Source: Thermoplasmatota archaeon
GTDB lineage: Archaea > Thermoplasmatota > E2 > DHVEG-1 > B18-G2
DNA length: 64,000 nucleotides
Direction: 5' to 3'
Assembly: GCA_029259115.1 (NCBI GenBank)
Contig: JAPDJO010000029.1
Span: 1-64,000, forward strand
The translations under genes and the position numbers were made by a program. The notes beneath the pieces were generated by a model. That model made no database searches, was not told the DNA's origin, and worked only from the letters and a program-made list of their open reading frames with translations. Shown piece after piece: positions 1-64,000 of this stretch (positions are counted from its first letter, which is position 1; each line of letters starts with the position of its first letter).

Positions 1-434
1 GGGCTCTATACTTTGGTCATTACTATATGGATGATTGTAGTCTGCCACCAACATTTTCACATGGAAATGTATGGACACTTGGTCTTTATGGCGCCAAGAA
101 TTGGAGCGGTGTTTTTCATGGAGGTTTTTCGACGTACTCATACCTAAACCCTTATCCTTTTTATCCACTATTTCTGTATCTTCTGTATATTGAGATTTAT
201 CTGGACGAATATTCCGGATGGCATGTGAGTGAAACAATGATGGAAATGCTGGATTTTGCCCTGTTTGTACTCTACTTTCCGATATTTTCCCTTTACTATG
301 CTGATCCATATGGGACGGAGATATATTTACCTGGAGCAATAGGATTCTATGGCATATACATAAAAGTACCAATAATTGATCAAGCGTACTTTATGGGTTA
401 CTCTCATGCGGTCTCCATAGAAAATGTTCAATAG
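1..434 (+). CDS. 5'-truncated membrane protein, paralog of the next gene
   Basis: Frame open from base 3 (ALYFGHYYMDD...), aligns with GALYLGAEE...GHVWTKGL...HAVSIE of the 529..1620 protein. Confidence 0.7.
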   Translation, partial: ALYFGHYYMDDCSLPPTFSHGNVWTLGLYGAKNWSGVFHGGFSTYSYLNPYPFYPLFLYLLYIEIYLDEYSGWHVSETMMEMLDFALFVLYFPIFSLYYADPYGTEIYLPGAIGFYGIYIKVPIIDQAYFMGYSHAVSIENVQ

Positions 435-442
435 AAGTAAAT

Positions 443-468
443 CCATTTTGTACAAAAATTATTTAAGC
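443..468 (+). promoter_or_regulatory. TTGTACA-type promoter element with TATA-like TTTAAG
   Basis: ccattttgtacaaaaattatttaagc; matches elements at 10810, 52180 and 58803. Confidence 0.45.
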
Positions 469-528
469 TCTTACAATGTTTGTAAATGTGGGGTGTACAG
501 ATTGAAAAACAGGGTTGTTTACAGATTG

Positions 529-1620
529 ATGGTTCATCTTGTTTTTACTCTGATTATTCTATCCATACTGCCATCCGCTGTTGTGAACAGTGAGAAAAGA
601 TCACAGACAGATTCCAAAGATGTTGTGGAAATATCGATTTTATTTCCTAGATTCGGAAAAGAGTTTGGAAACAGAACTTTGAAGATTTCCAAAGAGAAAT
701 ATGTTAAACTTGGGGAGATATTCAACATTACCCTGGAATCACTTGAAAAGGCAGAAACGGATGAAGAGATATGCAGAATATTCAATGAAACTATTGTGAA
801 GCTTAAAGATATGGGAATTTTATCAGGTATCGATATCAAAAGGTTACAGAGATTAGTAATCAACAGGTACTTGAAGAGCAAGAAATACACACAATTCCTC
901 GAAAAATTAAGCAAGAAATTCAATATTTCGGATAAGGTTGATAATCTGTTTTGCCTTATATGTGGGAGAGTTGATGCCAACAGATCTTTTGATATAGATC
1001 TGCTTTCCCGGGTATATGATCTTGGCGTGCGCTTGCCCATATCTATAACTGCACTCGTAGTGGCCATGCTCTTACGTATGCTACTTCCATCCAGTGACTC
1101 CCTAGAAAACTTCTTAGAATTTCTTTGTTGGATACCCATTGGCATATCATTTATTCATTTACAGTCACCATTGCCAGTATTCGGCGCCCTGTACCTCGGT
1201 GCAGAGGAGATAATTATTTATGACCCCAACGGGAAGACATATCTACGCCCTGCGCATGGTCATGTATGGACTAAGGGGTTAAAAGGGGTTAAGGTGTGGG
1301 ATGGTACATTCTATGGAAATTTTTCTATTTTGTTTTATCCCTACTACCCAATTTTGTCTTATTCCCTGTTGTTGATAGAATATCTCCAGGAAAAAATGCC
1401 CCAATATAGCGATATCCTGAATAAGCTAAGTATCTCTCTACTTCTTCTCAGATTCCCTATACTCATTTTTATGTATAGCATTTTCTCAAATTTCAGATGG
1501 TGCGTAGACTGGCTTCCGGCTGCACTGGGATATAATGGCATTTTTATAAAAGTACCATCCAGCTACAGCTTCTTCATAGGTTATGCTCACGCTGTCTCGA
1601 TAGAGTACGCCGATTTTTAA
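529..1620 (+). CDS. membrane/secreted protein of unknown function
   Basis: ORF 424..1620; likely start ATG 529 (or TTG 502) giving a signal peptide, with promoter-like element at 443-468. Confidence 0.65.
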   Translation: MVHLVFTLIILSILPSAVVNSEKRSQTDSKDVVEISILFPRFGKEFGNRTLKISKEKYVKLGEIFNITLESLEKAETDEEICRIFNETIVKLKDMGILSGIDIKRLQRLVINRYLKSKKYTQFLEKLSKKFNISDKVDNLFCLICGRVDANRSFDIDLLSRVYDLGVRLPISITALVVAMLLRMLLPSSDSLENFLEFLCWIPIGISFIHLQSPLPVFGALYLGAEEIIIYDPNGKTYLRPAHGHVWTKGLKGVKVWDGTFYGNFSILFYPYYPILSYSLLLIEYLQEKMPQYSDILNKLSISLLLLRFPILIFMYSIFSNFRWCVDWLPAALGYNGIFIKVPSSYSFFIGYAHAVSIEYADF

Positions 1621-1698
1621 GTGATAAAATTTCATTGTTTCCTTGCTTTTCGATTTATTTAAATACCTTTTATCTTATCCACCTTCTGAACATCAGAT

Positions 1699-1821
1699 GG
1701 CCCGGGTGGTGTAGCGGTAACATAAGGGACTGTGGAGAGGGGCTTCGCCCCTTCTAACCCTGCAGAATCCGGAATCCCTTGCAGAGATCCCTTGTCCCGA
1801 GTTCAAATCTCGGCCCGGGCC
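1699..1821 (+). tRNA. tRNA-His(GTG) with 51-nt intron at 37/38
   Basis: Acceptor GCCCGGG/CCCGGGC, G-1 and C73, anticodon stem AGGGA/TCCCT, loop CTGTGG|A, T arm CCGAG-TTCAAAT-CTCGG; intron about 1736-1786. Confidence 0.9.
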
Positions 1822-3114
1822 TTATCCAATGACCCTCTCCCACTTCTTCACATTCAGAACCTTTCCAAGAGAACTTCCCCTTTTGATCTCCTCTCTTATC
1901 CTGTCTTCATGCTCCTTGACATCCAGAGATCTGTTTGCTATCTCCTGTGCTATCTCCTGAGGAATCACCACAACTCCAGAATCGTCACCAACTATCCAGT
2001 CTCCCGTTCTTACGGTCTGTCCACCACATTTGATTTCCACACCTATCTCTCCAAATCCTTTTGGTTCCCCAGCATTCGATGAAACGTTTCTGCAGAATAC
2101 GGGAAAATCCATTTTCAGGAGATCGTCGAGATCCCTCACCGCCCCATCTACAACAACACCAGCAAGACTTTTCATCTTCGCGCTCCATGTTGCAAGCTCT
2201 CCCCATACGGCAGTATCTCCAGAGCCAGCATCTATTACAAGCACATCTCCAGGTTCTGCTTTGTCTATGGCTTCTATAGGCTTAGCCCAGTCACCATCCA
2301 TGGTTTTAACGGTCAGAGCCCTTCCAACCATGTGAAAACCAGATTTTATAGGTCTGATTCCGTGCATCGCCCCCTTCCTGTGCATGGCATCAGATATGTT
2401 TGGCGTTGAAACCTTCGAGAATGCTTTCCTCAATTCCTCCTTGCTGTACTTTTTATAGAGTTCAACTTTGATCTTCTTCCTCTCGCTCATGGCTTTCTTT
2501 ATCATCCTTGTAGCTTCGGTGACATTCGGGGCTTTCGTTATCGCTCCTCCAACGATTATTATCGATGCTCCAGCATTCACAGCATCAACTACTGTCTCGC
2601 TGTTCAGACCACCCGCAATCGCTACAGGAATATCTACGTTCTTCACGATCTCCTTCGTTATCTGTATGGGATTTTCTCCCCTCATCTGCTCATCTATACC
2701 AACATGAACGCATATGTAATCGACCCCCAATTTCTCAAGTTCCTTTGCTCTCTTTACTTTATTATCAACTCCGATGACATCAACCATAACCTTTGTACCA
2801 TACTTTCTGCTCGCTCTCACCGCCTCTTTTATAGTTTCATCATCGGCAACTCCAAGAATACAAACAACATCTGCTCCAGCCTTTGATGCTATCTCTACTT
2901 CCAAGGCCCCAGTGTCCATGGTCTTCATATCAGCGACTATTGTTTTGTCTGGAAATTCCTTCTTCAACTTCCTTACGATTTCGAGACCTTCGCTTTTTAT
3001 CAAAGGTGTGCCAGCTTCAAGCCAGTCGGCGCCGCCCTCGATAGATTCCTTTGCTATCTGTATAGCTCTGTGACCGTTTATCAGATCCAGGGCCACCTGA
3101 AGGATGGGTTTCAT
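1822..3114 (-). CDS. bifunctional 3-hexulose-6-phosphate synthase / RraA-like protein
   Basis: MKPILQVALDLINGHRAIQIAKES... HPS/OMPDC barrel, then an RraA-like domain (DAGSGDTAVWGELA...GAVRD); internal start preferred within ORF 1822..3543. Confidence 0.85.
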   Translation of the reverse strand: MKPILQVALDLINGHRAIQIAKESIEGGADWLEAGTPLIKSEGLEIVRKLKKEFPDKTIVADMKTMDTGALEVEIASKAGADVVCILGVADDETIKEAVRASRKYGTKVMVDVIGVDNKVKRAKELEKLGVDYICVHVGIDEQMRGENPIQITKEIVKNVDIPVAIAGGLNSETVVDAVNAGASIIIVGGAITKAPNVTEATRMIKKAMSERKKIKVELYKKYSKEELRKAFSKVSTPNISDAMHRKGAMHGIRPIKSGFHMVGRALTVKTMDGDWAKPIEAIDKAEPGDVLVIDAGSGDTAVWGELATWSAKMKSLAGVVVDGAVRDLDDLLKMDFPVFCRNVSSNAGEPKGFGEIGVEIKCGGQTVRTGDWIVGDDSGVVVIPQEIAQEIANRSLDVKEHEDRIREEIKRGSSLGKVLNVKKWERVIG

Positions 3115-3215
3115 GATATTGCATATTCTCGAGGGATTTAAAAGGTGTGTAGGTGCTATTGAAATAATCGGTAATGGTTGCTTATCAGCCTTCGACTCAC
3201 CAAGATGGTGAAATC

Positions 3216-4430
3216 TTATGTTGAGATTGGAAGAGACTCGGAACCTGAATATCCCTTCTTTTCGTACAACTTCTTGAGTATTATCGGCGTGAGTATCGAA
3301 GATACTATGACGTAGATGATAGTCGTTGTGATGATGGCTGTACCCATCTCGATGCCAAATACGCCGGAGGAATATGCTAGGGCTGCAATAACCAGCGCTA
3401 CCTCCATCTCGGGAACCATCCCGATTCCCACACATAGCGATTCTCTTGCGCTCATACCGCCAAGTTTTGCTCCAAATCCGCATCCCACTATCTTTCCCAT
3501 AAAGGCTAAAGGAATTACGGCAAGCAGGAGAAGATTGAAACATGAGATGAGTTCAAAGTCAACCAGTATTCCAACTTTTACAAAGAAAATGGGAATGAAC
3601 ACCGCAGAAGAGATTACTCTGATTGGCATCGTTATTTTCCTTGAATGTCTTGATTGCCCCATGAGTAAGCCGGCAAAATATGCACCTGTTATAGGTGCAA
3701 TCTTTGATAACTGTGCAAAATATGCAAGCAATAACATTATACCAAAGGCAACACTAGTCATCCCAAAAGGTATATGAAGGAATTTATCAGCCCAATCCAT
3801 CATTCTTTCAATCAATCTATATCTCGAAACAAGATAAAGTGCAAGGAAAAATAAGGTTATTCCAATAACCACTTCTATGATTTCTCCACTGCTCAGCACA
3901 ACGGTTACAAGCACTATTCCAAAAATGTCATCCACAACTGCTGCTGCCAAAATCGTGTTTCCAACTCTGGTGTGCAGGATTCCCATATCCATCATCGTTC
4001 TTGCGGTGACTCCAACGCTTGTAGCGGTATAGATCGTACCAAATGCCATTGCTGCTTTTATATCAAAGTTCAGTAGGTAAAGAGAGAATAAGAATCCAAA
4101 GAGGAATGTGATTAGAACTCCGAAGATTCCCGTCAAAAGGGCGCTTTTTTCGCTCTTTTTAAAATCTTCCAAATTTGTTTCCATACCAGATAAAAAGAGG
4201 AGAGAGAGGATTCCCATATCTGCAAAGAAATCGAAGGCTGGATGGTTGATATCCAGATTAAGTGAGAATTCATGATTTATAAAGTGCATGGTTGGAGGAA
4301 GAAGGAAAGATACGAGAGAGAAGAAGATACCGATCAGAATCTCGCCCACAACAGGGGGCAGTTTTTTCCTTATAAATATTTCGTCCATGATTTTTGTGAG
4401 AATCAATGCCAGTGCGAGTTCAACGAGCAT
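3216..4430 (-). CDS. CPA2-type Na+/H+ or K+/H+ antiporter (cation:proton antiporter)
   Basis: 404 aa polytopic protein, KefB/NapA-like motifs. Confidence 0.85.
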   Translation of the reverse strand: MLVELALALILTKIMDEIFIRKKLPPVVGEILIGIFFSLVSFLLPPTMHFINHEFSLNLDINHPAFDFFADMGILSLLFLSGMETNLEDFKKSEKSALLTGIFGVLITFLFGFLFSLYLLNFDIKAAMAFGTIYTATSVGVTARTMMDMGILHTRVGNTILAAAVVDDIFGIVLVTVVLSSGEIIEVVIGITLFFLALYLVSRYRLIERMMDWADKFLHIPFGMTSVAFGIMLLLAYFAQLSKIAPITGAYFAGLLMGQSRHSRKITMPIRVISSAVFIPIFFVKVGILVDFELISCFNLLLLAVIPLAFMGKIVGCGFGAKLGGMSARESLCVGIGMVPEMEVALVIAALAYSSGVFGIEMGTAIITTTIIYVIVSSILTPIILKKLYEKKGYSGSESLPIST

Positions 4431-4869
4431 GCTTATTTACCTCTACCCATGCCCTTATTAATTCAAGAATATTCAGATCCCCGATGACATGCATATTTTC
4501 ATCCACGACGGGCAACTCTTCCAGACTGTTCTTAAACATCTTTTTGAATGCAACTTCAAGAGTGTCATCGTCTCTTACATATACGGGTGGAAGCATTATA
4601 TCTCTCGCCTTTGTTTCACCGCTAAGTTTCATTGGAAAATGGTATGAAATATACTCCTCCGGAATATATTTGCAGTAAAGATACTGCACAAGTTCAATTA
4701 CCGGTATTATTCCCACGAGTCTCTCTCTACCATCTAAAACATAGACCGATCTGGTCTTTGGGTCCTCAATAATCTTCTCTGCAACCTCCAAAAGATTATC
4801 ATCTTCGTGAACGATCGATACCTGCTGGGTGATAAGGTTCTTTATGTTCTTTACTTTTATTCTCTCCAT
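4420..4869 (-). CDS. CBS-domain protein
   Basis: Two CBS repeats (ITQQVSIVHEDDNLLEVAEKI; MLPPVYVRDDDTLEVAFKKM); overlaps the antiporter gene. Confidence 0.8.
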   Translation of the reverse strand: MERIKVKNIKNLITQQVSIVHEDDNLLEVAEKIIEDPKTRSVYVLDGRERLVGIIPVIELVQYLYCKYIPEEYISYHFPMKLSGETKARDIMLPPVYVRDDDTLEVAFKKMFKNSLEELPVVDENMHVIGDLNILELIRAWVEVNKHAR

Positions 4870-5020
4870 ATACAGTAATTTCCAAAGGTCCAAGAAATAG
4901 AAAAAATTTGGGGTGAATCTTCCATTTAGGAGCGGCGCCGCCTTCACAGTATTTTGTAAAAATAACTCAGCGACCTGAACTCTCTTGAGATTTCTATCAT
5001 ATCCACTAAAACAATTGATA

Positions 5021-5683
5021 TTACAGAAATCCGAGCGCCTCCTCGATCCTATTCATCTCTATACCTGTTGTAAGACTTCCTATTACAGCTCCGTGAGAGT
5101 TTGCTATAATACCGCTTCCTATCAAAGGTACTCCGTGATTTACGGTTCCGACCATTACATCTATTTTAAAAGTTTTCTCTAGAAGTTCTCTTTCCTTCTC
5201 CTCGATTTTGGGATGACAAAGCAGTCCTTTGTTGGTCACAACCGCAGCCATACCAACGGTTTTCAATCCTGCTATTGTACCTGTTCTTACTGGCACTCCA
5301 AATACCTCTTCCATCTTTTTGATATTGTATCGCCTTATATCAGGATGGACAAGGGCTCCATTATCATTAACTAGAATGTTATTCCCTGCTGCATTATGTC
5401 TATCTTGAATAACAAATACTTTGAAACCTTCTTCTTCCAATATCCTTACACTCTCATCATCAGCCGTATTTGAGATGACAGCTCCATGGGAGTTTATGGC
5501 TAATAATGATCCAATTATGGAACTTTCTGAGATACTCATCTCTACAACCTTTACATTCAATGCCTTCGAAATCTTGCTTTTTACTCTCTTTGTTAAATTT
5601 TTCCTTAGGAAAACGATTTCGTCATTTGCTCTTGCGAATATTCCAACATGAGGATTCCTATCAAAGTCAAGTTGTTCCAGCAT
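5021..5683 (-). CDS. translation initiation factor aIF6
   Basis: 220 aa, repeated IGSLLAINSHGAVIS / VPLIGSGIIANSHGAVIG motifs. Confidence 0.95.
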   Translation of the reverse strand: MLEQLDFDRNPHVGIFARANDEIVFLRKNLTKRVKSKISKALNVKVVEMSISESSIIGSLLAINSHGAVISNTADDESVRILEEEGFKVFVIQDRHNAAGNNILVNDNGALVHPDIRRYNIKKMEEVFGVPVRTGTIAGLKTVGMAAVVTNKGLLCHPKIEEKERELLEKTFKIDVMVGTVNHGVPLIGSGIIANSHGAVIGSLTTGIEMNRIEEALGFL

Positions 5684-5686
5684 GCA

Positions 5687-6322
5687 TCACTTCTCTTTTT
5701 GTTCTTCTGGTTTCTCTTTAACCTTCTCTTTGTCATCACTTTCCTTTTTTTCTTCAGGTGGTTCCTCTATTTTTGCTTCATCTCCCTTCTTCTCTGTATC
5801 AACTTCTTTGCCTTTTTCTTCTGGCTTCTCAGATTCTTTCGCCTCTTTTTCTTCCTCTTTCACTTCTTCGATTTTAGCAATTCTTTTCTCCTTGTCCTCC
5901 TCTGTTTTTTCTTCGGTCTCTCCTTCAATCTCTGCAGGCTTTTCCTCACCTTCCTTCTTTTCTTCCTCAGCTTCCTCCTCTTTCTTCTTAAGTATAGGCT
6001 TCTTTGATTCTTTTATTACTTTGAGTTCTTCTCTGAAGGATTTAAACTCAACTTCTGGAAGAGATACCTCAACGACTCCATCATCAAATCTAACAGCTCT
6101 CACCCTTATCTTACTCGGTATCTTATACTTGCCTCTAGACCATATTGCATGATTTACAGATTCATCGATCCATATCTTTTCTGTATCAACTTTCATGTGT
6201 CTAGACAAAAATTTTCTTATTGTCTTTATTGCTCTGGGTGCAGCCTTTGAAGAAGGGCCATGTTTTGCGCCCCTTAAAGGTATAACATATATCCTTTCCA
6301 ATTCCTTCTCTGCCATAGCCAT
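5687..6322 (-). CDS. rpl31e: ribosomal protein L31e with long Glu/Lys-rich C-terminal extension
   Basis: L31e core (YVIPLRGAKHGPSSKAAPRAIKTIRKFLSRHM...), then about 115 aa KE-rich tail; TGATG coupling with L39e. Confidence 0.88.
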   Translation of the reverse strand: MAMAEKELERIYVIPLRGAKHGPSSKAAPRAIKTIRKFLSRHMKVDTEKIWIDESVNHAIWSRGKYKIPSKIRVRAVRFDDGVVEVSLPEVEFKSFREELKVIKESKKPILKKKEEEAEEEKKEGEEKPAEIEGETEEKTEEDKEKRIAKIEEVKEEEKEAKESEKPEEKGKEVDTEKKGDEAKIEEPPEEKKESDDKEKVKEKPEEQKEK

Positions 6323-6477
6323 CACTTCTGAAGTTTACTTCTTCTCCAATTTCTTATCTTAGGATGCCTAAGAAATCTCCTACTAGTTCTTATGACTACC
6401 CACGCAGGAACCCTTCTATTGCTCTTTAGAGCTTTTAGCAGCCTCAGTTTTTTTGCCAAAGGTTTGTGCCTTGCCAT
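6322..6477 (-). CDS. rpl39e: ribosomal protein L39e (51 aa; not in ORF track)
   Basis: [51 protein letters not shown]. Confidence 0.95.
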
Positions 6478-6821
6478 TATAATCCCCTTCTTTCTATCTT
6501 AATATCTCTTTTACTTTTGGCTAGTTTAGCTAGGAGAGCTTTCAGTTGAGTGTCATCAATTTTACTTCTTATCTTTCCGCTCTGAGCTAAGATTATGAGT
6601 TGATCTTCTATTGCTCTCGCAAATTCTGGTCTTGCCATCTTTATCCTAGCCAACCTTTCTCTTGCTTCATGAGTCAGTATCAGGGAAAGGATTCTTCTCC
6701 TCTCTTCCTCTATCTCTTCCCTTTCCAATTCTTCCTGTTCCTGTATAGCTTGCTGATATGCGAGTTGTCTTTTCAATTCCTCCAATTTTCTCCTTTTTAT
6801 CTCTTCTAGGTCTTCATCCAT
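6477..6821 (-). CDS. PDCD5-family DNA-binding protein
   Basis: 114 aa; [19 protein letters not shown]...[19 protein letters not shown]. Confidence 0.92.
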
Positions 6822-6831
6822 ATCAATTCCT

Positions 6832-7284
6832 TCAGTACTTCTTTAGTTCAGGTATCTGCTCTTCCAACTCAAGCTTAACCTCATGGGCAGTATTATCTAC
6901 AAATGATTGACCTTTTGGAGTTATAACTCTACCCTTTCCCTTAATTTTTGTAACATAACCAGCTTCCTCTAACTGTTGAAGTGCCTTTCTTACTATAGAT
7001 CCGCTTCCCTTTACTGCTCTGTAAGGTTTTGATCCTTTGTCCTTCTTCCCACCATATTCTGCTCTTAGCCTTTCTATACCAATACTCTTTCTGATATATA
7101 CTTTCCTAAGTATGGATGCACACCTTGTGTACCACCAGTCTGGATCCATAGGGGGATTCTCGGAATGAGGACCTGTCTTTACGAATCTGGCCCATTCCGG
7201 CGGCGTAAATGTCTTATCCTTCTTCAATTTCTCTGCAATCTTCTTGATTAATGCATCTGCTGGAACATCATATGCGGTTGTCAT
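6832..7284 (-). CDS. rps19e: ribosomal protein S19e
   Basis: [23 protein letters not shown]...[17 protein letters not shown]. Confidence 0.95.
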
Positions 7285-7333
7285 ATTCCATATCTCCTTA
7301 TTTTAAAAGGCTGTAAGGGGTATTTAACATTAG

Positions 7334-7675
7334 TTATTTAAGGATAGCGAAAGATTTTTCTTTCAGAGGTATCCTTTTGTAGGAACCACAACGATAACAA
7401 TATATGATCAATTTTCCTCTACCAGTCCTTATCCTCGCATTAACCCCTGGAAGAAGAAATCTATAGCATTTCTTGCAAAATAAGAGCTTGTATTTTTTTG
7501 GTATTCTCACTCTATATTTCATTCCGATCTTTCTTGCTATCTCAACATATCTATCTGCTCTATCCATCCTGTTCCTTAAAGCCTCCTTTTCAGCAAGCTC
7601 GAAAAGTTCTGATATTCTCTGTTTCGCTATGGTCTTGTATAGTCTTTTCTCTCTCCTTCGGACTTTTCTCGGCAT
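7334..7675 (-). CDS. RNase P protein component 4 (Rpr2/Rpp21)
   Basis: Zn-ribbon FCKKCYRFLLPGVNARIRTG...YCYRCG. Confidence 0.88.
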   Translation of the reverse strand: MPRKVRRREKRLYKTIAKQRISELFELAEKEALRNRMDRADRYVEIARKIGMKYRVRIPKKYKLLFCKKCYRFLLPGVNARIRTGRGKLIIYCYRCGSYKRIPLKEKSFAILK

Positions 7676-7791
7676 TCTCCAGATGTTAAGGCTTTTCTAT
7701 ATTTTAACTTAATTTGCTATCCACATTATTTTTATTCAGATTCTCAAAAATTATATAAATCGATATCAAGTTTGAATTAAAGGTAGATACG

Positions 7792-8526
7792 ATGAGGAAA
7801 ACATACATCTTTCTATTTTTAGGGCTGATGATACCAATAATAATTCTATCGAATGTAAGCATATCTGTTTCATCTACAGATGGTCACCATATCACAGAAA
7901 TTGAAAGACCTGCCGAGGGAAAAATTTACTTCAACGATAAGGAGTTGTTCTTTACAAGTGTGGGAAATAAAACTATAGTTATTGGGCCTATAACTGTTAT
8001 TGTAAGAGGATTTTTTTCAAAAATGATAAGAAAGGTTGAGATAAAGATAGACAATAACACGATACACAGCGGAAGTTTCGGTCCTGTAGCATGTAGGATA
8101 AACAAAAAGCTAATGGGTATGCATGAGCTCAAGATTGTTGTGCATTTTAGATCACCCAAGATAGATCCTTTCATTTTGACTAGAAAAATATTCTTCTTCA
8201 ATCCTGTTCCGCAGTTGTTCGATATCAAGGGTACAATAGTAGGCGTTGTATTTGAAGGAAATAGCAGTTCCTACGATGCTAGATTAGGAGGAATTAATGT
8301 AACCATCATACCAGTGAATCGCGATACTTCGGGAAATAATACTCCAGTAACCGTAACAACAGGGTATATGCTTCTCAACAGAGGAAAATTCAGAGTAAGG
8401 GTTAAACCGGGACCGTATTACATACATATAAGAGAGGTTGGCTACAAACCATGGGAAGAAATGGTTATTGTGCGTGCAGGAGCAAAAACAAGAGTGAAGA
8501 TACATCTGGAAAGCCTAGCCTCTTAA
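7792..8526 (+). CDS. secreted protein with carboxypeptidase-regulatory-like domain
   Basis: Signal peptide; GINVTIIPVNR...GKFRVRVKPGPYYIHIREVGYKPWE. Confidence 0.6.
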   Translation: MRKTYIFLFLGLMIPIIILSNVSISVSSTDGHHITEIERPAEGKIYFNDKELFFTSVGNKTIVIGPITVIVRGFFSKMIRKVEIKIDNNTIHSGSFGPVACRINKKLMGMHELKIVVHFRSPKIDPFILTRKIFFFNPVPQLFDIKGTIVGVVFEGNSSSYDARLGGINVTIIPVNRDTSGNNTPVTVTTGYMLLNRGKFRVRVKPGPYYIHIREVGYKPWEEMVIVRAGAKTRVKIHLESLAS

Positions 8527-8568
8527 CTCAAAAAATTCATATATCTTTTCCTGTATTTTTCACTGATA

Positions 8569-9048
8569 ATGAAGATACTAGTGGTTTATTATTCGAGAAC
8601 AGGAAATACGGAGATGCTTGCAAGGGCTATCGCTGAAGGCGTAAAGGCAGAAGGAATCGAATGTGTATTGAAAAGAGCAAGCGATGTTAAAAGAGAGGAC
8701 TTTCTTGAGGCAGATGGAATAATAGCTGGATCACCTGTATACTTTGGAAGCATGGCATCTGAACTTAAGAAGGTCTTTGATGAATTTGTCGATATAAGGG
8801 AGGAAATGGAAGGTAAAATAGGTGCAGCATTTGCAACATCTGGGGATAAATCCGGTGGAAAGGAAACAACATTGCTTTCTATAATACAAGCTATGCTAAT
8901 ATATGGGATGATAATTGTTGGCGATCCCATGGATGCCACAGGACACTACGGTGTATCATGTACAGGTAGACCATCATCTAGAGATCTTGAGAATGCAAGG
9001 AAGTTGGGTAAAAGAGTAGCAAATCTAGTCAAGAGGCTGAGAGCTTGA
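8569..9048 (+). CDS. flavodoxin / NAD(P)H:quinone oxidoreductase (WrbA-like)
   Basis: MKILVVYYSRTGNTEMLARAIAEG. Confidence 0.85.
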   Translation: MKILVVYYSRTGNTEMLARAIAEGVKAEGIECVLKRASDVKREDFLEADGIIAGSPVYFGSMASELKKVFDEFVDIREEMEGKIGAAFATSGDKSGGKETTLLSIIQAMLIYGMIIVGDPMDATGHYGVSCTGRPSSRDLENARKLGKRVANLVKRLRA

Positions 9049-9503
9049 GCAAAAAGATACTCATTGTTTATGAAAGTGTTCATAACAGAAATACGGAAAA
9101 GATAGCAAATATCCTTGGAGAGTTTTTAGACGGTGATATCTTCAGAGTTAGAGAGATAGATCATAGTATACTCCTAGATTACGACGTGATAGGATTTGGT
9201 TCAGGGATCTATTTCGGAAAACACCATAAATCACTTTTTGAGCTTCTAGAAGAGATAGACAGGTTGGAGAAGAAAGCCTTCATTTTCTCAACGAGATCTA
9301 TAACACCTCAGTCTGTAGCTCACAAAAACCTAAAGAGAGAATTAATGGAGAGAGGAGCGGATATATTAGGAGAACTCTCGTGTAAAGGGGAAAATAGAGT
9401 AGGACCCTTCAAACTTCTAGGCGGAATATGTAAAGGCAGACCAGATGAGAGAGATGTAGAAAAAACCAAGATGTTTGCAAGGAGATTGATAGAAAGATTA
9501 TAG
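9045..9503 (+). CDS. flavodoxin-family protein
   Basis: KILIVYESVHNRNTEKIANILG; 4-nt overlap with upstream flavodoxin. Confidence 0.82.
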   Translation: MSKKILIVYESVHNRNTEKIANILGEFLDGDIFRVREIDHSILLDYDVIGFGSGIYFGKHHKSLFELLEEIDRLEKKAFIFSTRSITPQSVAHKNLKRELMERGADILGELSCKGENRVGPFKLLGGICKGRPDERDVEKTKMFARRLIERL

Positions 9504-10004
9504 CTATTTCTTTACCTTAACTTCCTCTATTTTGTAATCGCCAGCTTCTATCTTTGGTTTTTTCTTGATGAAAAAGTATACCTTTGGGATACTTCCCACC
9601 AAGATTATTGCTACAAAAAGTGAAATCAGGGTTATTAACTTCTCTTTACTCATTTGGTGTCCAACTATCTCGGTGAATACAAAGTAGAAGAGTAAAACAA
9701 ACATTGCCAAGACAATTGAGCCATGAATATTTGCTATCACAAGCGTTCTAAACTCTTCTTCGTGCAGCCTTTCCAGCCAAGAGTATGCTAATGATCCTTT
9801 TCTGGTCAACAAAATCGAGATCAAAATAGCAATAGCCCATATCGTTACTATTATCCATCCAAGGTTATACAACATTTTCTGGATATTGATCTCCTCTCCT
9901 GCCTTACTTGCAAATATGAAATAGAAGATGAGGGATATCATTGAGATATCGATTAGTGCAAATATGTTCATTATTATCAGTATCTTGGTTCCTGTCCTTA
10001 CCAC
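9504..10004 (-). CDS. integral membrane protein
   Basis: 166 aa with 4 predicted TM segments. Confidence 0.6.
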   Translation of the reverse strand: MVRTGTKILIIMNIFALIDISMISLIFYFIFASKAGEEINIQKMLYNLGWIIVTIWAIAILISILLTRKGSLAYSWLERLHEEEFRTLVIANIHGSIVLAMFVLLFYFVFTEIVGHQMSKEKLITLISLFVAIILVGSIPKVYFFIKKKPKIEAGDYKIEEVKVKK

Positions 10005-10015
10005 TTTTTTTTCAC

Positions 10016-10729
10016 CTATATCTTTATTGTTATTCCTCCTCTGCTGCCAGAGGTTTGTCTTGGTAAGAATGGCGCCAGCGCTGATGCCAGATTTGCCAAA
10101 CTCATAGATTGCAGGATAACCTTCCCCGGACCTTTTAATGTTGTTAAGAATATCCCTTCTCCGCCAAAGAACATGGTCTTTATTCCTTTTACTCTCTCTA
10201 TGTCAAAAGTAACTGTGGAGTCCCAGCCAACAACACTACCTGTATCAACCTTCAGAATCTGATCTTCTTTGAGATCAAACTCAACAAAATCTCCACAAGC
10301 ATGTATAAAAGCCAGACCTTCTCCGTAAAGTCTCTCGAGTATGAATCCTTCTCCTCCGAAGAAGGCAGCTCCCAATCTTCTTTGGAACGCAATATCTATG
10401 TTCACAGAATCTTGAGCACATAGGAAAGCATCTTTTTGAGCTATAAACTCTTTATCTGGAGAGATCTCTATAGGTTTTATTGTTCCAGGTGCATTTCCAG
10501 CGAAAGCTACCAGTCCAGTTCCTCCCACAGATGAGAATTCTGTCATAAAGAAAGTCTCTCCAACCGCTTTCCTTTTCAATGCTTCTAGAAATCCTCCCCT
10601 AGCCTTTGCTTCCATGTTTATGTTTCCGCTCATATAGACCATTGATCCTGCTTCTCCATACACCTTCTCGCCAGGCTCCAACTCTATGGTAACAATCTGC
10701 AGATTATCTCCCGTTATTTTGTATTTCAT
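10016..10729 (-). CDS. AIM24 / TIGR00266-family protein
   Basis: LEPGEKVYGEAGSMVYMSGNINMEAKARGGF. Confidence 0.85.
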   Translation of the reverse strand: MKYKITGDNLQIVTIELEPGEKVYGEAGSMVYMSGNINMEAKARGGFLEALKRKAVGETFFMTEFSSVGGTGLVAFAGNAPGTIKPIEISPDKEFIAQKDAFLCAQDSVNIDIAFQRRLGAAFFGGEGFILERLYGEGLAFIHACGDFVEFDLKEDQILKVDTGSVVGWDSTVTFDIERVKGIKTMFFGGEGIFLTTLKGPGKVILQSMSLANLASALAPFLPRQTSGSRGGITIKI

Positions 10730-10809
10730 CCTATCACCCACATGGAAAAATCTTCTAGATTTTTTAAGTTTTTCACAGTTAGAAATATAAAATCTGTTTT
10801 ATAATTAGG

Positions 10810-10838
10810 TAACAATTGTACAGAAAGATGTTTAAAAG
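10810..10838 (+). promoter_or_regulatory. TTGTACA-type promoter element
   Basis: taacaattgtacagaaagatgtttaaaag upstream of ORF 10860. Confidence 0.5.
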
Positions 10839-10859
10839 AACTAAACAAAAGGTAAACTG

Positions 10860-11006
10860 ATGAAAGTCATCGGTCTCATAACTAGTATGAAAGAAGCAAA
10901 AGAGCTTGAGTATATAGCAAAGGTTAGAATCGTAGTGAATAGAATCCATCTTCTTGCCATGATTGGAAAAGCAAGGAGCGAGAGGAGGAAAGGATTTAGT
11001 TTGTAG
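10860..11006 (+). CDS. 48-aa microprotein (CutA-N-terminus-like), paralog of 52039..52143
   Basis: MKVIGLITSMKEAKELEYIAKVRIVVNRIHLLAMIGKARSERRKGFSL*; 13/32 ungapped identities with second microprotein. Confidence 0.5.
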   Translation: MKVIGLITSMKEAKELEYIAKVRIVVNRIHLLAMIGKARSERRKGFSL

Positions 11007-11067
11007 TCTTTAAAATGTTCAATCATTTATCGAAGATTTAAAAATGCTTATTCCTTTAACCTCAACC

Positions 11068-11940
11068 ATGACTGTACTTATAGTATCTTCGACGGAAGAT
11101 CCAGCTAGTACAAACATCAAGAAGTTTCTCCTTGAGATTGGTGATTGGAACAAATTTGGTGAGATCTTCTCTCATCCGGTATATCTAGATGAAAACATAG
11201 ACTCTATAATTGTAACTATAGATGACCGTCACATAAGGCATGAAAACATCGATAAAGAAGTTATCGAGGAACTGAATATAAGCGTAGATCTGCTAATTGT
11301 TGTGTCCAGACATAGGAGTAAAACCGGAGAACCTACTCTAACAACTCATCCTCTTGGTAACTTCGGAGAGGCAAAATTTGGTGGAAGAGATAGAACTTTT
11401 GTTAAGTCATCTCCAAAGCTGATGACAGAACTGCTTAGATTATTGAAAAAACATGCGAGGTTAGATAATCTATATCATCAAGTAAGCTTTGAGGTTACAC
11501 ATCATGGTCCTTTTGTAGAGGTTCCTGCTCTCTTTGTAGAGGTTGGAAGTACAGAAGAGGAGTGGAGAAATGAAAAACCCGCAAGGAGCGTAGCCAAGGC
11601 AGTGTATGAACTTCTTTCCAATTATAGATCTGAAAGTGATCTTTCTGAGGAGATACCTGTGCTGATTGGAATAGGCGGCGGGCACTATGCTCCGAGATTT
11701 ACGGATCTAGCTTTTGAAAAGAAGGTGGCTTTTGGGCACATGATACCTAGTTATCAAATAGAGGCTGGATTGGTCGACGAAGAGATAATCAAAAAGTGTA
11801 TAGAGGCAACACCAGGATTCAGCGGAGTATATATACATAGAAAAGCTCTGAAAAAATCTGAGGTTAGAGAGTTTGAGAGGATGTTTGAAGATATGCAAAT
11901 AAGGGTTTTCAGATCTGCTGATCTATCTCCTTTATCTTAG
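11068..11940 (+). CDS. dtdA: D-aminoacyl-tRNA deacylase (archaeal DtdA/GEK1 type)
   Basis: MTVLIVSSTEDPASTNIKKFLLE...FEVTHHGPFVEVPALFVEVGSTEEEW...GIGGGHYAPRFTD. Confidence 0.92.
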   Translation: MTVLIVSSTEDPASTNIKKFLLEIGDWNKFGEIFSHPVYLDENIDSIIVTIDDRHIRHENIDKEVIEELNISVDLLIVVSRHRSKTGEPTLTTHPLGNFGEAKFGGRDRTFVKSSPKLMTELLRLLKKHARLDNLYHQVSFEVTHHGPFVEVPALFVEVGSTEEEWRNEKPARSVAKAVYELLSNYRSESDLSEEIPVLIGIGGGHYAPRFTDLAFEKKVAFGHMIPSYQIEAGLVDEEIIKKCIEATPGFSGVYIHRKALKKSEVREFERMFEDMQIRVFRSADLSPLS

Positions 11941-12847
11941 ATTTTGCTAATATGTGAGCTTGTCTTAAAGGTTCAGGTATTCTGTATTTCAAAAATCTTT
12001 TGACTATATCTATCGATGTTTCCATAGAAACTCTGTGTCCTGGAGAGATGAATATCGGTCTTTTTGATGAGTATAAAACATACCCTATCTTATCTCCCTT
12101 ATCAAAGATGTATCTACCTTCAATTTCACCATGAAGCAGATTTTTTGCAACGCCAATCGTTGGGATATCTAGAACTATCCCTAGATGGGATGCTATCCCT
12201 ATCCTGTAAGGATGAAGTATTCCGTTACCATCTACTAGAAATATTGAAGGTCTTTCTTTCACCCGGTTTATGAGTTTCTCAAACAATGGCAACTCTCTAT
12301 ATGCTAAATACGTTGGAACATACGGAAATTTTATTTCATCTGTGATCCAAACTCTATCCATAACATTTCCTAGTCTATCCATAATCACACAAGCCGCACA
12401 TGCCAATCTTCTCTTCCTACTCGAGTAAGCGACATCCAATCCCCCTATCGTCTCTATATCATCAAAGTCATCTTCTATCCTGACTTTCTTACTCAACTCC
12501 AACTGTTCCTTCCTGAGTCTCTTTAAAGGATATTCGCTGACAAAATTATCAAAAAATACCTCATCAAAGTTGACTATCTTACCATCAATGACTTTTATTC
12601 CATCCTTTTCTAACCTTCTTATCTTTTCTTCAATTCCTAAACCAAATCCACCTAAAGTTCCATCTGAATTTACTACTTTATAGCATGGAGTGAAATCAGG
12701 ATTAGGGTTTTGATTCAAAGCAAAACCAACAGCTCTCGAAGCTCTTATGTCTCCAAGAGCTTTAGCTATAGCTCCATAAGTAGATACTTTACCCCTAGGT
12801 ATCTGTCTAGTTAATCTATAAACTTCTTCGAACAGATCTATCTCCAC
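11909..12847 (-). CDS. fused O6-alkylguanine-DNA alkyltransferase(-like) / endonuclease V
   Basis: N-term IPRGKVSTYGAIAKALG...ASRAVGFALNQNP...TPCYKVVNSDGTLGGF; C-term EndoV GGLDVAYSS, AYREL, FLVDGNGILHPYRIGIASHLG, GVAKN. Confidence 0.92.
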   Translation of the reverse strand: MEIDLFEEVYRLTRQIPRGKVSTYGAIAKALGDIRASRAVGFALNQNPNPDFTPCYKVVNSDGTLGGFGLGIEEKIRRLEKDGIKVIDGKIVNFDEVFFDNFVSEYPLKRLRKEQLELSKKVRIEDDFDDIETIGGLDVAYSSRKRRLACAACVIMDRLGNVMDRVWITDEIKFPYVPTYLAYRELPLFEKLINRVKERPSIFLVDGNGILHPYRIGIASHLGIVLDIPTIGVAKNLLHGEIEGRYIFDKGDKIGYVLYSSKRPIFISPGHRVSMETSIDIVKRFLKYRIPEPLRQAHILAKSKIKEIDQQI

Positions 12848-12981
12848 AGATATGGATATTTTCGTTCGTGTTTAAAATTGTTAACCTGCAAGCCCAAACT
12901 TTTATAAATCAAAATATTACTAAATTGACATTATTAAATTAAAATATCTTGTTTGAAAGAAAAGACAAGGGGTGAAAGCGA

Positions 12982-14136
12982 ATGAGGAAAATAAAAATCT
13001 ATGTGACTTTAGCTATCTTGTTTATGTTAGTCCTCATGCCAGTACCTTCAACAGCAGATGTAAATATAGAGGGACGATCCAAAAAAGCATATACCTGTGA
13101 TACCGTGGACGGGGATTATGAATATAAAATAGCAAAGATGACTATAAGTCCAGGTGATTTTCCTTGGTATAAGCCAAAGCTCTCCATTAAGTGGTATATT
13201 GAGTCTGGAGAAAGATTCGTTGCTCCCCATTCCCCAAAAAAGATCAAATTCATTGTAGAATGGAAAATAGCTAATGACGCTGCCCCATGGCCAGATGAAG
13301 TATGGAAATTTTCCTTTAAACTGGTTTGCAGAGATAAATCGATCTATCACCTTATCAATTATGTAATAGGAACTGATAAATATGAAAGACATGACAGAAT
13401 CGGAGTTGAGGACGGTGGAAGTGGCAAATTAGAAATAGCGTTTTGTCCAAGAGACAAGGTCCCCTGGATCTTTGATTATGGTAACCAAACTTCGGCTATG
13501 GTATATGCAGTTCTCTCTATGAAGTACGAGAGAGGAGGAAAGAAATGGACAAAAGATAGTGATGCTGTTGGTATGGAGATATATTTGGAGAATGCTCCTC
13601 CATCTAAACCTATACTCTCTGGACCACGCACATTAGAGCCAGATGAAGTTGGCGTATTCAAAGCTTACTCAACAGACCCAGAGGGAGACACCATCCAGTA
13701 TCAATTTAAGTTTGGTGATCATGTCACTAAATGGAGTGGACCACGAGCATCTGGAGAAGAAATTGTCATGACTTACTCTTGGGATTCATATTATAAGGGT
13801 AAAACTATTAGTGTGAAAGTTAGAGCGAGAGATACTTATACACCCTGTAAAGTAACGGAGTGGACCGAGATAAAGGTTAAAATTACGAAAAACAAGGATA
13901 TACAAGTGTCCCAAAGGACTTCACGAATGAGGCAAGCGAACAAACCTATCATTCCAATGAGATCGTTTCACCCTTCTGAAAATTTATTGATACATGCTAT
14001 ACTGAAACATTTCCATAGATCGATGATGACAAAAGATGTTATCATCTCACACCTTCCACCATTCACTGATTACAATCAGGAATCTTCAGGAGGTTATAAA
14101 AGGGCGAATTATCATGAAAAATCTTCGTTAGGTTGA
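12982..14136 (+). CDS. secreted protein with Ig/PKD-like domain
   Basis: Signal peptide; PPSKPILSGPRTLEPDEVGVFKAYSTDPEGDTIQYQFKFGD. Confidence 0.6.
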   Translation: MRKIKIYVTLAILFMLVLMPVPSTADVNIEGRSKKAYTCDTVDGDYEYKIAKMTISPGDFPWYKPKLSIKWYIESGERFVAPHSPKKIKFIVEWKIANDAAPWPDEVWKFSFKLVCRDKSIYHLINYVIGTDKYERHDRIGVEDGGSGKLEIAFCPRDKVPWIFDYGNQTSAMVYAVLSMKYERGGKKWTKDSDAVGMEIYLENAPPSKPILSGPRTLEPDEVGVFKAYSTDPEGDTIQYQFKFGDHVTKWSGPRASGEEIVMTYSWDSYYKGKTISVKVRARDTYTPCKVTEWTEIKVKITKNKDIQVSQRTSRMRQANKPIIPMRSFHPSENLLIHAILKHFHRSMMTKDVIISHLPPFTDYNQESSGGYKRANYHEKSSLG

Positions 14137-14371
14137 GTTTTTCTGCTCCGAATATGCATGGACCAATTAACGGAATAGCATAAAATATCTATTAGATGGG
14201 GCTCTGCTATCAAATCATCTCCCTATATTTTAGGAAATCGCTGATAATACTTCAACAGAAGTGTTTCGCTGGTATCAATCATCAATAGTTTCTTGTAAAT
14301 ACAACATAAAAATATAAAAATGGAAAAATTTATAATAAACTACATCTTTTAGGAAAGAAAGGTGATACACA

Positions 14372-15457
14372 ATGAAAAAATTCCTGCCACTCTTCGTAAT
14401 CATAATCGCTGGTGCGGTCTTATTTTCTCCTGGGTTAGAAGCTTTCGGGAAACATAGCACTATTCAAAAGTGGAAAGAGATAAAACTTTCTGATGATCCA
14501 CTTGTTGGGGAGATGTGGTATGGTGGGCAGGGACAGGTCAAGATTACTCCATACTATGACATTATTGAGATACCTTTAATTAAGGGGCAGGAAGTAGAAA
14601 AAACTTTCAGCGTTTACTGTGATTTTGATGATCCTCCTTCAATCTATCCAGAGAGTTGCACTTTTAAGCTTATACACATAAACTCTCAGGGGGAGAAAAA
14701 AGAGGTGTCTAAATACTGCAAAGATCGATGGGGAAAAGATGATAACACCAAGTACGATGGATATCTGTATATAACGTGCAAGTTCAAGCTGACGGGACTC
14801 CAACCCCAAATCGAAACATTGCGATTAGAAGTTGTCGATCATGCTCCAGCTGTTGACGATGTGTATTATAGAGATATTGTTCTCAAGATCTATGAAGTAA
14901 AATTAAATCCAGACATAGAAATAGTGAAGCCAAAAAGAGGACACAAATATGTAAATGACAGGGATACAGGTCCCTCGCAAGATGGAAATACCTATGTCGT
15001 GGGCCCTTTGACTATCAAGGCAGAAGTACCGACATCCTGGGTCGCCCCAATAGAGAATGTCAACGGTGAAGTTTGGGTTGAATTCTTTGTCAATGGTAGG
15101 AGAATAGGCACAGACTACGATTATGTTCTCCAAGGCGATAAATGCCTATACAGTTATAGATGGTCTGGTCCGGACAAAATTACAGGATTCACATTAAAAG
15201 TTGTAGCGTACGATAGTTTCGGCAATGCAGCATCAGATAGTATATACGTATATGGTTCAAAGGGTAGGAATCTCATAAATAGCAATACCATGAGGACGTT
15301 TCACCCCCAGATTGTAAGAAATATGTTAAAGACTTTGCTCTTCCTAAAAGGTACTGATCACGATCTCCCAAAACTAACAAAAGATATGTTTCTAATCGGA
15401 TATGTGAACAGAGGAAATCCGTCAACGACTTTTTCTTCAGATATTCTCCTCCAGTGA
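14372..15457 (+). CDS. secreted protein, possible relative of upstream gene
   Basis: Signal peptide; C-terminal MRTFHP segment resembles MRSFHP of the 12982 protein. Confidence 0.55.
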   Translation: MKKFLPLFVIIIAGAVLFSPGLEAFGKHSTIQKWKEIKLSDDPLVGEMWYGGQGQVKITPYYDIIEIPLIKGQEVEKTFSVYCDFDDPPSIYPESCTFKLIHINSQGEKKEVSKYCKDRWGKDDNTKYDGYLYITCKFKLTGLQPQIETLRLEVVDHAPAVDDVYYRDIVLKIYEVKLNPDIEIVKPKRGHKYVNDRDTGPSQDGNTYVVGPLTIKAEVPTSWVAPIENVNGEVWVEFFVNGRRIGTDYDYVLQGDKCLYSYRWSGPDKITGFTLKVVAYDSFGNAASDSIYVYGSKGRNLINSNTMRTFHPQIVRNMLKTLLFLKGTDHDLPKLTKDMFLIGYVNRGNPSTTFSSDILLQ

Positions 15458-15681
15458 TCTCCGCCTTTCCAAGAACTGCTTTATTGGGATCATAGAAACA
15501 TATCAAGGGTCTTTACTGTAATTAAATTTTCAAGTTATTGATCACACGATCATGGTCTAATAATATCTCTTGTAAGCAGGACTCAGATGTATTTCCCTAA
15601 TAAATATGACTGAGTTGATCGGTCTGGAAAAGTAAGTCGATACCAGCGGATAATTTAATAGCCTCTTTCTTATTCAAAAAC

Positions 15682-16458
15682 TTGATGGATTTCATCAAAT
15701 TTTTAGGTACTGCAGGTGCAAGATTCGTGATGATAAAGCAACTCAGATCATCTGGAGGTATTTGGGTATCTTTAGACGATACAAACATACTAATAGATCC
15801 CGGTCCAGGCTCTCTTATAAGGTGTTTGTCAAGTAAGCCAAGGTTAGATCCAAAAAATCTAGATGGTATAATCCTAACTCATAGACATATCGATCATTCG
15901 AATGATATAAATCTAATGATCGAAGCCATGACTAATGGTGGTTTCAAGAAGAAGGGAAAGGTTTTTGCTCCTAAAGATGCTCTCGAGGATGAACCTGTGA
16001 TATTTAGATATGCGAGGGAACAGGTTGAAGAGATAATAGAGCTGCACGAAGGTAAGGAGTATAGTATCAAAAACATAAGATTTGATACTCCTGTAAAACA
16101 TCTACATGGTGTGGAAACCTACGGGATAAACATATATGGTAAAGGTATCACGATCTCTCTCATATCTGATACAAAATATTTTGATGGATTGGAAAGTTTT
16201 TACAAGGGGGATATATTGATACTAAATGTAATCCGCCTGGAGCCAAGAGATGACATACTTCACCTCTCCCTGAAAGATGCTGAAAAGATCATTTCCAAGA
16301 ATAGACCTAAACTTTCTGTACTTACTCACTTTGGTATGACTATGCTCAAAGCAAAACCTTGGGAAGTAGCAGAGAGTCTATCTAAAAAACTGAATCTCAA
16401 AGTGGTAGCAGCCAATGATGGGATGGTGATTGATATTGAAAAGTATAGAAGCAAGTGA
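15682..16458 (+). CDS. MBL-fold metallohydrolase
   Basis: LIDPGPGSLIRC...DGIILTHRHIDHSNDINLMIEAM. Confidence 0.8.
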   Translation: MMDFIKFLGTAGARFVMIKQLRSSGGIWVSLDDTNILIDPGPGSLIRCLSSKPRLDPKNLDGIILTHRHIDHSNDINLMIEAMTNGGFKKKGKVFAPKDALEDEPVIFRYAREQVEEIIELHEGKEYSIKNIRFDTPVKHLHGVETYGINIYGKGITISLISDTKYFDGLESFYKGDILILNVIRLEPRDDILHLSLKDAEKIISKNRPKLSVLTHFGMTMLKAKPWEVAESLSKKLNLKVVAANDGMVIDIEKYRSK

Positions 16459-18382
16459 GATAGAACTATTTCCTTACAAGCCGAGAAAATTTCAGAGAGA
16501 GATAGTTCTAGCTATAAGGGAGAGTTTAGAGAGTGGTACACCTCTCGTTTTAGAGTCTGGGACAGGATCTGGAAAAACAGTTTGTGCGGTATCCCAAGCT
16601 CTGAAGTTTTCTATTGAAAATGGAAAGAAGATAATCTATATAACTAGAACAAATGCTCAGCAAAGACAGGTTATAACCGAGGTAAGGAATATAAGAAAGA
16701 GGTTCCCGGAATTTAAAGAAGACATCTTTACTGTTGGTGTGCAGGGAAGGGCTCACACATGTTTACTAGCTAGGTCTGATCCAGAGTTAAGCAAAGGATC
16801 GGCGGAGGAGCTATCAAGGTTTTGTTCTGAGATGAAGAAGAGAAAACGAGGGGATGGTTGTCCTTATTTCGAGAATATGAATGATAAATTCGATGAAGTT
16901 GAAAAATTGGGAGAATGGATAAAAGATTATATTCCTACAACGGAAGAGATTATAGAGAGATGTAGAACCCTGGTAATGTGTCCATATGAATTGAACAAAA
17001 TCATGGTTGGGGATGCAAATCTAGTTGTGGCTCCCTACATCTATGTTTTTGATGATCGCCTCAGAAATCTGCTGTTAGATCTCATGGGCGTTAGCGAAGA
17101 GGATGCAGTCCTGATAATTGATGAAGCCCATAATCTACCAGAGTATCTCAGAGATTTGCTATCTTCATATCTCAGCGTTTATGCCGTGAATCAATGTATA
17201 ACTGAAAGTGAGAGATTTGGAGATCCATTTATTTTCAAAAGCATCAAGCTTTCGAATTTCTTGCTTGTAGTGAGAGATGCGATTGATCAAATAAGAAGTG
17301 ATTTCTTGAGAGAGAATGAAAATGATGCTCTTCTTAGCGAAGACACGTTTTTATCCATCATATCAGATTCTTTAGATATCACTAGAAAGGATATAAGATC
17401 GATAGCTGAACAATTGGTATTAATTGGAGAGGAGATAAAGGAGATAAAACAAAGGGAGAAGAAATTACCGAGATCTTATATCTATAGGCTAGGTGTTTTT
17501 CTCCTATCGTGGATAGATATGGACGATGAGAGATTTGTGAGATTAGTAGTTGATGAAACCGAAGGAAAAAATCCAAGGATAGAGATATACTGTCTAGATC
17601 CATCCTTGGGAGCAGAGCCTATCGAAAGGTTTCATACCTCTATCCACATGTCAGGAACCCTCTCGCCTCTGGAAGAGTATAAAGACTCTCTATCTCTCCC
17701 TGAAGACACTAGGCTTTTGTCTTTTCCCTCTCCCTTTCCCAAAGAGAACAGAAAAATCATTTACTCTCCAGCAGTATCAACGAAATACGAAGAGATAAAG
17801 TTCTCTGATGATATGGTGGATAAAATAAAGAGTATGATCGTGGAGATCTGCAATAACTTTAACAGAAATACAATAGTATTTTTCCCAAGCTTTGATTTGA
17901 TGAACGATTTCATAAACAGGGGATTAGTTAAAGAGATTAAAAGAACAATCTACCTAGAAAGAAGAGAGATGAGACAAGATGAACTCATGGATATCGTGCT
18001 TAAATTCAAAAAGGGTAGAGGAAAGGGAAATGTAATGCTATCTGTGGTTGGTGGGAGGATAAGTGAAGGAATGGATTTTCCAGCTGAGGAACTTGAGATA
18101 GCAATAATCGTAGGAATACCCTATCCCAGACCAACAGCTAGGCAGAAGGCTCTACAAAACTACTATGACAAGAAGTTTGGAAAGGGATGGGAATATGCAG
18201 TGAATGCGCCCACAGCCAGAAAATTACTCCAATCAATAGGCAGACTGATAAGAGATGAAAAGGATAGAGGTATAGCCGTGATTTTAGATAGGAGAGCATC
18301 TAGATTTAGAAAATATCTGGGTGATCTGAAGATATCTGGAGGGATAATCAAGGATATCAGAGATTTTTTGGAAGCAGGTTAG
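16430..18382 (+). CDS. XPD/Rad3/DinG-type Fe-S DNA helicase
   Basis: Walker A LESGTGSGKT, Fe-S cysteines HTCL..FCSEM..GCPYF..CPYE, DEAH, QSIGRLIR. Confidence 0.92.
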   Translation: MILKSIEASEIELFPYKPRKFQREIVLAIRESLESGTPLVLESGTGSGKTVCAVSQALKFSIENGKKIIYITRTNAQQRQVITEVRNIRKRFPEFKEDIFTVGVQGRAHTCLLARSDPELSKGSAEELSRFCSEMKKRKRGDGCPYFENMNDKFDEVEKLGEWIKDYIPTTEEIIERCRTLVMCPYELNKIMVGDANLVVAPYIYVFDDRLRNLLLDLMGVSEEDAVLIIDEAHNLPEYLRDLLSSYLSVYAVNQCITESERFGDPFIFKSIKLSNFLLVVRDAIDQIRSDFLRENENDALLSEDTFLSIISDSLDITRKDIRSIAEQLVLIGEEIKEIKQREKKLPRSYIYRLGVFLLSWIDMDDERFVRLVVDETEGKNPRIEIYCLDPSLGAEPIERFHTSIHMSGTLSPLEEYKDSLSLPEDTRLLSFPSPFPKENRKIIYSPAVSTKYEEIKFSDDMVDKIKSMIVEICNNFNRNTIVFFPSFDLMNDFINRGLVKEIKRTIYLERREMRQDELMDIVLKFKKGRGKGNVMLSVVGGRISEGMDFPAEELEIAIIVGIPYPRPTARQKALQNYYDKKFGKGWEYAVNAPTARKLLQSIGRLIRDEKDRGIAVILDRRASRFRKYLGDLKISGGIIKDIRDFLEAG

Positions 18383-18533
18383 GAATACCATCCTTTATCT
18401 CATAACTAACGTTGCACTTTTTACATATCAGCTCTCCTTCGATTATCTCGTCATCTTCTTCTCTTTTCACCTTGAGTTCAAGATCTCCCTTACAGACAGG
18501 ACAACATATTATATCCATGAGATCCCTCTTCAT
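18357..18533 (-). CDS. Trm112-like zinc-ribbon protein (58 aa; not in ORF track)
   Basis: MKRDLMDIICCPVCKGDLELKVKREEDDEIIEGELICKKCNVSYEIKDGIPNLLPKNL*. Confidence 0.88.
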   Translation of the reverse strand: MKRDLMDIICCPVCKGDLELKVKREEDDEIIEGELICKKCNVSYEIKDGIPNLLPKNL

Positions 18534-18534
18534 A

Positions 18535-19551
18535 CTACACCTCTCCTATATAGAAATGTTTCCTCTTTTTAAGATCGTTATCCCATATTAAACTCCAATT
18601 ATTTTCCCTGTGCTTTTTCTCCCCCTCTATCTTCTGAGCATGATATTTTATCTGAGAATCCATCAGATCAGCGTAATGTAAAACCAAAGCCTCTAGAAGT
18701 TTTGGTATCTCTGGGGAGCCCCACTCGCGCCTTCCATGATGGCTGAGAATCATATGTGAAAGTAACATCTGGAGGTTTTCTGGAAAATCTATACCTTCCG
18801 ATCTCAACTCATTTATCTTTTCTCTAATCTTTCTTTCTCCCAGGATTATGTGTCCCGCAAGGATACCCTCATCTGTCTTCTCGCATAAGAGATAGGGTTT
18901 GTACTCAAAGGATTTTCCTATATCGTGAAGCATGGCTCCAGTTAGTAAAAGATCTCTGTTTAGATCTTTATTTATCTTTGATATCGCATCACATATCCTT
19001 ACAACATTTAAGGTATGCTCGAGGTTTCCACCGATGTAGTTGTGATGATGATCTATGGATGAAGGGGTTCTCGTGAATTTTTCTATAAATTCTTCGTCGT
19101 AAAATATCTTCTTTAGGAGAGATTTTAGATAAACATTATCTATGCTATCTATGTAATCTCTTAACTCAGATAACATACTCTCTATCTCAGTATTACTTAA
19201 AGATGGTACCAAGTCTTCTATCCGAACATTCTCTCTATCTATCCTTTCGATATTATCTAAGGAATTCAAGTATATCTTTATCTCACCATTTTTATCATCA
19301 ACCACACCCTCTCTAATGAATATGAAGTCACCAGGTTTTATGATATTGATGAAATCGTCTCTATTGAGGTTTTTGTTTGTAAAAGCGATCTTTATCTCTC
19401 CGGTTTTATCACAAATCAATACCTCTAAATTATCTTTGGGAATGATTTTTCTCACGAGAAAGACATCACTTACCGAATACCCAATCTTCAGATTTTCGAT
19501 GAACTGTTTTTTCCTCATAAGTCTGGTCTTTTTCACTTTCCTCCCCTTCAC
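18535..19551 (-). CDS. OB-fold + HD-domain hydrolase (YhaM-like 3'-5' exoribonuclease)
   Basis: N-term OB fold; HDIGKSFEY, LSHMILSHHGRREWGSPEIPKLLEALVLHYAD. Confidence 0.82.
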   Translation of the reverse strand: MKGRKVKKTRLMRKKQFIENLKIGYSVSDVFLVRKIIPKDNLEVLICDKTGEIKIAFTNKNLNRDDFINIIKPGDFIFIREGVVDDKNGEIKIYLNSLDNIERIDRENVRIEDLVPSLSNTEIESMLSELRDYIDSIDNVYLKSLLKKIFYDEEFIEKFTRTPSSIDHHHNYIGGNLEHTLNVVRICDAISKINKDLNRDLLLTGAMLHDIGKSFEYKPYLLCEKTDEGILAGHIILGERKIREKINELRSEGIDFPENLQMLLSHMILSHHGRREWGSPEIPKLLEALVLHYADLMDSQIKYHAQKIEGEKKHRENNWSLIWDNDLKKRKHFYIGEV

Positions 19552-20960
19552 AAGGTATATTTCTCCCCTTCTTTAACTATAACGATTTCTCCATCGAGGT
19601 TTTTGAATCCCTCTGGATTTTCAGTGTGTATTGGAAATATCTTCTTTGGTCTAATCTCCTTTATCATGTTAAGTATATCCTCTCCATATGCGTGTCCTGA
19701 GCAGTGGGCATGAACGTATCTCAAATTAAATAACTTTAACCATTCCATCATTCTTTCAAAGGATATCTCCATCTCCTCGTTGAAAGGTTCTGACAAAGAG
19801 TGAACATAGACTCCTTTCTCTGGCTTTAGATCTATTAGGGTATTGAAATACCAGTAGTTCAGAACCACAATATAATCCTCTGGATTTTTAGAAATCTCCT
19901 CAGCCGTTATGATGTTTGGATAGTTCAATCTTGACTTTATATAAGGCTCAGAGATGTAGTCATAGTCAGCATATGTACCGGTTCTCATTTTTGGTTTGAG
20001 TAAGAGGATACCTTCTCCTTTGCTATCCGGAACTTTCAACTTCCCATCTAAATGATATCTCTCAAGGAAGCAGGCATGCTTGAACGATATCACTAAGAAC
20101 TTGTCCAGTTCCCTTGATACCCTGTAGAATGTTCTAAATCTATCAACATCTTTGAAGTTAAAATCTACTACGCATAGACCTCTTGCATTTTTAAGTTCTT
20201 CTTTTGCCTTGACATATACCTTCTCTTCTGACTCTTCTCCTCTTTTTTCATTTATTCTTGTACCTTCCGTTATTATTGCTATAGGTCTCTCCTCTTTCGC
20301 TCTCTCTATAAAATCTCTGGTTAAACCTGGATTTGTCCCATGCATCCTTAAATCTCCGGTGTAGACTATTGGACCTTTTGATGTATAGATTATAAAACCG
20401 TAAGATCCAGGAACACTATGATCAACATGTATGGGCTCTATATCGACAGAGTCTATGGTTATATTATCTCCTGTTCTGAAGAGCTTGAATTTTCTCTTTA
20501 TAGGTTCTTCCCTTTTACCAGGAATAATTGGTCTTCTCTTGAAATCGACGACCTCATTCTCTATGTTTCTTTTACTCTGCTCATTAACGGCATCGAGTAT
20601 ATATTTGCAAGTTTCTCCACAGTAAATTGGTATATCTTTATGAAGAAATGATACGTAATTTGCATGATCCGCATGTGCATGTGATAGAATAACCGCAGAT
20701 ATCTCCGGGTCCTCTGGCTCTCTGCCCATATGAACCAACAGATCCTCTCTATATATCCCTCTTATGTCCGGTATAAGGTTTGTAGCAAGAAAATCACCTA
20801 ACCCATTTGCAGATCTTGGGGGAAGATATTCCTCAAAATATCTAGATCTTCTCGAAAAACTTACACCAAAATCCAAAAAGAATCTAGCATCTCCATCTTC
20901 CAGTAGTATCTTGTTGCCCCCAATCTCTTTAACCCCGCCATAGAAGATTAGATTGACCAT
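19548..20960 (-). CDS. MBL-fold RNase J-like nuclease
   Basis: FYGGVKEIGGNKILLED, LSHAHADHANYVSFL, VYTGDLRMHG, HAHCSGHA. Confidence 0.8.
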   Translation of the reverse strand: MVNLIFYGGVKEIGGNKILLEDGDARFFLDFGVSFSRRSRYFEEYLPPRSANGLGDFLATNLIPDIRGIYREDLLVHMGREPEDPEISAVILSHAHADHANYVSFLHKDIPIYCGETCKYILDAVNEQSKRNIENEVVDFKRRPIIPGKREEPIKRKFKLFRTGDNITIDSVDIEPIHVDHSVPGSYGFIIYTSKGPIVYTGDLRMHGTNPGLTRDFIERAKEERPIAIITEGTRINEKRGEESEEKVYVKAKEELKNARGLCVVDFNFKDVDRFRTFYRVSRELDKFLVISFKHACFLERYHLDGKLKVPDSKGEGILLLKPKMRTGTYADYDYISEPYIKSRLNYPNIITAEEISKNPEDYIVVLNYWYFNTLIDLKPEKGVYVHSLSEPFNEEMEISFERMMEWLKLFNLRYVHAHCSGHAYGEDILNMIKEIRPKKIFPIHTENPEGFKNLDGEIVIVKEGEKYTL

Positions 20961-20961
20961 C

Positions 20962-21330
20962 TTAGATCACTAGTTTGTATCCGCAGTTTGGACAGAATCT
21001 TGGATTACCAGTTATCTCTTTTCCACAGTTCGGGCATCTGTTTGGCGCTCGCCGTCTGGCTTCTTCTAGTTTGATTCTCATGTTGAAGGAATCTGCATCT
21101 CTGTAGCTGTCTATAGCTGATATACAGCCAACCAAGATATAAATTAGCGCGAAGATGAGAGGATGGACGTTTAAAATAAAGCATGTGACGAGATAGAAAA
21201 GCCAAAAGATCATCAAAATCACACCTATACCGATCTTGAGATTCGTAACACCAGCGTACATCTCTCCCAATCCCCACACTAAGAAGCTGTAAATTGCTGC
21301 GAGAAATCTATTCTTCCTAACTTGAGGCAT
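20962..21330 (-). CDS. membrane protein with C-terminal zinc ribbon
   Basis: CPNCGKEITGNPRFCPNCGYKLVI plus TM segments. Confidence 0.75.
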   Translation of the reverse strand: MPQVRKNRFLAAIYSFLVWGLGEMYAGVTNLKIGIGVILMIFWLFYLVTCFILNVHPLIFALIYILVGCISAIDSYRDADSFNMRIKLEEARRRAPNRCPNCGKEITGNPRFCPNCGYKLVI

Positions 21331-21383
21331 GAGGATAGAAATCCTTTGCCAACATTTAAAAATTTCATCCCGATGTTTGAAAG

Positions 21384-21806
21384 GTGCACGAGTGGGCCTT
21401 AGCTGAGGCAGTAGTGGAGAGTGTTCTGGAAGCGGTTAAAAAAGAGAGATTCACTTCTGTGAAGGAAGTTGATATTTCTCTCGGTGAACTCCAAGATATA
21501 GAGATAGAGATTTTTGAGTTCGCTCTAAAAAAATTGATGGAAAAGGAGAATATCTTCAGACATACAAAGATAAATCTAAGGGTGGAGAAAACACTTTTCA
21601 GATGTAGAGCATGTGGAAATGAGTGGAGTTTGAAAGAGACAAAAGATATCGACAAAGACGTAAGAGAAGCTATACACTTTCTTCCTGAGCTCTCCCATTC
21701 CTTTATAAGATGTCCAAAATGCGGAAGCCCAGACTTTGAGGTGGTGAAGGGAAGGGGTGTATCAATAGATTCGATACGCGGTGAGATAGATGGATCCGAG
21801 GACTAG
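21384..21806 (+). CDS. hypA: hydrogenase/urease nickel incorporation protein HypA
   Basis: MHEWALAEAVVESVLEA..., zinc motif CRACG...CPKCG. Confidence 0.88.
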   Translation: MHEWALAEAVVESVLEAVKKERFTSVKEVDISLGELQDIEIEIFEFALKKLMEKENIFRHTKINLRVEKTLFRCRACGNEWSLKETKDIDKDVREAIHFLPELSHSFIRCPKCGSPDFEVVKGRGVSIDSIRGEIDGSED

Positions 21807-22542
21807 TGTTATAGGTAAGAGATTGGAAAAGGTAAAAAGGATAATCGCTGTATCTGGAGGTAAGGGAGGAGTAGGAAAGAGTGTTATCTCTTCTCTCCTT
21901 GCTTTGGCTCTCTCCGAATCAGGAAAAAAAGTTGGTTTGTTAGATTTAGACCTTTCTTCACCATCAGATCATATTATACTGGGAGTGAAAAATTTATATC
22001 CTGAGGAGGAGTATGGGATTATCCCCCCAGAATTCCAAGGAATAAGGTTCATGTCGATAACATTATTTGCAAAAGATGAACCTACTCCTCTGAGGGGAGA
22101 TGACGTATCCAATGCTATAAGGGAATTATTATGTATAACAAGGTGGGAAGACTTGGATTTTTTGATTATAGACATGCCACCTGGCATAGGAGATGAGCTT
22201 TTCGAGGCTATTGAACTGTTAAAAAGATGTGAATTTATTTTAGTAACAATCCCATCAAGAGTAGCATTTGAAACTGTAAAGAAGCTCGCTCTCATCCTCA
22301 GGGAAATAAAATCTCCTATTATAGGTGTGATTGAAAACATGAAGAGAGGAGAAAACGATTTTATTCTTAAAGAGTGTGAAAGGCTTAATCTCGATTATCT
22401 TGGAAGCGTTAGGTTTGATGAAAAGTTGGAGGATGCAATAGGGGATAGCGAGAAAATTAAGGAATCTAAAGTTTTCGAGGATATACTTCGTATATCGAGA
22501 TTTCTTATGGAGGGACAAAGAGATTTATCTTGCTGTACTTGA
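21790..22542 (+). CDS. Mrp/NBP35-type P-loop ATPase
   Basis: VSGGKGGVGKSVISSLLALALSESGKKVGLLDLDLSSPSDHIILG; DMPPGIGDE. Confidence 0.88.
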   Translation: MDPRTSVIGKRLEKVKRIIAVSGGKGGVGKSVISSLLALALSESGKKVGLLDLDLSSPSDHIILGVKNLYPEEEYGIIPPEFQGIRFMSITLFAKDEPTPLRGDDVSNAIRELLCITRWEDLDFLIIDMPPGIGDELFEAIELLKRCEFILVTIPSRVAFETVKKLALILREIKSPIIGVIENMKRGENDFILKECERLNLDYLGSVRFDEKLEDAIGDSEKIKESKVFEDILRISRFLMEGQRDLSCCT

Positions 22543-22912
22543 CGCCTTTCAATGATTGTATCCTATCTGCGAAGCTTTTAATCTCTGAAGCTTTTCCCTC
22601 AACCACTAAAATCTCTAAACAGTTTTTCTCATCTAGGTGAATGTGCATTGTCGATCTTACTTTGGAGTGTTGAGAATGTTGAATGTGTAGCAGTCTATGA
22701 GTAATATCGCTGAAATCGTGATCGTATACTATGGATAGAACGCCAACAATCTTCTTTTCCGGTTGAGAGATTTCTTCCTCTACGAGCGCCTTCCTTATTA
22801 GGTCCCTGATAGCTTCAGATCGGTTTGAGTAACCTTTTTCCTTTATAATCTTATCAAATCTTTTTAGAAGATCGGGTTCCAAAGATACACCAAATCTAAC
22901 TACACTTGGCAT
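22505..22912 (-). CDS. nikR: nickel-responsive regulator NikR
   Basis: RFGVSLEPDLLKRFDKIIKEKGYSNRSEAIRDLIR; H/C metal motifs in ACT-like domain. Confidence 0.92.
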   Translation of the reverse strand: MPSVVRFGVSLEPDLLKRFDKIIKEKGYSNRSEAIRDLIRKALVEEEISQPEKKIVGVLSIVYDHDFSDITHRLLHIQHSQHSKVRSTMHIHLDEKNCLEILVVEGKASEIKSFADRIQSLKGVKYSKINLFVPP

Positions 22913-22955
22913 GGAATAATTGTATAGTTATGATACTCAAAACAGTTTTGGAAGA

Positions 22956-23663
22956 TTAGGTATGAACTTGAAATTCTGCAATGGTATCTCCTGTGGGCTC
23001 GTAGATGAGAGTAATTGTTATGTTCTCATCTAAGGGTTCATGTACAGTTATAGTATCTCCAGCTGTCACATATCCAGTTGCTCCAATATCAGACATTGGA
23101 ATTGGTTCTGTTCCGATCGTATAATGATCTCCATTATTGAAAGATACAACTACATTATCTCTATCTGCTCTGATGAGTATAGATTCCCATGAGAGATTCT
23201 GAGGTGCAGATGTTATAGTTATGTTCTTATCCATTACACTCCAGCTCATCTCTGGAATTTCGTGTCCCTCACGGAATATAACTACATTCACTCCGCATAC
23301 AAAGTGGGGTCTTATTATTCCATAGAATCTTTCCTTTATTATGTCATCATCGCAACGATCAAGAGAGAAATTTTGATTTCTTACTTTCGACCACATGACA
23401 AACCTGATTCTATTTTTACCTTCACTCTTTATAATTCCTATAAGAAGAATCCTCACCCTCACGGCTTTGAATGAATATGAGTCATCGGTTTTATTTAGAT
23501 CCCTTATTGTACCTACCAGGAACATTATTATTTTTAGATAGGATTCGTTATCGTTTTTGTAAAAATCGGTCACAGGATTCTTGGAGGTAGCACCTAGGGG
23601 GATGGAGGATAGTACAATTATTGCTGCCCAGATAGTAGCAAAGAAACGAACCATCTTATTCAT
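22956..23663 (-). CDS. secreted protein, lineage-specific family
   Basis: Signal peptide; similar to 23733..24110 product. Confidence 0.55.
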   Translation of the reverse strand: MNKMVRFFATIWAAIIVLSSIPLGATSKNPVTDFYKNDNESYLKIIMFLVGTIRDLNKTDDSYSFKAVRVRILLIGIIKSEGKNRIRFVMWSKVRNQNFSLDRCDDDIIKERFYGIIRPHFVCGVNVVIFREGHEIPEMSWSVMDKNITITSAPQNLSWESILIRADRDNVVVSFNNGDHYTIGTEPIPMSDIGATGYVTAGDTITVHEPLDENITITLIYEPTGDTIAEFQVHT

Positions 23664-23732
23664 AGAGTAAAATATATAAAATTTGGATATTTATAGTTTT
23701 TGAAAGAGGTTCTAATCTTTCTATAGGTAAAT

Positions 23733-24110
23733 TCAGATTCCTATCGTATCTATCTTCAACTTGTACATCCCAAGCACAAAGTGGTTAGTTAATATCCCTT
23801 TAAACTCTCCCTCTGTGAATAACCATTTTCCATCGATTATAGCGAATTGAAGATTCTTCATGTAAGATCTAGAAATTGTTTTTCCACCGTTAGCCTTTGT
23901 GATTGTTAGTGCAAAACCTCTGACTATGATAAAACGATAAACGCTCGTATTTCCATAACTGACAACATCTTTATCTTTTATCAATGCGAACAGTATATAT
24001 TTAGTCTCTATAGATTGTGTTTCAGCATTTACTGGTAAGCTTGAGATAGTCATAGAGAAAATTATCATTGCCATAAAGGTGCCTAACACAGATGTGCATC
24101 TTCTCTTCAT
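23733..24110 (-). CDS. secreted protein, lineage-specific family
   Basis: Signal peptide; FKGILTNHFVLGMYKLKI resembles FYGIIRPHFVCGVNVVI. Confidence 0.55.
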   Translation of the reverse strand: MKRRCTSVLGTFMAMIIFSMTISSLPVNAETQSIETKYILFALIKDKDVVSYGNTSVYRFIIVRGFALTITKANGGKTISRSYMKNLQFAIIDGKWLFTEGEFKGILTNHFVLGMYKLKIDTIGI

Positions 24111-24214
24111 GAAAATGAATATAGAGGATATTATATAATAAATTTCCTATGATTAATTGTCGTAATCGAATCATTTAAAAAACAGAATGTGATATCAACC
24201 TTACCAAAAGGGAG

Positions 24215-25357
24215 GTGCATGATATGGTATTTGATCCTCAGGACAACATATTCATGCTTGCTGGGCCAGTAAAGATTCATCCAAGAGTATTAAAGGCGAT
24301 GAACACTCCTTCTATAGGTCATCGAAGTCCTGAATTTACAGAGGTAAACAAGGAGTTAAGGGAGTTGACCCAATATCTCTTTCAAACAAAGAATGATGTT
24401 GCTATCCTCTCTGGATCGGGAACCGCAGGCATGGACGCAGCAATGGCTAACCTTTTAGATAAAGGTGAAAAGGCTCTGACCATAAACAATGGTAAGTTTG
24501 GAGAAAGAATGGGACAACTTGCAAAGACATATGGAGAAAACATAGAGCTTAAATATCCTTGGGGATCACCACCTGATCTGGGGGAGATTGAAGAGATACT
24601 TTCTAAAGAGGATATTAAGGTTCTAGCATTCACTCATAATGAAACGAGCACAGGCTTAACAAACCCTCTTCCGGAAATAGCAAAGCTTGCTCACAAGTAT
24701 GGAGCTATCTTGGTTGTAGATGGAATAACAAGTGTTGGGGGTATAGATGTTCCAGTAGATAAGCTTGGAATAGATATATGCATAACAGGTTCCCAGAAAT
24801 GCATAGCGGCGCCAGCCGGTCTTGCCTTACTATCTGTATCAGAAAGAGCATTGGAGGCTATGCATGACAAAAAGACATACTACCTAGACTTGAAGAAGCA
24901 CGTCGAAAAGCTTAGAGATGGGCAAACTCCTTATACGCCAGCAGTGCACCTCCATCTTGCTCTACTAGAGGCTCTTAGGATACTGAAGGAAGAAGGCCTT
25001 GAGAATAGAATAAAGAGAACTGCTAGAATAGCCGAGGCATGCAGAGCTGCCGTAGATGCCCTTAATCTGGAATTGTTGCCGGATAAGAAGTACGCATCTA
25101 ATACTGTTACTGCAATAAAATATCCTGAAGGGATTTCAGATAAGGATATAAGAGGTAGACTTAAGAGTGAATATGGAATAGTGATAGCAGGTTCTCAGGC
25201 TCCACACAAGGGAGAGTTCTTCAGAATAGGTCACATGGGTTTAGTTCAATTCAGAGAATTACTAGCCACCATTGCGTGTCTGGAAGTTGTATTGGCAAAG
25301 GCAGGATGGAAATTCGAGAAGGGCGCAGGGGTTGCTGCTATAGAAGAATACATGTGA
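24215..25357 (+). CDS. class V aminotransferase (serine/alanine-glyoxylate type)
   Basis: LAGPVKIHPRVLKAMNTPSIGHRSPEF...SVGGIDVPVDKLGIDICITGSQKCIAAPAGLA. Confidence 0.9.
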   Translation: MHDMVFDPQDNIFMLAGPVKIHPRVLKAMNTPSIGHRSPEFTEVNKELRELTQYLFQTKNDVAILSGSGTAGMDAAMANLLDKGEKALTINNGKFGERMGQLAKTYGENIELKYPWGSPPDLGEIEEILSKEDIKVLAFTHNETSTGLTNPLPEIAKLAHKYGAILVVDGITSVGGIDVPVDKLGIDICITGSQKCIAAPAGLALLSVSERALEAMHDKKTYYLDLKKHVEKLRDGQTPYTPAVHLHLALLEALRILKEEGLENRIKRTARIAEACRAAVDALNLELLPDKKYASNTVTAIKYPEGISDKDIRGRLKSEYGIVIAGSQAPHKGEFFRIGHMGLVQFRELLATIACLEVVLAKAGWKFEKGAGVAAIEEYM

Positions 25358-25358
25358 T

Positions 25359-26042
25359 CTACGCTACCCTTCTCCTCTTTATAAATAAAATAGCATCCAG
25401 AAACGCTGCAAGTATACCAGTTATATAGATCATATCAAAAACGTTTGCACCACCTATTGATGCGATAATAGGTTTCTTTGAAGAGTATGATAGCAACTCT
25501 GGGAGATGGAGTATATCAGCTCCTATTAAGACACCTATCGTTCCAGATATATATGCGGTTGGCGCAGCCTTTCTATGATCATCTATATACAGTATAGCTG
25601 ACAAAGCACTGGCCATCATAGCTGGAACTAACCATTGCGGAAAAGGAGAGACTATCCCTCTACTGGGATCTGGATATGTTACATAATAAGCAAAGGTAGA
25701 AACTACAATCAATGATAACAGAATCTTTAGAGGAGATATCTTCTTTTTTACAGCCAGATATAGGGATATAATTATAGGTATAACGCCGCCGCCAATGTTT
25801 ATGCATATTATCCAGTTGTTATACGTGAAAAGATATAGGTTCGAGATATCGACGCCATTTACATATATTGGATGTCCAAAGATGAATGATATAACAAGTA
25901 TCGTCAATGCATCAAAAGCAGAGAACCCCATCTCTTTGAAGGCACGCGTGTATATAAGAAGGGCTACATAGATAATGGATGCGAGAAATACTATTGGAAT
26001 GATAAGTCTGAGTAGATAAATCGCAAATCCTATACTCATCAT
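25359..26042 (-). CDS. DUF1614-like membrane protein
   Basis: NIGGGVIPIIISLYLA, AYISGTIGVLIGADILHL, IGGANVFDMIYITGI. Confidence 0.75.
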   Translation of the reverse strand: MMSIGFAIYLLRLIIPIVFLASIIYVALLIYTRAFKEMGFSAFDALTILVISFIFGHPIYVNGVDISNLYLFTYNNWIICINIGGGVIPIIISLYLAVKKKISPLKILLSLIVVSTFAYYVTYPDPSRGIVSPFPQWLVPAMMASALSAILYIDDHRKAAPTAYISGTIGVLIGADILHLPELLSYSSKKPIIASIGGANVFDMIYITGILAAFLDAILFIKRRRVA

Positions 26043-26093
26043 CCTCTAGGATATGGATACCATTTATAAACCTTAGCCACATACATATCGAGC

Positions 26094-28811
26094 ATGGATC
26101 TAAGCAGATATCTCAATCTCAACTTCTTCAGAGAAAATGGATTCGAGAGAAAGAAATGTAAATCATGTGGTAGTTACTTTTGGACTCTAGATAGCAAGAA
26201 GGAACTCTGTGGAGACCAACCATGCGTAGATTTTTCGTTCATAGGAAATCCTGTTACTAAGAGAGGATACTCTTTGAGAGAGATGAGGGAGGAGTTTTTA
26301 TCATTTTTTGAGGATAAAGGTCATACAAGAATACGACCATATCCTGTTGTTGCAAGATGGAGAAAAGATATATATCTAACCATAGCAAGTATAGCTGATT
26401 TTCAACCTCATGTAACCTCTGGACAATCAAAACCCCCAGCCAATCCTCTTGTCATATCTCAACCGAGCATAAGACTGAATGATCTGGAAGAGGTTGGGGT
26501 ATCGGGAAAGCATCTAACCATTTTCGAGATGATGGGACACCATGCGTTTAATAGCAAAGACGAATACATCTATTGGACTGAAGAAACTGTAAGTTACTGT
26601 CACGAATTTTTAACCGAGAGATTGGGCATAGATGAAAAAACCATAACCTATAAAGAATCGATATGGGAGGGCGGCGGCAATGCTGGGCCTTGTCTAGAAG
26701 TGCTGGTTGGTGGGCTAGAAATAGCAACTCTGGTCTTCATGAATATGGCGGAAGATAAAAACGGAGAAGTGGAGATCGAAGGAAGTAGATACTCTGAAAT
26801 GGATATGAAAATAGTCGATACTGGCTATGGTTTAGAAAGATTAACATGGGTATCAAGAGGCACCGACACTATATATGATGTTCTATATCCTGAAATTGTT
26901 GAATACATTAAAAACCAAAGCTCTACAGATGAAAGACATCTGATTTACGCTTTGGCAGATCATACAAAATGTATAGCATTTATGCTAGGTGATGGCATAG
27001 TTCCATCAAATGTTAGAGCAGGATATCTAGCGAGATTGATGATAAGAAGATCTCTCAGATTCATGAGATCTCTGGGAATGAAAGATTCTCTGTATACTTT
27101 GGTTGAGATGCATATAAAAGATTTGAAAAAAGACTTTCCTCAACTCTACAGAGCTAGAAAGAGAATAGAAGAGATTCTTGAGATAGAAGAAGAGAAGTAC
27201 AATGAAACTATCTCGAGAGGAAGCAAACTCGTCGATAGGCTTATAAGGGAGAAAAAGAGGTTGGATGTTAACTCCCTCATACAGCTCTACGATGCTCATG
27301 GCATACATCCAGATATGGTTAGGAAAATAGCGGATGAAAAAGGAGTAAATGTAGAAATACCCAAAAATTTTGATTCAATCATAGCCGAACTCCATTCAAA
27401 GGAAGAGGAAAAGGAAGAGGAAATCATTGAGATTCCAATTGCTAAAGAAACTAGACCTCTCTACTATGAGGATGCTTATCTTAGAAGGTTTAAAGCGAAT
27501 GTAATATGGAGTGGTAAGATAAATGGTAGAAACGCTGTTATCTTGGATAAAACAGCTTTCTATCCAGAGGGTGGAGGACAACCCTCTGATATAGGAAAAC
27601 TTGCAGTTGATGGTAAAGAGGTAGAAGTAGAATACGTTGAGAAAATAGATGGAACCATAGTTCATTACACAAAGGAAGTTGTTGAGGAAGGAAAGGAAGT
27701 GGAGGGGATCATAGATTGGGAGAGGAGATATTCATTAATGAAACATCACACTGCTACGCATGTTATAAATAGTGCTTGTAGAAAAATACTCGGAGACCAC
27801 GTCTGGCAGGCTGGATCTCAGTTAGATGTGAATGAGGCGAGATTCGATTTTTCCCACTATAAGCCTTTGAGTGAAAGAGATATAAAGGAAATAGAAAGGG
27901 TTGCGAATGAGATAGTTAAAGAAGGTATAGATGTTGTAAAGGAGTTTCTCGAGAGGAGTGAAGCCGAGAGAAGATATGGAGTTATTTTGTATCAAGGAGG
28001 AGTTCCAGAGGGTAGAATTATCAGAGTAGTAAGAATACCAGGTGTTGATGTTGAAGCGTGTGGAGGTACACATTTAAACAATACCAGCGAGATAGGAAAG
28101 ATAAAAGTAGTAAGAGGAGAGAGAATCCAAGATGGTGTAAATAGATTGATTTTTGTTGCTGGAAAAGAAAAGGTTGAGGAGTTGGAAAGGAGAGAAAAGG
28201 AAAGGTTGAATAATATTCTCGAGAAGCTCAGAATCAAATTTGACATAAGAAGCGTAGAAAAAGATGTAAGCAAAGTTTTGCAAGAAATAGCGAAGATGTT
28301 CTCTGTCCCTTCAGATAAAATCGAAGATACCATAGACAAATTCTTGAGAGATATACCAAGAGAGAAAAGGATCGAGGCAAAGAATATCATTGACGCGTGT
28401 GACAGGCTGTTTAAAGAGTGGAAAAGATCAAGGAAAGAGAGAAAAAGGATACCAAGAGAGCTCATAGATAAAATATTATCTGATTTCTCTGAAGACTACA
28501 AAGATTACAGGCTGATATTTGTAGATAATACAGAAATCTTAAAGAACTATGATTCTCTAGCTGTAGCGGAGGAACTGGCAAAAAATGATAAAACCATAGT
28601 ATGCATAAGAGATGATAAAGGTCTTGTGTTTTCAGCGTCACAGGATGTTGATATAGATTTAAGGGGAATTGCAAGAGAGATTGGATCTATTCTCGGCGGA
28701 GGCGGTGGAGGAAAAGAGAAACTGGCAAGATGCGGAGGTAATAAACTAGAGAATATCGAAAAAGCAATGAAAGAGGCAAAAATGCTTATAGAATCTCAGC
28801 TTAGCGGATAG
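26094..28811 (+). CDS. alaS: alanyl-tRNA synthetase
   Basis: 905 aa; QPSIRLNDLEEVG, HHTATHVINSACRKILG, CGGTHLNNTSEIG. Confidence 0.96.
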   Translation: MDLSRYLNLNFFRENGFERKKCKSCGSYFWTLDSKKELCGDQPCVDFSFIGNPVTKRGYSLREMREEFLSFFEDKGHTRIRPYPVVARWRKDIYLTIASIADFQPHVTSGQSKPPANPLVISQPSIRLNDLEEVGVSGKHLTIFEMMGHHAFNSKDEYIYWTEETVSYCHEFLTERLGIDEKTITYKESIWEGGGNAGPCLEVLVGGLEIATLVFMNMAEDKNGEVEIEGSRYSEMDMKIVDTGYGLERLTWVSRGTDTIYDVLYPEIVEYIKNQSSTDERHLIYALADHTKCIAFMLGDGIVPSNVRAGYLARLMIRRSLRFMRSLGMKDSLYTLVEMHIKDLKKDFPQLYRARKRIEEILEIEEEKYNETISRGSKLVDRLIREKKRLDVNSLIQLYDAHGIHPDMVRKIADEKGVNVEIPKNFDSIIAELHSKEEEKEEEIIEIPIAKETRPLYYEDAYLRRFKANVIWSGKINGRNAVILDKTAFYPEGGGQPSDIGKLAVDGKEVEVEYVEKIDGTIVHYTKEVVEEGKEVEGIIDWERRYSLMKHHTATHVINSACRKILGDHVWQAGSQLDVNEARFDFSHYKPLSERDIKEIERVANEIVKEGIDVVKEFLERSEAERRYGVILYQGGVPEGRIIRVVRIPGVDVEACGGTHLNNTSEIGKIKVVRGERIQDGVNRLIFVAGKEKVEELERREKERLNNILEKLRIKFDIRSVEKDVSKVLQEIAKMFSVPSDKIEDTIDKFLRDIPREKRIEAKNIIDACDRLFKEWKRSRKERKRIPRELIDKILSDFSEDYKDYRLIFVDNTEILKNYDSLAVAEELAKNDKTIVCIRDDKGLVFSASQDVDIDLRGIAREIGSILGGGGGGKEKLARCGGNKLENIEKAMKEAKMLIESQLSG

Positions 28812-28966
28812 AGAATCTCAGCAAGTATAACTGCTATCATTGTGCCAATAGCTATGGCAACGACGAACCACGGACTTATTTTCAAAGCTGTCTTCTCTTC
28901 TGCATCGAAGTATCTCACTAGACCTGCAGCAGAGTGAAAACCTACACCCTTTCTTCTTTTCGCCAT
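28796..28966 (-). CDS. preprotein translocase Sec61-beta/SecG subunit
   Basis: MAKRRKGVGFHSAAGLVRYFDAEEKTALKISPWFVVAIAIGTMIAVILAEILYPLS. Confidence 0.92.
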   Translation of the reverse strand: MAKRRKGVGFHSAAGLVRYFDAEEKTALKISPWFVVAIAIGTMIAVILAEILYPLS

Positions 28967-29044
28967 ACAGAAAAAGTATAGAAAGCTGTCCATATTTATA
29001 ATTTTCTGAAGATGTGGAAGCGCGATATAAATCCTCTATGATCT

Positions 29045-29734
29045 TCATCTGGCTTTCTTCAATTCATAAATCACAATCCTTTCTAACTCTAAAATGTTCC
29101 TTTCAACGATTTTCTCAAAACGCCAGCCCTTTTCTCTGAATATCCTTTCGGTTTCGTTTATATTGCTCACGGTTGAATATGCTATCAGGATTTTTCCATC
29201 ATCTTTTAGATGATCGTGAGATTCATCAAGGAATCTTTTGAGTATATCTTTCCTGTGGTCACATATCGATAAGTCGAAAGCATCTCTTGGTTTGAGATTT
29301 AGATAAGGAATGTTGAAAATGATAAGGTCAAAAATCTTCTGTCTCTTCAGACAAGAGAAGAGATCAGAACATACAACTTCAATTTCAACATTATGGTTCT
29401 TTGCATTCATTTTTGCGCATTTTGTTGCGTCTCTATTTATATCAACAGCAATAACCCTAGCTCCTTTCTTTGCAGATTTTATTGCAAGAATCCCGCTTCC
29501 GGTTCCCATATCGAGAATCAGTTGATTTTGATATATGTCAATATGATCAAGAGCATCGATCATCAATTCGGATGAGTAGAAAAGTTTGGGATTGAACACG
29601 CTTTCAGAAACAATGTATTTTTCACCTCTGATATCGACTTCATTGTTCTTTTTCAGAAATTTCATCTGGAGAGACCTTATAATAAATCTTAAAATCATCG
29701 CTTGCAGCATTTTTAATATTCCAAACTCCATCAT
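29045..29734 (-). CDS. SAM-dependent methyltransferase (HemK/PrmA-like)
   Basis: LDMGTGSGILAIKSAKKGARVIAVDIN; FNIPYL. Confidence 0.8.
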   Translation of the reverse strand: MMEFGILKMLQAMILRFIIRSLQMKFLKKNNEVDIRGEKYIVSESVFNPKLFYSSELMIDALDHIDIYQNQLILDMGTGSGILAIKSAKKGARVIAVDINRDATKCAKMNAKNHNVEIEVVCSDLFSCLKRQKIFDLIIFNIPYLNLKPRDAFDLSICDHRKDILKRFLDESHDHLKDDGKILIAYSTVSNINETERIFREKGWRFEKIVERNILELERIVIYELKKAR

Positions 29735-30032
29735 ACCTTCTCCACCAGATATGAGTTATTACCATCTTCTATCTACCAAGATGAAACTTCAACATTCATT
29801 CTTTAAAAAACCTTCTCAAGAACTTCTGAGTCGGAAATATTTTCCTGTAGAGTAAAAATTTCTTAAGATCGCAAACAGGAATATTCAAACCAACTCGGAA
29901 AATCGTGTAGTGGGGCTAATTTTTGCTATTGCGTTTATTCTTCCTTACAATCTGGCAGTATGCAACCTGATGGACGGAATCTGAAAATTTGACGTAGCAA
30001 ACTTAATTTACCACAATCCATCTCTCAAATAG

Positions 30033-30863
30033 ATGCCTTTCATCGAATCAGATGGTGCTAGAATAAAGTATCATATCATTGGTAGAGGAAAACCTTTGAT
30101 CTTTATATCCGGCCTAGGTATGGATCACAGAGTTTGGTTATACCAAGCTTCGCACTTTTTCAAAAAATCCATGGTAGTTCTTTTTGATAATAGAGGAATA
30201 GGAGAAAGTACCTATGATGGCAAAAGATTCTCCACTTATACGTTGGCTAGGGATGTTGTCAATTTGATGAACAACTTGGGTATAGACAAAGCAGACATTG
30301 TCGGTAGCTCTCTTGGTGGGATGATAGCCCAGGAAGTGGCTATAAATTTTCCAGATAGAGTAGATAATCTCGTATTGTCATCAACTACTGCAAAGTTAGA
30401 AAGAAAAGCAAGAAGAGGAGAATTTTTCAAAAATCTAGGAAAGATAATCAGCGGAGAGGTTGAGATATTGATTGATGCAGATCCAGAACACCCGATATTC
30501 AATAGAGCAATCAACTATATCTTACAAAATGCTTACAGCAGAGACTTCTTGATTAGGAATAAATCATTTGCAGAAAAACTTGCCAGAGATTATCTTTCTA
30601 AAGAGAATTATCACGAGATTCTGTTGCGCCAGGTTGGTGCTGCGCTTAGACATGATACAAGAAATAGGTTGAACTTGATAACGGCAAAAACTTTGATTTT
30701 ATCTGGCACAGATGACAGAATAATACCTGTAGAAAATGGAGAAAAGTTAGCTAGGAGAATAAAGAGATGCAAATTCGTTAAGATAAAAGGAGGAAGCCAT
30801 GGTCTGCATCTTGAGAGAGCTGAAGAGTTTAACAGATACGTAGAGAAATTTATCCTAGAATAA
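30033..30863 (+). CDS. alpha/beta hydrolase
   Basis: ISGLGMDHRVW, DNRGIGES, GSSLGGMIAQE. Confidence 0.88.
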   Translation: MPFIESDGARIKYHIIGRGKPLIFISGLGMDHRVWLYQASHFFKKSMVVLFDNRGIGESTYDGKRFSTYTLARDVVNLMNNLGIDKADIVGSSLGGMIAQEVAINFPDRVDNLVLSSTTAKLERKARRGEFFKNLGKIISGEVEILIDADPEHPIFNRAINYILQNAYSRDFLIRNKSFAEKLARDYLSKENYHEILLRQVGAALRHDTRNRLNLITAKTLILSGTDDRIIPVENGEKLARRIKRCKFVKIKGGSHGLHLERAEEFNRYVEKFILE

Positions 30864-30895
30864 GTTTATATACCTTCTACGCAATAGGGAGAAAC

Positions 30896-31603
30896 ATGAG
30901 AAAATCCGTCGCTATAGCGATATCATTCATTTTGATTATGTTGATTGTTACTCCAACGAAGGCAAGTTTCTCAAAAGTGATAGAAGATGATAAAAGGGAT
31001 GTAATCAGTGTACTAACAAACGGAACTACAAGTAAACCAGACGTTGATATCAAGAAATTAACATATTATCAATACGATAATGGTAGAGTCATTCTCTCCT
31101 TGCAAGTCTATGGTGAGATAGATCCAAACTCAGAATACTGGATACTTTTATCAACATCGGACGGTAAAGAGAATGCAACATATCTGATTACATATACTCA
31201 AAACCCTGTCCTGCTGGAGAACGAGTCATCTGAAAGTGTTTTGGTCATGAAAGGAGACATTGATAAGGTTTTAGATAACTCCACGTTTGAGGAAATAAAT
31301 AAGGACACATTAAGAGTGACATTCTATCTTCTTAGCCCTAAGGAATCACTCACTGGTATAGAAGCGATCACATTTTGTGGTGAACAAATGTCTGGAGAGT
31401 GGATACCTCTTTATATGGATGAGTTAAATTACACAACTGAGCAAAGCCAGTCCCAACAGAATCAAAACCAAAACGGAGAAGATCAAGGAGGGGGGCAAAA
31501 CAACGAGGGTGGAGAAAAGAAATCTCCAGGATTTGAAATTATTATTCTGTTAGCTGCTGTATTCATATCTATTGTGATTTTAATAAGGAAGAAAAAGCTA
31601 TAA
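30896..31603 (+). CDS. surface protein with PGF-CTERM-like C-terminus
   Basis: Signal peptide, Gln/Asn-rich linker, KKSPGFEIIILLAAVFISIVILIRKKKL. Confidence 0.65.
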   Translation: MRKSVAIAISFILIMLIVTPTKASFSKVIEDDKRDVISVLTNGTTSKPDVDIKKLTYYQYDNGRVILSLQVYGEIDPNSEYWILLSTSDGKENATYLITYTQNPVLLENESSESVLVMKGDIDKVLDNSTFEEINKDTLRVTFYLLSPKESLTGIEAITFCGEQMSGEWIPLYMDELNYTTEQSQSQQNQNQNGEDQGGGQNNEGGEKKSPGFEIIILLAAVFISIVILIRKKKL

Positions 31604-31640
31604 GTACTGACCACATTACAGCCCAGCGGAGGTTTCTGTT

Positions 31641-32981
31641 ATGTCTAGAAAGAGGGTTATAATAATGGGAGCTGCAGGAAGGGATTTTCATAATTTCAAT
31701 GTTGTATTCAGAGACAATCCAGATTATGAAGTTGTATGTTTTACAGCAACCCAAATACCATCAATAGAGGGTAGACTATATCCTCCAGAATTATCTGGAA
31801 AACTATACCCAAATGGTATCCCTATATATCCCGAATCTGATCTTCCCAAACTGATAAAAGAGAAAGATATCGATATTGTTGTTCTTGCCTACAGTGATTT
31901 ATCTTACGATTATGTAATGCATAGATCAGCCATAGTTAACTCAGCCGGGGCCGACTTCATGCTTCTAGGTTCGAATAGTACAATGCTAAAGTCAAAAAAA
32001 CCTGTCATTGCTATAACCGCTGTAAGGACAGGATGTGGAAAATCTCAGGTCTCTAGGAAGATTTTTGAAATACTTTCCAAGAAGGGACTAAGACCTGTTT
32101 CAATAAGACATCCTATGCCTTATGACAGGGATCTCAAGACTCAGATAGTTCAAAGATTCTCATCTTACGAAGATCTTGACAGATATAATTGCACCATCGA
32201 AGAAAGAGAAGAGTATGAGCCATACATAGACATGGGAGGGATAGTTTATGCAGGCGTTGATTACCAGAGGATACTGGAGAACGCAGAGAGAGAGGCAGAT
32301 GTAATAATATGGGATGGAGGCAATAATGACTTTCCCTTTATAAAGCCTGATCTCTGGATTACGGTTGCTGATCCTCATAGAGCTGGTCATGAAATATCAT
32401 ACTACCCTGGAGAGGTGAATTTCAGATCAGCAGATGTTATAGTGATAAACAAGGTCAACACAGCAAAAAGAGAGGATGTAGATAAGATAATAGAGAATGC
32501 AAAAAAACTGAACCCTAGTGCGAAGATTATAGAGGCAGTATCTGAAATTAAGGTTGATAACCCAGAGATGATCAACGGAAAAAGAGTGTTGGTTATAGAG
32601 GATGGACCTACAGTAACGCATGGCGAGATGAACTATGGTGCAGGATACTTTGCAGCTATAGAGAATAACGCAAAGGAAATCGTAGATCCTAGACCTTTTG
32701 CAGTTGGTTCAATAGTTGAAACCTTCAAGAAATATCCCCATCTCTCAAAGGTCTTACCAGCTATGGGTTATGGTAAAGAGCAGATAAAGGAGTTAGAAGA
32801 AACGATAAACAGATGTGATGCAGATATTGTTGTAAGTGGTACTCCTATAGATCTCAATAGAATACTAAATGTAAATAAACCCATAGTCAGAGTCAGATAT
32901 GGAGTTGGTAGAGAGACTGAGAGAAAGATAGAAGAGATCGTTGAGGGTTTCTTAGAGAAGGTGAAGATAAACCTATCTTAG
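31641..32981 (+). CDS. cyclic 2,3-diphosphoglycerate synthetase-like GTPase
   Basis: RVIIMGAAGRDFHNFN, AVRTGCGKSQVSRKI, VINKVNTAKREDV. Confidence 0.82.
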   Translation: MSRKRVIIMGAAGRDFHNFNVVFRDNPDYEVVCFTATQIPSIEGRLYPPELSGKLYPNGIPIYPESDLPKLIKEKDIDIVVLAYSDLSYDYVMHRSAIVNSAGADFMLLGSNSTMLKSKKPVIAITAVRTGCGKSQVSRKIFEILSKKGLRPVSIRHPMPYDRDLKTQIVQRFSSYEDLDRYNCTIEEREEYEPYIDMGGIVYAGVDYQRILENAEREADVIIWDGGNNDFPFIKPDLWITVADPHRAGHEISYYPGEVNFRSADVIVINKVNTAKREDVDKIIENAKKLNPSAKIIEAVSEIKVDNPEMINGKRVLVIEDGPTVTHGEMNYGAGYFAAIENNAKEIVDPRPFAVGSIVETFKKYPHLSKVLPAMGYGKEQIKELEETINRCDADIVVSGTPIDLNRILNVNKPIVRVRYGVGRETERKIEEIVEGFLEKVKINLS

Positions 32982-33932
32982 GCTTCTCCCTACAAGAGCA
33001 AACTGAGCCAAGAGGGCTTCAAGCTGTATCCTTTCATTGCTTCCCTCAACCAATCTGAATTCAGCTTCTCCAACCCTCTCTATCAAACTTATCTTCTTAT
33101 CCTCAGGTATAGTGAGATCGTAAATGGTTTGATGAATCTGACTAAGTATATCTTCTCCACTTAGTCCATACTTTGTGAATAGATCCTCTAGAATTTTTCT
33201 TGATGCCATGAACTCTCCTCTCAAAGCCTGCTCAACCAACTCTTTTATCTCCTCAGGTCTTATGGTTGATGTTGAAAGATATACCGTATCTGAATCTATT
33301 TTCTTACTTACTGATGCAGATATCTGGAGGGCATTGATTGCTTTTCTCATGTCTCCCTTCGCCACGAAAGCAATCGCATCTAATGCATCATCTGTTATCT
33401 CTAGTCCCTCTTTTTCAGCTATCATCCTAATATAACTCTTTACATCTTCATCACTTAAAGGTCTGAATCTAAAGATTGCGCATCTAGACTGAATAGGTTC
33501 TATTATCCTAGAAGAGTAATTTGCCGAGAGAATAAATCTACATATGTGGGAGTACATTTCCATAGTTCTTCTTAGGGCTGCTTGAGCATCACTTGTTAGA
33601 GCATCTGCTTCATCAAGAAAGATTATCTTGAAACCAACATCTCCAATAGGTGCCGTTCTTGCAAAATCCTTTATCTTGCCTCTGACAACATTTATTCCTC
33701 TCTCATCACTAGCATTCAATTCATGAAAGTTTTGCTTCCAGGCATCGCCAAAGATTTCTCTGGCTATGGCTATTGCGCAGGTCGTTTTTCCTGTTCCCGC
33801 AGGTCCAGCAAAGAGCAGATGCGGTATATTTTTTGATCTGACATAGGCTGATAATCTTTCTATAATTTCCCTATGTCCAACTATCTCGCTCAGTTTTTTT
33901 GGTCTGTATTTCTCTATCCAGATATCTTCCAT
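32973..33932 (-). CDS. rfcS: replication factor C small subunit
   Basis: FAGPAGTGKTTCAIAIARE, FLDEADALTSDAQAALRRTME. Confidence 0.95.
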   Translation of the reverse strand: MEDIWIEKYRPKKLSEIVGHREIIERLSAYVRSKNIPHLLFAGPAGTGKTTCAIAIAREIFGDAWKQNFHELNASDERGINVVRGKIKDFARTAPIGDVGFKIIFLDEADALTSDAQAALRRTMEMYSHICRFILSANYSSRIIEPIQSRCAIFRFRPLSDEDVKSYIRMIAEKEGLEITDDALDAIAFVAKGDMRKAINALQISASVSKKIDSDTVYLSTSTIRPEEIKELVEQALRGEFMASRKILEDLFTKYGLSGEDILSQIHQTIYDLTIPEDKKISLIERVGEAEFRLVEGSNERIQLEALLAQFALVGRSLR

Positions 33933-33984
33933 CGGTAGTAAAATGTCATAACATTTTTAATAATCTTCCATTTACCTTCTTACC

Positions 33985-35334
33985 ATGCCCTTTATTCCAA
34001 ATTCATCATTGAAAAAGGAGATGCTGAAAGAGATCGGATTAAGGAGCATAGATGAACTATTTTCTGATATTCCCGAAGAAATTAGGATAAATGATCTCAA
34101 CTTACCTGAAGGATTAACCGAAGAGGAGGTTGTAAAAAAACTCAGGGAGATATCCAAGAAGAATAAACCCTTTCCGGATGTGCTTTCTTTCTTGGGCGGA
34201 GGAGTGAAACCTCATTATGTACCATCTGCTGTAAAGCATATTCTCATGAGATCTGAGTTTTATACCTCATACACTCCTTATCAGCCAGAAGCTTCACAGG
34301 GCTTTCTGCAAGCGATGTTCGAGTATCAAAGCATAATAGCGGAGCTGACAGGTATGGATATAGCCAATTGCTCTCTCTATGATATGTCAACGTCTCTGGG
34401 AGAAGCGGTTAGGATGTGTATGAGAATAAATAGGAAAAGAAGGGTACTGATTCCCAGAAATTTATCGTGGGAGAGGAAATCTGTTTTGGGAAATTATATC
34501 AGAGGATTGAATGCAGAAATAGTAGAGATAGATTATGATAGAGAAACTGGAAGAGTAAATACCTCAGATTTGGAAAAAAAGATAAATGGTGACGCATGCT
34601 GTTTATACATAGAAAATCCAAATTATTTTGGGATATTTGAGGAAGATATTGATGAGATATCAGAAATGACTCACAAAAGAGGAGTTCTTCTCATAGCTGG
34701 AGTAGATCTTTTATCGTTAGCTCTAGTGAAACCTCCGGGAGATTATAATGCTGATATTGCCATAAGTGAGGGTAGAACTTATGGTACAACCATGAATATG
34801 GGTGGATCCTCACTCGGAATATTTGCATGCAAGAAGGAGTTTCTCAGAAATATGCCTGGAAGGATAATAGGTTTAACCCATGATTTAGATGGAAATAGAG
34901 CATTTTGTATGACTCTCCAAACAAGAGAACAACACATAAGAAGAGAAAGGGCGACTAGCAACATATGTACAAATGAATCACTAAATGCATTAGCTACTTT
35001 AATTTACATCTCTCTCCTAGGAAGTAAAGGACTTGTTGATCTAGCAAAAAGAAACTTAGAGAATGCCAGAAAGTTGTATGAGAAATTGATCTCTCTTCCA
35101 TGGTTCAAACCTGCATTCTCTGGAAGATACTTCAACGAGTTCGTTCTTAGATCATCTCAAGATGTGTACTATATGAACAGAGAACTTTTGAAAAGAGACA
35201 TAATTGCTGGTTTACCTCTTGAAAAGCATTTCCCTGAGCTTGAGAGATGCATGCTATTCGGAATAACAGAAGTCTACAGCGAAGAAGATATGGACAAACT
35301 TGTGAGAGCAATAAAGGAGGTGTATCATGTATAG
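33985..35334 (+). CDS. gcvPA: glycine dehydrogenase (decarboxylating) subunit 1
   Basis: FLGGGVKPHYVPSAVKHIL...FYTSYTPYQPEASQGFLQAMFEYQ. Confidence 0.95.
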   Translation: MPFIPNSSLKKEMLKEIGLRSIDELFSDIPEEIRINDLNLPEGLTEEEVVKKLREISKKNKPFPDVLSFLGGGVKPHYVPSAVKHILMRSEFYTSYTPYQPEASQGFLQAMFEYQSIIAELTGMDIANCSLYDMSTSLGEAVRMCMRINRKRRVLIPRNLSWERKSVLGNYIRGLNAEIVEIDYDRETGRVNTSDLEKKINGDACCLYIENPNYFGIFEEDIDEISEMTHKRGVLLIAGVDLLSLALVKPPGDYNADIAISEGRTYGTTMNMGGSSLGIFACKKEFLRNMPGRIIGLTHDLDGNRAFCMTLQTREQHIRRERATSNICTNESLNALATLIYISLLGSKGLVDLAKRNLENARKLYEKLISLPWFKPAFSGRYFNEFVLRSSQDVYYMNRELLKRDIIAGLPLEKHFPELERCMLFGITEVYSEEDMDKLVRAIKEVYHV

Positions 35335-36763
35335 GTTTGCAAGGTTCGATGAACCTCTGCTAAACAAGCTTCCCCAGAAAAAGGTAGAGATAGATGTTTA
35401 TCACCCTTCTATCCCAGATAAATTAAGGAGAAAACGTCCTCCAAACATACCAAATTTGGAAGAGCAACAGGTAGTTAGACATTTCTTTAGACTTAGTCAG
35501 ATGAATTATGGCATAGAAAATGGGATGTATCCTCTTGGCTCCTGCACAATGAAGTATAATCCAAAGATATGCGAAGATATAGCAAGTTGGAGAGAGTTTA
35601 CAGATATTCACCCATATCAGGATGAATCTACATTTCAAGGGACTCTCGAGATGCTTTATGAATTGGAAGCGATGCTAAAAGAGATAACCGGCATGGATGC
35701 ATTCTCTTTCCAGCCTGCTGCGGGTGCACATGGTGAATTTCTTGGGATGTTACTTGTTAGAGCGTATCACGAATTTAATGGAGATACTGACAGGAAAGAA
35801 GTGATAATTCCAGATACAGCTCACGGGACAAATCCAGCCTCAGCCAAGATGGCAGGATTCGATGTCATCGAGATACCCTCGAATAATGAAGGCACTGTGG
35901 ATCTAGAAGCTTTGAGAAAAGTTCTTTCAGATAAAACAGCAGCCCTGATGCTGACAAATCCGAATACCCTTGGTATATTTGAATCCGATATACTAGAAAT
36001 TGAGAAGATGGTTCACGATGCAGGTGCACTTCTCTACTACGATGGTGCAAATCTCAATGCAATCCTTGGAAAAGCTAGACCTGGAGATATGGGCTTCGAC
36101 ATAGTTCATCTCAATTTTCATAAGACTTTTGCTACCCCACATGGTGGTGGTGGACCTGGGGCTGGACCTGTTGGGGTAAAAGAGAGTCTTGAGAAGTTTT
36201 TGCCTGTGCCAAGGATAAAAAAGGATGGAAAGAGGTATGTTTTAGATTATGATAAACCTTATTCCATAGGGAAAATAAGAGATTTCTATGGAAATATAGA
36301 GGTTTGTATCAAAGCTTACGTTTATCTTTTGATGATGGGTAAAAGCCTGAAAGAGGTAGCAGAGATTTCTGTTTTAAATTCAAATTACATGAAGGAGAAG
36401 CTGAAAAAATCTGGTTTCTACGAGTTACCATATAAAGATCTAAGGAAACATGAGTTTGTCGTAAGTTGCGAGAAACTTCTAAGAGAGAAAGGGATAAGAG
36501 CGCTCGATGTGGCAAAGAGATTGCTTGATTATGGTATGCATCCTCCAACCATATACTTTCCCCTAATAGTCAAAGAGGCTCTTATGATAGAGCCTACAGA
36601 GACAGAAACCAAGGAAGATATAGATGCTTATGTTGATGCTCTCATATCTATAGCTAAGGAAGATCCGGAAGTAGTAAGATCAGCTCCGAGTAAAACGCCT
36701 GTTAAGAGGGTAGATGAAGCAAGCGCAGCAAAGAACCCAGTTTTAACTTGGAAGGACATCTAA
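35327..36763 (+). CDS. gcvPB: glycine dehydrogenase (decarboxylating) subunit 2
   Basis: MYPLGSCTMKYNPKICEDIA...NLNFHKTFATPHGGGGPGAGPVGV. Confidence 0.95.
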   Translation: MYRFARFDEPLLNKLPQKKVEIDVYHPSIPDKLRRKRPPNIPNLEEQQVVRHFFRLSQMNYGIENGMYPLGSCTMKYNPKICEDIASWREFTDIHPYQDESTFQGTLEMLYELEAMLKEITGMDAFSFQPAAGAHGEFLGMLLVRAYHEFNGDTDRKEVIIPDTAHGTNPASAKMAGFDVIEIPSNNEGTVDLEALRKVLSDKTAALMLTNPNTLGIFESDILEIEKMVHDAGALLYYDGANLNAILGKARPGDMGFDIVHLNFHKTFATPHGGGGPGAGPVGVKESLEKFLPVPRIKKDGKRYVLDYDKPYSIGKIRDFYGNIEVCIKAYVYLLMMGKSLKEVAEISVLNSNYMKEKLKKSGFYELPYKDLRKHEFVVSCEKLLREKGIRALDVAKRLLDYGMHPPTIYFPLIVKEALMIEPTETETKEDIDAYVDALISIAKEDPEVVRSAPSKTPVKRVDEASAAKNPVLTWKDI

Positions 36764-37607
36764 TAGGAAACATCCATCGAAGGTAAGTGTTTCTGATTTC
36801 GCCACCATTGTCTATACTATCTCCACTATTTTCACCAACGTTTATCGTAAAGTGGGCAATCTCTATGTTTCCAATGGTTTTTGCAACGATTCTTATCCTA
36901 ATTGTGTACCTTCCTTCATCTCTGTATTTGTGGGAAATTTCTCCAGATTTGCTTACACTTTGAGGGCCTACTATGCTTCTGCTTCCGTCTCCCCAATCTA
37001 TGACATATGTTACATACTTAGGTAACTTGCTTTCTATATCTTGAGGTACAGGTTTTCCAAGTTTTGCACATACTACGCCAGCAATAACCAGATTGGAATA
37101 GTAGAGGTTTATCTGGAGGTTCTCTAAAATGCCGTATATCCCAAGGAACGCAAAGACATCCCAGTAAAAGATCTTGTCCATTTTTACAGGATACTCTAAT
37201 CTTCCACTTGCATCTTTCATAAAGGTCTTCATATCTAGATTCTTTCCCTCCTTGGCGCCTTGCATACGGTATACGCCAATCACTCCGACATCTGGAGGAG
37301 AGAAGAGATCATCTTCTATTAAATCCACGTTGTAATCCACGTGCATACTGAAATCTCCTGATACTGATTTCGTTATAACCCCTATGGTTCCTCCCATTAA
37401 CTTTGTTCCTTCTACACTAGCACTCACAAGTTTTCTATCTCCGTCTATAATTACTGATCCTATCTTTATCTCATCATCTCCTGTTGTTGGATTTGGTTTT
37501 ATATGATTGATAACTGAAGTGGACCTGTGATTTGCTCCCACAGAGAGTGTTGAAAAAACTAGTATGCATACTATAAAAACACCCAATATCCCCCTCATTT
37601 TTATCAT
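36702..37607 (-). CDS. secreted PKD-domain protein
   Basis: Signal peptide; YVIDWGDGSRSIVGPQSVSKSGEISHKYRDEGRYTIRI. Confidence 0.65.
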   Translation of the reverse strand: MIKMRGILGVFIVCILVFSTLSVGANHRSTSVINHIKPNPTTGDDEIKIGSVIIDGDRKLVSASVEGTKLMGGTIGVITKSVSGDFSMHVDYNVDLIEDDLFSPPDVGVIGVYRMQGAKEGKNLDMKTFMKDASGRLEYPVKMDKIFYWDVFAFLGIYGILENLQINLYYSNLVIAGVVCAKLGKPVPQDIESKLPKYVTYVIDWGDGSRSIVGPQSVSKSGEISHKYRDEGRYTIRIRIVAKTIGNIEIAHFTINVGENSGDSIDNGGEIRNTYLRWMFPIRCPSKLKLGSLLRLLHLPS

Positions 37608-37697
37608 AAATCCAATAATTTTACTTGTATAAATATTTAATCCTTCTTATCTTAGAAGATGCACTACGAAAACATTTAATTACTGGATAAATCTTAC

Positions 37698-39083
37698 ATG
37701 TTAAGGAATAACATGGGGGAAATATCGTTTGATGAGTATATTAAAAAGTTTGACAGACTGGAATCCAGATATATACCTCCTAAAGAGGAGTGGCTACCTC
37801 CTGATGAGGCTCTATATGGAGTGAAAGATATATATAGAGTTCCCCTAGAGAAGGCAAAGAAGCTGAGATTTAAAGCCATAAAATACACATTTAAGCATCA
37901 CTACGAAAATAATAAGTTTTATAGAAACCTCTGTAAAGAGAAAAACGTATCCCCAGATGATATCAAAAGCGAGGAAGATTTTCTGAAGATACCTCTCTTA
38001 CCTGATAAATTCTTCAAGAATTATCCTGAGGGAAAGGAGTTCGCATTCTGGATAGCAAATATATATACAGGCGATTTACCCAGCATTTTCATAAAGAAAA
38101 AGAACCCAAAGATAGATGATATAATAAGGGAGTTTAACAGAAAAGGATTGAGAATAGCATACAGCAGCGGAACAAGCGGAAGGCACACGTTCATACCAAG
38201 GGATGAAAGAACGTTTAATAGAGCCGTCTATGGTGGAGCGAAAGGATTTGTATCAATGGCCTATCCAAGATGGGATTTTGATAAAATCCATGGGTATCTC
38301 TCCTTGTATGCAAGAAATATAAACTTATTTGCAGGAATGATGGGAGGCATTTTTACTGATATGCTGAAATACATTGACTATGGATTTGTTTTGAATATAG
38401 AGGTAACAACAGATATACTACAAGCTGCGATGAGAGGAAGGAGGAACATTCTCATAAGATTAGCATCGCTTTACATAGACTGGAGGAGAACTAGGAAGTT
38501 TATAGAGTGGTTGAAGGAGAGAGATAGGGATAAAGACGATATCGCTCTACTTGGAGCACCATTCTTCCTGAACCATATCATGAGTCTGTTGGAGAAGAAA
38601 GGACTATCTTTTGATTTCGGAGATAAAAGCTTTGTTGTTACCGGCGGCGGCTGGAAAATCAGAGAAAATGTAAGAATAACAACCAAAGAGTTTAGGGATA
38701 GAGTGGAGAAGGTTTTGGGTATACCTCATACCAATTGTTTAGACGCTTACGGAATGGTAGAAGGTAATGGCTTTATGTTCCACTGTCCAGAGGGGCATTA
38801 CTTACATATACCCTACTCGTATTACTACCCAATAATCATTGGTAAGGATGGAGAGCCTGCTGGATATGGAGAGACTGGAAGATTTGCATTTCTGGATGCT
38901 CTCGCTACTAGTTACCCAGGATTCATAATCTCAGGTGACGAAGTCAAACTTCTAGAGCACTGTCCAGTCTGTGATAGACCTGGTCCGGTTTTAGAGCCTG
39001 AGATAAAAAGAGCAAAAGGAGAAGAGGTAAGAGGTTGTGCTGAAGAGGTAAGAAGGATGTTGTCCATAGGTTCAGGTGATTAA
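37698..39083 (+). CDS. LuxE/PaaK-like acyl-protein synthetase paralog 1
   Basis: SSGTSGRHTFIPRD AMP-binding motif; C-term CPVCDRPGPVLEPEIKRAKGEEVRGCAEEVRRM. Confidence 0.75.
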   Translation: MLRNNMGEISFDEYIKKFDRLESRYIPPKEEWLPPDEALYGVKDIYRVPLEKAKKLRFKAIKYTFKHHYENNKFYRNLCKEKNVSPDDIKSEEDFLKIPLLPDKFFKNYPEGKEFAFWIANIYTGDLPSIFIKKKNPKIDDIIREFNRKGLRIAYSSGTSGRHTFIPRDERTFNRAVYGGAKGFVSMAYPRWDFDKIHGYLSLYARNINLFAGMMGGIFTDMLKYIDYGFVLNIEVTTDILQAAMRGRRNILIRLASLYIDWRRTRKFIEWLKERDRDKDDIALLGAPFFLNHIMSLLEKKGLSFDFGDKSFVVTGGGWKIRENVRITTKEFRDRVEKVLGIPHTNCLDAYGMVEGNGFMFHCPEGHYLHIPYSYYYPIIIGKDGEPAGYGETGRFAFLDALATSYPGFIISGDEVKLLEHCPVCDRPGPVLEPEIKRAKGEEVRGCAEEVRRMLSIGSGD

Positions 39084-40068
39084 AATGGAAGATGACATGG
39101 AAGAGGTTGTTTCAAAAAAACTAAAGCTGATAATGTTCAAAGGAATGATAGCTCTGGGATGGGTTCTTTTGACTAATATAGGAACATTCAGAAGAATGGG
39201 TAAAGTTGCGAAGGAAGTGAAATACGTTAGACCTCCAAGGAGGTATGATATTCCTAAATACAAAGAAGGAATGAAGGTTTGCGAGTCTGATGAAAAATAT
39301 CTCAGACCCACTCCTTACTGCAACTATAGAGTACCAGAGATAATAGCTCTAGCTAATGAGCTTGGAGCATTCAAAAAATCAGACTACGAGTATGCCAAAT
39401 CAGTATTCGAATTTGTTAAGAGGAACATTATCTTGGAATTTCTACCAATGGATGATGCTAGAGATACTCTTCTAAGAGGTACAGGGACATGCATCCATAA
39501 AATCTCTTTGTTCATCGCTCTATGCAGAGCTGCAGGCATAAAGGCCAGATATAAATTGTATGCACCAATAATGACGCAAGCCTGGTATGATCATCTGATA
39601 GGAGCTGATCCTCTGGCTCAGCAGTGGTATAATGCTATGGGATACTTCTTACTACATGGTGAAGGAGAAGTTTACATAGATGGAAAATGGATAGTAGCTG
39701 ATGTAGGTCCAACTCCAGAAAGGCAGGCAGCACAGGGGATACCTATAACAAAATTCGGGGAAGATTCAATCGGAACTTGGTTTTATGCAGTGCCTAACAC
39801 TATAACAAAAGTAGAATCCATAACCTCTCTAGGTTTAGGAGGAAAAATGACGAGACCTCTCTTAAGAGTTTTCATGAATAAAATAGCAAAAGTACCTCTT
39901 GCTAGACTGAATAACAGTATTCTCGAGCAAATAGAGAGAGGAAAAAAGATATTAGAAGAAATGGGTGAAGAAGAATATGATAAAAAAGCAAGAGAGAAAT
40001 ACAAACCAATGATGTTAAAGCCAGAATTGTTGGAAAGAAAACCTGGATTAAGATTTAAAGGAGAGTGA
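39076..40068 (+). CDS. transglutaminase-like cysteine protease-fold protein
   Basis: GTGTCIHKISLFIALCRAAGIKARYKL...HGEGEVYIDGKWIVADVGPTPE, Cys/His/Asp candidates. Confidence 0.7.
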   Translation: MIKMEDDMEEVVSKKLKLIMFKGMIALGWVLLTNIGTFRRMGKVAKEVKYVRPPRRYDIPKYKEGMKVCESDEKYLRPTPYCNYRVPEIIALANELGAFKKSDYEYAKSVFEFVKRNIILEFLPMDDARDTLLRGTGTCIHKISLFIALCRAAGIKARYKLYAPIMTQAWYDHLIGADPLAQQWYNAMGYFLLHGEGEVYIDGKWIVADVGPTPERQAAQGIPITKFGEDSIGTWFYAVPNTITKVESITSLGLGGKMTRPLLRVFMNKIAKVPLARLNNSILEQIERGKKILEEMGEEEYDKKAREKYKPMMLKPELLERKPGLRFKGE

Positions 40069-40072
40069 TACC

Positions 40073-41449
40073 ATGAAAGATTTTGATGAGTATATTGAGA
40101 AATTTGAAAAAATCATGAAGAAATATAAGATACCAAGATCGAAATGGACACCACAAGATGAGGTTGTATACTCCCCAAAAGATCCTTTTAGAGTACCACC
40201 AAAGGAGGCGGAAGAATTAAGATTCAAAGCCCTGAAATACTCTTTTGCACATCACTATAAGAACAATACATTTTACAACAAACTATGTAAAGAAAAAGGG
40301 ATCAAACCGGATGACATAAAGAAACCGTCTGATCTTACCAAAATACCTCTCATACCAGATAAATTTTTCAAGGATTATCCAGAGGATGGTAAATCCTTTG
40401 CCATGTGGTTGAGCAATATTTATACAGGAAAACTTCCAGAGATCTACATCAAAAAGAGAAATCCAAAGACAGAGGATGTTATAGATGACTTCAACACCTC
40501 GGGTCTAACAGTTACATTGAGTAGTGGAACGAGTGGAAGACACACGTTCATACCAAGAGATGCCGATACAATAAGGAGAGCAAGCTACTCAATAGCAAAG
40601 AATGTAGTTTCGATGCTCTATCCTTTTTGGGAATACAATATGACAATGTATAAACAAACAGATCCATCTGGAACAAATCTCTGGGTTGGAAAATCTGGAG
40701 CAGTTATTACAGAGATAGTAAAAGAGGCAAGGGTAGGAACAAAAATAAAGATAACTCCAAAGATGGTTAGATTGAGTATGGGAGGAGCAAGAAATTTCAT
40801 AGAGAGAATTGAGAGCAAAATTATTAGATCGATTGCTAAGAGACACAGGGAGAAAATGATTGATGATTTTATAAATCTGTTAGAAGAAATGGAAAAGAGG
40901 GGGACAAAACTAGGTCTTATAGTTCAACCTTCTTTCATGAACATGATCATGAAAGTTCTAGAGAGGAGGGGACTAAGTTTTGACTTCAGTGAAAATGGAG
41001 CAATGTTGACAGGCGGTGGCTGGAAAATAAGTGAGAACGAAAGGATACCACACAAGGAGTACAGGGAGAGAGTAGGAAAGTATCTTTCTATACCAGAGGA
41101 AAGAATACTGGATGTCTATGGAATGGTTGAATGCAATACCGGAATGATACAATGCCCTGAAGGACATTACCTGCATATTCCCTACACTCAAATATATCCG
41201 ATGGTACTTGATGAAAATCTAGAACCCAAAGGATATGGAGAAGTCGGTAGATTTGCATTTTTGGAAGTCACAGCAAGCAGCTATCCGAGCTTCATAATAA
41301 CAGGTGACGAAGTCAAACTTCTAGAGCACTGCCCAGTCTGTGATAGACCTGGTCCGGTTCTAGAGCCTGAGATAAAGAGAGCAAAGGGAGAAGAGGTAAG
41401 AGGTTGTGCTGAAGAGATGAGGAGATTATTCTCTATTAGTGAGGATTGA
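40073..41449 (+). CDS. LuxE/PaaK-like acyl-protein synthetase paralog 2
   Basis: SSGTSGRHTFIPRD and identical Cys cassette. Confidence 0.75.
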   Translation: MKDFDEYIEKFEKIMKKYKIPRSKWTPQDEVVYSPKDPFRVPPKEAEELRFKALKYSFAHHYKNNTFYNKLCKEKGIKPDDIKKPSDLTKIPLIPDKFFKDYPEDGKSFAMWLSNIYTGKLPEIYIKKRNPKTEDVIDDFNTSGLTVTLSSGTSGRHTFIPRDADTIRRASYSIAKNVVSMLYPFWEYNMTMYKQTDPSGTNLWVGKSGAVITEIVKEARVGTKIKITPKMVRLSMGGARNFIERIESKIIRSIAKRHREKMIDDFINLLEEMEKRGTKLGLIVQPSFMNMIMKVLERRGLSFDFSENGAMLTGGGWKISENERIPHKEYRERVGKYLSIPEERILDVYGMVECNTGMIQCPEGHYLHIPYTQIYPMVLDENLEPKGYGEVGRFAFLEVTASSYPSFIITGDEVKLLEHCPVCDRPGPVLEPEIKRAKGEEVRGCAEEMRRLFSISED

Positions 41450-42239
41450 TACTGAGAAATTCTAAAGATATCATAAATATCCCTAGAACTGCAAGTAGAA
41501 CAGATATCGCTTTCATTAGTATATCTTCTGGAGAGGCATTTGCAAATTTGGCACTCAGATTTCCGCTTATTGCTGCTCCTATTCCAACAACTAATCCGCT
41601 GATTAAATCTACATTCCCATACATGGCATGAGCGAATGTAGCGAATAGAGCTGTTAGTGCCATGAGGAATGCTGCACCTCCAACAGCTTTATGCAACGGT
41701 AAATTAAAAACTAATAACAAGATAACAAAAAACCATATACCTCCAGTCGCACCGAATATGCTTGCTATCACACCTACCCACAGACCGATGCCAATTCCTA
41801 TAATTAATTTCAGATTTCTACTCTTTACGTTAAATATCGCACCAAATCTCTTCACCACCTCTTCCCTATCAAAGCCTTTCCTCCAGAGATATACACTCAT
41901 GAAAATTAAAACTATGCCGAATAAACCCCTAAGTTGAGCTTCTGGAGTTTTGAATGCTAATAATGCCCCTATCTGTGAACCTGGTATAGCTCCAAGAATG
42001 AGCCATATACAGGGTTGAAAATCTATATTCCTATTTCTGTAGTACACAGATGATACAACAGATGAGGCTATGAAGCTAGCAAGAAGCGTTGTCCCTATCG
42101 ATTCGTGAATCGAAAAACCTAAAAGAAGATAGAGCAAAGATATCATCACCACTGCGCCGCTGGCTCCGACTAAACCTATTATAATTCCCGCAAAAGAACC
42201 TATTCCAAGCATTATCGCTAAATCCATTGCAGATATCAT
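41436..42239 (-). CDS. TauE/SafE-family anion exporter/permease
   Basis: GLVGASGAVVMISLLYLLLGFSIHESIGTTLLASF; GATGGIWFFVILLLVFNLPLHKAVGGA. Confidence 0.85.
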   Translation of the reverse strand: MISAMDLAIMLGIGSFAGIIIGLVGASGAVVMISLLYLLLGFSIHESIGTTLLASFIASSVVSSVYYRNRNIDFQPCIWLILGAIPGSQIGALLAFKTPEAQLRGLFGIVLIFMSVYLWRKGFDREEVVKRFGAIFNVKSRNLKLIIGIGIGLWVGVIASIFGATGGIWFFVILLLVFNLPLHKAVGGAAFLMALTALFATFAHAMYGNVDLISGLVVGIGAAISGNLSAKFANASPEDILMKAISVLLAVLGIFMISLEFLSINPH

Positions 42240-42300
42240 TTTGCTGCAAGGTATCTCTATGGATGTTTAAAGAGGTTTGCAAGGTGGAAACTAATATAAA

Positions 42301-43716
42301 ATGCATGTGTTTTACTGTAAGGAAATGGTATCATTTGATGAGTATATCAGAAAACTTGATGAAAGACTCGAAAAATATATACCTCCAAAAAAAGAATGGG
42401 GTCCTCCAGAACACGCTGTTTACGGAGTGAAAGATTTATACAATGTACCTCTGAAGAAGGCAAAAGAATTGCAATTTAAAGCCATAAAATACCAGTTCAA
42501 AAGACACTACGAAAAAAATAAATTTTATAGAGAATTCTGTAGGGGTCAAGATATTGAACCTGAAAACATCAAGAAGTATGAGGATTTGGATAAAATTCCT
42601 CTTTTGCAGGACAAATTCTTTAAAGATTATCCAGAAGGAAGGGACTTTGCCGTCTGGTTAAGTAATACATTTACTGGAGATCTTCCAACTATAAGAATAA
42701 GAGAAAAGCACCCGACATACGATGATGTAATAAAGGCATTCAACTCAGCAGGTCTTGCTATATCTCATAGTAGTGGAACAAGCGGGAGACATACGTTTAT
42801 TCCGAGAGATAAAAAGACTTTTGATATAGCAGAGTATGCCCTTGCAAAAGCTATCGTATCAATGGTATATCCGCTATGGGAATATGATATTTCTGCATAT
42901 CTATTGATGCCGAATCCATTTAAAACAACCTTATTTGCTGGAAAGGTGTGTGGAGTCCTTTATGATGCTGTGAAAGATGTTACTTCTGCTATAGATAGAG
43001 AGATAACAACTGAGACAATAAGACTTCTAATGTCAGGAAGAGGAATAAAAGCCTCATTTATCAGATTGGCAGCAGCTATAAGTGGAAAAAAGATAATCAA
43101 AAACATAGTAAAATGGTTAGAAGAGAAAGAAAAAAAGAAAGGCAAGATTGCCTTCGTTGGTGCCCCTTATATATTGCATGAGGTCATAGAATATCTTAAA
43201 AGGGAAGGGAAAACTTTCGATTTCTCTGACAGAGGAGGAGTAGTAACTGGTGGCGGCTGGAAGATACATGAAAATAGAAGGCTGCCTGTCGAAGATTTCA
43301 TAAAGGAAGTTAATGAGACCCTTGGAATAAAGGAAGAACATTGTTTAGATGTCTATGCTATGGTTGAGGGTAATGGTATAATGACTCATTGCCCAGAGGG
43401 GCATTATCTACATATCCCCATAACATATCTACATCCAATGGTCATAGACAAGGATATGAATCCTGTAGATTACGAAGAATATGGCAGATTCGCCTTTCTG
43501 GATGGAACAGCTTATAGTTATCCAGGTTTTATTGTTAGCGGAGACAGAGTTAGAATGCTTGAGAGATGTCCAGTCTGTGATAGACCTGGTCCGGTTCTAG
43601 AGCCTGAGATAAAGAGAGCAAAAGGAGAAGAGGTAAGAGGTTGTGCTGAAGAGGTAAGGAGAATGTTGACAATGGATGTTGGTAGAGATCAGGGGGTGTT
43701 TGTTTGGAAAAGATAA
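42301..43716 (+). CDS. LuxE/PaaK-like acyl-protein synthetase paralog 3
   Basis: SSGTSGRHTFIPRD and identical Cys cassette. Confidence 0.75.
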   Translation: MHVFYCKEMVSFDEYIRKLDERLEKYIPPKKEWGPPEHAVYGVKDLYNVPLKKAKELQFKAIKYQFKRHYEKNKFYREFCRGQDIEPENIKKYEDLDKIPLLQDKFFKDYPEGRDFAVWLSNTFTGDLPTIRIREKHPTYDDVIKAFNSAGLAISHSSGTSGRHTFIPRDKKTFDIAEYALAKAIVSMVYPLWEYDISAYLLMPNPFKTTLFAGKVCGVLYDAVKDVTSAIDREITTETIRLLMSGRGIKASFIRLAAAISGKKIIKNIVKWLEEKEKKKGKIAFVGAPYILHEVIEYLKREGKTFDFSDRGGVVTGGGWKIHENRRLPVEDFIKEVNETLGIKEEHCLDVYAMVEGNGIMTHCPEGHYLHIPITYLHPMVIDKDMNPVDYEEYGRFAFLDGTAYSYPGFIVSGDRVRMLERCPVCDRPGPVLEPEIKRAKGEEVRGCAEEVRRMLTMDVGRDQGVFVWKR

Positions 43717-45134
43717 GTTTCCCTGAGCCCGAAAAGGTGTTGAAAGAAAAACCTTCTCTGAAGAAGTATCTGAAGTATTTACTGTTTTTTGGACCTGGAG
43801 CAATAATAGCCTCTGTAACCATAGGTCAGGGTCAACTCATACTAGGCCCTCAATTGGGGGCATGGGCTGGTCCAAGGCTACTTTGGCTTATAACCATAAA
43901 CATAGCCTCTTACATAATAGCATACCTAAGTTGCAGATATACCTTGATCACCGGACTCAACATGATGGACGTATTTTCTACCAAGTTGAAAGGGATTCTG
44001 AATATTATTTTCATACTGATAATGCTGATATTCGTTCCTATATTTGCAGCAACTATAATAACATCTCTTGGCCAAAGTCTAGCCTGGATGTTTGGCTTTG
44101 GAGATTATCTTATCTGGGGCATTTCTTTTGCTTTGCTTGCTGCGATACTTGCGGTAGCTGGAAGATATAGATTGCTGGAGTACACTCAATTGATTTTTGT
44201 TTTAATTCTAGCAATAGGAGCAATAGTATCGGTAGCTATGATACCCAATCTGAATCTTGCAGAGATAGTTCCACACTTTTTCACAATCGGTGATTTTCCA
44301 GAGTATCCGCAATGGGTCATAGATATGGGTGAAGCAACGAAGCCGATTCCTTTGTTGATACTGGGATACGTAGGTACCCTCACTATAACCATAGTTACGC
44401 TAGTTGGGTATGCTGGATGGGTAAAGGTAAAAGGCTGGGGTATCTTTAAGGATCAGAAAGATCCCGAGAGATTATCAAGAAGATTATTCTCTCTATTTAA
44501 GAAGGCCGGTAAGGTTGAATATCTTCCAAAGGATAAGAAGGAGATTAGGAAAGCAAAACTCCTAACAAAGCCTATATTGATAGATCTGTCTCTTGCTTTC
44601 ATATTCGTATCGATAGCATCTGCAGCATACATGATAGCAGGCTATTACCTGTTAGGCCCAAGGCATGAGTTACCCACAGATATAGATCTTCTCAAAAAAC
44701 AAGCAATTATATTTTCCAACATAGCGTCGTGGCTTAAGCCTCTATATCAAATAAGCGTATTCTTTGCCTTATTTGGTACAATCTATGGTGGATTTGAGGC
44801 TGCATCTAGGATGTTATATGAGACTAGTAAAAACCTGATCAGAAGGGTATCACTCCTAGACTATCCAAAGTTTATGCAATACTTCTTGATATATATTCTC
44901 GCACTTGGATTACCTCTAGCTATACTTATGAGATTTGGACTATCTGTTATAGTGATGTTGAGTATCACTTTACTATTCATAGGTGTTATAGGGGTCATAA
45001 TATATGGAGTAGGAACAATCTATGTCATACAAACTACTTTACCCAAAGAGTACAAACTAAATAAATTTACTTTATCTCTAGGAGTAATAGCAATAATATT
45101 ACTTCTAGTACCGTTTCTGTCATTTGTCATGTAG
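43704..45134 (+). CDS. Nramp-like/APC-fold transporter without canonical DPGN motif
   Basis: GPGAIIASVTIGQGQLILGPQLGAWAG in TM1 region; about 11 TM; overlaps 3' end of paralog 3. Confidence 0.7.
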   Translation: MEKISFPEPEKVLKEKPSLKKYLKYLLFFGPGAIIASVTIGQGQLILGPQLGAWAGPRLLWLITINIASYIIAYLSCRYTLITGLNMMDVFSTKLKGILNIIFILIMLIFVPIFAATIITSLGQSLAWMFGFGDYLIWGISFALLAAILAVAGRYRLLEYTQLIFVLILAIGAIVSVAMIPNLNLAEIVPHFFTIGDFPEYPQWVIDMGEATKPIPLLILGYVGTLTITIVTLVGYAGWVKVKGWGIFKDQKDPERLSRRLFSLFKKAGKVEYLPKDKKEIRKAKLLTKPILIDLSLAFIFVSIASAAYMIAGYYLLGPRHELPTDIDLLKKQAIIFSNIASWLKPLYQISVFFALFGTIYGGFEAASRMLYETSKNLIRRVSLLDYPKFMQYFLIYILALGLPLAILMRFGLSVIVMLSITLLFIGVIGVIIYGVGTIYVIQTTLPKEYKLNKFTLSLGVIAIILLLVPFLSFVM

Positions 45135-45164
45135 AAAATTATTCCAATTAAATTAGTCGTATAA

Positions 45165-45427
45165 ATATTCTCCATCACATCGAAGATCTAAGATCAGTTA
45201 TACGAGAAATCAAGAGAGTATTAAAGAGTGGAGGCATCGTATTTGTTCTAGATTTTTATAGAGATTCTCTCCTTGGAAAGATAATAAATCTCTATGAAAG
45301 GATCTTATCAAATCCCGGACTCATAGACCCTTTCCACCTCGAAAAACTTTTCAAAGAAGAGGGTTTTGAGGGAAAGATAAAAATGGTGTCTAATTTTCAG
45401 TATGTTTATCTCGGAAAGAAATCGTAG
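45165..45427 (+). pseudogene. C-terminal remnant of a class I SAM methyltransferase
   Basis: ...NILHHIEDLRSVIREIKRVLKSGGIVFVLDFYRDSLLGKIINLYERI...KKS*; upstream in-frame TAA, no start codon or SAM-binding N-terminus. Confidence 0.65.
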
Positions 45428-46040
45428 TCTTTCTTGAAATAACACAGATCTTTATCTTGTTTAGACCCTTCAAATCTTTCATATCCATTACCTCTATTTC
45501 TTCAAATCCAGAGGTTTGTAATAAATCTAGAACATATCTGAGGTTGTGAGGTTTAAATCCAAATATCTTTCCAAGAATTTTTCCAAAGATGTTATTCCTT
45601 ATAACTAGGACGAGAAGTTTGCCATCACTCTTGATAGTTTTATAAACTTCTTTAAAAAGATTTTCAGGATCTATATACTCTATAAGACCGGATGTAACAA
45701 CAAAATCCAAGGAATCTTCTTTAATTGGTATGCCCAGTGATAGATCAGCCTTTACCAAATCTATGTTTTTGATTCTTTCATTGCGCGTATATTCATGCAA
45801 AATTTTCAATAAACCATTCGACTCATCTACCGCGATCACTCTGCAATTCCTATTTCTCTTCGCTATAAATATGGATAGAAGACCTGATCCGCAACCTAGA
45901 TCAGATACAATTCCATCAAAATCGAATTTGTTGAGCAGTTTTCCTATCGCTCTCTTATATCCAAATACACTTATTATCCAATCATACAACCTCGGAAACT
46001 TTTTGAATAACAGATATCTCTGTATCGTGAATTTCCCCAT
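45390..46040 (-). CDS. class I SAM-dependent methyltransferase
   Basis: VSDLGCGSGLLSIFIAKRNRNCRVIAVDESNGLL. Confidence 0.85.
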   Translation of the reverse strand: MGKFTIQRYLLFKKFPRLYDWIISVFGYKRAIGKLLNKFDFDGIVSDLGCGSGLLSIFIAKRNRNCRVIAVDESNGLLKILHEYTRNERIKNIDLVKADLSLGIPIKEDSLDFVVTSGLIEYIDPENLFKEVYKTIKSDGKLLVLVIRNNIFGKILGKIFGFKPHNLRYVLDLLQTSGFEEIEVMDMKDLKGLNKIKICVISRKTTISFRDKHTEN

Positions 46041-46097
46041 TCAAGATGTAATAGATAAGAAAAACTTATGTATCTTTGCAAATTATTATTTTATAGT

Positions 46098-46182
46098 GCA
46101 GGGGTAGCCAAGCCTGGTCAAAGGCGCCAGACTCAAGATCTGGTCCCGGAGGGGTTCAGGAGTTCGAATCTCCTCCCCTGCA
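46098..46182 (+). tRNA. tRNA-Leu(CAA)
   Basis: GCAGGGG/CCCCTGC acceptor, anticodon loop CTCAAGA, long variable arm, T-loop TTCGAATC, discriminator A. Confidence 0.93.
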
Positions 46183-46185
46183 CTT

Positions 46186-46776
46186 TTAAAATCTGTTGAT
46201 ATGAAGAATTTTCTCGAGTCTTCTCTTAGGTACATGCATTACTCCATCTTTATCTCTCCAGTACCTTATCGAATCTTCCGCATCTTCAACAACAGATTTC
46301 TCTGCAGGAAAACCGAGAGCAATAACAGAATGGATATAGTATTCTGGTGGAATGTTTAAGATGTCTCTAAGAAAATCTCTGTCAATATTTCCAAGCATAC
46401 AGCTACCTATACCATAGGAATATGCTAGAATCATGATGTTCTCTGCAGCCAGCCCTACATCGATATCTGAGAATTGGCTGATTCCCTTCTTTACGAGAAT
46501 TACTATGTAAGCTGTCGGTCTCTCCTCCTTATCGGGCTTCCATTCAGGTTTTATATATCCTGCCCACCTTAGAGCAGGGAATATCTTGTCACATAATTTT
46601 TGATCGTTGATGACTATATATTCGAGAGGTTGAAGGTTTGCGCCGGAAGGCGCTAACCTAGCTGCGTTCACTAATTTTTTGAGAAATTCTAGAGGAATAG
46701 GGATCTGTTTGAATCTTCTTATAGATCTTCTACCAATAATAGCAGATTCCACGTCCATGCAGAAGAGAATACTCAC
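46186..46776 (-). CDS. nitroreductase-family protein
   Basis: IIGRRSIRRFKQIPIPLEFLKKLVNAARLAPSGANLQP. Confidence 0.88.
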   Translation of the reverse strand: MSILFCMDVESAIIGRRSIRRFKQIPIPLEFLKKLVNAARLAPSGANLQPLEYIVINDQKLCDKIFPALRWAGYIKPEWKPDKEERPTAYIVILVKKGISQFSDIDVGLAAENIMILAYSYGIGSCMLGNIDRDFLRDILNIPPEYYIHSVIALGFPAEKSVVEDAEDSIRYWRDKDGVMHVPKRRLEKILHINRF

Positions 46777-46821
46777 GGATAAGAAAACCCTTTTGTATCT
46801 ATTATCACATCATCTAAAATA

Positions 46822-48303
46822 ATGAAGATAAAAAGAAGGAAAGGCGGATTTGTAAAGACAGCACCAAAATCCCTAGAAAAGAAGATATTGGATAATGCAG
46901 TTAAGATTAAGGAAGACTTTACAATAATTCTACCAGTACCTGTAGATGAAAAATCTAAAAAATCCATAGGCAAGCTTAGAAAGAAATTGGAAAAGGTTTG
47001 GCAGTATAGAGACGATACCAAAAAACTTGAAAAGATTTCTAAAAAGAAAGGGCTGGAGTCTGCACTTGCAGGAATTTTGATACTAGCCAATAATCCTAAG
47101 GCTCCTTATCTAGCTCATGTTAAGATAGGGGATAGAGATGTCGCATATGCGTTGAGAGGAAAAGCAGAAAAAGAGAAACTTATTTCTTTGCAATACTTCG
47201 ATGATCCCGTGCTGCGTATTTTGGGATTTATAGATTTGTGCAGCAAAAAGAATCTTTCGTTATACTCATGGAAGGATAAATTCCTGTGCTCCTCAAAAGA
47301 TGATATCCCTGAAGATTTTCTGGAATTCCTGTCCACTTACCTAGGATTACAGAGGGAAGGGTCTCTACTAAAATGTCATCATATATGTTCAGATAGAGCA
47401 ACTAAGGAACATTTGTTGATTAGATTGAAAAATCTAAAAATAGCGATCTGTAGGGATTGCCTTGAGGATAAAAATACGGTTTTCGAGATAACAAAGCATG
47501 CTTTTATTCCGAATATCCAAAAGGTTTTAAGCATTGAGATAAAGTCAGAACTTCTAGAGTATGGGGTAGAGGTTGAGTACAAAGAAGATTATCTAAGCGG
47601 TAAATTGAATGACAGGGAATTCTTTGAGAGGAATCTTGAAACATGGAAAAATAAACTCAAAATCGAGGAAAAGAAAATCATCTACATAAATGGTAAAGTG
47701 TACAGTGATTTTACATCATTTCTAAATGAATTGGGTATTGAGAAAACTGAAAGAAAGGCAATCGAAATCCTTCTAACAAAGATAAACGAGCCTATTTTCT
47801 TGGATAGCAAAAATGTAAATGTAATTCTCGAAAGGTATTGGAAAAGCTATGGTGAAGAAATCTTGACCGAACTCTCAGACGATCCGAATCTAGCAAAGAA
47901 GGTATTTAATCCCAGCGAATCGCCAATCAAGCAGATAAGGCATCTTGAAAGTATTAGCAAAAAAATAGATAGAATCTCAAAATATCCAACTTATGAGAAT
48001 CTTCCACCTGTAGCAAAATTCATCGATGATATAGCAAAAGAGTATATAGCTCATGGTAAAGAGAAGGTTCTATCTATTCTATCCAAACCACCTAAGGGAA
48101 TTAAAGAGAGATCTTTGGCATATGCCTTTCTTCTTGCTCTTGGAAAAGGTGAGGAAAGAAAATGGCAATATAAGAAGGAAGAGGTGGAGTTTGGTGAATT
48201 TCTTAAAAGATATGTCGTGAAGCTCTTAAGCTCAAAACCGGAGGAGTACCATGAGAATCTGAAAATGCTCCTGTCTGTGAGTGGAGTGAGTGAAGAAATC
48301 TAG
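46822..48303 (+). CDS. conserved protein of unknown function (493 aa) with possible zinc site
   Basis: Long ORF; CHHIC...CRDC cluster. Confidence 0.7.
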   Translation: MKIKRRKGGFVKTAPKSLEKKILDNAVKIKEDFTIILPVPVDEKSKKSIGKLRKKLEKVWQYRDDTKKLEKISKKKGLESALAGILILANNPKAPYLAHVKIGDRDVAYALRGKAEKEKLISLQYFDDPVLRILGFIDLCSKKNLSLYSWKDKFLCSSKDDIPEDFLEFLSTYLGLQREGSLLKCHHICSDRATKEHLLIRLKNLKIAICRDCLEDKNTVFEITKHAFIPNIQKVLSIEIKSELLEYGVEVEYKEDYLSGKLNDREFFERNLETWKNKLKIEEKKIIYINGKVYSDFTSFLNELGIEKTERKAIEILLTKINEPIFLDSKNVNVILERYWKSYGEEILTELSDDPNLAKKVFNPSESPIKQIRHLESISKKIDRISKYPTYENLPPVAKFIDDIAKEYIAHGKEKVLSILSKPPKGIKERSLAYAFLLALGKGEERKWQYKKEEVEFGEFLKRYVVKLLSSKPEEYHENLKMLLSVSGVSEEI

Positions 48304-48371
48304 CAGTTATTGAAATTGGATCATAACTGTTGGAATATAAGAGAAAAGATCAAAACTTGAGATATCTTGAA

Positions 48372-48992
48372 TCAATAACCCTCTTTATTTCTTTCATAGA
48401 GTTCTACGGCATTTTTTATCATTTTTATTAAAACTCCCTTAGCCTCAACCGGGCTATTTTTACCTAAGAAACTGTAGCCTGTAGCATAGCAAGGTTTCAC
48501 AACCCCTCGATCATATCCCAGAGTTATAACAGTATACATCGGTACACCGCCTTGCTTTGAGATATCGAAGGATCTATAGACATCTCTGAATGTGCCATCA
48601 ACATGATCTAGATTAATATGTATTAGAGTTATTCCAGTTCCTGAGAAATTCTTTGTTTTGACTAGGAAAGGTTTTTTTATATCATCAACATCAAAAATTT
48701 CTTTGATTATTGGATCCATTTCATCACAAGCGGAACAAACGTCTATCCTAAAATGTAAGAAGACTGGTCCTTTGGATAGATTCTCAAGAATAAATTCAGG
48801 AAAATCTTTACCGTCCACTGTCTCAAATCTAAATTCCAGAATGGTCTTTGGATCCATCTTTATACAACTTAGACATAATACTGATACAATCTTATCTTTC
48901 ACATCACTATAAACGTGTGTAGATGCAAATATGTAAGACAGTGAGACTAGAGAAATTACAAATATACTTATGGCAAGATATGTCTTTTTCAT
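48372..48992 (-). CDS. exported thioredoxin-like protein
   Basis: Signal anchor; VFLHFRIDVCSACDEMDPII (CxxC). Confidence 0.7.
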   Translation of the reverse strand: MKKTYLAISIFVISLVSLSYIFASTHVYSDVKDKIVSVLCLSCIKMDPKTILEFRFETVDGKDFPEFILENLSKGPVFLHFRIDVCSACDEMDPIIKEIFDVDDIKKPFLVKTKNFSGTGITLIHINLDHVDGTFRDVYRSFDISKQGGVPMYTVITLGYDRGVVKPCYATGYSFLGKNSPVEAKGVLIKMIKNAVELYERNKEGY

Positions 48993-49798
48993 GTTCCCAC
49001 TCTATAGGTTATTATCTTTTTTGGGCAAGCCTCTATACATCTACCACATAGTATACACTCTGGCGATCTGTCCATATTTGGAACATCTATGCCCATTGGA
49101 CAAGCTTCTACGCATTTATTACAATGTATACACTTTTCCTTATCAACATAAACATGAAGTAAGCTGATCTTGTTGAAAGGAGCCATAAGGGCTCCAAGAG
49201 GGCAGAAGTATTTGCACCATCCTCTTTCAGAGAAAAATATCAGTATGATGAATAATACAAATACAACTAATGCCAATGGGAAGAATGGATTTGGAGTAAA
49301 TTTTCCATAGTTCAATATTCCTATTGGGATAGTCCCAACTAGAAAGCCTACAGGACATATATCCGTAAACATGAAACCTACGAAATATGGAGCGATAATA
49401 ACTAATACAATTAAATTCAAGTATTTTACATATCTGATTTTGCTTTTGATGCTCTCTGGAATTTTCATGGATAAATATTTGCTTAGTCTATTTCTGGAAA
49501 ACTTGGAAGTTGCTCTCTGTAACAGACCAATTGGACATATCCATCCACATACAGCTCTACCCAAAAGAGATGAGATTGATGAAAATAGAAGAACCGGGTA
49601 GAGAAGTAAAGGGAAAGATATTTTTCCCTTGTAAACCGCATGCTCCATAATACCAAGTGGACAACCTGCAGAGGCATAGGGGCATGCGTGGCAGTAAAAG
49701 AAGGGGTAACAAAAACCTGTTTTTATGCCTGTTGCTCCCAGGTTAGCAAAAACCAGAGATATGAATTGGGATATCAATCTCTTTATTTGTAATCTCAT
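48989..49798 (-). CDS. NapH/CcoG-like polyferredoxin membrane protein
   Basis: CGWICPIGLLQ, CKYFCPLGALMAP, CIHCNKCVEACP, CILCGRCIEACP. Confidence 0.85.
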   Translation of the reverse strand: MRLQIKRLISQFISLVFANLGATGIKTGFCYPFFYCHACPYASAGCPLGIMEHAVYKGKISFPLLLYPVLLFSSISSLLGRAVCGWICPIGLLQRATSKFSRNRLSKYLSMKIPESIKSKIRYVKYLNLIVLVIIAPYFVGFMFTDICPVGFLVGTIPIGILNYGKFTPNPFFPLALVVFVLFIILIFFSERGWCKYFCPLGALMAPFNKISLLHVYVDKEKCIHCNKCVEACPMGIDVPNMDRSPECILCGRCIEACPKKIITYRVGT

Positions 49799-50280
49799 CT
49801 AGATAACCCTCTGGAAATCAAGATTGATATTGTTATGGAAATCAAAATTCCATAAACTTCAAATCCCGGTGTTTTCTTCTTTCCATCTTCCATACTTACC
49901 TGAGGTTCTACTTCAAATTCTTGAACCCCTGTTTCGACATAGCTACCGTTTTGGAAAGATATATTAACCTTGTAGTGCACTAGAGTGGTATCATTTCTAA
50001 GCTTATATTCTGCACTGTATTTTCCTAACCCTGTTTGCTCCATATTCAAAATTTTAGGTAAAAAACATTGATCTCCTTTGCATTCCTCTATCCACAGTCT
50101 AACATCACTCACGTTACCAGTCATATTTAAGTAGAATTTAACTGTATCTCCAGCTTTTGGTTTTGATGGAGAGTATCCTATCTCTATCTTCGAAAGTGCA
50201 TTTGTAGAGAGAAAAAGTAACATCAGCATAGCTATCAGACACATCGATACTTTTCTCATCCTACACCCCCAATTTAACAC
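49795..50280 (-). CDS. exported protein with PGF-CTERM-like C-terminus
   Basis: Signal peptide; KKKTPGFEVYGILISITISILISRGLSR. Confidence 0.65.
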   Translation of the reverse strand: MLNWGCRMRKVSMCLIAMLMLLFLSTNALSKIEIGYSPSKPKAGDTVKFYLNMTGNVSDVRLWIEECKGDQCFLPKILNMEQTGLGKYSAEYKLRNDTTLVHYKVNISFQNGSYVETGVQEFEVEPQVSMEDGKKKTPGFEVYGILISITISILISRGLSR

Positions 50281-50322
50281 CGTTGTGTATAGAGTATTTT
50301 TATTAGTCTGGGTGGGAATTTA

Positions 50323-51195
50323 CTAATCTTTAACGTTTTCTATTAGACCTACCAGATCTTGGGTCGTTTTTGCTCCTGCCTTTAAGTAAAAGATTCTGCC
50401 ATATTTATCGAATATTACTATCGTAGGGATTGCATTTTCCAATAGATATTTTGATGCCTCGTAATATTTATCTATACCAAATATCCAGTTGTTTATGTAA
50501 CTTCCATAGGTGGATTCTATAGAACTCACGTCATCTCCAGCTACATCAAGAGAGATTATCACAACATCTGTATCATTATGGTAGTAGTCTCTGATCTCTG
50601 ATAGATAATTCATTTGTGCCCTGCAGGCAGGGCAATTAACGCTCATGAGATCAAGGATGACTACTTTCCCTCTGTAATCGCTTAGCCTCTTTTCTTCTCC
50701 AGATAAAGTGACGAATCTGAAATCCTCCCCCTTAATCTTTCCTTGCAAGGTTAGATTTAGAACCTCGATAAATCTCTTTATAGATTCTATTTTGTCTGAT
50801 GGATTGTATATGCTATAGGCTACAAGCTTGCTAAGTTCGTTTCCATTGCTATCTAAGAATATAACGAGAGGGAACGGATTATTCATAAATTTGTACTTTG
50901 AAAGTATCTCTCCTTGCGATGGATCGTTGACATCTATTTTTATGGCAACAAAATCTTTCATCATATTAATGATGGTCTCATTAGAAAACAGATTTTTTTC
51001 TAGGGTTTCACAAAAGTCGTAACCTGGAGAACAAAAGTATAGGATGGCAGGTTTTCCCGTATTCTCCATCTTTTGCATTCCCTCATTATAATCCAGCCAT
51101 TCTATGGATTTGTGTGTCTTATTAGAAGATTGTATACATCCTGCCATTAAGAATAATATAGAGAGTGTTATTGCAACATATCTCAATCTCATCAT
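50323..51195 (-). CDS. thioredoxin-fold lipoprotein (TlpA/ResA-like, two domains)
   Basis: Lipobox MAGC; N-term AILYFCSPGYDFCETLEKNL; C-term DLMSVNCPACRAQMNYL. Confidence 0.82.
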   Translation of the reverse strand: MMRLRYVAITLSILFLMAGCIQSSNKTHKSIEWLDYNEGMQKMENTGKPAILYFCSPGYDFCETLEKNLFSNETIINMMKDFVAIKIDVNDPSQGEILSKYKFMNNPFPLVIFLDSNGNELSKLVAYSIYNPSDKIESIKRFIEVLNLTLQGKIKGEDFRFVTLSGEEKRLSDYRGKVVILDLMSVNCPACRAQMNYLSEIRDYYHNDTDVVIISLDVAGDDVSSIESTYGSYINNWIFGIDKYYEASKYLLENAIPTIVIFDKYGRIFYLKAGAKTTQDLVGLIENVKD

Positions 51196-51205
51196 CTACC
51201 ACATC

Positions 51206-51616
51206 TCAGATCAATCCTGCAGATCTCAACTTTTCAACAAGAAATTCCTTTGGCATAGCCCCTATAATCCTATCAACAAGCTCCCCATCTCTAAATAGGA
51301 GGATAGTAGGGATACTCATTATATTATATCTCATCGCTGTCTTGGGATTATTATCAACATTCAGTTTTCCAAATACAATTTTTCCTTTCAGTTCCCTAGC
51401 CAGCTCTTCGATTACTGGAGCAATCATAAGACATGGTCCGCACCAAGGCGCCCAGCAATCTATAGCTACGTTTTTGTATTTTTTAACCATCTCATCAAAA
51501 TTCACATCGCTAACCTCTATAGGTTTATCGGGCATACTTTCCAAGTTTTCACCTTCCATATACCTCTTTCTGAGTTCTTCAAGCTTCCTCCTTCTAAGCA
51601 TCTCCAGTTCGTCCAT
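51206..51616 (-). CDS. thioredoxin with N-terminal extension
   Basis: VAIDCWAPWCGPCLMIAPVIEELA; start at MDELEMLRRRKLEEL preferred because the longer ORF (to 51670) runs into the palindrome. Confidence 0.85.
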   Translation of the reverse strand: MDELEMLRRRKLEELRKRYMEGENLESMPDKPIEVSDVNFDEMVKKYKNVAIDCWAPWCGPCLMIAPVIEELARELKGKIVFGKLNVDNNPKTAMRYNIMSIPTILLFRDGELVDRIIGAMPKEFLVEKLRSAGLI

Positions 51617-51646
51617 GCAAGCCTGTAAACGATAAAGACATATATA

Positions 51647-51677
51647 AACGTTTGTGCAAATTTTATGCACAAACGTT
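51647..51677. promoter_or_regulatory. 12-bp perfect inverted repeat, candidate operator between divergent thioredoxin operon and HTH gene
   Basis: AACGTTTGTGCA-AATTTTA-TGCACAAACGTT, flanked by TTTATATA (minus) and TTATAAA (plus) TATA-like boxes. Confidence 0.75.
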
Positions 51678-51705
51678 ATAAACCTTTAGATAATTCTCAG
51701 AATGA

Positions 51706-52047
51706 ATGGATGATAATCTCTGCAGAGACATCATGAAACGGATATTAGATTTGAGAGATACAGATATCGCTGTCTACAGGGAACTTCTGAAGATTAAAAA
51801 AGCTAGAGTGAAGGATATATCAAAGATTATTGGAAGAGATAGGACGACTATTCAGAGATCTCTGAATAGACTGGTAAACGCCGGCCTTTGCTGTAAAGAA
51901 AAGAAGATTATGAAAAATGGAGGGTATTTCTATGTCTATCACTTGAAAGAATCAGAAGAAATAAAATCTATTTTGGAAAGTTGTCTAGATAACTGGTATT
52001 ATAAAATCAAGGAGAGACTTAAATTGGAAAATGAGATGTTAGTTTAA
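51706..52047 (+). CDS. winged-HTH transcriptional regulator (TrmB/MarR-like)
   Basis: DIAVYRELLKIKKARVKDISKIIGRDRTTIQRSLNRLVNAGLCCKEKK. Confidence 0.82.
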   Translation: MDDNLCRDIMKRILDLRDTDIAVYRELLKIKKARVKDISKIIGRDRTTIQRSLNRLVNAGLCCKEKKIMKNGGYFYVYHLKESEEIKSILESCLDNWYYKIKERLKLENEMLV

Positions 52048-52143
52048 CAAACTCTTTATCCTTCTTTCGACAACGAAGCTCTTTGCTACCTCTTCTATCT
52101 CCTTTGCCTGTTCAGCGGTTGAAACCAAACCGACTATGAACAT
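52039..52143 (-). CDS. 34-aa microprotein, paralog of 10860..11006
   Basis: MFIVGLVSTAEQAKEIEEVAKSFVVERRIKSLLN* with ribosome-binding site GGAGGTG and upstream TATA/TTGTACA element. Confidence 0.55.
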   Translation of the reverse strand: MFIVGLVSTAEQAKEIEEVAKSFVVERRIKSLLN

Positions 52144-52179
52144 TTCTTTACCACCTCCAAGTAAAATTTTGTCTGAGAG

Positions 52180-52209
52180 TTTATAAATGAATTTTTGTAC
52201 AAATGTTAT
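52180..52209 (-). promoter_or_regulatory. TTGTACA-type promoter element
   Basis: Minus strand ataacatttgtacaaaaattcatttataaa. Confidence 0.5.
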
Positions 52210-52808
52210 CGATTGAGCTCATCCAATCTGTCAATCATTGATGTAACCAAATTTATCAACTTTTCGATACTTGTCTCATCTTCTAAAATTGTATTGACCT
52301 TTATTTCTATCTCACCATTATCAAGGGAGATGATAGGGTATAGATGTTCTGCATCGATTATCTTCTCTTGGATTCGATAATCCAGCAAATCGCGAATCAT
52401 ATCTTGATTATTTCCTTTGATTACAAATCTGCTATCAAAATAGTCAGATCCTATCTCCACCTCTTTTTCCACTCCCACTTTCTTCAAAATATCAAACATT
52501 TTCCCCTCCTTGAAAATATACATTTCAAGATCTTGAGAGAAAGTTGTAGTTGCTGACACTATGGTTTGTGAGGGAGAGTATTTGCTGCCTAAATAAAAAC
52601 GTAGGGAAACGATTCTGTTTTTGTAATTAAACTTCAAAGATGGGAGTCTAAAGGAGGGTTTTGATACCTTCCCTCCTCTTTTGATTGCTATTGATTCTAG
52701 GATTTCTATAAGTTTTCTCCTTTTTCGTGGAAAAGTAACGATGTATACAACAATACCCACTACTAAAATTACGATCCACAGCAATACTAGGATTTCTGTG
52801 TAGTCCAT
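52206..52808 (-). CDS. single-pass membrane protein of unknown function
   Basis: N-terminal TM then cytosolic domain. Confidence 0.6.
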   Translation of the reverse strand: MDYTEILVLLWIVILVVGIVVYIVTFPRKRRKLIEILESIAIKRGGKVSKPSFRLPSLKFNYKNRIVSLRFYLGSKYSPSQTIVSATTTFSQDLEMYIFKEGKMFDILKKVGVEKEVEIGSDYFDSRFVIKGNNQDMIRDLLDYRIQEKIIDAEHLYPIISLDNGEIEIKVNTILEDETSIEKLINLVTSMIDRLDELNR

Positions 52809-52899
52809 ACCTCTAAATCGATTTTTTATTTGAAAAGTTTTGGAGTATGCAAAACCTTTTATTCTGAATCTCTATTCTGGGTTCGGGAGGTAGAGAGTT

Positions 52900-54342
52900 A
52901 TGACATCCATCCTTGATCTTGAGCCCAAAATAGTATGGAAGCATTTTGATGAGATCAGAAAAATACCCCGTTGCTCAAAACATGAAGAGAAAATTAGAGA
53001 ATACATCGTAAATTTTGCAAAACAGCACAACTTGGAATACCAGGTAGACAAAGCAGGGAATGTTGTTATAAGAAAGCCTGCTAGTCAAGGAATGGAAAAT
53101 AAGCCGATGGTTGTCCTCCAATCTCACATGGATATGGTTTGCGAGAAGAACAAAGATGTGGAGCATGATTTTTCCAAGGACCCAATAAAGGTCAAGATAG
53201 AAGGAGAGTGGGTAACAGCTGAAGGTACTACTCTGGGAGCTGATGATGGTATAGGCGTCGCAACGGCTTTAGCCATACTCGAAGATAAAAATCTAAAGCA
53301 CCCTCCGATAGAAGCATTGTTTACAGTAGATGAAGAAACTGGTCTAACAGGAGCGTTTGCTCTAGAAAAAGATTTTCTAAAGGGAAGGATAATGATAAAT
53401 CTGGATAGCGAAGATTTTGGTGTGATCTATGTTGGTTGTGCAGGAGGAGGAGATTCTACCCTAAAATTGTCTATAAAGAGGGAGAATATACCAACTGGTA
53501 TGAGAGTATTTGAAGTATCGGTAACTGGTCTCAGAGGAGGACATTCTGGCTGTGATATACACGAACAGAGGGGTAATGCTATAAAGATACTAGCCAGGAT
53601 TTTATGGAAAGTAAAAAAAGATATGGAGATCAGAATAATAGATATAACTGGTGGGGACAAACACAATGCCATTCCTAGAGAAGCAAAGGCTATTGTTGCT
53701 GTAAGTGATGAAGATAAATTCAGAGAGATTGTTGAGAGTGAAGCTAGAGATATACTAGAAGAGATCAAACCTGTAGATCCAGATATGAAAGTTGATATAA
53801 AGGGTTCTAAAGGAGAAAAAGCTCTCGACGTCGAATCTACAAACAAGGTTATAGATCTTCTATACGCCTTGCCTCACGGAGTACTTGCAATGAGTTATGA
53901 CATACCTGATCTAGTTGAAACCTCTACGAATCTAGCAAAGATAAGAGTGGAAGGAGATAAAGTAACGATAGTTATGAGTTCTAGGAGTTCAAGTAAAACA
54001 GAGTTGCAGGCTACCAGAGATAGAATAAGAGCAATAGCAACTTTGGCTGGAGCAGAAGTTGAGGAGGGATCAACATATCCAGGATGGAAACCAAATCTGC
54101 AATCAAAAATTCTTGCTATAGCAAAAGAGGTTTTCAAAGATCTATTTGGAAAGGATCCAGAGATAAAGGCAATACATGCAGGATTAGAGACAGGAGTCAT
54201 AGGTGAGAAATTCCCAGGAATGGACATGATATCGATAGGGCCTGATGTTAGAAATCCACACTCTCCAGACGAAAAGGTTCACATCGGCTCGGTAGAAAAA
54301 TTCTACAAGTATGTGACGAAAATACTGGAGAAAATAGAGTAA
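52900..54342 (+). CDS. aminoacyl-histidine dipeptidase (PepD-type M20 peptidase)
   Basis: VVLQSHMDMVCEKN, TTLGADDGIGVATALAILED, GLRGGHSGCDIHEQRGNAIK. Confidence 0.92.
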   Translation: MTSILDLEPKIVWKHFDEIRKIPRCSKHEEKIREYIVNFAKQHNLEYQVDKAGNVVIRKPASQGMENKPMVVLQSHMDMVCEKNKDVEHDFSKDPIKVKIEGEWVTAEGTTLGADDGIGVATALAILEDKNLKHPPIEALFTVDEETGLTGAFALEKDFLKGRIMINLDSEDFGVIYVGCAGGGDSTLKLSIKRENIPTGMRVFEVSVTGLRGGHSGCDIHEQRGNAIKILARILWKVKKDMEIRIIDITGGDKHNAIPREAKAIVAVSDEDKFREIVESEARDILEEIKPVDPDMKVDIKGSKGEKALDVESTNKVIDLLYALPHGVLAMSYDIPDLVETSTNLAKIRVEGDKVTIVMSSRSSSKTELQATRDRIRAIATLAGAEVEEGSTYPGWKPNLQSKILAIAKEVFKDLFGKDPEIKAIHAGLETGVIGEKFPGMDMISIGPDVRNPHSPDEKVHIGSVEKFYKYVTKILEKIE

Positions 54343-54387
54343 TTTGACAAAACATTTATATACTAGCTCTTACCTATAGATGGGTGT

Positions 54388-54579
54388 ATGGTTGAAGATG
54401 TAACTGTTAAGACGGATAATTTGCAAAAGTTATTTCTAGATGAGGTCACAATAGAAAACGAAGAAGATGAACTAGCCTTTTTCATGAATAGATTCAATCT
54501 TAACATCGAGAACCTAGAAGCCATGCCTGCACTAAAAGAGCATATCGAACCCCTTCTATCCAGGACAGAGGAAGAATAA
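54388..54579 (+). CDS. small acidic protein of unknown function (63 aa)
   Basis: ORF with promoter-like ATTTATATAC upstream; no antisense conflict. Confidence 0.5.
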   Translation: MVEDVTVKTDNLQKLFLDEVTIENEEDELAFFMNRFNLNIENLEAMPALKEHIEPLLSRTEEE

Positions 54580-54630
54580 TCGAGAAATCCGAAAGCGATA
54601 TAAGCTATTGGCAGATACTTCTTACCAGGG

Positions 54631-55848
54631 GTGATCATGAATCTAGAGAGGCTATTTTCAAAAAGAACAAGGACAATGAGACCGTCAGAGATTAGAGAAT
54701 TGCTCAAATTAACACAACAACCAGATATCATATCGTTTGCTGGAGGATTACCTAATCCTAACGCATTTCCTATAAACGAACTTCAGGATGTCGTTAAAAA
54801 AGTTTTAGATAAGGATGGTAAGCTTGCTTTACAGTATGGTCCAACTGAAGGTATCAGAGCTTTAAGGAATACCCTCGCAAACAGATGTGCAAAAGATGGT
54901 ATAGATGCAACATCTGACAATATCTTGATAACGACAGGTTCTCAGCAGGGACTGGATGTTCTGGGTAGAATATTTTTGGATCCCGGGGATACGATAATAG
55001 TTGAGTTACCAACCTATTTGGGAGCGATAAATGCTTTTAGAGCATATGAAATAAACTTTGAAGGTATACCTTTAGATAAGGATGGGATGCAGGTCGATCT
55101 CTTAGAAGAGAAAATAAAAGAGTTGCAGAAGAAGGGCATTGTTCCAAAATTCATCTACGTTGTCCCAACTTTCCAGAACCCTGCAGGCGTAGTTATGCCA
55201 GAGAGTAGAAGGAAAAAACTAGTGGATATAGCAAATGATTATGATTTGATTGTTATAGAGGATGATCCCTATGGAAAGCTGATTTACGAAGGAGAGGCTG
55301 TAAAACCCATAAAAAGTTTTGATGATGAGGGAAGGGTCATATATCTATCCACTTTCTCCAAGATCCTTGCTCCTGGCTTCAGACTGGCGTGGATTGTTGC
55401 ATCTCAAGAGCTCATTAGAAAGTTGTCTGTAGGTAAACAAGCTTTGGATCTTTGCACAAATACATTTGCACAATTTATAGCTAACGAATTTATAGAAAGC
55501 GGTTATTTGGATTTGCATATTATGAGAATAATAGAAATGTATAGACCCAAAAGGGATAAGATGATTGAAGCTATAAAGAAATACTTCCCACCAGACACGA
55601 TATGTCATAAACCCAGAGGAGGAATGTTTGCCTGGGCGACTATCCCTGGAAATATAGACACAGAAGAAATGTTCCTAGATGCCATAAAAGAGAAGGTTGC
55701 GTATATACATGGAAAAGCGTTCTATGTTAATGGTGGAGGAGCAAACTCCATGAGGCTCAACTTTTCCTATTCATCCGAGGAACTGATAGAAGAGGGTATA
55801 AGGAGATTAGGGAGAGTCATAGAAAGAAAGTTGAAAGAATCGAAATGA
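54631..55848 (+). CDS. PLP-dependent aminotransferase (class I/II, MocR/LysN-like)
   Basis: ISFAGGLPNPNAFPINELQDVV, LQYGPTEGIRALRNTLA, YLSTFSKILAPGFRLAW. Confidence 0.92.
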   Translation: MIMNLERLFSKRTRTMRPSEIRELLKLTQQPDIISFAGGLPNPNAFPINELQDVVKKVLDKDGKLALQYGPTEGIRALRNTLANRCAKDGIDATSDNILITTGSQQGLDVLGRIFLDPGDTIIVELPTYLGAINAFRAYEINFEGIPLDKDGMQVDLLEEKIKELQKKGIVPKFIYVVPTFQNPAGVVMPESRRKKLVDIANDYDLIVIEDDPYGKLIYEGEAVKPIKSFDDEGRVIYLSTFSKILAPGFRLAWIVASQELIRKLSVGKQALDLCTNTFAQFIANEFIESGYLDLHIMRIIEMYRPKRDKMIEAIKKYFPPDTICHKPRGGMFAWATIPGNIDTEEMFLDAIKEKVAYIHGKAFYVNGGGANSMRLNFSYSSEELIEEGIRRLGRVIERKLKESK

Positions 55849-57395
55849 GATTATCATATTTCCTTCTGATGTTTATTTTGTTAATTCCGGCACTTTCAGG
55901 TTGTATAATAAATTTTAAGAAGGTTCACTGTGACATAATAAGCTATCATATAATAGACAATAACGGCAGACTAGGAGTGAAATTGTATTATAATTCTACA
56001 GACAACATTACATTCAAGTCCATGGATGCCTCTGGAAAAGAAATCGATAGACTATTTGTTACTCGAAGACTCGGTGAAGTTATCCTGAATCTGTCATCCT
56101 ATCACACAAATCCTCCCGATGGAATCTACAAAATACTGGCATATGATGTCTTTGGAAACAAAATAGAAGAATTTGGTATCAATATCGAAAGACCTTCTCT
56201 CAGCATTGAGAACGTAAATCTGACTTGGTGGAAGGAGGGAAAAGATTCTTACTCCATAGTTGAAATTAGAGTGTATGTAAAAAACAGCGGAGATATACCT
56301 ATATATATCGATAAGGTTTATGTCAAAATAGAAAATATCTCCCTAGACATAAAAACACTCGAAAATGTTGTACAACCTGGATATGGAAATGTGACTCTCT
56401 CTTTGTATGTTAATTCCCTGAAAGTAAAAGAATACAATCTCTCCCTAACCATGGTTGATCTGGATAACAACCCTCTAGCACAAGGAACTTTCTTAATTTC
56501 ACCAAATGTTGATCTGAAACAGGATCGCTTTTCTAAATCTTGGAGATTCGGAAAAAAGACATACTCCCTCACTGTACCTCTCCCTGAAGGACTTTACAAT
56601 TACTGCTCGTCATTTCCAAGACTGAATTTAGAGGACTACTCATTTTATGCCATAGATCCAAAAGTTCAAGGATTCGTAGACATGCTCGCAAGGAAACTGA
56701 AATCTATGTACAGAGGTAATGATATTATAGACTTTGTTGCATCGTTTGCTCAAAGTATAGAATATAGAAACGAAAGTGGAGAATACCCGAAATACCCTAT
56801 AGAACTGCTGCATGATAGATATGGGGATTGTGAAGATAAGGCAATACTAACCTCTTCTATTCTCTACAAGCTTGGTTACGATGTCTGCCTTATAAGGTTC
56901 GAAGATCATATGGCTGTCGGCGTATATCTGGGAGGTGATAGCTATCAAGGAAAAGTATATTACACCGATGACCAAGGAAAACAATACATCTATCTCGAGA
57001 CATCAAGTAAGGGCTGGAAGCTTGGGGAAGCTGATAAAGAGTATAGCCATGCAATGAATTATACGATTCATCATGTCACAGATAAGCCTATTCTTATACA
57101 GATGTGTAAACCTCCAGTTAGGCACCAGATAGGAAATAAAGACTATATAGATCTATCCTCCACAGTTATCAATATGGGAAATAAAGATGCCGATAATGTA
57201 AAGCTTAGAATCAAAGTAGAGGTATACGGCAGCGAGATAACTGTAGCTGAGAGTGATACGATTTATATAGGAGAAGGTAGAGGGGAAGATGTATACATAA
57301 AGTTTAACACTCCAAATCTCGAATTCTCCAAGATGTTTGTCGTTGTTATAAGCAATGGTAGAGAGGTTACAAGATCTTCTTTTGTGTTCCTATAG
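55845..57395 (+). CDS. lipoprotein with transglutaminase-like domain
   Basis: Lipobox LSGC; YGDCEDKAILTSSILYKLGYDVCLIRFEDHMAVGVYL. Confidence 0.75.
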   Translation: MRLSYFLLMFILLIPALSGCIINFKKVHCDIISYHIIDNNGRLGVKLYYNSTDNITFKSMDASGKEIDRLFVTRRLGEVILNLSSYHTNPPDGIYKILAYDVFGNKIEEFGINIERPSLSIENVNLTWWKEGKDSYSIVEIRVYVKNSGDIPIYIDKVYVKIENISLDIKTLENVVQPGYGNVTLSLYVNSLKVKEYNLSLTMVDLDNNPLAQGTFLISPNVDLKQDRFSKSWRFGKKTYSLTVPLPEGLYNYCSSFPRLNLEDYSFYAIDPKVQGFVDMLARKLKSMYRGNDIIDFVASFAQSIEYRNESGEYPKYPIELLHDRYGDCEDKAILTSSILYKLGYDVCLIRFEDHMAVGVYLGGDSYQGKVYYTDDQGKQYIYLETSSKGWKLGEADKEYSHAMNYTIHHVTDKPILIQMCKPPVRHQIGNKDYIDLSSTVINMGNKDADNVKLRIKVEVYGSEITVAESDTIYIGEGRGEDVYIKFNTPNLEFSKMFVVVISNGREVTRSSFVFL

Positions 57396-57432
57396 AAAGT
57401 TTTAAAGCCTCTATCTTATAGATATATTCTAC

Positions 57433-57746
57433 GGCGCCAGGAGTAGGTGGGCGGCTGACGGTGAAGGGGTATACCCTTCGCTGAGGAAAGTCCCCCCTCA
57501 CTCTGGGCCGGGGTGCCGCGCAAGCGGCAGGGACGAGAGTCCCTACAGGAGGAACAGAAACGACACAGCCAGCGGGAAAGGCGATGATGGATTTGATCCT
57601 GAGGTCCCCGCTGGATTTGGTGAAACGGCCCCTGTCCCCGGAGCAAGCCCAAGCAGCGGGATCGGCTGCCCAGACCGCCCGCGGGTAGGGCGCATAGTAG
57701 AATGCCGCCTAAAACAGAAGGGGGCTTACGGCCTACACCTGGCGCC
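57433..57746 (+). ncRNA. rnpB: archaeal RNase P RNA
   Basis: Closing helix GGCGCCAGG/CCTGGCGCC; GAGGAAAGTCCCCCC; GGGTAGGGCGCATAGTAGAATGCCGCC; ACAGAAGGGGGCTTACGGCCTACACC. Confidence 0.95.
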
Positions 57747-57787
57747 AATCAAAACATTAAATATTTTCTACACCCTCCGCTCTTGCT

Positions 57788-58642
57788 GTGACACTAAGTA
57801 AAAAGGGAAAAGGAATTTCCTCGCTTATTACAGCATCCCTACTCTGGGGAACATCATTTCCAGCAATAAAGATAGCTGTATCAAATGTAAACGAGCTTAC
57901 TTACACTTGGACAAGAGCTGGATTTGCTCTTATTTTTCTTTTGCCATATGTTATTGCTAACAGGAAGAAGATAGACAAAAAAGTAATGAAAGGCGGCATA
58001 CTCGCTGGTTCTACATATGCTATCGGGATATGGCTGCAAGGTTGGGGAACAAGATTTACCACTGCTTCGAATTCCGCATTTATAACAGGCTTATACATGG
58101 TTTTTGTTCATGCATACATCGCTATATTGGTTAGAAGATACAGCAAAAAGCTTTCCCTGTCTCTGATTTTGGCTCTGACAGGATTATATCTATTAACCAG
58201 ACCTGACATGCATCTAAATGTCGGAGATTTTCTAGTTCTGCTAAGCGCTTTCCTCTGGGCTGCAAACATCCTGATAATAGATAGATATGCTGACAAAGAC
58301 CCTCTTTTGATAACATTCTTTGAGATGATACCTTCTGTTTTCTTCCTTATGCCAGATATAAGTCTAAATGGCTTCCCAACCTTGAATATCGATCAGTTTG
58401 CTGTGTTGATGTATCTTGGATTTGTATGTAGTGATGGAGCAACAGTATTTCAGGTTTATGGGCAAAGATTTATAGAGCCTGCTGCTGCTTCTGTGATATA
58501 TCTTATAGAGCCGGTATCTGCCTCTCTATTTTCTTTTGCTCTTCTAGGAGAGGTTATGAATCCTTACCAGCTGTCTGGTGCTACATTTATACTCTCAGCA
58601 ATGGCTATAGCATCAACTGAAAAGATTATAGTAAAGGGTTAG
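57788..58642 (+). CDS. EamA/DMT-family transporter
   Basis: ASLLWGTSFPAIKIAVSNVN; 10 TM, EamA repeats. Confidence 0.9.
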   Translation: MTLSKKGKGISSLITASLLWGTSFPAIKIAVSNVNELTYTWTRAGFALIFLLPYVIANRKKIDKKVMKGGILAGSTYAIGIWLQGWGTRFTTASNSAFITGLYMVFVHAYIAILVRRYSKKLSLSLILALTGLYLLTRPDMHLNVGDFLVLLSAFLWAANILIIDRYADKDPLLITFFEMIPSVFFLMPDISLNGFPTLNIDQFAVLMYLGFVCSDGATVFQVYGQRFIEPAAASVIYLIEPVSASLFSFALLGEVMNPYQLSGATFILSAMAIASTEKIIVKG

Positions 58643-58646
58643 CATT

Positions 58647-58769
58647 TTAGTTATTTATCAATTTATATATTATCTGCTTTGCCTTCATTGGATTATAACC
58701 TTTATGGATCAGGTGAATATAGACAGCATCTAAGTAAAGGTCTCTCAGACATTTTTCTCGGTTGATCAT
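58647..58769 (-). CDS. 40-aa microprotein of unknown function
   Basis: MINREKCLRDLYLDAVYIHLIHKGYNPMKAKQIIYKLINN* with SD-like GGTGGGG and TTGTACA/TATA element upstream. Confidence 0.5.
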   Translation of the reverse strand: MINREKCLRDLYLDAVYIHLIHKGYNPMKAKQIIYKLINN

Positions 58770-58802
58770 CTACCCCACCTAATTCAATTTCTGATTTTAC
58801 AG

Positions 58803-58830
58803 CCTATAAAGAGTTGTTGTACAAGTGTTA
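58803..58830 (-). promoter_or_regulatory. TTGTACA-type promoter element
   Basis: Minus strand taacacttgtacaacaactctttatagg. Confidence 0.45.
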
Positions 58831-59007
58831 TCAAAATTGATAGAAAATTATTCTGGAATTTTGTTTTAATAAATTTATAAAATATATTTATATTATGCTT
58901 TATGGGGAGAAAAAGAGATCAATTTAAACTAGAAAAAACGCCAGACTCTCCCCACTCCTCCTATTTTATATTTAGAGGAAAAATTGGAATAAAATTAGAA
59001 AGGAGGA

Positions 59008-60642
59008 TTAGTCAAACTCTGTTTCCTCTCCTGGACCTTTCTCTGACCCTTTACCTTTTTCCTCTGTTCCCTTCGCAGCTATGATGTCATCGATTCTCAG
59101 TATCATTATCGCTGCCTCTGCTGCGGCCTTTACCTCTTGGGTGCTTACTCTGAGTGGTTCTATTACGTTATTCTTCATCATGTCAACGATGTCTCCATTC
59201 TCAACGTCTATCCCTGCATACTTCATTCCCTTCTTGTGAGCTGCTCTTACCTTGATCATCATATCTATTGGATCCAGACCTGCGTTCTCTGCTAGTGTTC
59301 TTGGAACTATCTCTATTGCATCAGCGAAAGCCTCAATAGCCATTTGCTCTCTTCCGCCTACCGTTGGAGCATACTCTCTGAGTTTTATTGCTATCTCTGT
59401 TGCAGCAGCGCCTCCGCCAGGCGTGATCTTGCCATCTTCAAGGGCAACCTTCACCACTGAAAGAGCATCATGCAATGCTCTCTCCAGCTCATCAACTATG
59501 TGCTCTGTACCTCCTCTTATCAGTATTGATACTGCCTTTGGATTCTTACAGTTCATCACAAAGGTCATTCTGTCATCGCCGATCTTTCTCTCCTCAACGA
59601 GTCCCGCCTTACCTAGATCCTTTGGAGTTAGATCGTCTAGATTTGAGACTATCTTTGCACCAGTAGCTTTAGCTAGTTTTTCCATGTCACTCTTCTTTGC
59701 TCTTCTTACTGCATATATTCCCTCCTTCGCTAGGAAGTGCTGAGCTATGTCATCTATACCCTTCTGACATATCAGAACATTTGCTCCTGCCTTCTTTACC
59801 TTCTCCACCATCTTTTTGAGCATCGCCTCCTCTTCATCTAGGAATCTCTGTAGCTGTGAAGGATCTGTAATCTGAATTCTGGCATCAACTTCTGTCTTTT
59901 TGACTTCAAATGGAGCATTTACTAGTGCGATCTTAGCGTTTTTCACTATCTTTGGCATTCCCTCATGTACTCTCTCCTTGTCTAGAATTATACCCTCTAT
60001 AACCTGCGTGTCGTTTATGCTTCCTCCCTGTTTCTTTGTTATCTGTATGTTATCAAGGTCGACCACAGTTCTCCCATCGATCTCCTCCGCAACCATTCTA
60101 ACGGCTTTGACCACTATGTCTGCAAGCATATCTTTTGCGGCGCTTGCTCCCTTGCTTGCCATAGCAGTTATTGCAATGTTTTTCAAGGTCTTAACGTCAT
60201 CTTTCTTGATCGGCTTTGCCATAGAGTTCAGGATCTCCACAGCCTTATCCGCTGCTATCTTGAAGCCTCTAGCAATTATCGTTGGATGTATGTTCTTTTC
60301 TAGAAGCTCTCCTGCAACTTTTAGAAGTTCTCCAGTCAGAACTACAGCTGTTGTTGTTCCGTCTCCGCACTCTTCATCTTGAGCTTTTGCTACTTCTACC
60401 ATCATCTTTGCTGCTGGATGCTCGACATCGATTTCCTTGAGAATGGTTGCACCATCGTTTGTTATTATAACGTCTCCCATACTGTCTACGAGCATCTTGT
60501 CCATTCCTTTTGGTCCGAGTGTTGATCTCACTGCATCGGCTATAGCTCTTGCTGCCATTATGTTGCTGTATTGTGCGCTCCTACCTCTCTCTCGCTTGGT
60601 TCCTTCTTTCAATACTATTATAGGCTGCTGTGTAGCCAACAT
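59008..60642 (-). CDS. thermosome (group II chaperonin) subunit
   Basis: [58 protein letters not shown]. Confidence 0.97.
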
Positions 60643-60810
60643 CTTCCTCTACCTCCCTTAAATTATTACTCTACTTAGCCTGAAAGGCAAAACCAGTATA
60701 TCATCACTTCTATATAAAATTTACTGTTGAGTTCTTAATAGCTAGAACGGTCTAATTGTTTTACCAAAAACTAAAATAATCTGGATTCAATATGACTTAT
60801 AGGTGAGAGT

Positions 60811-61389
60811 GTGGAGATAGAGGCGCTTAGAGAGAAGGCAAGGAAACTCAAGGATAATGGTCTCACGGTATATGAAATAGCAGCTGAGATGAATATTGCT
60901 GAAGAGACGGTTGAATGGTTGCTGGGAAAAGAGGAAAAAGAGAGGAAAGGCAAAGACGTTAAAATAGGTTGGAGATCGATCGGGGTTTATCCTTACAGGA
61001 TAGGACTTATTGCAAGCTCTATGGCTGATATAATCCTAGAAGAAGCAGAAAATAGAGATTTGGATGTAGATACTATCGTTGGAATAGCCATAAACGGGAT
61101 ACCCTATGCTACACTTATAGCTGAAGAGCTAGGATTAGAGTTAGCAATATTCAGACCTCACACAGAAAAGGTCGGAGTATTTAGCTCAAACTATGCAAGT
61201 GTAAGAGATAAAAGCGTAGTGATAGTGGATGATGTCATAGGAAGTGGGAAAACTATGAGGAAAGCAATAACAGCAACCAAGAAAGAAGGAGGAAAACCTG
61301 TTTTGTGTATAACTCTTGTTAACAAAAGAGCTCAGAATGATGTGGATGGTGTTCCTTTAAGAGCCTTAATAAGAACTAGAGTGATATAA
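60811..61389 (+). CDS. HTH + phosphoribosyltransferase-like regulator (GfcR-like)
   Basis: N-term HTH (NGLTVYEIAAEMNIAEETVEWLL); PRTase motif VVIVDDVIGSGKTMRKAI; GTG start. Confidence 0.85.
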   Translation: MEIEALREKARKLKDNGLTVYEIAAEMNIAEETVEWLLGKEEKERKGKDVKIGWRSIGVYPYRIGLIASSMADIILEEAENRDLDVDTIVGIAINGIPYATLIAEELGLELAIFRPHTEKVGVFSSNYASVRDKSVVIVDDVIGSGKTMRKAITATKKEGGKPVLCITLVNKRAQNDVDGVPLRALIRTRVI

Positions 61390-61399
61390 GGAGATATCT

Positions 61400-62947
61400 A
61401 TGCACTGGGCCGATGTTCTGGCTTCTCAGCTCGAAGAGGATAGAAGTCATGTTATTGCTACGGGCATAACGCCTTCCGGCCCCATACACATAGGCAACAT
61501 GAGAGAGATACTTACAGCCGATGCCATCTATAGGGCTGCCATAGATAGAGGGTTAGATGCTGAGCTTATTTATGTAGCAGATGATTTTGATCAGCTTAGA
61601 AAAGTCTATCCATTCTTACCAGAGGAATACGAAAAATACGTTGGTATGCCATTATCGGAAATTCCTTGTCCATGTGGAGATCATAGAAGCTATGCCGATC
61701 ATTTTCTAGAAAGCTTTCTGGAAGCTTTGAAAGAGTTGGGTATAAAGCCAAAGGTTTACAGGGCCTCCAAACTCTACAAGGATGGGAGTTACAACGAGTA
61801 TATACAAATCGCCTTAGAGAAGAGTGAGGAAATAAAAGAAATCATAGAGAAAATATCAAAAAGAGATTTACCAAAAAATTGGATTCCTTTCAATATACTA
61901 TGTGAGAACTGCAAAAGATTAACCTCTACCGAACCTCTGCTATATGAGTATCCAAGGATAGAATACAAATGCAGTTGTGGATACGAAGGAGAGATAGACA
62001 TAAGGAGAGGAGGGGTAGGAAAGCTGCCATGGAGGGTTGACTGGCCAGCTAGATGGAAGATGCTGGGAGTTACGTTTGAACCCTTTGGCAAGGATCATGC
62101 AGCGGCAGGGAGTTCTTGGGATACAGGAAAAGTAATTTCTGAGAAGATATTTGGATACCCTCCACCACACTACGTTGTTTACGAGTTTATACAGTTGAAG
62201 GGAAAGGGTGCCATGCATAGTTCTAAAGGTACAGCAATAAGTGCAGAGGAAATGCTCAACATGACTCCTCCAGAAGTATTGAGATTTTTAATAATGAAAA
62301 ATAAACCTTCAAAACATATAGACTTTGATCCGGGTTTGGGGCTACTAGATCTAGTTGATGAATATGATGAAGAAGAGAGAGTGTATTTTGGGGTGGAAGA
62401 GGAAAAAAGAGGAATGAAAGATCTTAGAAGAATATACGAGTTATCTCAGCCATATAAGATTCCCGAAAAACTTCCTCTACAGATATCTTATCGTCATCTT
62501 GCAACAGTGGTTCAAATAACCAGAGAATGGGATGGAATTGTGAAGATTTTGAAGAGAACCGGTCAAATAAAAGGTGAACTGGAAAAAGAGGATGAGGAGA
62601 GATTAAAAAGTAGAGTGAAACACGTCATATACTGGCTTGATAGATTTGCTCCTGACAGGATAAAATTCAAGCTGCAAGAAAAACTTCCTAATGTAAATCT
62701 GGATGAAGATCAAAAGAAGTTTTTGGAAGAGTATCTAAAGATAGTAAAATCTGTGGAATGGGATGCAGAGAATCTGCATGAATCTGTATATACAGCAGCC
62801 AACAATCTAGGAATAAATCCAAAGATCGGCTTCAAAACGATGTACCAAATCTTACTGAACAAGGAATATGGTCCCAGACTAGGATACTTTCTGACAACTC
62901 TAGGAAGAGATTTTGTTTTGAGGAGAATTGAAGAAGCAATTAAATAG
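61400..62947 (+). CDS. lysS: class I lysyl-tRNA synthetase
   Basis: GITPSGPIHIGNMREILTADAIYRA; KGKGAMHSSKGTAISA. Confidence 0.95.
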   Translation: MHWADVLASQLEEDRSHVIATGITPSGPIHIGNMREILTADAIYRAAIDRGLDAELIYVADDFDQLRKVYPFLPEEYEKYVGMPLSEIPCPCGDHRSYADHFLESFLEALKELGIKPKVYRASKLYKDGSYNEYIQIALEKSEEIKEIIEKISKRDLPKNWIPFNILCENCKRLTSTEPLLYEYPRIEYKCSCGYEGEIDIRRGGVGKLPWRVDWPARWKMLGVTFEPFGKDHAAAGSSWDTGKVISEKIFGYPPPHYVVYEFIQLKGKGAMHSSKGTAISAEEMLNMTPPEVLRFLIMKNKPSKHIDFDPGLGLLDLVDEYDEEERVYFGVEEEKRGMKDLRRIYELSQPYKIPEKLPLQISYRHLATVVQITREWDGIVKILKRTGQIKGELEKEDEERLKSRVKHVIYWLDRFAPDRIKFKLQEKLPNVNLDEDQKKFLEEYLKIVKSVEWDAENLHESVYTAANNLGINPKIGFKTMYQILLNKEYGPRLGYFLTTLGRDFVLRRIEEAIK

Positions 62948-62970
62948 GTAATCTCTCCTATTATCATGTA

Positions 62971-64000
62971 ATGAAATTCTACATCGAAACCTACGGATGC
63001 ACTGCAAACAGAAGCGACGAAAGCGTAGTCAAAGGTATCTTATTCTCTAAAGGTTTTGAATTGGCAAATGATCCGAGATCGGCTGATGTTTCGATAATAC
63101 TAACATGTACAGTCATAGGAACAACCGAACAGAGGATGCTGAATCGAATAAGACATTTGTATAAAATATCAAAGAATCTTATTGTCTCTGGCTGCATGGC
63201 GAGCGTTCAGGCTGATCTGGTAAGGAAAATTGCCCCAGAAGCTAAAATCCTCCCGCCTAACAAAATAGACCAAATCGTTGATGTTATAGAGGGCAAAGAA
63301 CTTGTGGACAAAGAAGTTTCAAAAACTTCTTTACCGAGATGCTTTGATGATATAAGAGCTCCTATCTCGATATCGGAAGGATGTATGTTTTCATGCTCTT
63401 ACTGCATAACATCAAAAGCAAGAGGTAAGTTAGTGAGCTATCCTATTGAAGAAGTGGTTGAAGTGGTTAGAAAAGCTGTGAAGAATGGTGCCAAAGAAAT
63501 CCAACTCACATCTCAAGATTTAGCTTCCTATGGACTAGATAAAGATTTGAGCCTCTACGATCTTGTAAAGGAAGTATCCTCAATAGAAGGAAACTTTATG
63601 ATAAGACTTGGTATGATGAATCCTCTGAATGTGAAAAGGAGATTGGATGAGATTTTATCGCTTTATGGTTTTGATAAAGTTTACAGGTTTCTTCATCTTC
63701 CCGTTCAGTCTGGTGACAATGAGATTTTAAAGAGGATGAACAGAGGTTACACCTCCGAAGATTTTAAGGAGATTGTTTATAGATTCAGATCTGAGTATCC
63801 GGATATAACCCTATCTACAGATATCATAGTCGGATTTCCAGGAGAGGACGAGAAATCTTTCCAAAAGACAGTCGATCTTATAAAAGAGGTAGAGCCTGAT
63901 GTAGTTAATATAACCAGATTTTCACCGAGACCCTTTACCAAGGCAAAATATATGGACAAAAAGGTTCCAACAGATGTAGCAAAGGAAAGATCCAGATACT
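62971..64000 (+). CDS. MiaB-like tRNA methylthiotransferase (archaeal e-MtaB/CDKAL1 type), 3'-truncated by window edge
   Basis: MKFYIETYGCTANRSDESVVKGIL..., SGCMAS, radical SAM CMFSCSYC, LHLPVQSGDNEILKRMNRGYT; not in ORF track. Confidence 0.92.
   Translation, partial: MKFYIETYGCTANRSDESVVKGILFSKGFELANDPRSADVSIILTCTVIGTTEQRMLNRIRHLYKISKNLIVSGCMASVQADLVRKIAPEAKILPPNKIDQIVDVIEGKELVDKEVSKTSLPRCFDDIRAPISISEGCMFSCSYCITSKARGKLVSYPIEEVVEVVRKAVKNGAKEIQLTSQDLASYGLDKDLSLYDLVKEVSSIEGNFMIRLGMMNPLNVKRRLDEILSLYGFDKVYRFLHLPVQSGDNEILKRMNRGYTSEDFKEIVYRFRSEYPDITLSTDIIVGFPGEDEKSFQKTVDLIKEVEPDVVNITRFSPRPFTKAKYMDKKVPTDVAKERSRY

Follow-up and report, generated by a model that had tools for sequence, protein, structure and literature searches.

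Comparison of 53 genomes of one order of Thermoplasmata points, very strongly in our judgement, to an order-wide cis-element with a regulon centred on microproteins. The element was recognised in a stretch of 64,000 nucleotides from a Thermoplasmatota archaeon, analysed here at full length and called the window. The MBG-D order is common in marine sediments, and to our knowledge hardly any cis-regulatory code has been worked out for archaea that are not in culture. In these uncultured sediment archaea sequence alone suffices to recognise a regulon, and the whole order has conserved it. The regulon defines two or more microprotein families with no match in Pfam or NCBIfam and nominates one candidate regulator. 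The data point to a shared genetic switch that has not been described before and to two or more microprotein families that are likewise undescribed.

Read across about 100 loci, the full element is a unit of 19 bases, GRTAACAN-TTGTACAACAA, followed after 3-4 bp by a TATA-like box, in the form GRTAACAN-TTGTACAACAA-N3..4-TTTATAA. The box stands 3-4 bp from the element in 75 of the 77 promoters of microprotein family A and in 31 of the 32 promoters of the gene that we call B. Element and TATA-like box are the sole conserved parts; the flanks vary, and the distance from the element to the ATG ranges from about 50 to 73 nt, unlike the fixed spacing to the TATA box. A second unit, GGTAACANNTGTAMA, is present exactly 22 bp upstream in 28/77 family A and 14/32 B promoters, and none was found at control offsets in the same 77 and 32 promoters. 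Since 22 bp corresponds to two helical turns, both units would lie on the same side of the helix, as one expects where a protein is bound. Part of the expected position of the TFB-recognition element (BRE) is covered by the element, whose last bases fall where TFB should bind. The string TTGTACAA is just one part of the full element. It has 4 matches in the window, a number reached by 3/100 shuffles, and TTGTACA alone has 11 against 5.7 expected, reached by 7/100 shuffles; we rejected TTGTACAA as a stand-alone palindrome, as this enrichment is marginal and conservation extends over a longer unit that is not symmetric. Few exact matches were obtained for a concerted TTGTACC variant in genus g10, which was also set aside as anecdotal.

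The window was scored with a 19-position weight matrix derived from 103 sites in other genomes, the window's own genome being left out. The features that the argument needs are the following:

443..468, forward strand: site of the earlier note, not an element copy
10808..10826, forward strand: element copy GGTAACAATTGTACAGAAA, 17.2 bits with the other-genome matrix
10831..10837, forward strand: TATA-like box TTTAAAA by sequence, 4 bp past the element
10860..11006, forward strand: microprotein of family A, 48 aa, MKVIGLITSMKEAKELEYIAK..., profile match E 1.5e-17
51706..52047, forward strand: TrmB/Lrs14-like HTH protein (TrmB E 1.2e-12, Sta1/Lrs14-like)
52039..52143, reverse strand: microprotein of family A, 34 aa, MFIVGLVSTAEQAKEIEEVAKSFVVERRIKSLLN, profile match E 2.9e-17
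52181..52187, reverse strand: TATA-like box TTTATAA by sequence, 4 bp past the element
52192..52210, reverse strand: element copy GATAACATTTGTACAAAAA, 24.6 bits
58647..58769, reverse strand: microprotein of family C, 40 aa, MINREKCLRDLYLDAVYIHLIHKGYNPMKAKQIIYKLINN, profile matches in order genomes
58804..58810, reverse strand: TATA-like box TTTATAG by sequence, 3 bp past the element
58814..58832, reverse strand: element copy GATAACACTTGTACAACAA, 29.7 bits, the window's best

The copies at 58832(-), 52210(-) and 10808(+) rank first to third in the window, the next best score anywhere in it is 2.8 bits, and the best scores of 20 Markov windows ranged from 4.0 to 14.9 bits. The earlier note had proposed, from the same DNA, one element shared by four loci at a nearly fixed distance from a TATA-like box. 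All four of the strings that it quoted are present where it placed them. Three of the loci are borne out by the matrix, with the box 3-4 bp away, and this spacing extends order-wide; the fourth, at 443(+), is not a copy of the element and drops out of both claims. It lacks the AACA half and scores at most 2 bits on the forward strand and 2.7 on the reverse, and no element was found upstream of the best homologue of the 443 locus in the sister genome G002. The window also holds an archaeal RNase P RNA gene at 57439..57740 (Rfam RF00373, 200.6 bits) and tRNA genes at 1700..1821 and 46098..46182, both of which exceed the length of the tRNA model.

The note's further claims, that the element mostly drives microproteins and belongs to a small regulon, agree with what we found across the order, where it is conserved upstream of the same gene families and families A and C recur downstream of it. 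The genome-wide search for the motif near start codons that it had suggested was made with the pattern TTGTACANNAA-N3..6-TTTA in the genome to which the window belongs, 1.40 Mb in 94 contigs; it gave 8 strict matches, each of them upstream of a start codon, and the reversed control gave 1. Four of them precede family A paralogues, one the family C gene at 58769(-), one a B gene of ~120 aa and one an archaellin-like protein (Arch_flagellin E 6.4e-7); the last is the doubtful 443 site. Among the 60 relatives surveyed, 53 belong to the same order, and 49 of these 53 contain the pattern, with an order-wide total, summed by hand from the table, of about 233 matches against 94 for the reversed control. 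The 28 other genomes of the class showed no enrichment (6 matches, 15 for the reversed control). A scan of GTDB r220 returned 23 exact matches, 21 of them in Thermoplasmata/Thermoplasmatota MAGs and 20 of these 21 in front of the recurrent genes; the other two, in Methylotenera and Erwinia, look like chance matches. None was found in viral contigs, and a literature search on the exact motif returned no relevant archaeal paper. The element is specific to one order of Thermoplasmata, which is taken to be Thermoprofundales/MBG-D, an assignment with which the 21 of 23 GTDB matches agree; within Thermoprofundales, the window belongs to a family of its own.

The genes that recur downstream, at ~100 loci, are families A, B (~117 aa) and C (~40 aa), while genes for Alba, a zinc-ribbon microprotein and an archaellin-like pilin occur sporadically, in single genomes. 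The Alba chromatin protein gene of G022 has a strong copy (L074 / L175), which would tie the regulon to nucleoid composition there. Family A proteins have 34-58 aa and the consensus MlIVGqVSskeEAkEItFIAKLFVVGqRARhLA. A protein profile that made no use of the motif found them in 53/53 order genomes, with 2-10 copies each, and outside the order gave one marginal match in 339 genomes of a phylum sample of 392. The element is present upstream of 45/45 family A copies picked by protein similarity alone, matching at 14-19 of its 19 positions, where shuffled upstream regions mostly match at 9-12; with motif-selected loci added, it is found at 77/77 copies. Family C had profile matches in 29 order genomes and in 0 of 7 others, and most of its strong members have the element upstream.

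Base changes that fall mostly at third codon positions (15/21 between 52039..52143 and its G001 orthologue, 25/33 between 10860..11006 and its own) show that the microproteins are real proteins, and the element also precedes the orthologues of 10860..11006 in G001 and G003 (L048, L058). The three window ORFs that follow an element are under purifying selection or conserved at the level of the family. Families A and C have no match in Pfam or NCBIfam, and family A nothing significant among solved structures. An AlphaFold2 model of the 34-aa family A protein has an extended N-terminus and a helix at 10-33 (pLDDT 76, moderate confidence); a ribbon-helix-helix fold was rejected on this model, which shows one continuous helix. 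The main family A microprotein of genus g6 carries at its C-terminus a long acidic tail, for example EEDEEDAEEDEEEE (L118, L121, L122, L126, L129, L130, L132). The neighbour of the main family A gene differs between two sets of genera (L104-L132): in the first it is a gene for a metallo-beta-lactamase nuclease that is RNase J-like, in the second a gene resembling DNA polymerase B, both neighbours being named by eye from sequence.

The element stands upstream of 18/18 copies of B picked by protein similarity alone, and the B promoters with it number 32 in all. Orthologues of B at E < 1e-40 occur in most order genomes, and the gaps fit incomplete assemblies. B resembles TFE alpha in 10/12 members at E<=1 (best E 6.5e-5). 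This similarity to TFE (TFIIE alpha), and that to DUF6015, is weak but recurrent; however, B scores below both curated cut-offs (22.8 bits against the Pfam gathering cut-off of 27 for DUF6015, PF19479, and, for the first member, 20.2 bits against 22.9 for TFIIE alpha, PF02002), and the element is missing from the DUF6015 paralogues that these genomes carry beside B, as it is from B-like genes outside the order. The AlphaFold2 model of B is helical, of low confidence and too poor to judge a winged-helix fold; a fold search with it gave no match. A literature search on DUF6015 found no paper in the collection covered.

The best explanation overall, which we hold with moderate confidence, is that an order-specific regulator is bound at the element, with B as its likeliest identity and activation as its likelier effect. 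We propose that such a transcription regulator would bind the element GRTAACANTTGTACAACAA, which adjoins the position of the TFB-recognition element on its upstream side and partly covers it. The regulator would sit on a single unit, or on two that lie 22 bp apart on the same side of the helix, and contact with TFB or TBP would switch a small regulon made of several family A paralogues, family C and the ~117 aa B, with Alba, the zinc-ribbon microprotein and the archaellin-like pilin added in single genomes. B would bind GGTAACAGTTGTACAACAA and autoregulate its own gene, whose promoter carries the element, often doubled, and the microproteins may be effectors or feedback modulators of the circuit. 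We put B forward as the protein that reads the element only tentatively; we infer this role solely from the shared promoter element and the matching distribution, and a mere target would match equally. Rather unlikely, to our mind, is the fuller scheme of a private, TFE-derived, self-controlling regulator across the order, whose output would be multi-copy strand-helix microproteins of ~37 aa feeding back on the transcription machinery.

As to the direction of control, activation is probable on account of the upstream position of the element, and repression by occlusion is also possible, since the element overlaps the BRE position. In the latter case the element would be a repressor operator that occludes TFB/TBP, and a stress or growth signal would turn the regulon on. 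The last bases of the element do fall at the expected TFB site, and archaeal repressors that block the binding of TFB or TBP are known (PMC5512572); this reading is the less probable one. Against it, although not decisively, the element lies upstream of the TATA box, as characterised archaeal activator sites do (PMC5512572), and the tandem upstream copy better suits an activator. The 3-4 bp that separate the element from the TATA-like box, and its cover of the BRE position, would also suit an extended BRE-like core promoter read by TFB or by a special TFB paralogue, with constitutive high expression, and TFBs are numerous in some genomes of the order; two Thermoprofundales genomes show large expansions, with 25 (G041) and 16 (G025) TFIIB-repeat matches against 2-6 in most. 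We consider such a core promoter unlikely. The element far exceeds the length of a BRE, one promoter in three has a second copy 22 bp further up, and each genome has it before few gene families only; it is also present in three genomes, G003, G004 and G010, that have two TFIIB repeats, which fits one TFB (7, 3 and 9 pattern matches, respectively). A special TFB paralogue is thus unlikely, and was rejected in the absence of an extra TFB from these three.

Two further explanations fare worse than a dedicated regulator. The promoters could be alike by descent only, the genes having been duplicated together with their upstream DNA and sharing no regulator, and family A paralogues, at 2-10 per genome, could have inherited a promoter in this way. 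This is very unlikely, as unrelated proteins (A, B, C, Alba, zinc ribbon, pilin) share the element and conservation is confined to element and TATA-like box, while flanks and ATG distance vary. The earlier note had named the window's own HTH protein as a possible controlling factor. It is a predicted DNA-binding protein, and its gene adjoins, in convergent orientation, the family A microprotein gene at 52143(-), as it does beside a family A gene in other genera and families of the order (G003:C8:14816-15301, G008:C66:1293-1788), where a local HTH-microprotein partnership is possible. However, it was found in 24/53 order genomes (E <= 1e-3) and went undetected in 29/53, among them the closed genomes G016 and G022, which are rich in the element (9-10 pattern matches). 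Its own promoter region, between the thioredoxin gene (51206..51670, reverse strand) and the HTH gene (51706, forward strand), has a different sequence, a perfect 12-bp inverted repeat, AACGTTTGTGCA-N7-TGCACAAACGTT, at 51677..51647, which has no score with the element matrix and which is presumably the operator of the HTH protein itself; the note had taken AACGTTTGTGCA for a half-site related to the element, and this kinship does not hold. The repeat and the 29 genomes largely refute the HTH protein as general regulator, and we regard its control of the regulon as extremely improbable.

How do the element and its putative regulator compare with known systems? Haloferax zinc-finger microproteins of the HVO_0758 kind are tiny conserved archaeal proteins of under 70 aa (PMC10716476), like those of families A and C; they differ in that paired cysteine motifs are lacking from A and C, which, as said, have no family match. 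The few archaeal activators that have been characterised recruit TBP or TFB from sites upstream of the BRE (PMC5512572, PMC10665913). The EarA sites of the archaellum promoters of Methanococcus and Thermococcales resemble the element in being short, TACA-containing units, sometimes repeated, just upstream of BRE/TATA (PMC5512572, PMC10665913), and an archaellin-like pilin is among the targets in the window's own genus. However, EarA units have 6-8 bp (TACATA; A[CG][CG]TACA[TC]) and control one archaellum operon (PMC5512572, PMC10665913), whereas the element is a unit of ~19 bp with a 22-bp repeat in front of scattered microprotein genes; site sequence, repeat spacing and target genes thus set it apart from an EarA regulon. 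Activators of the TFB-RF1 and Ptr2 type recruit TFB/TBP from just upstream of BRE/TATA (PMC5937170, PMC5512572), and by analogy we propose that the putative regulator of the element may act by the same mechanism.
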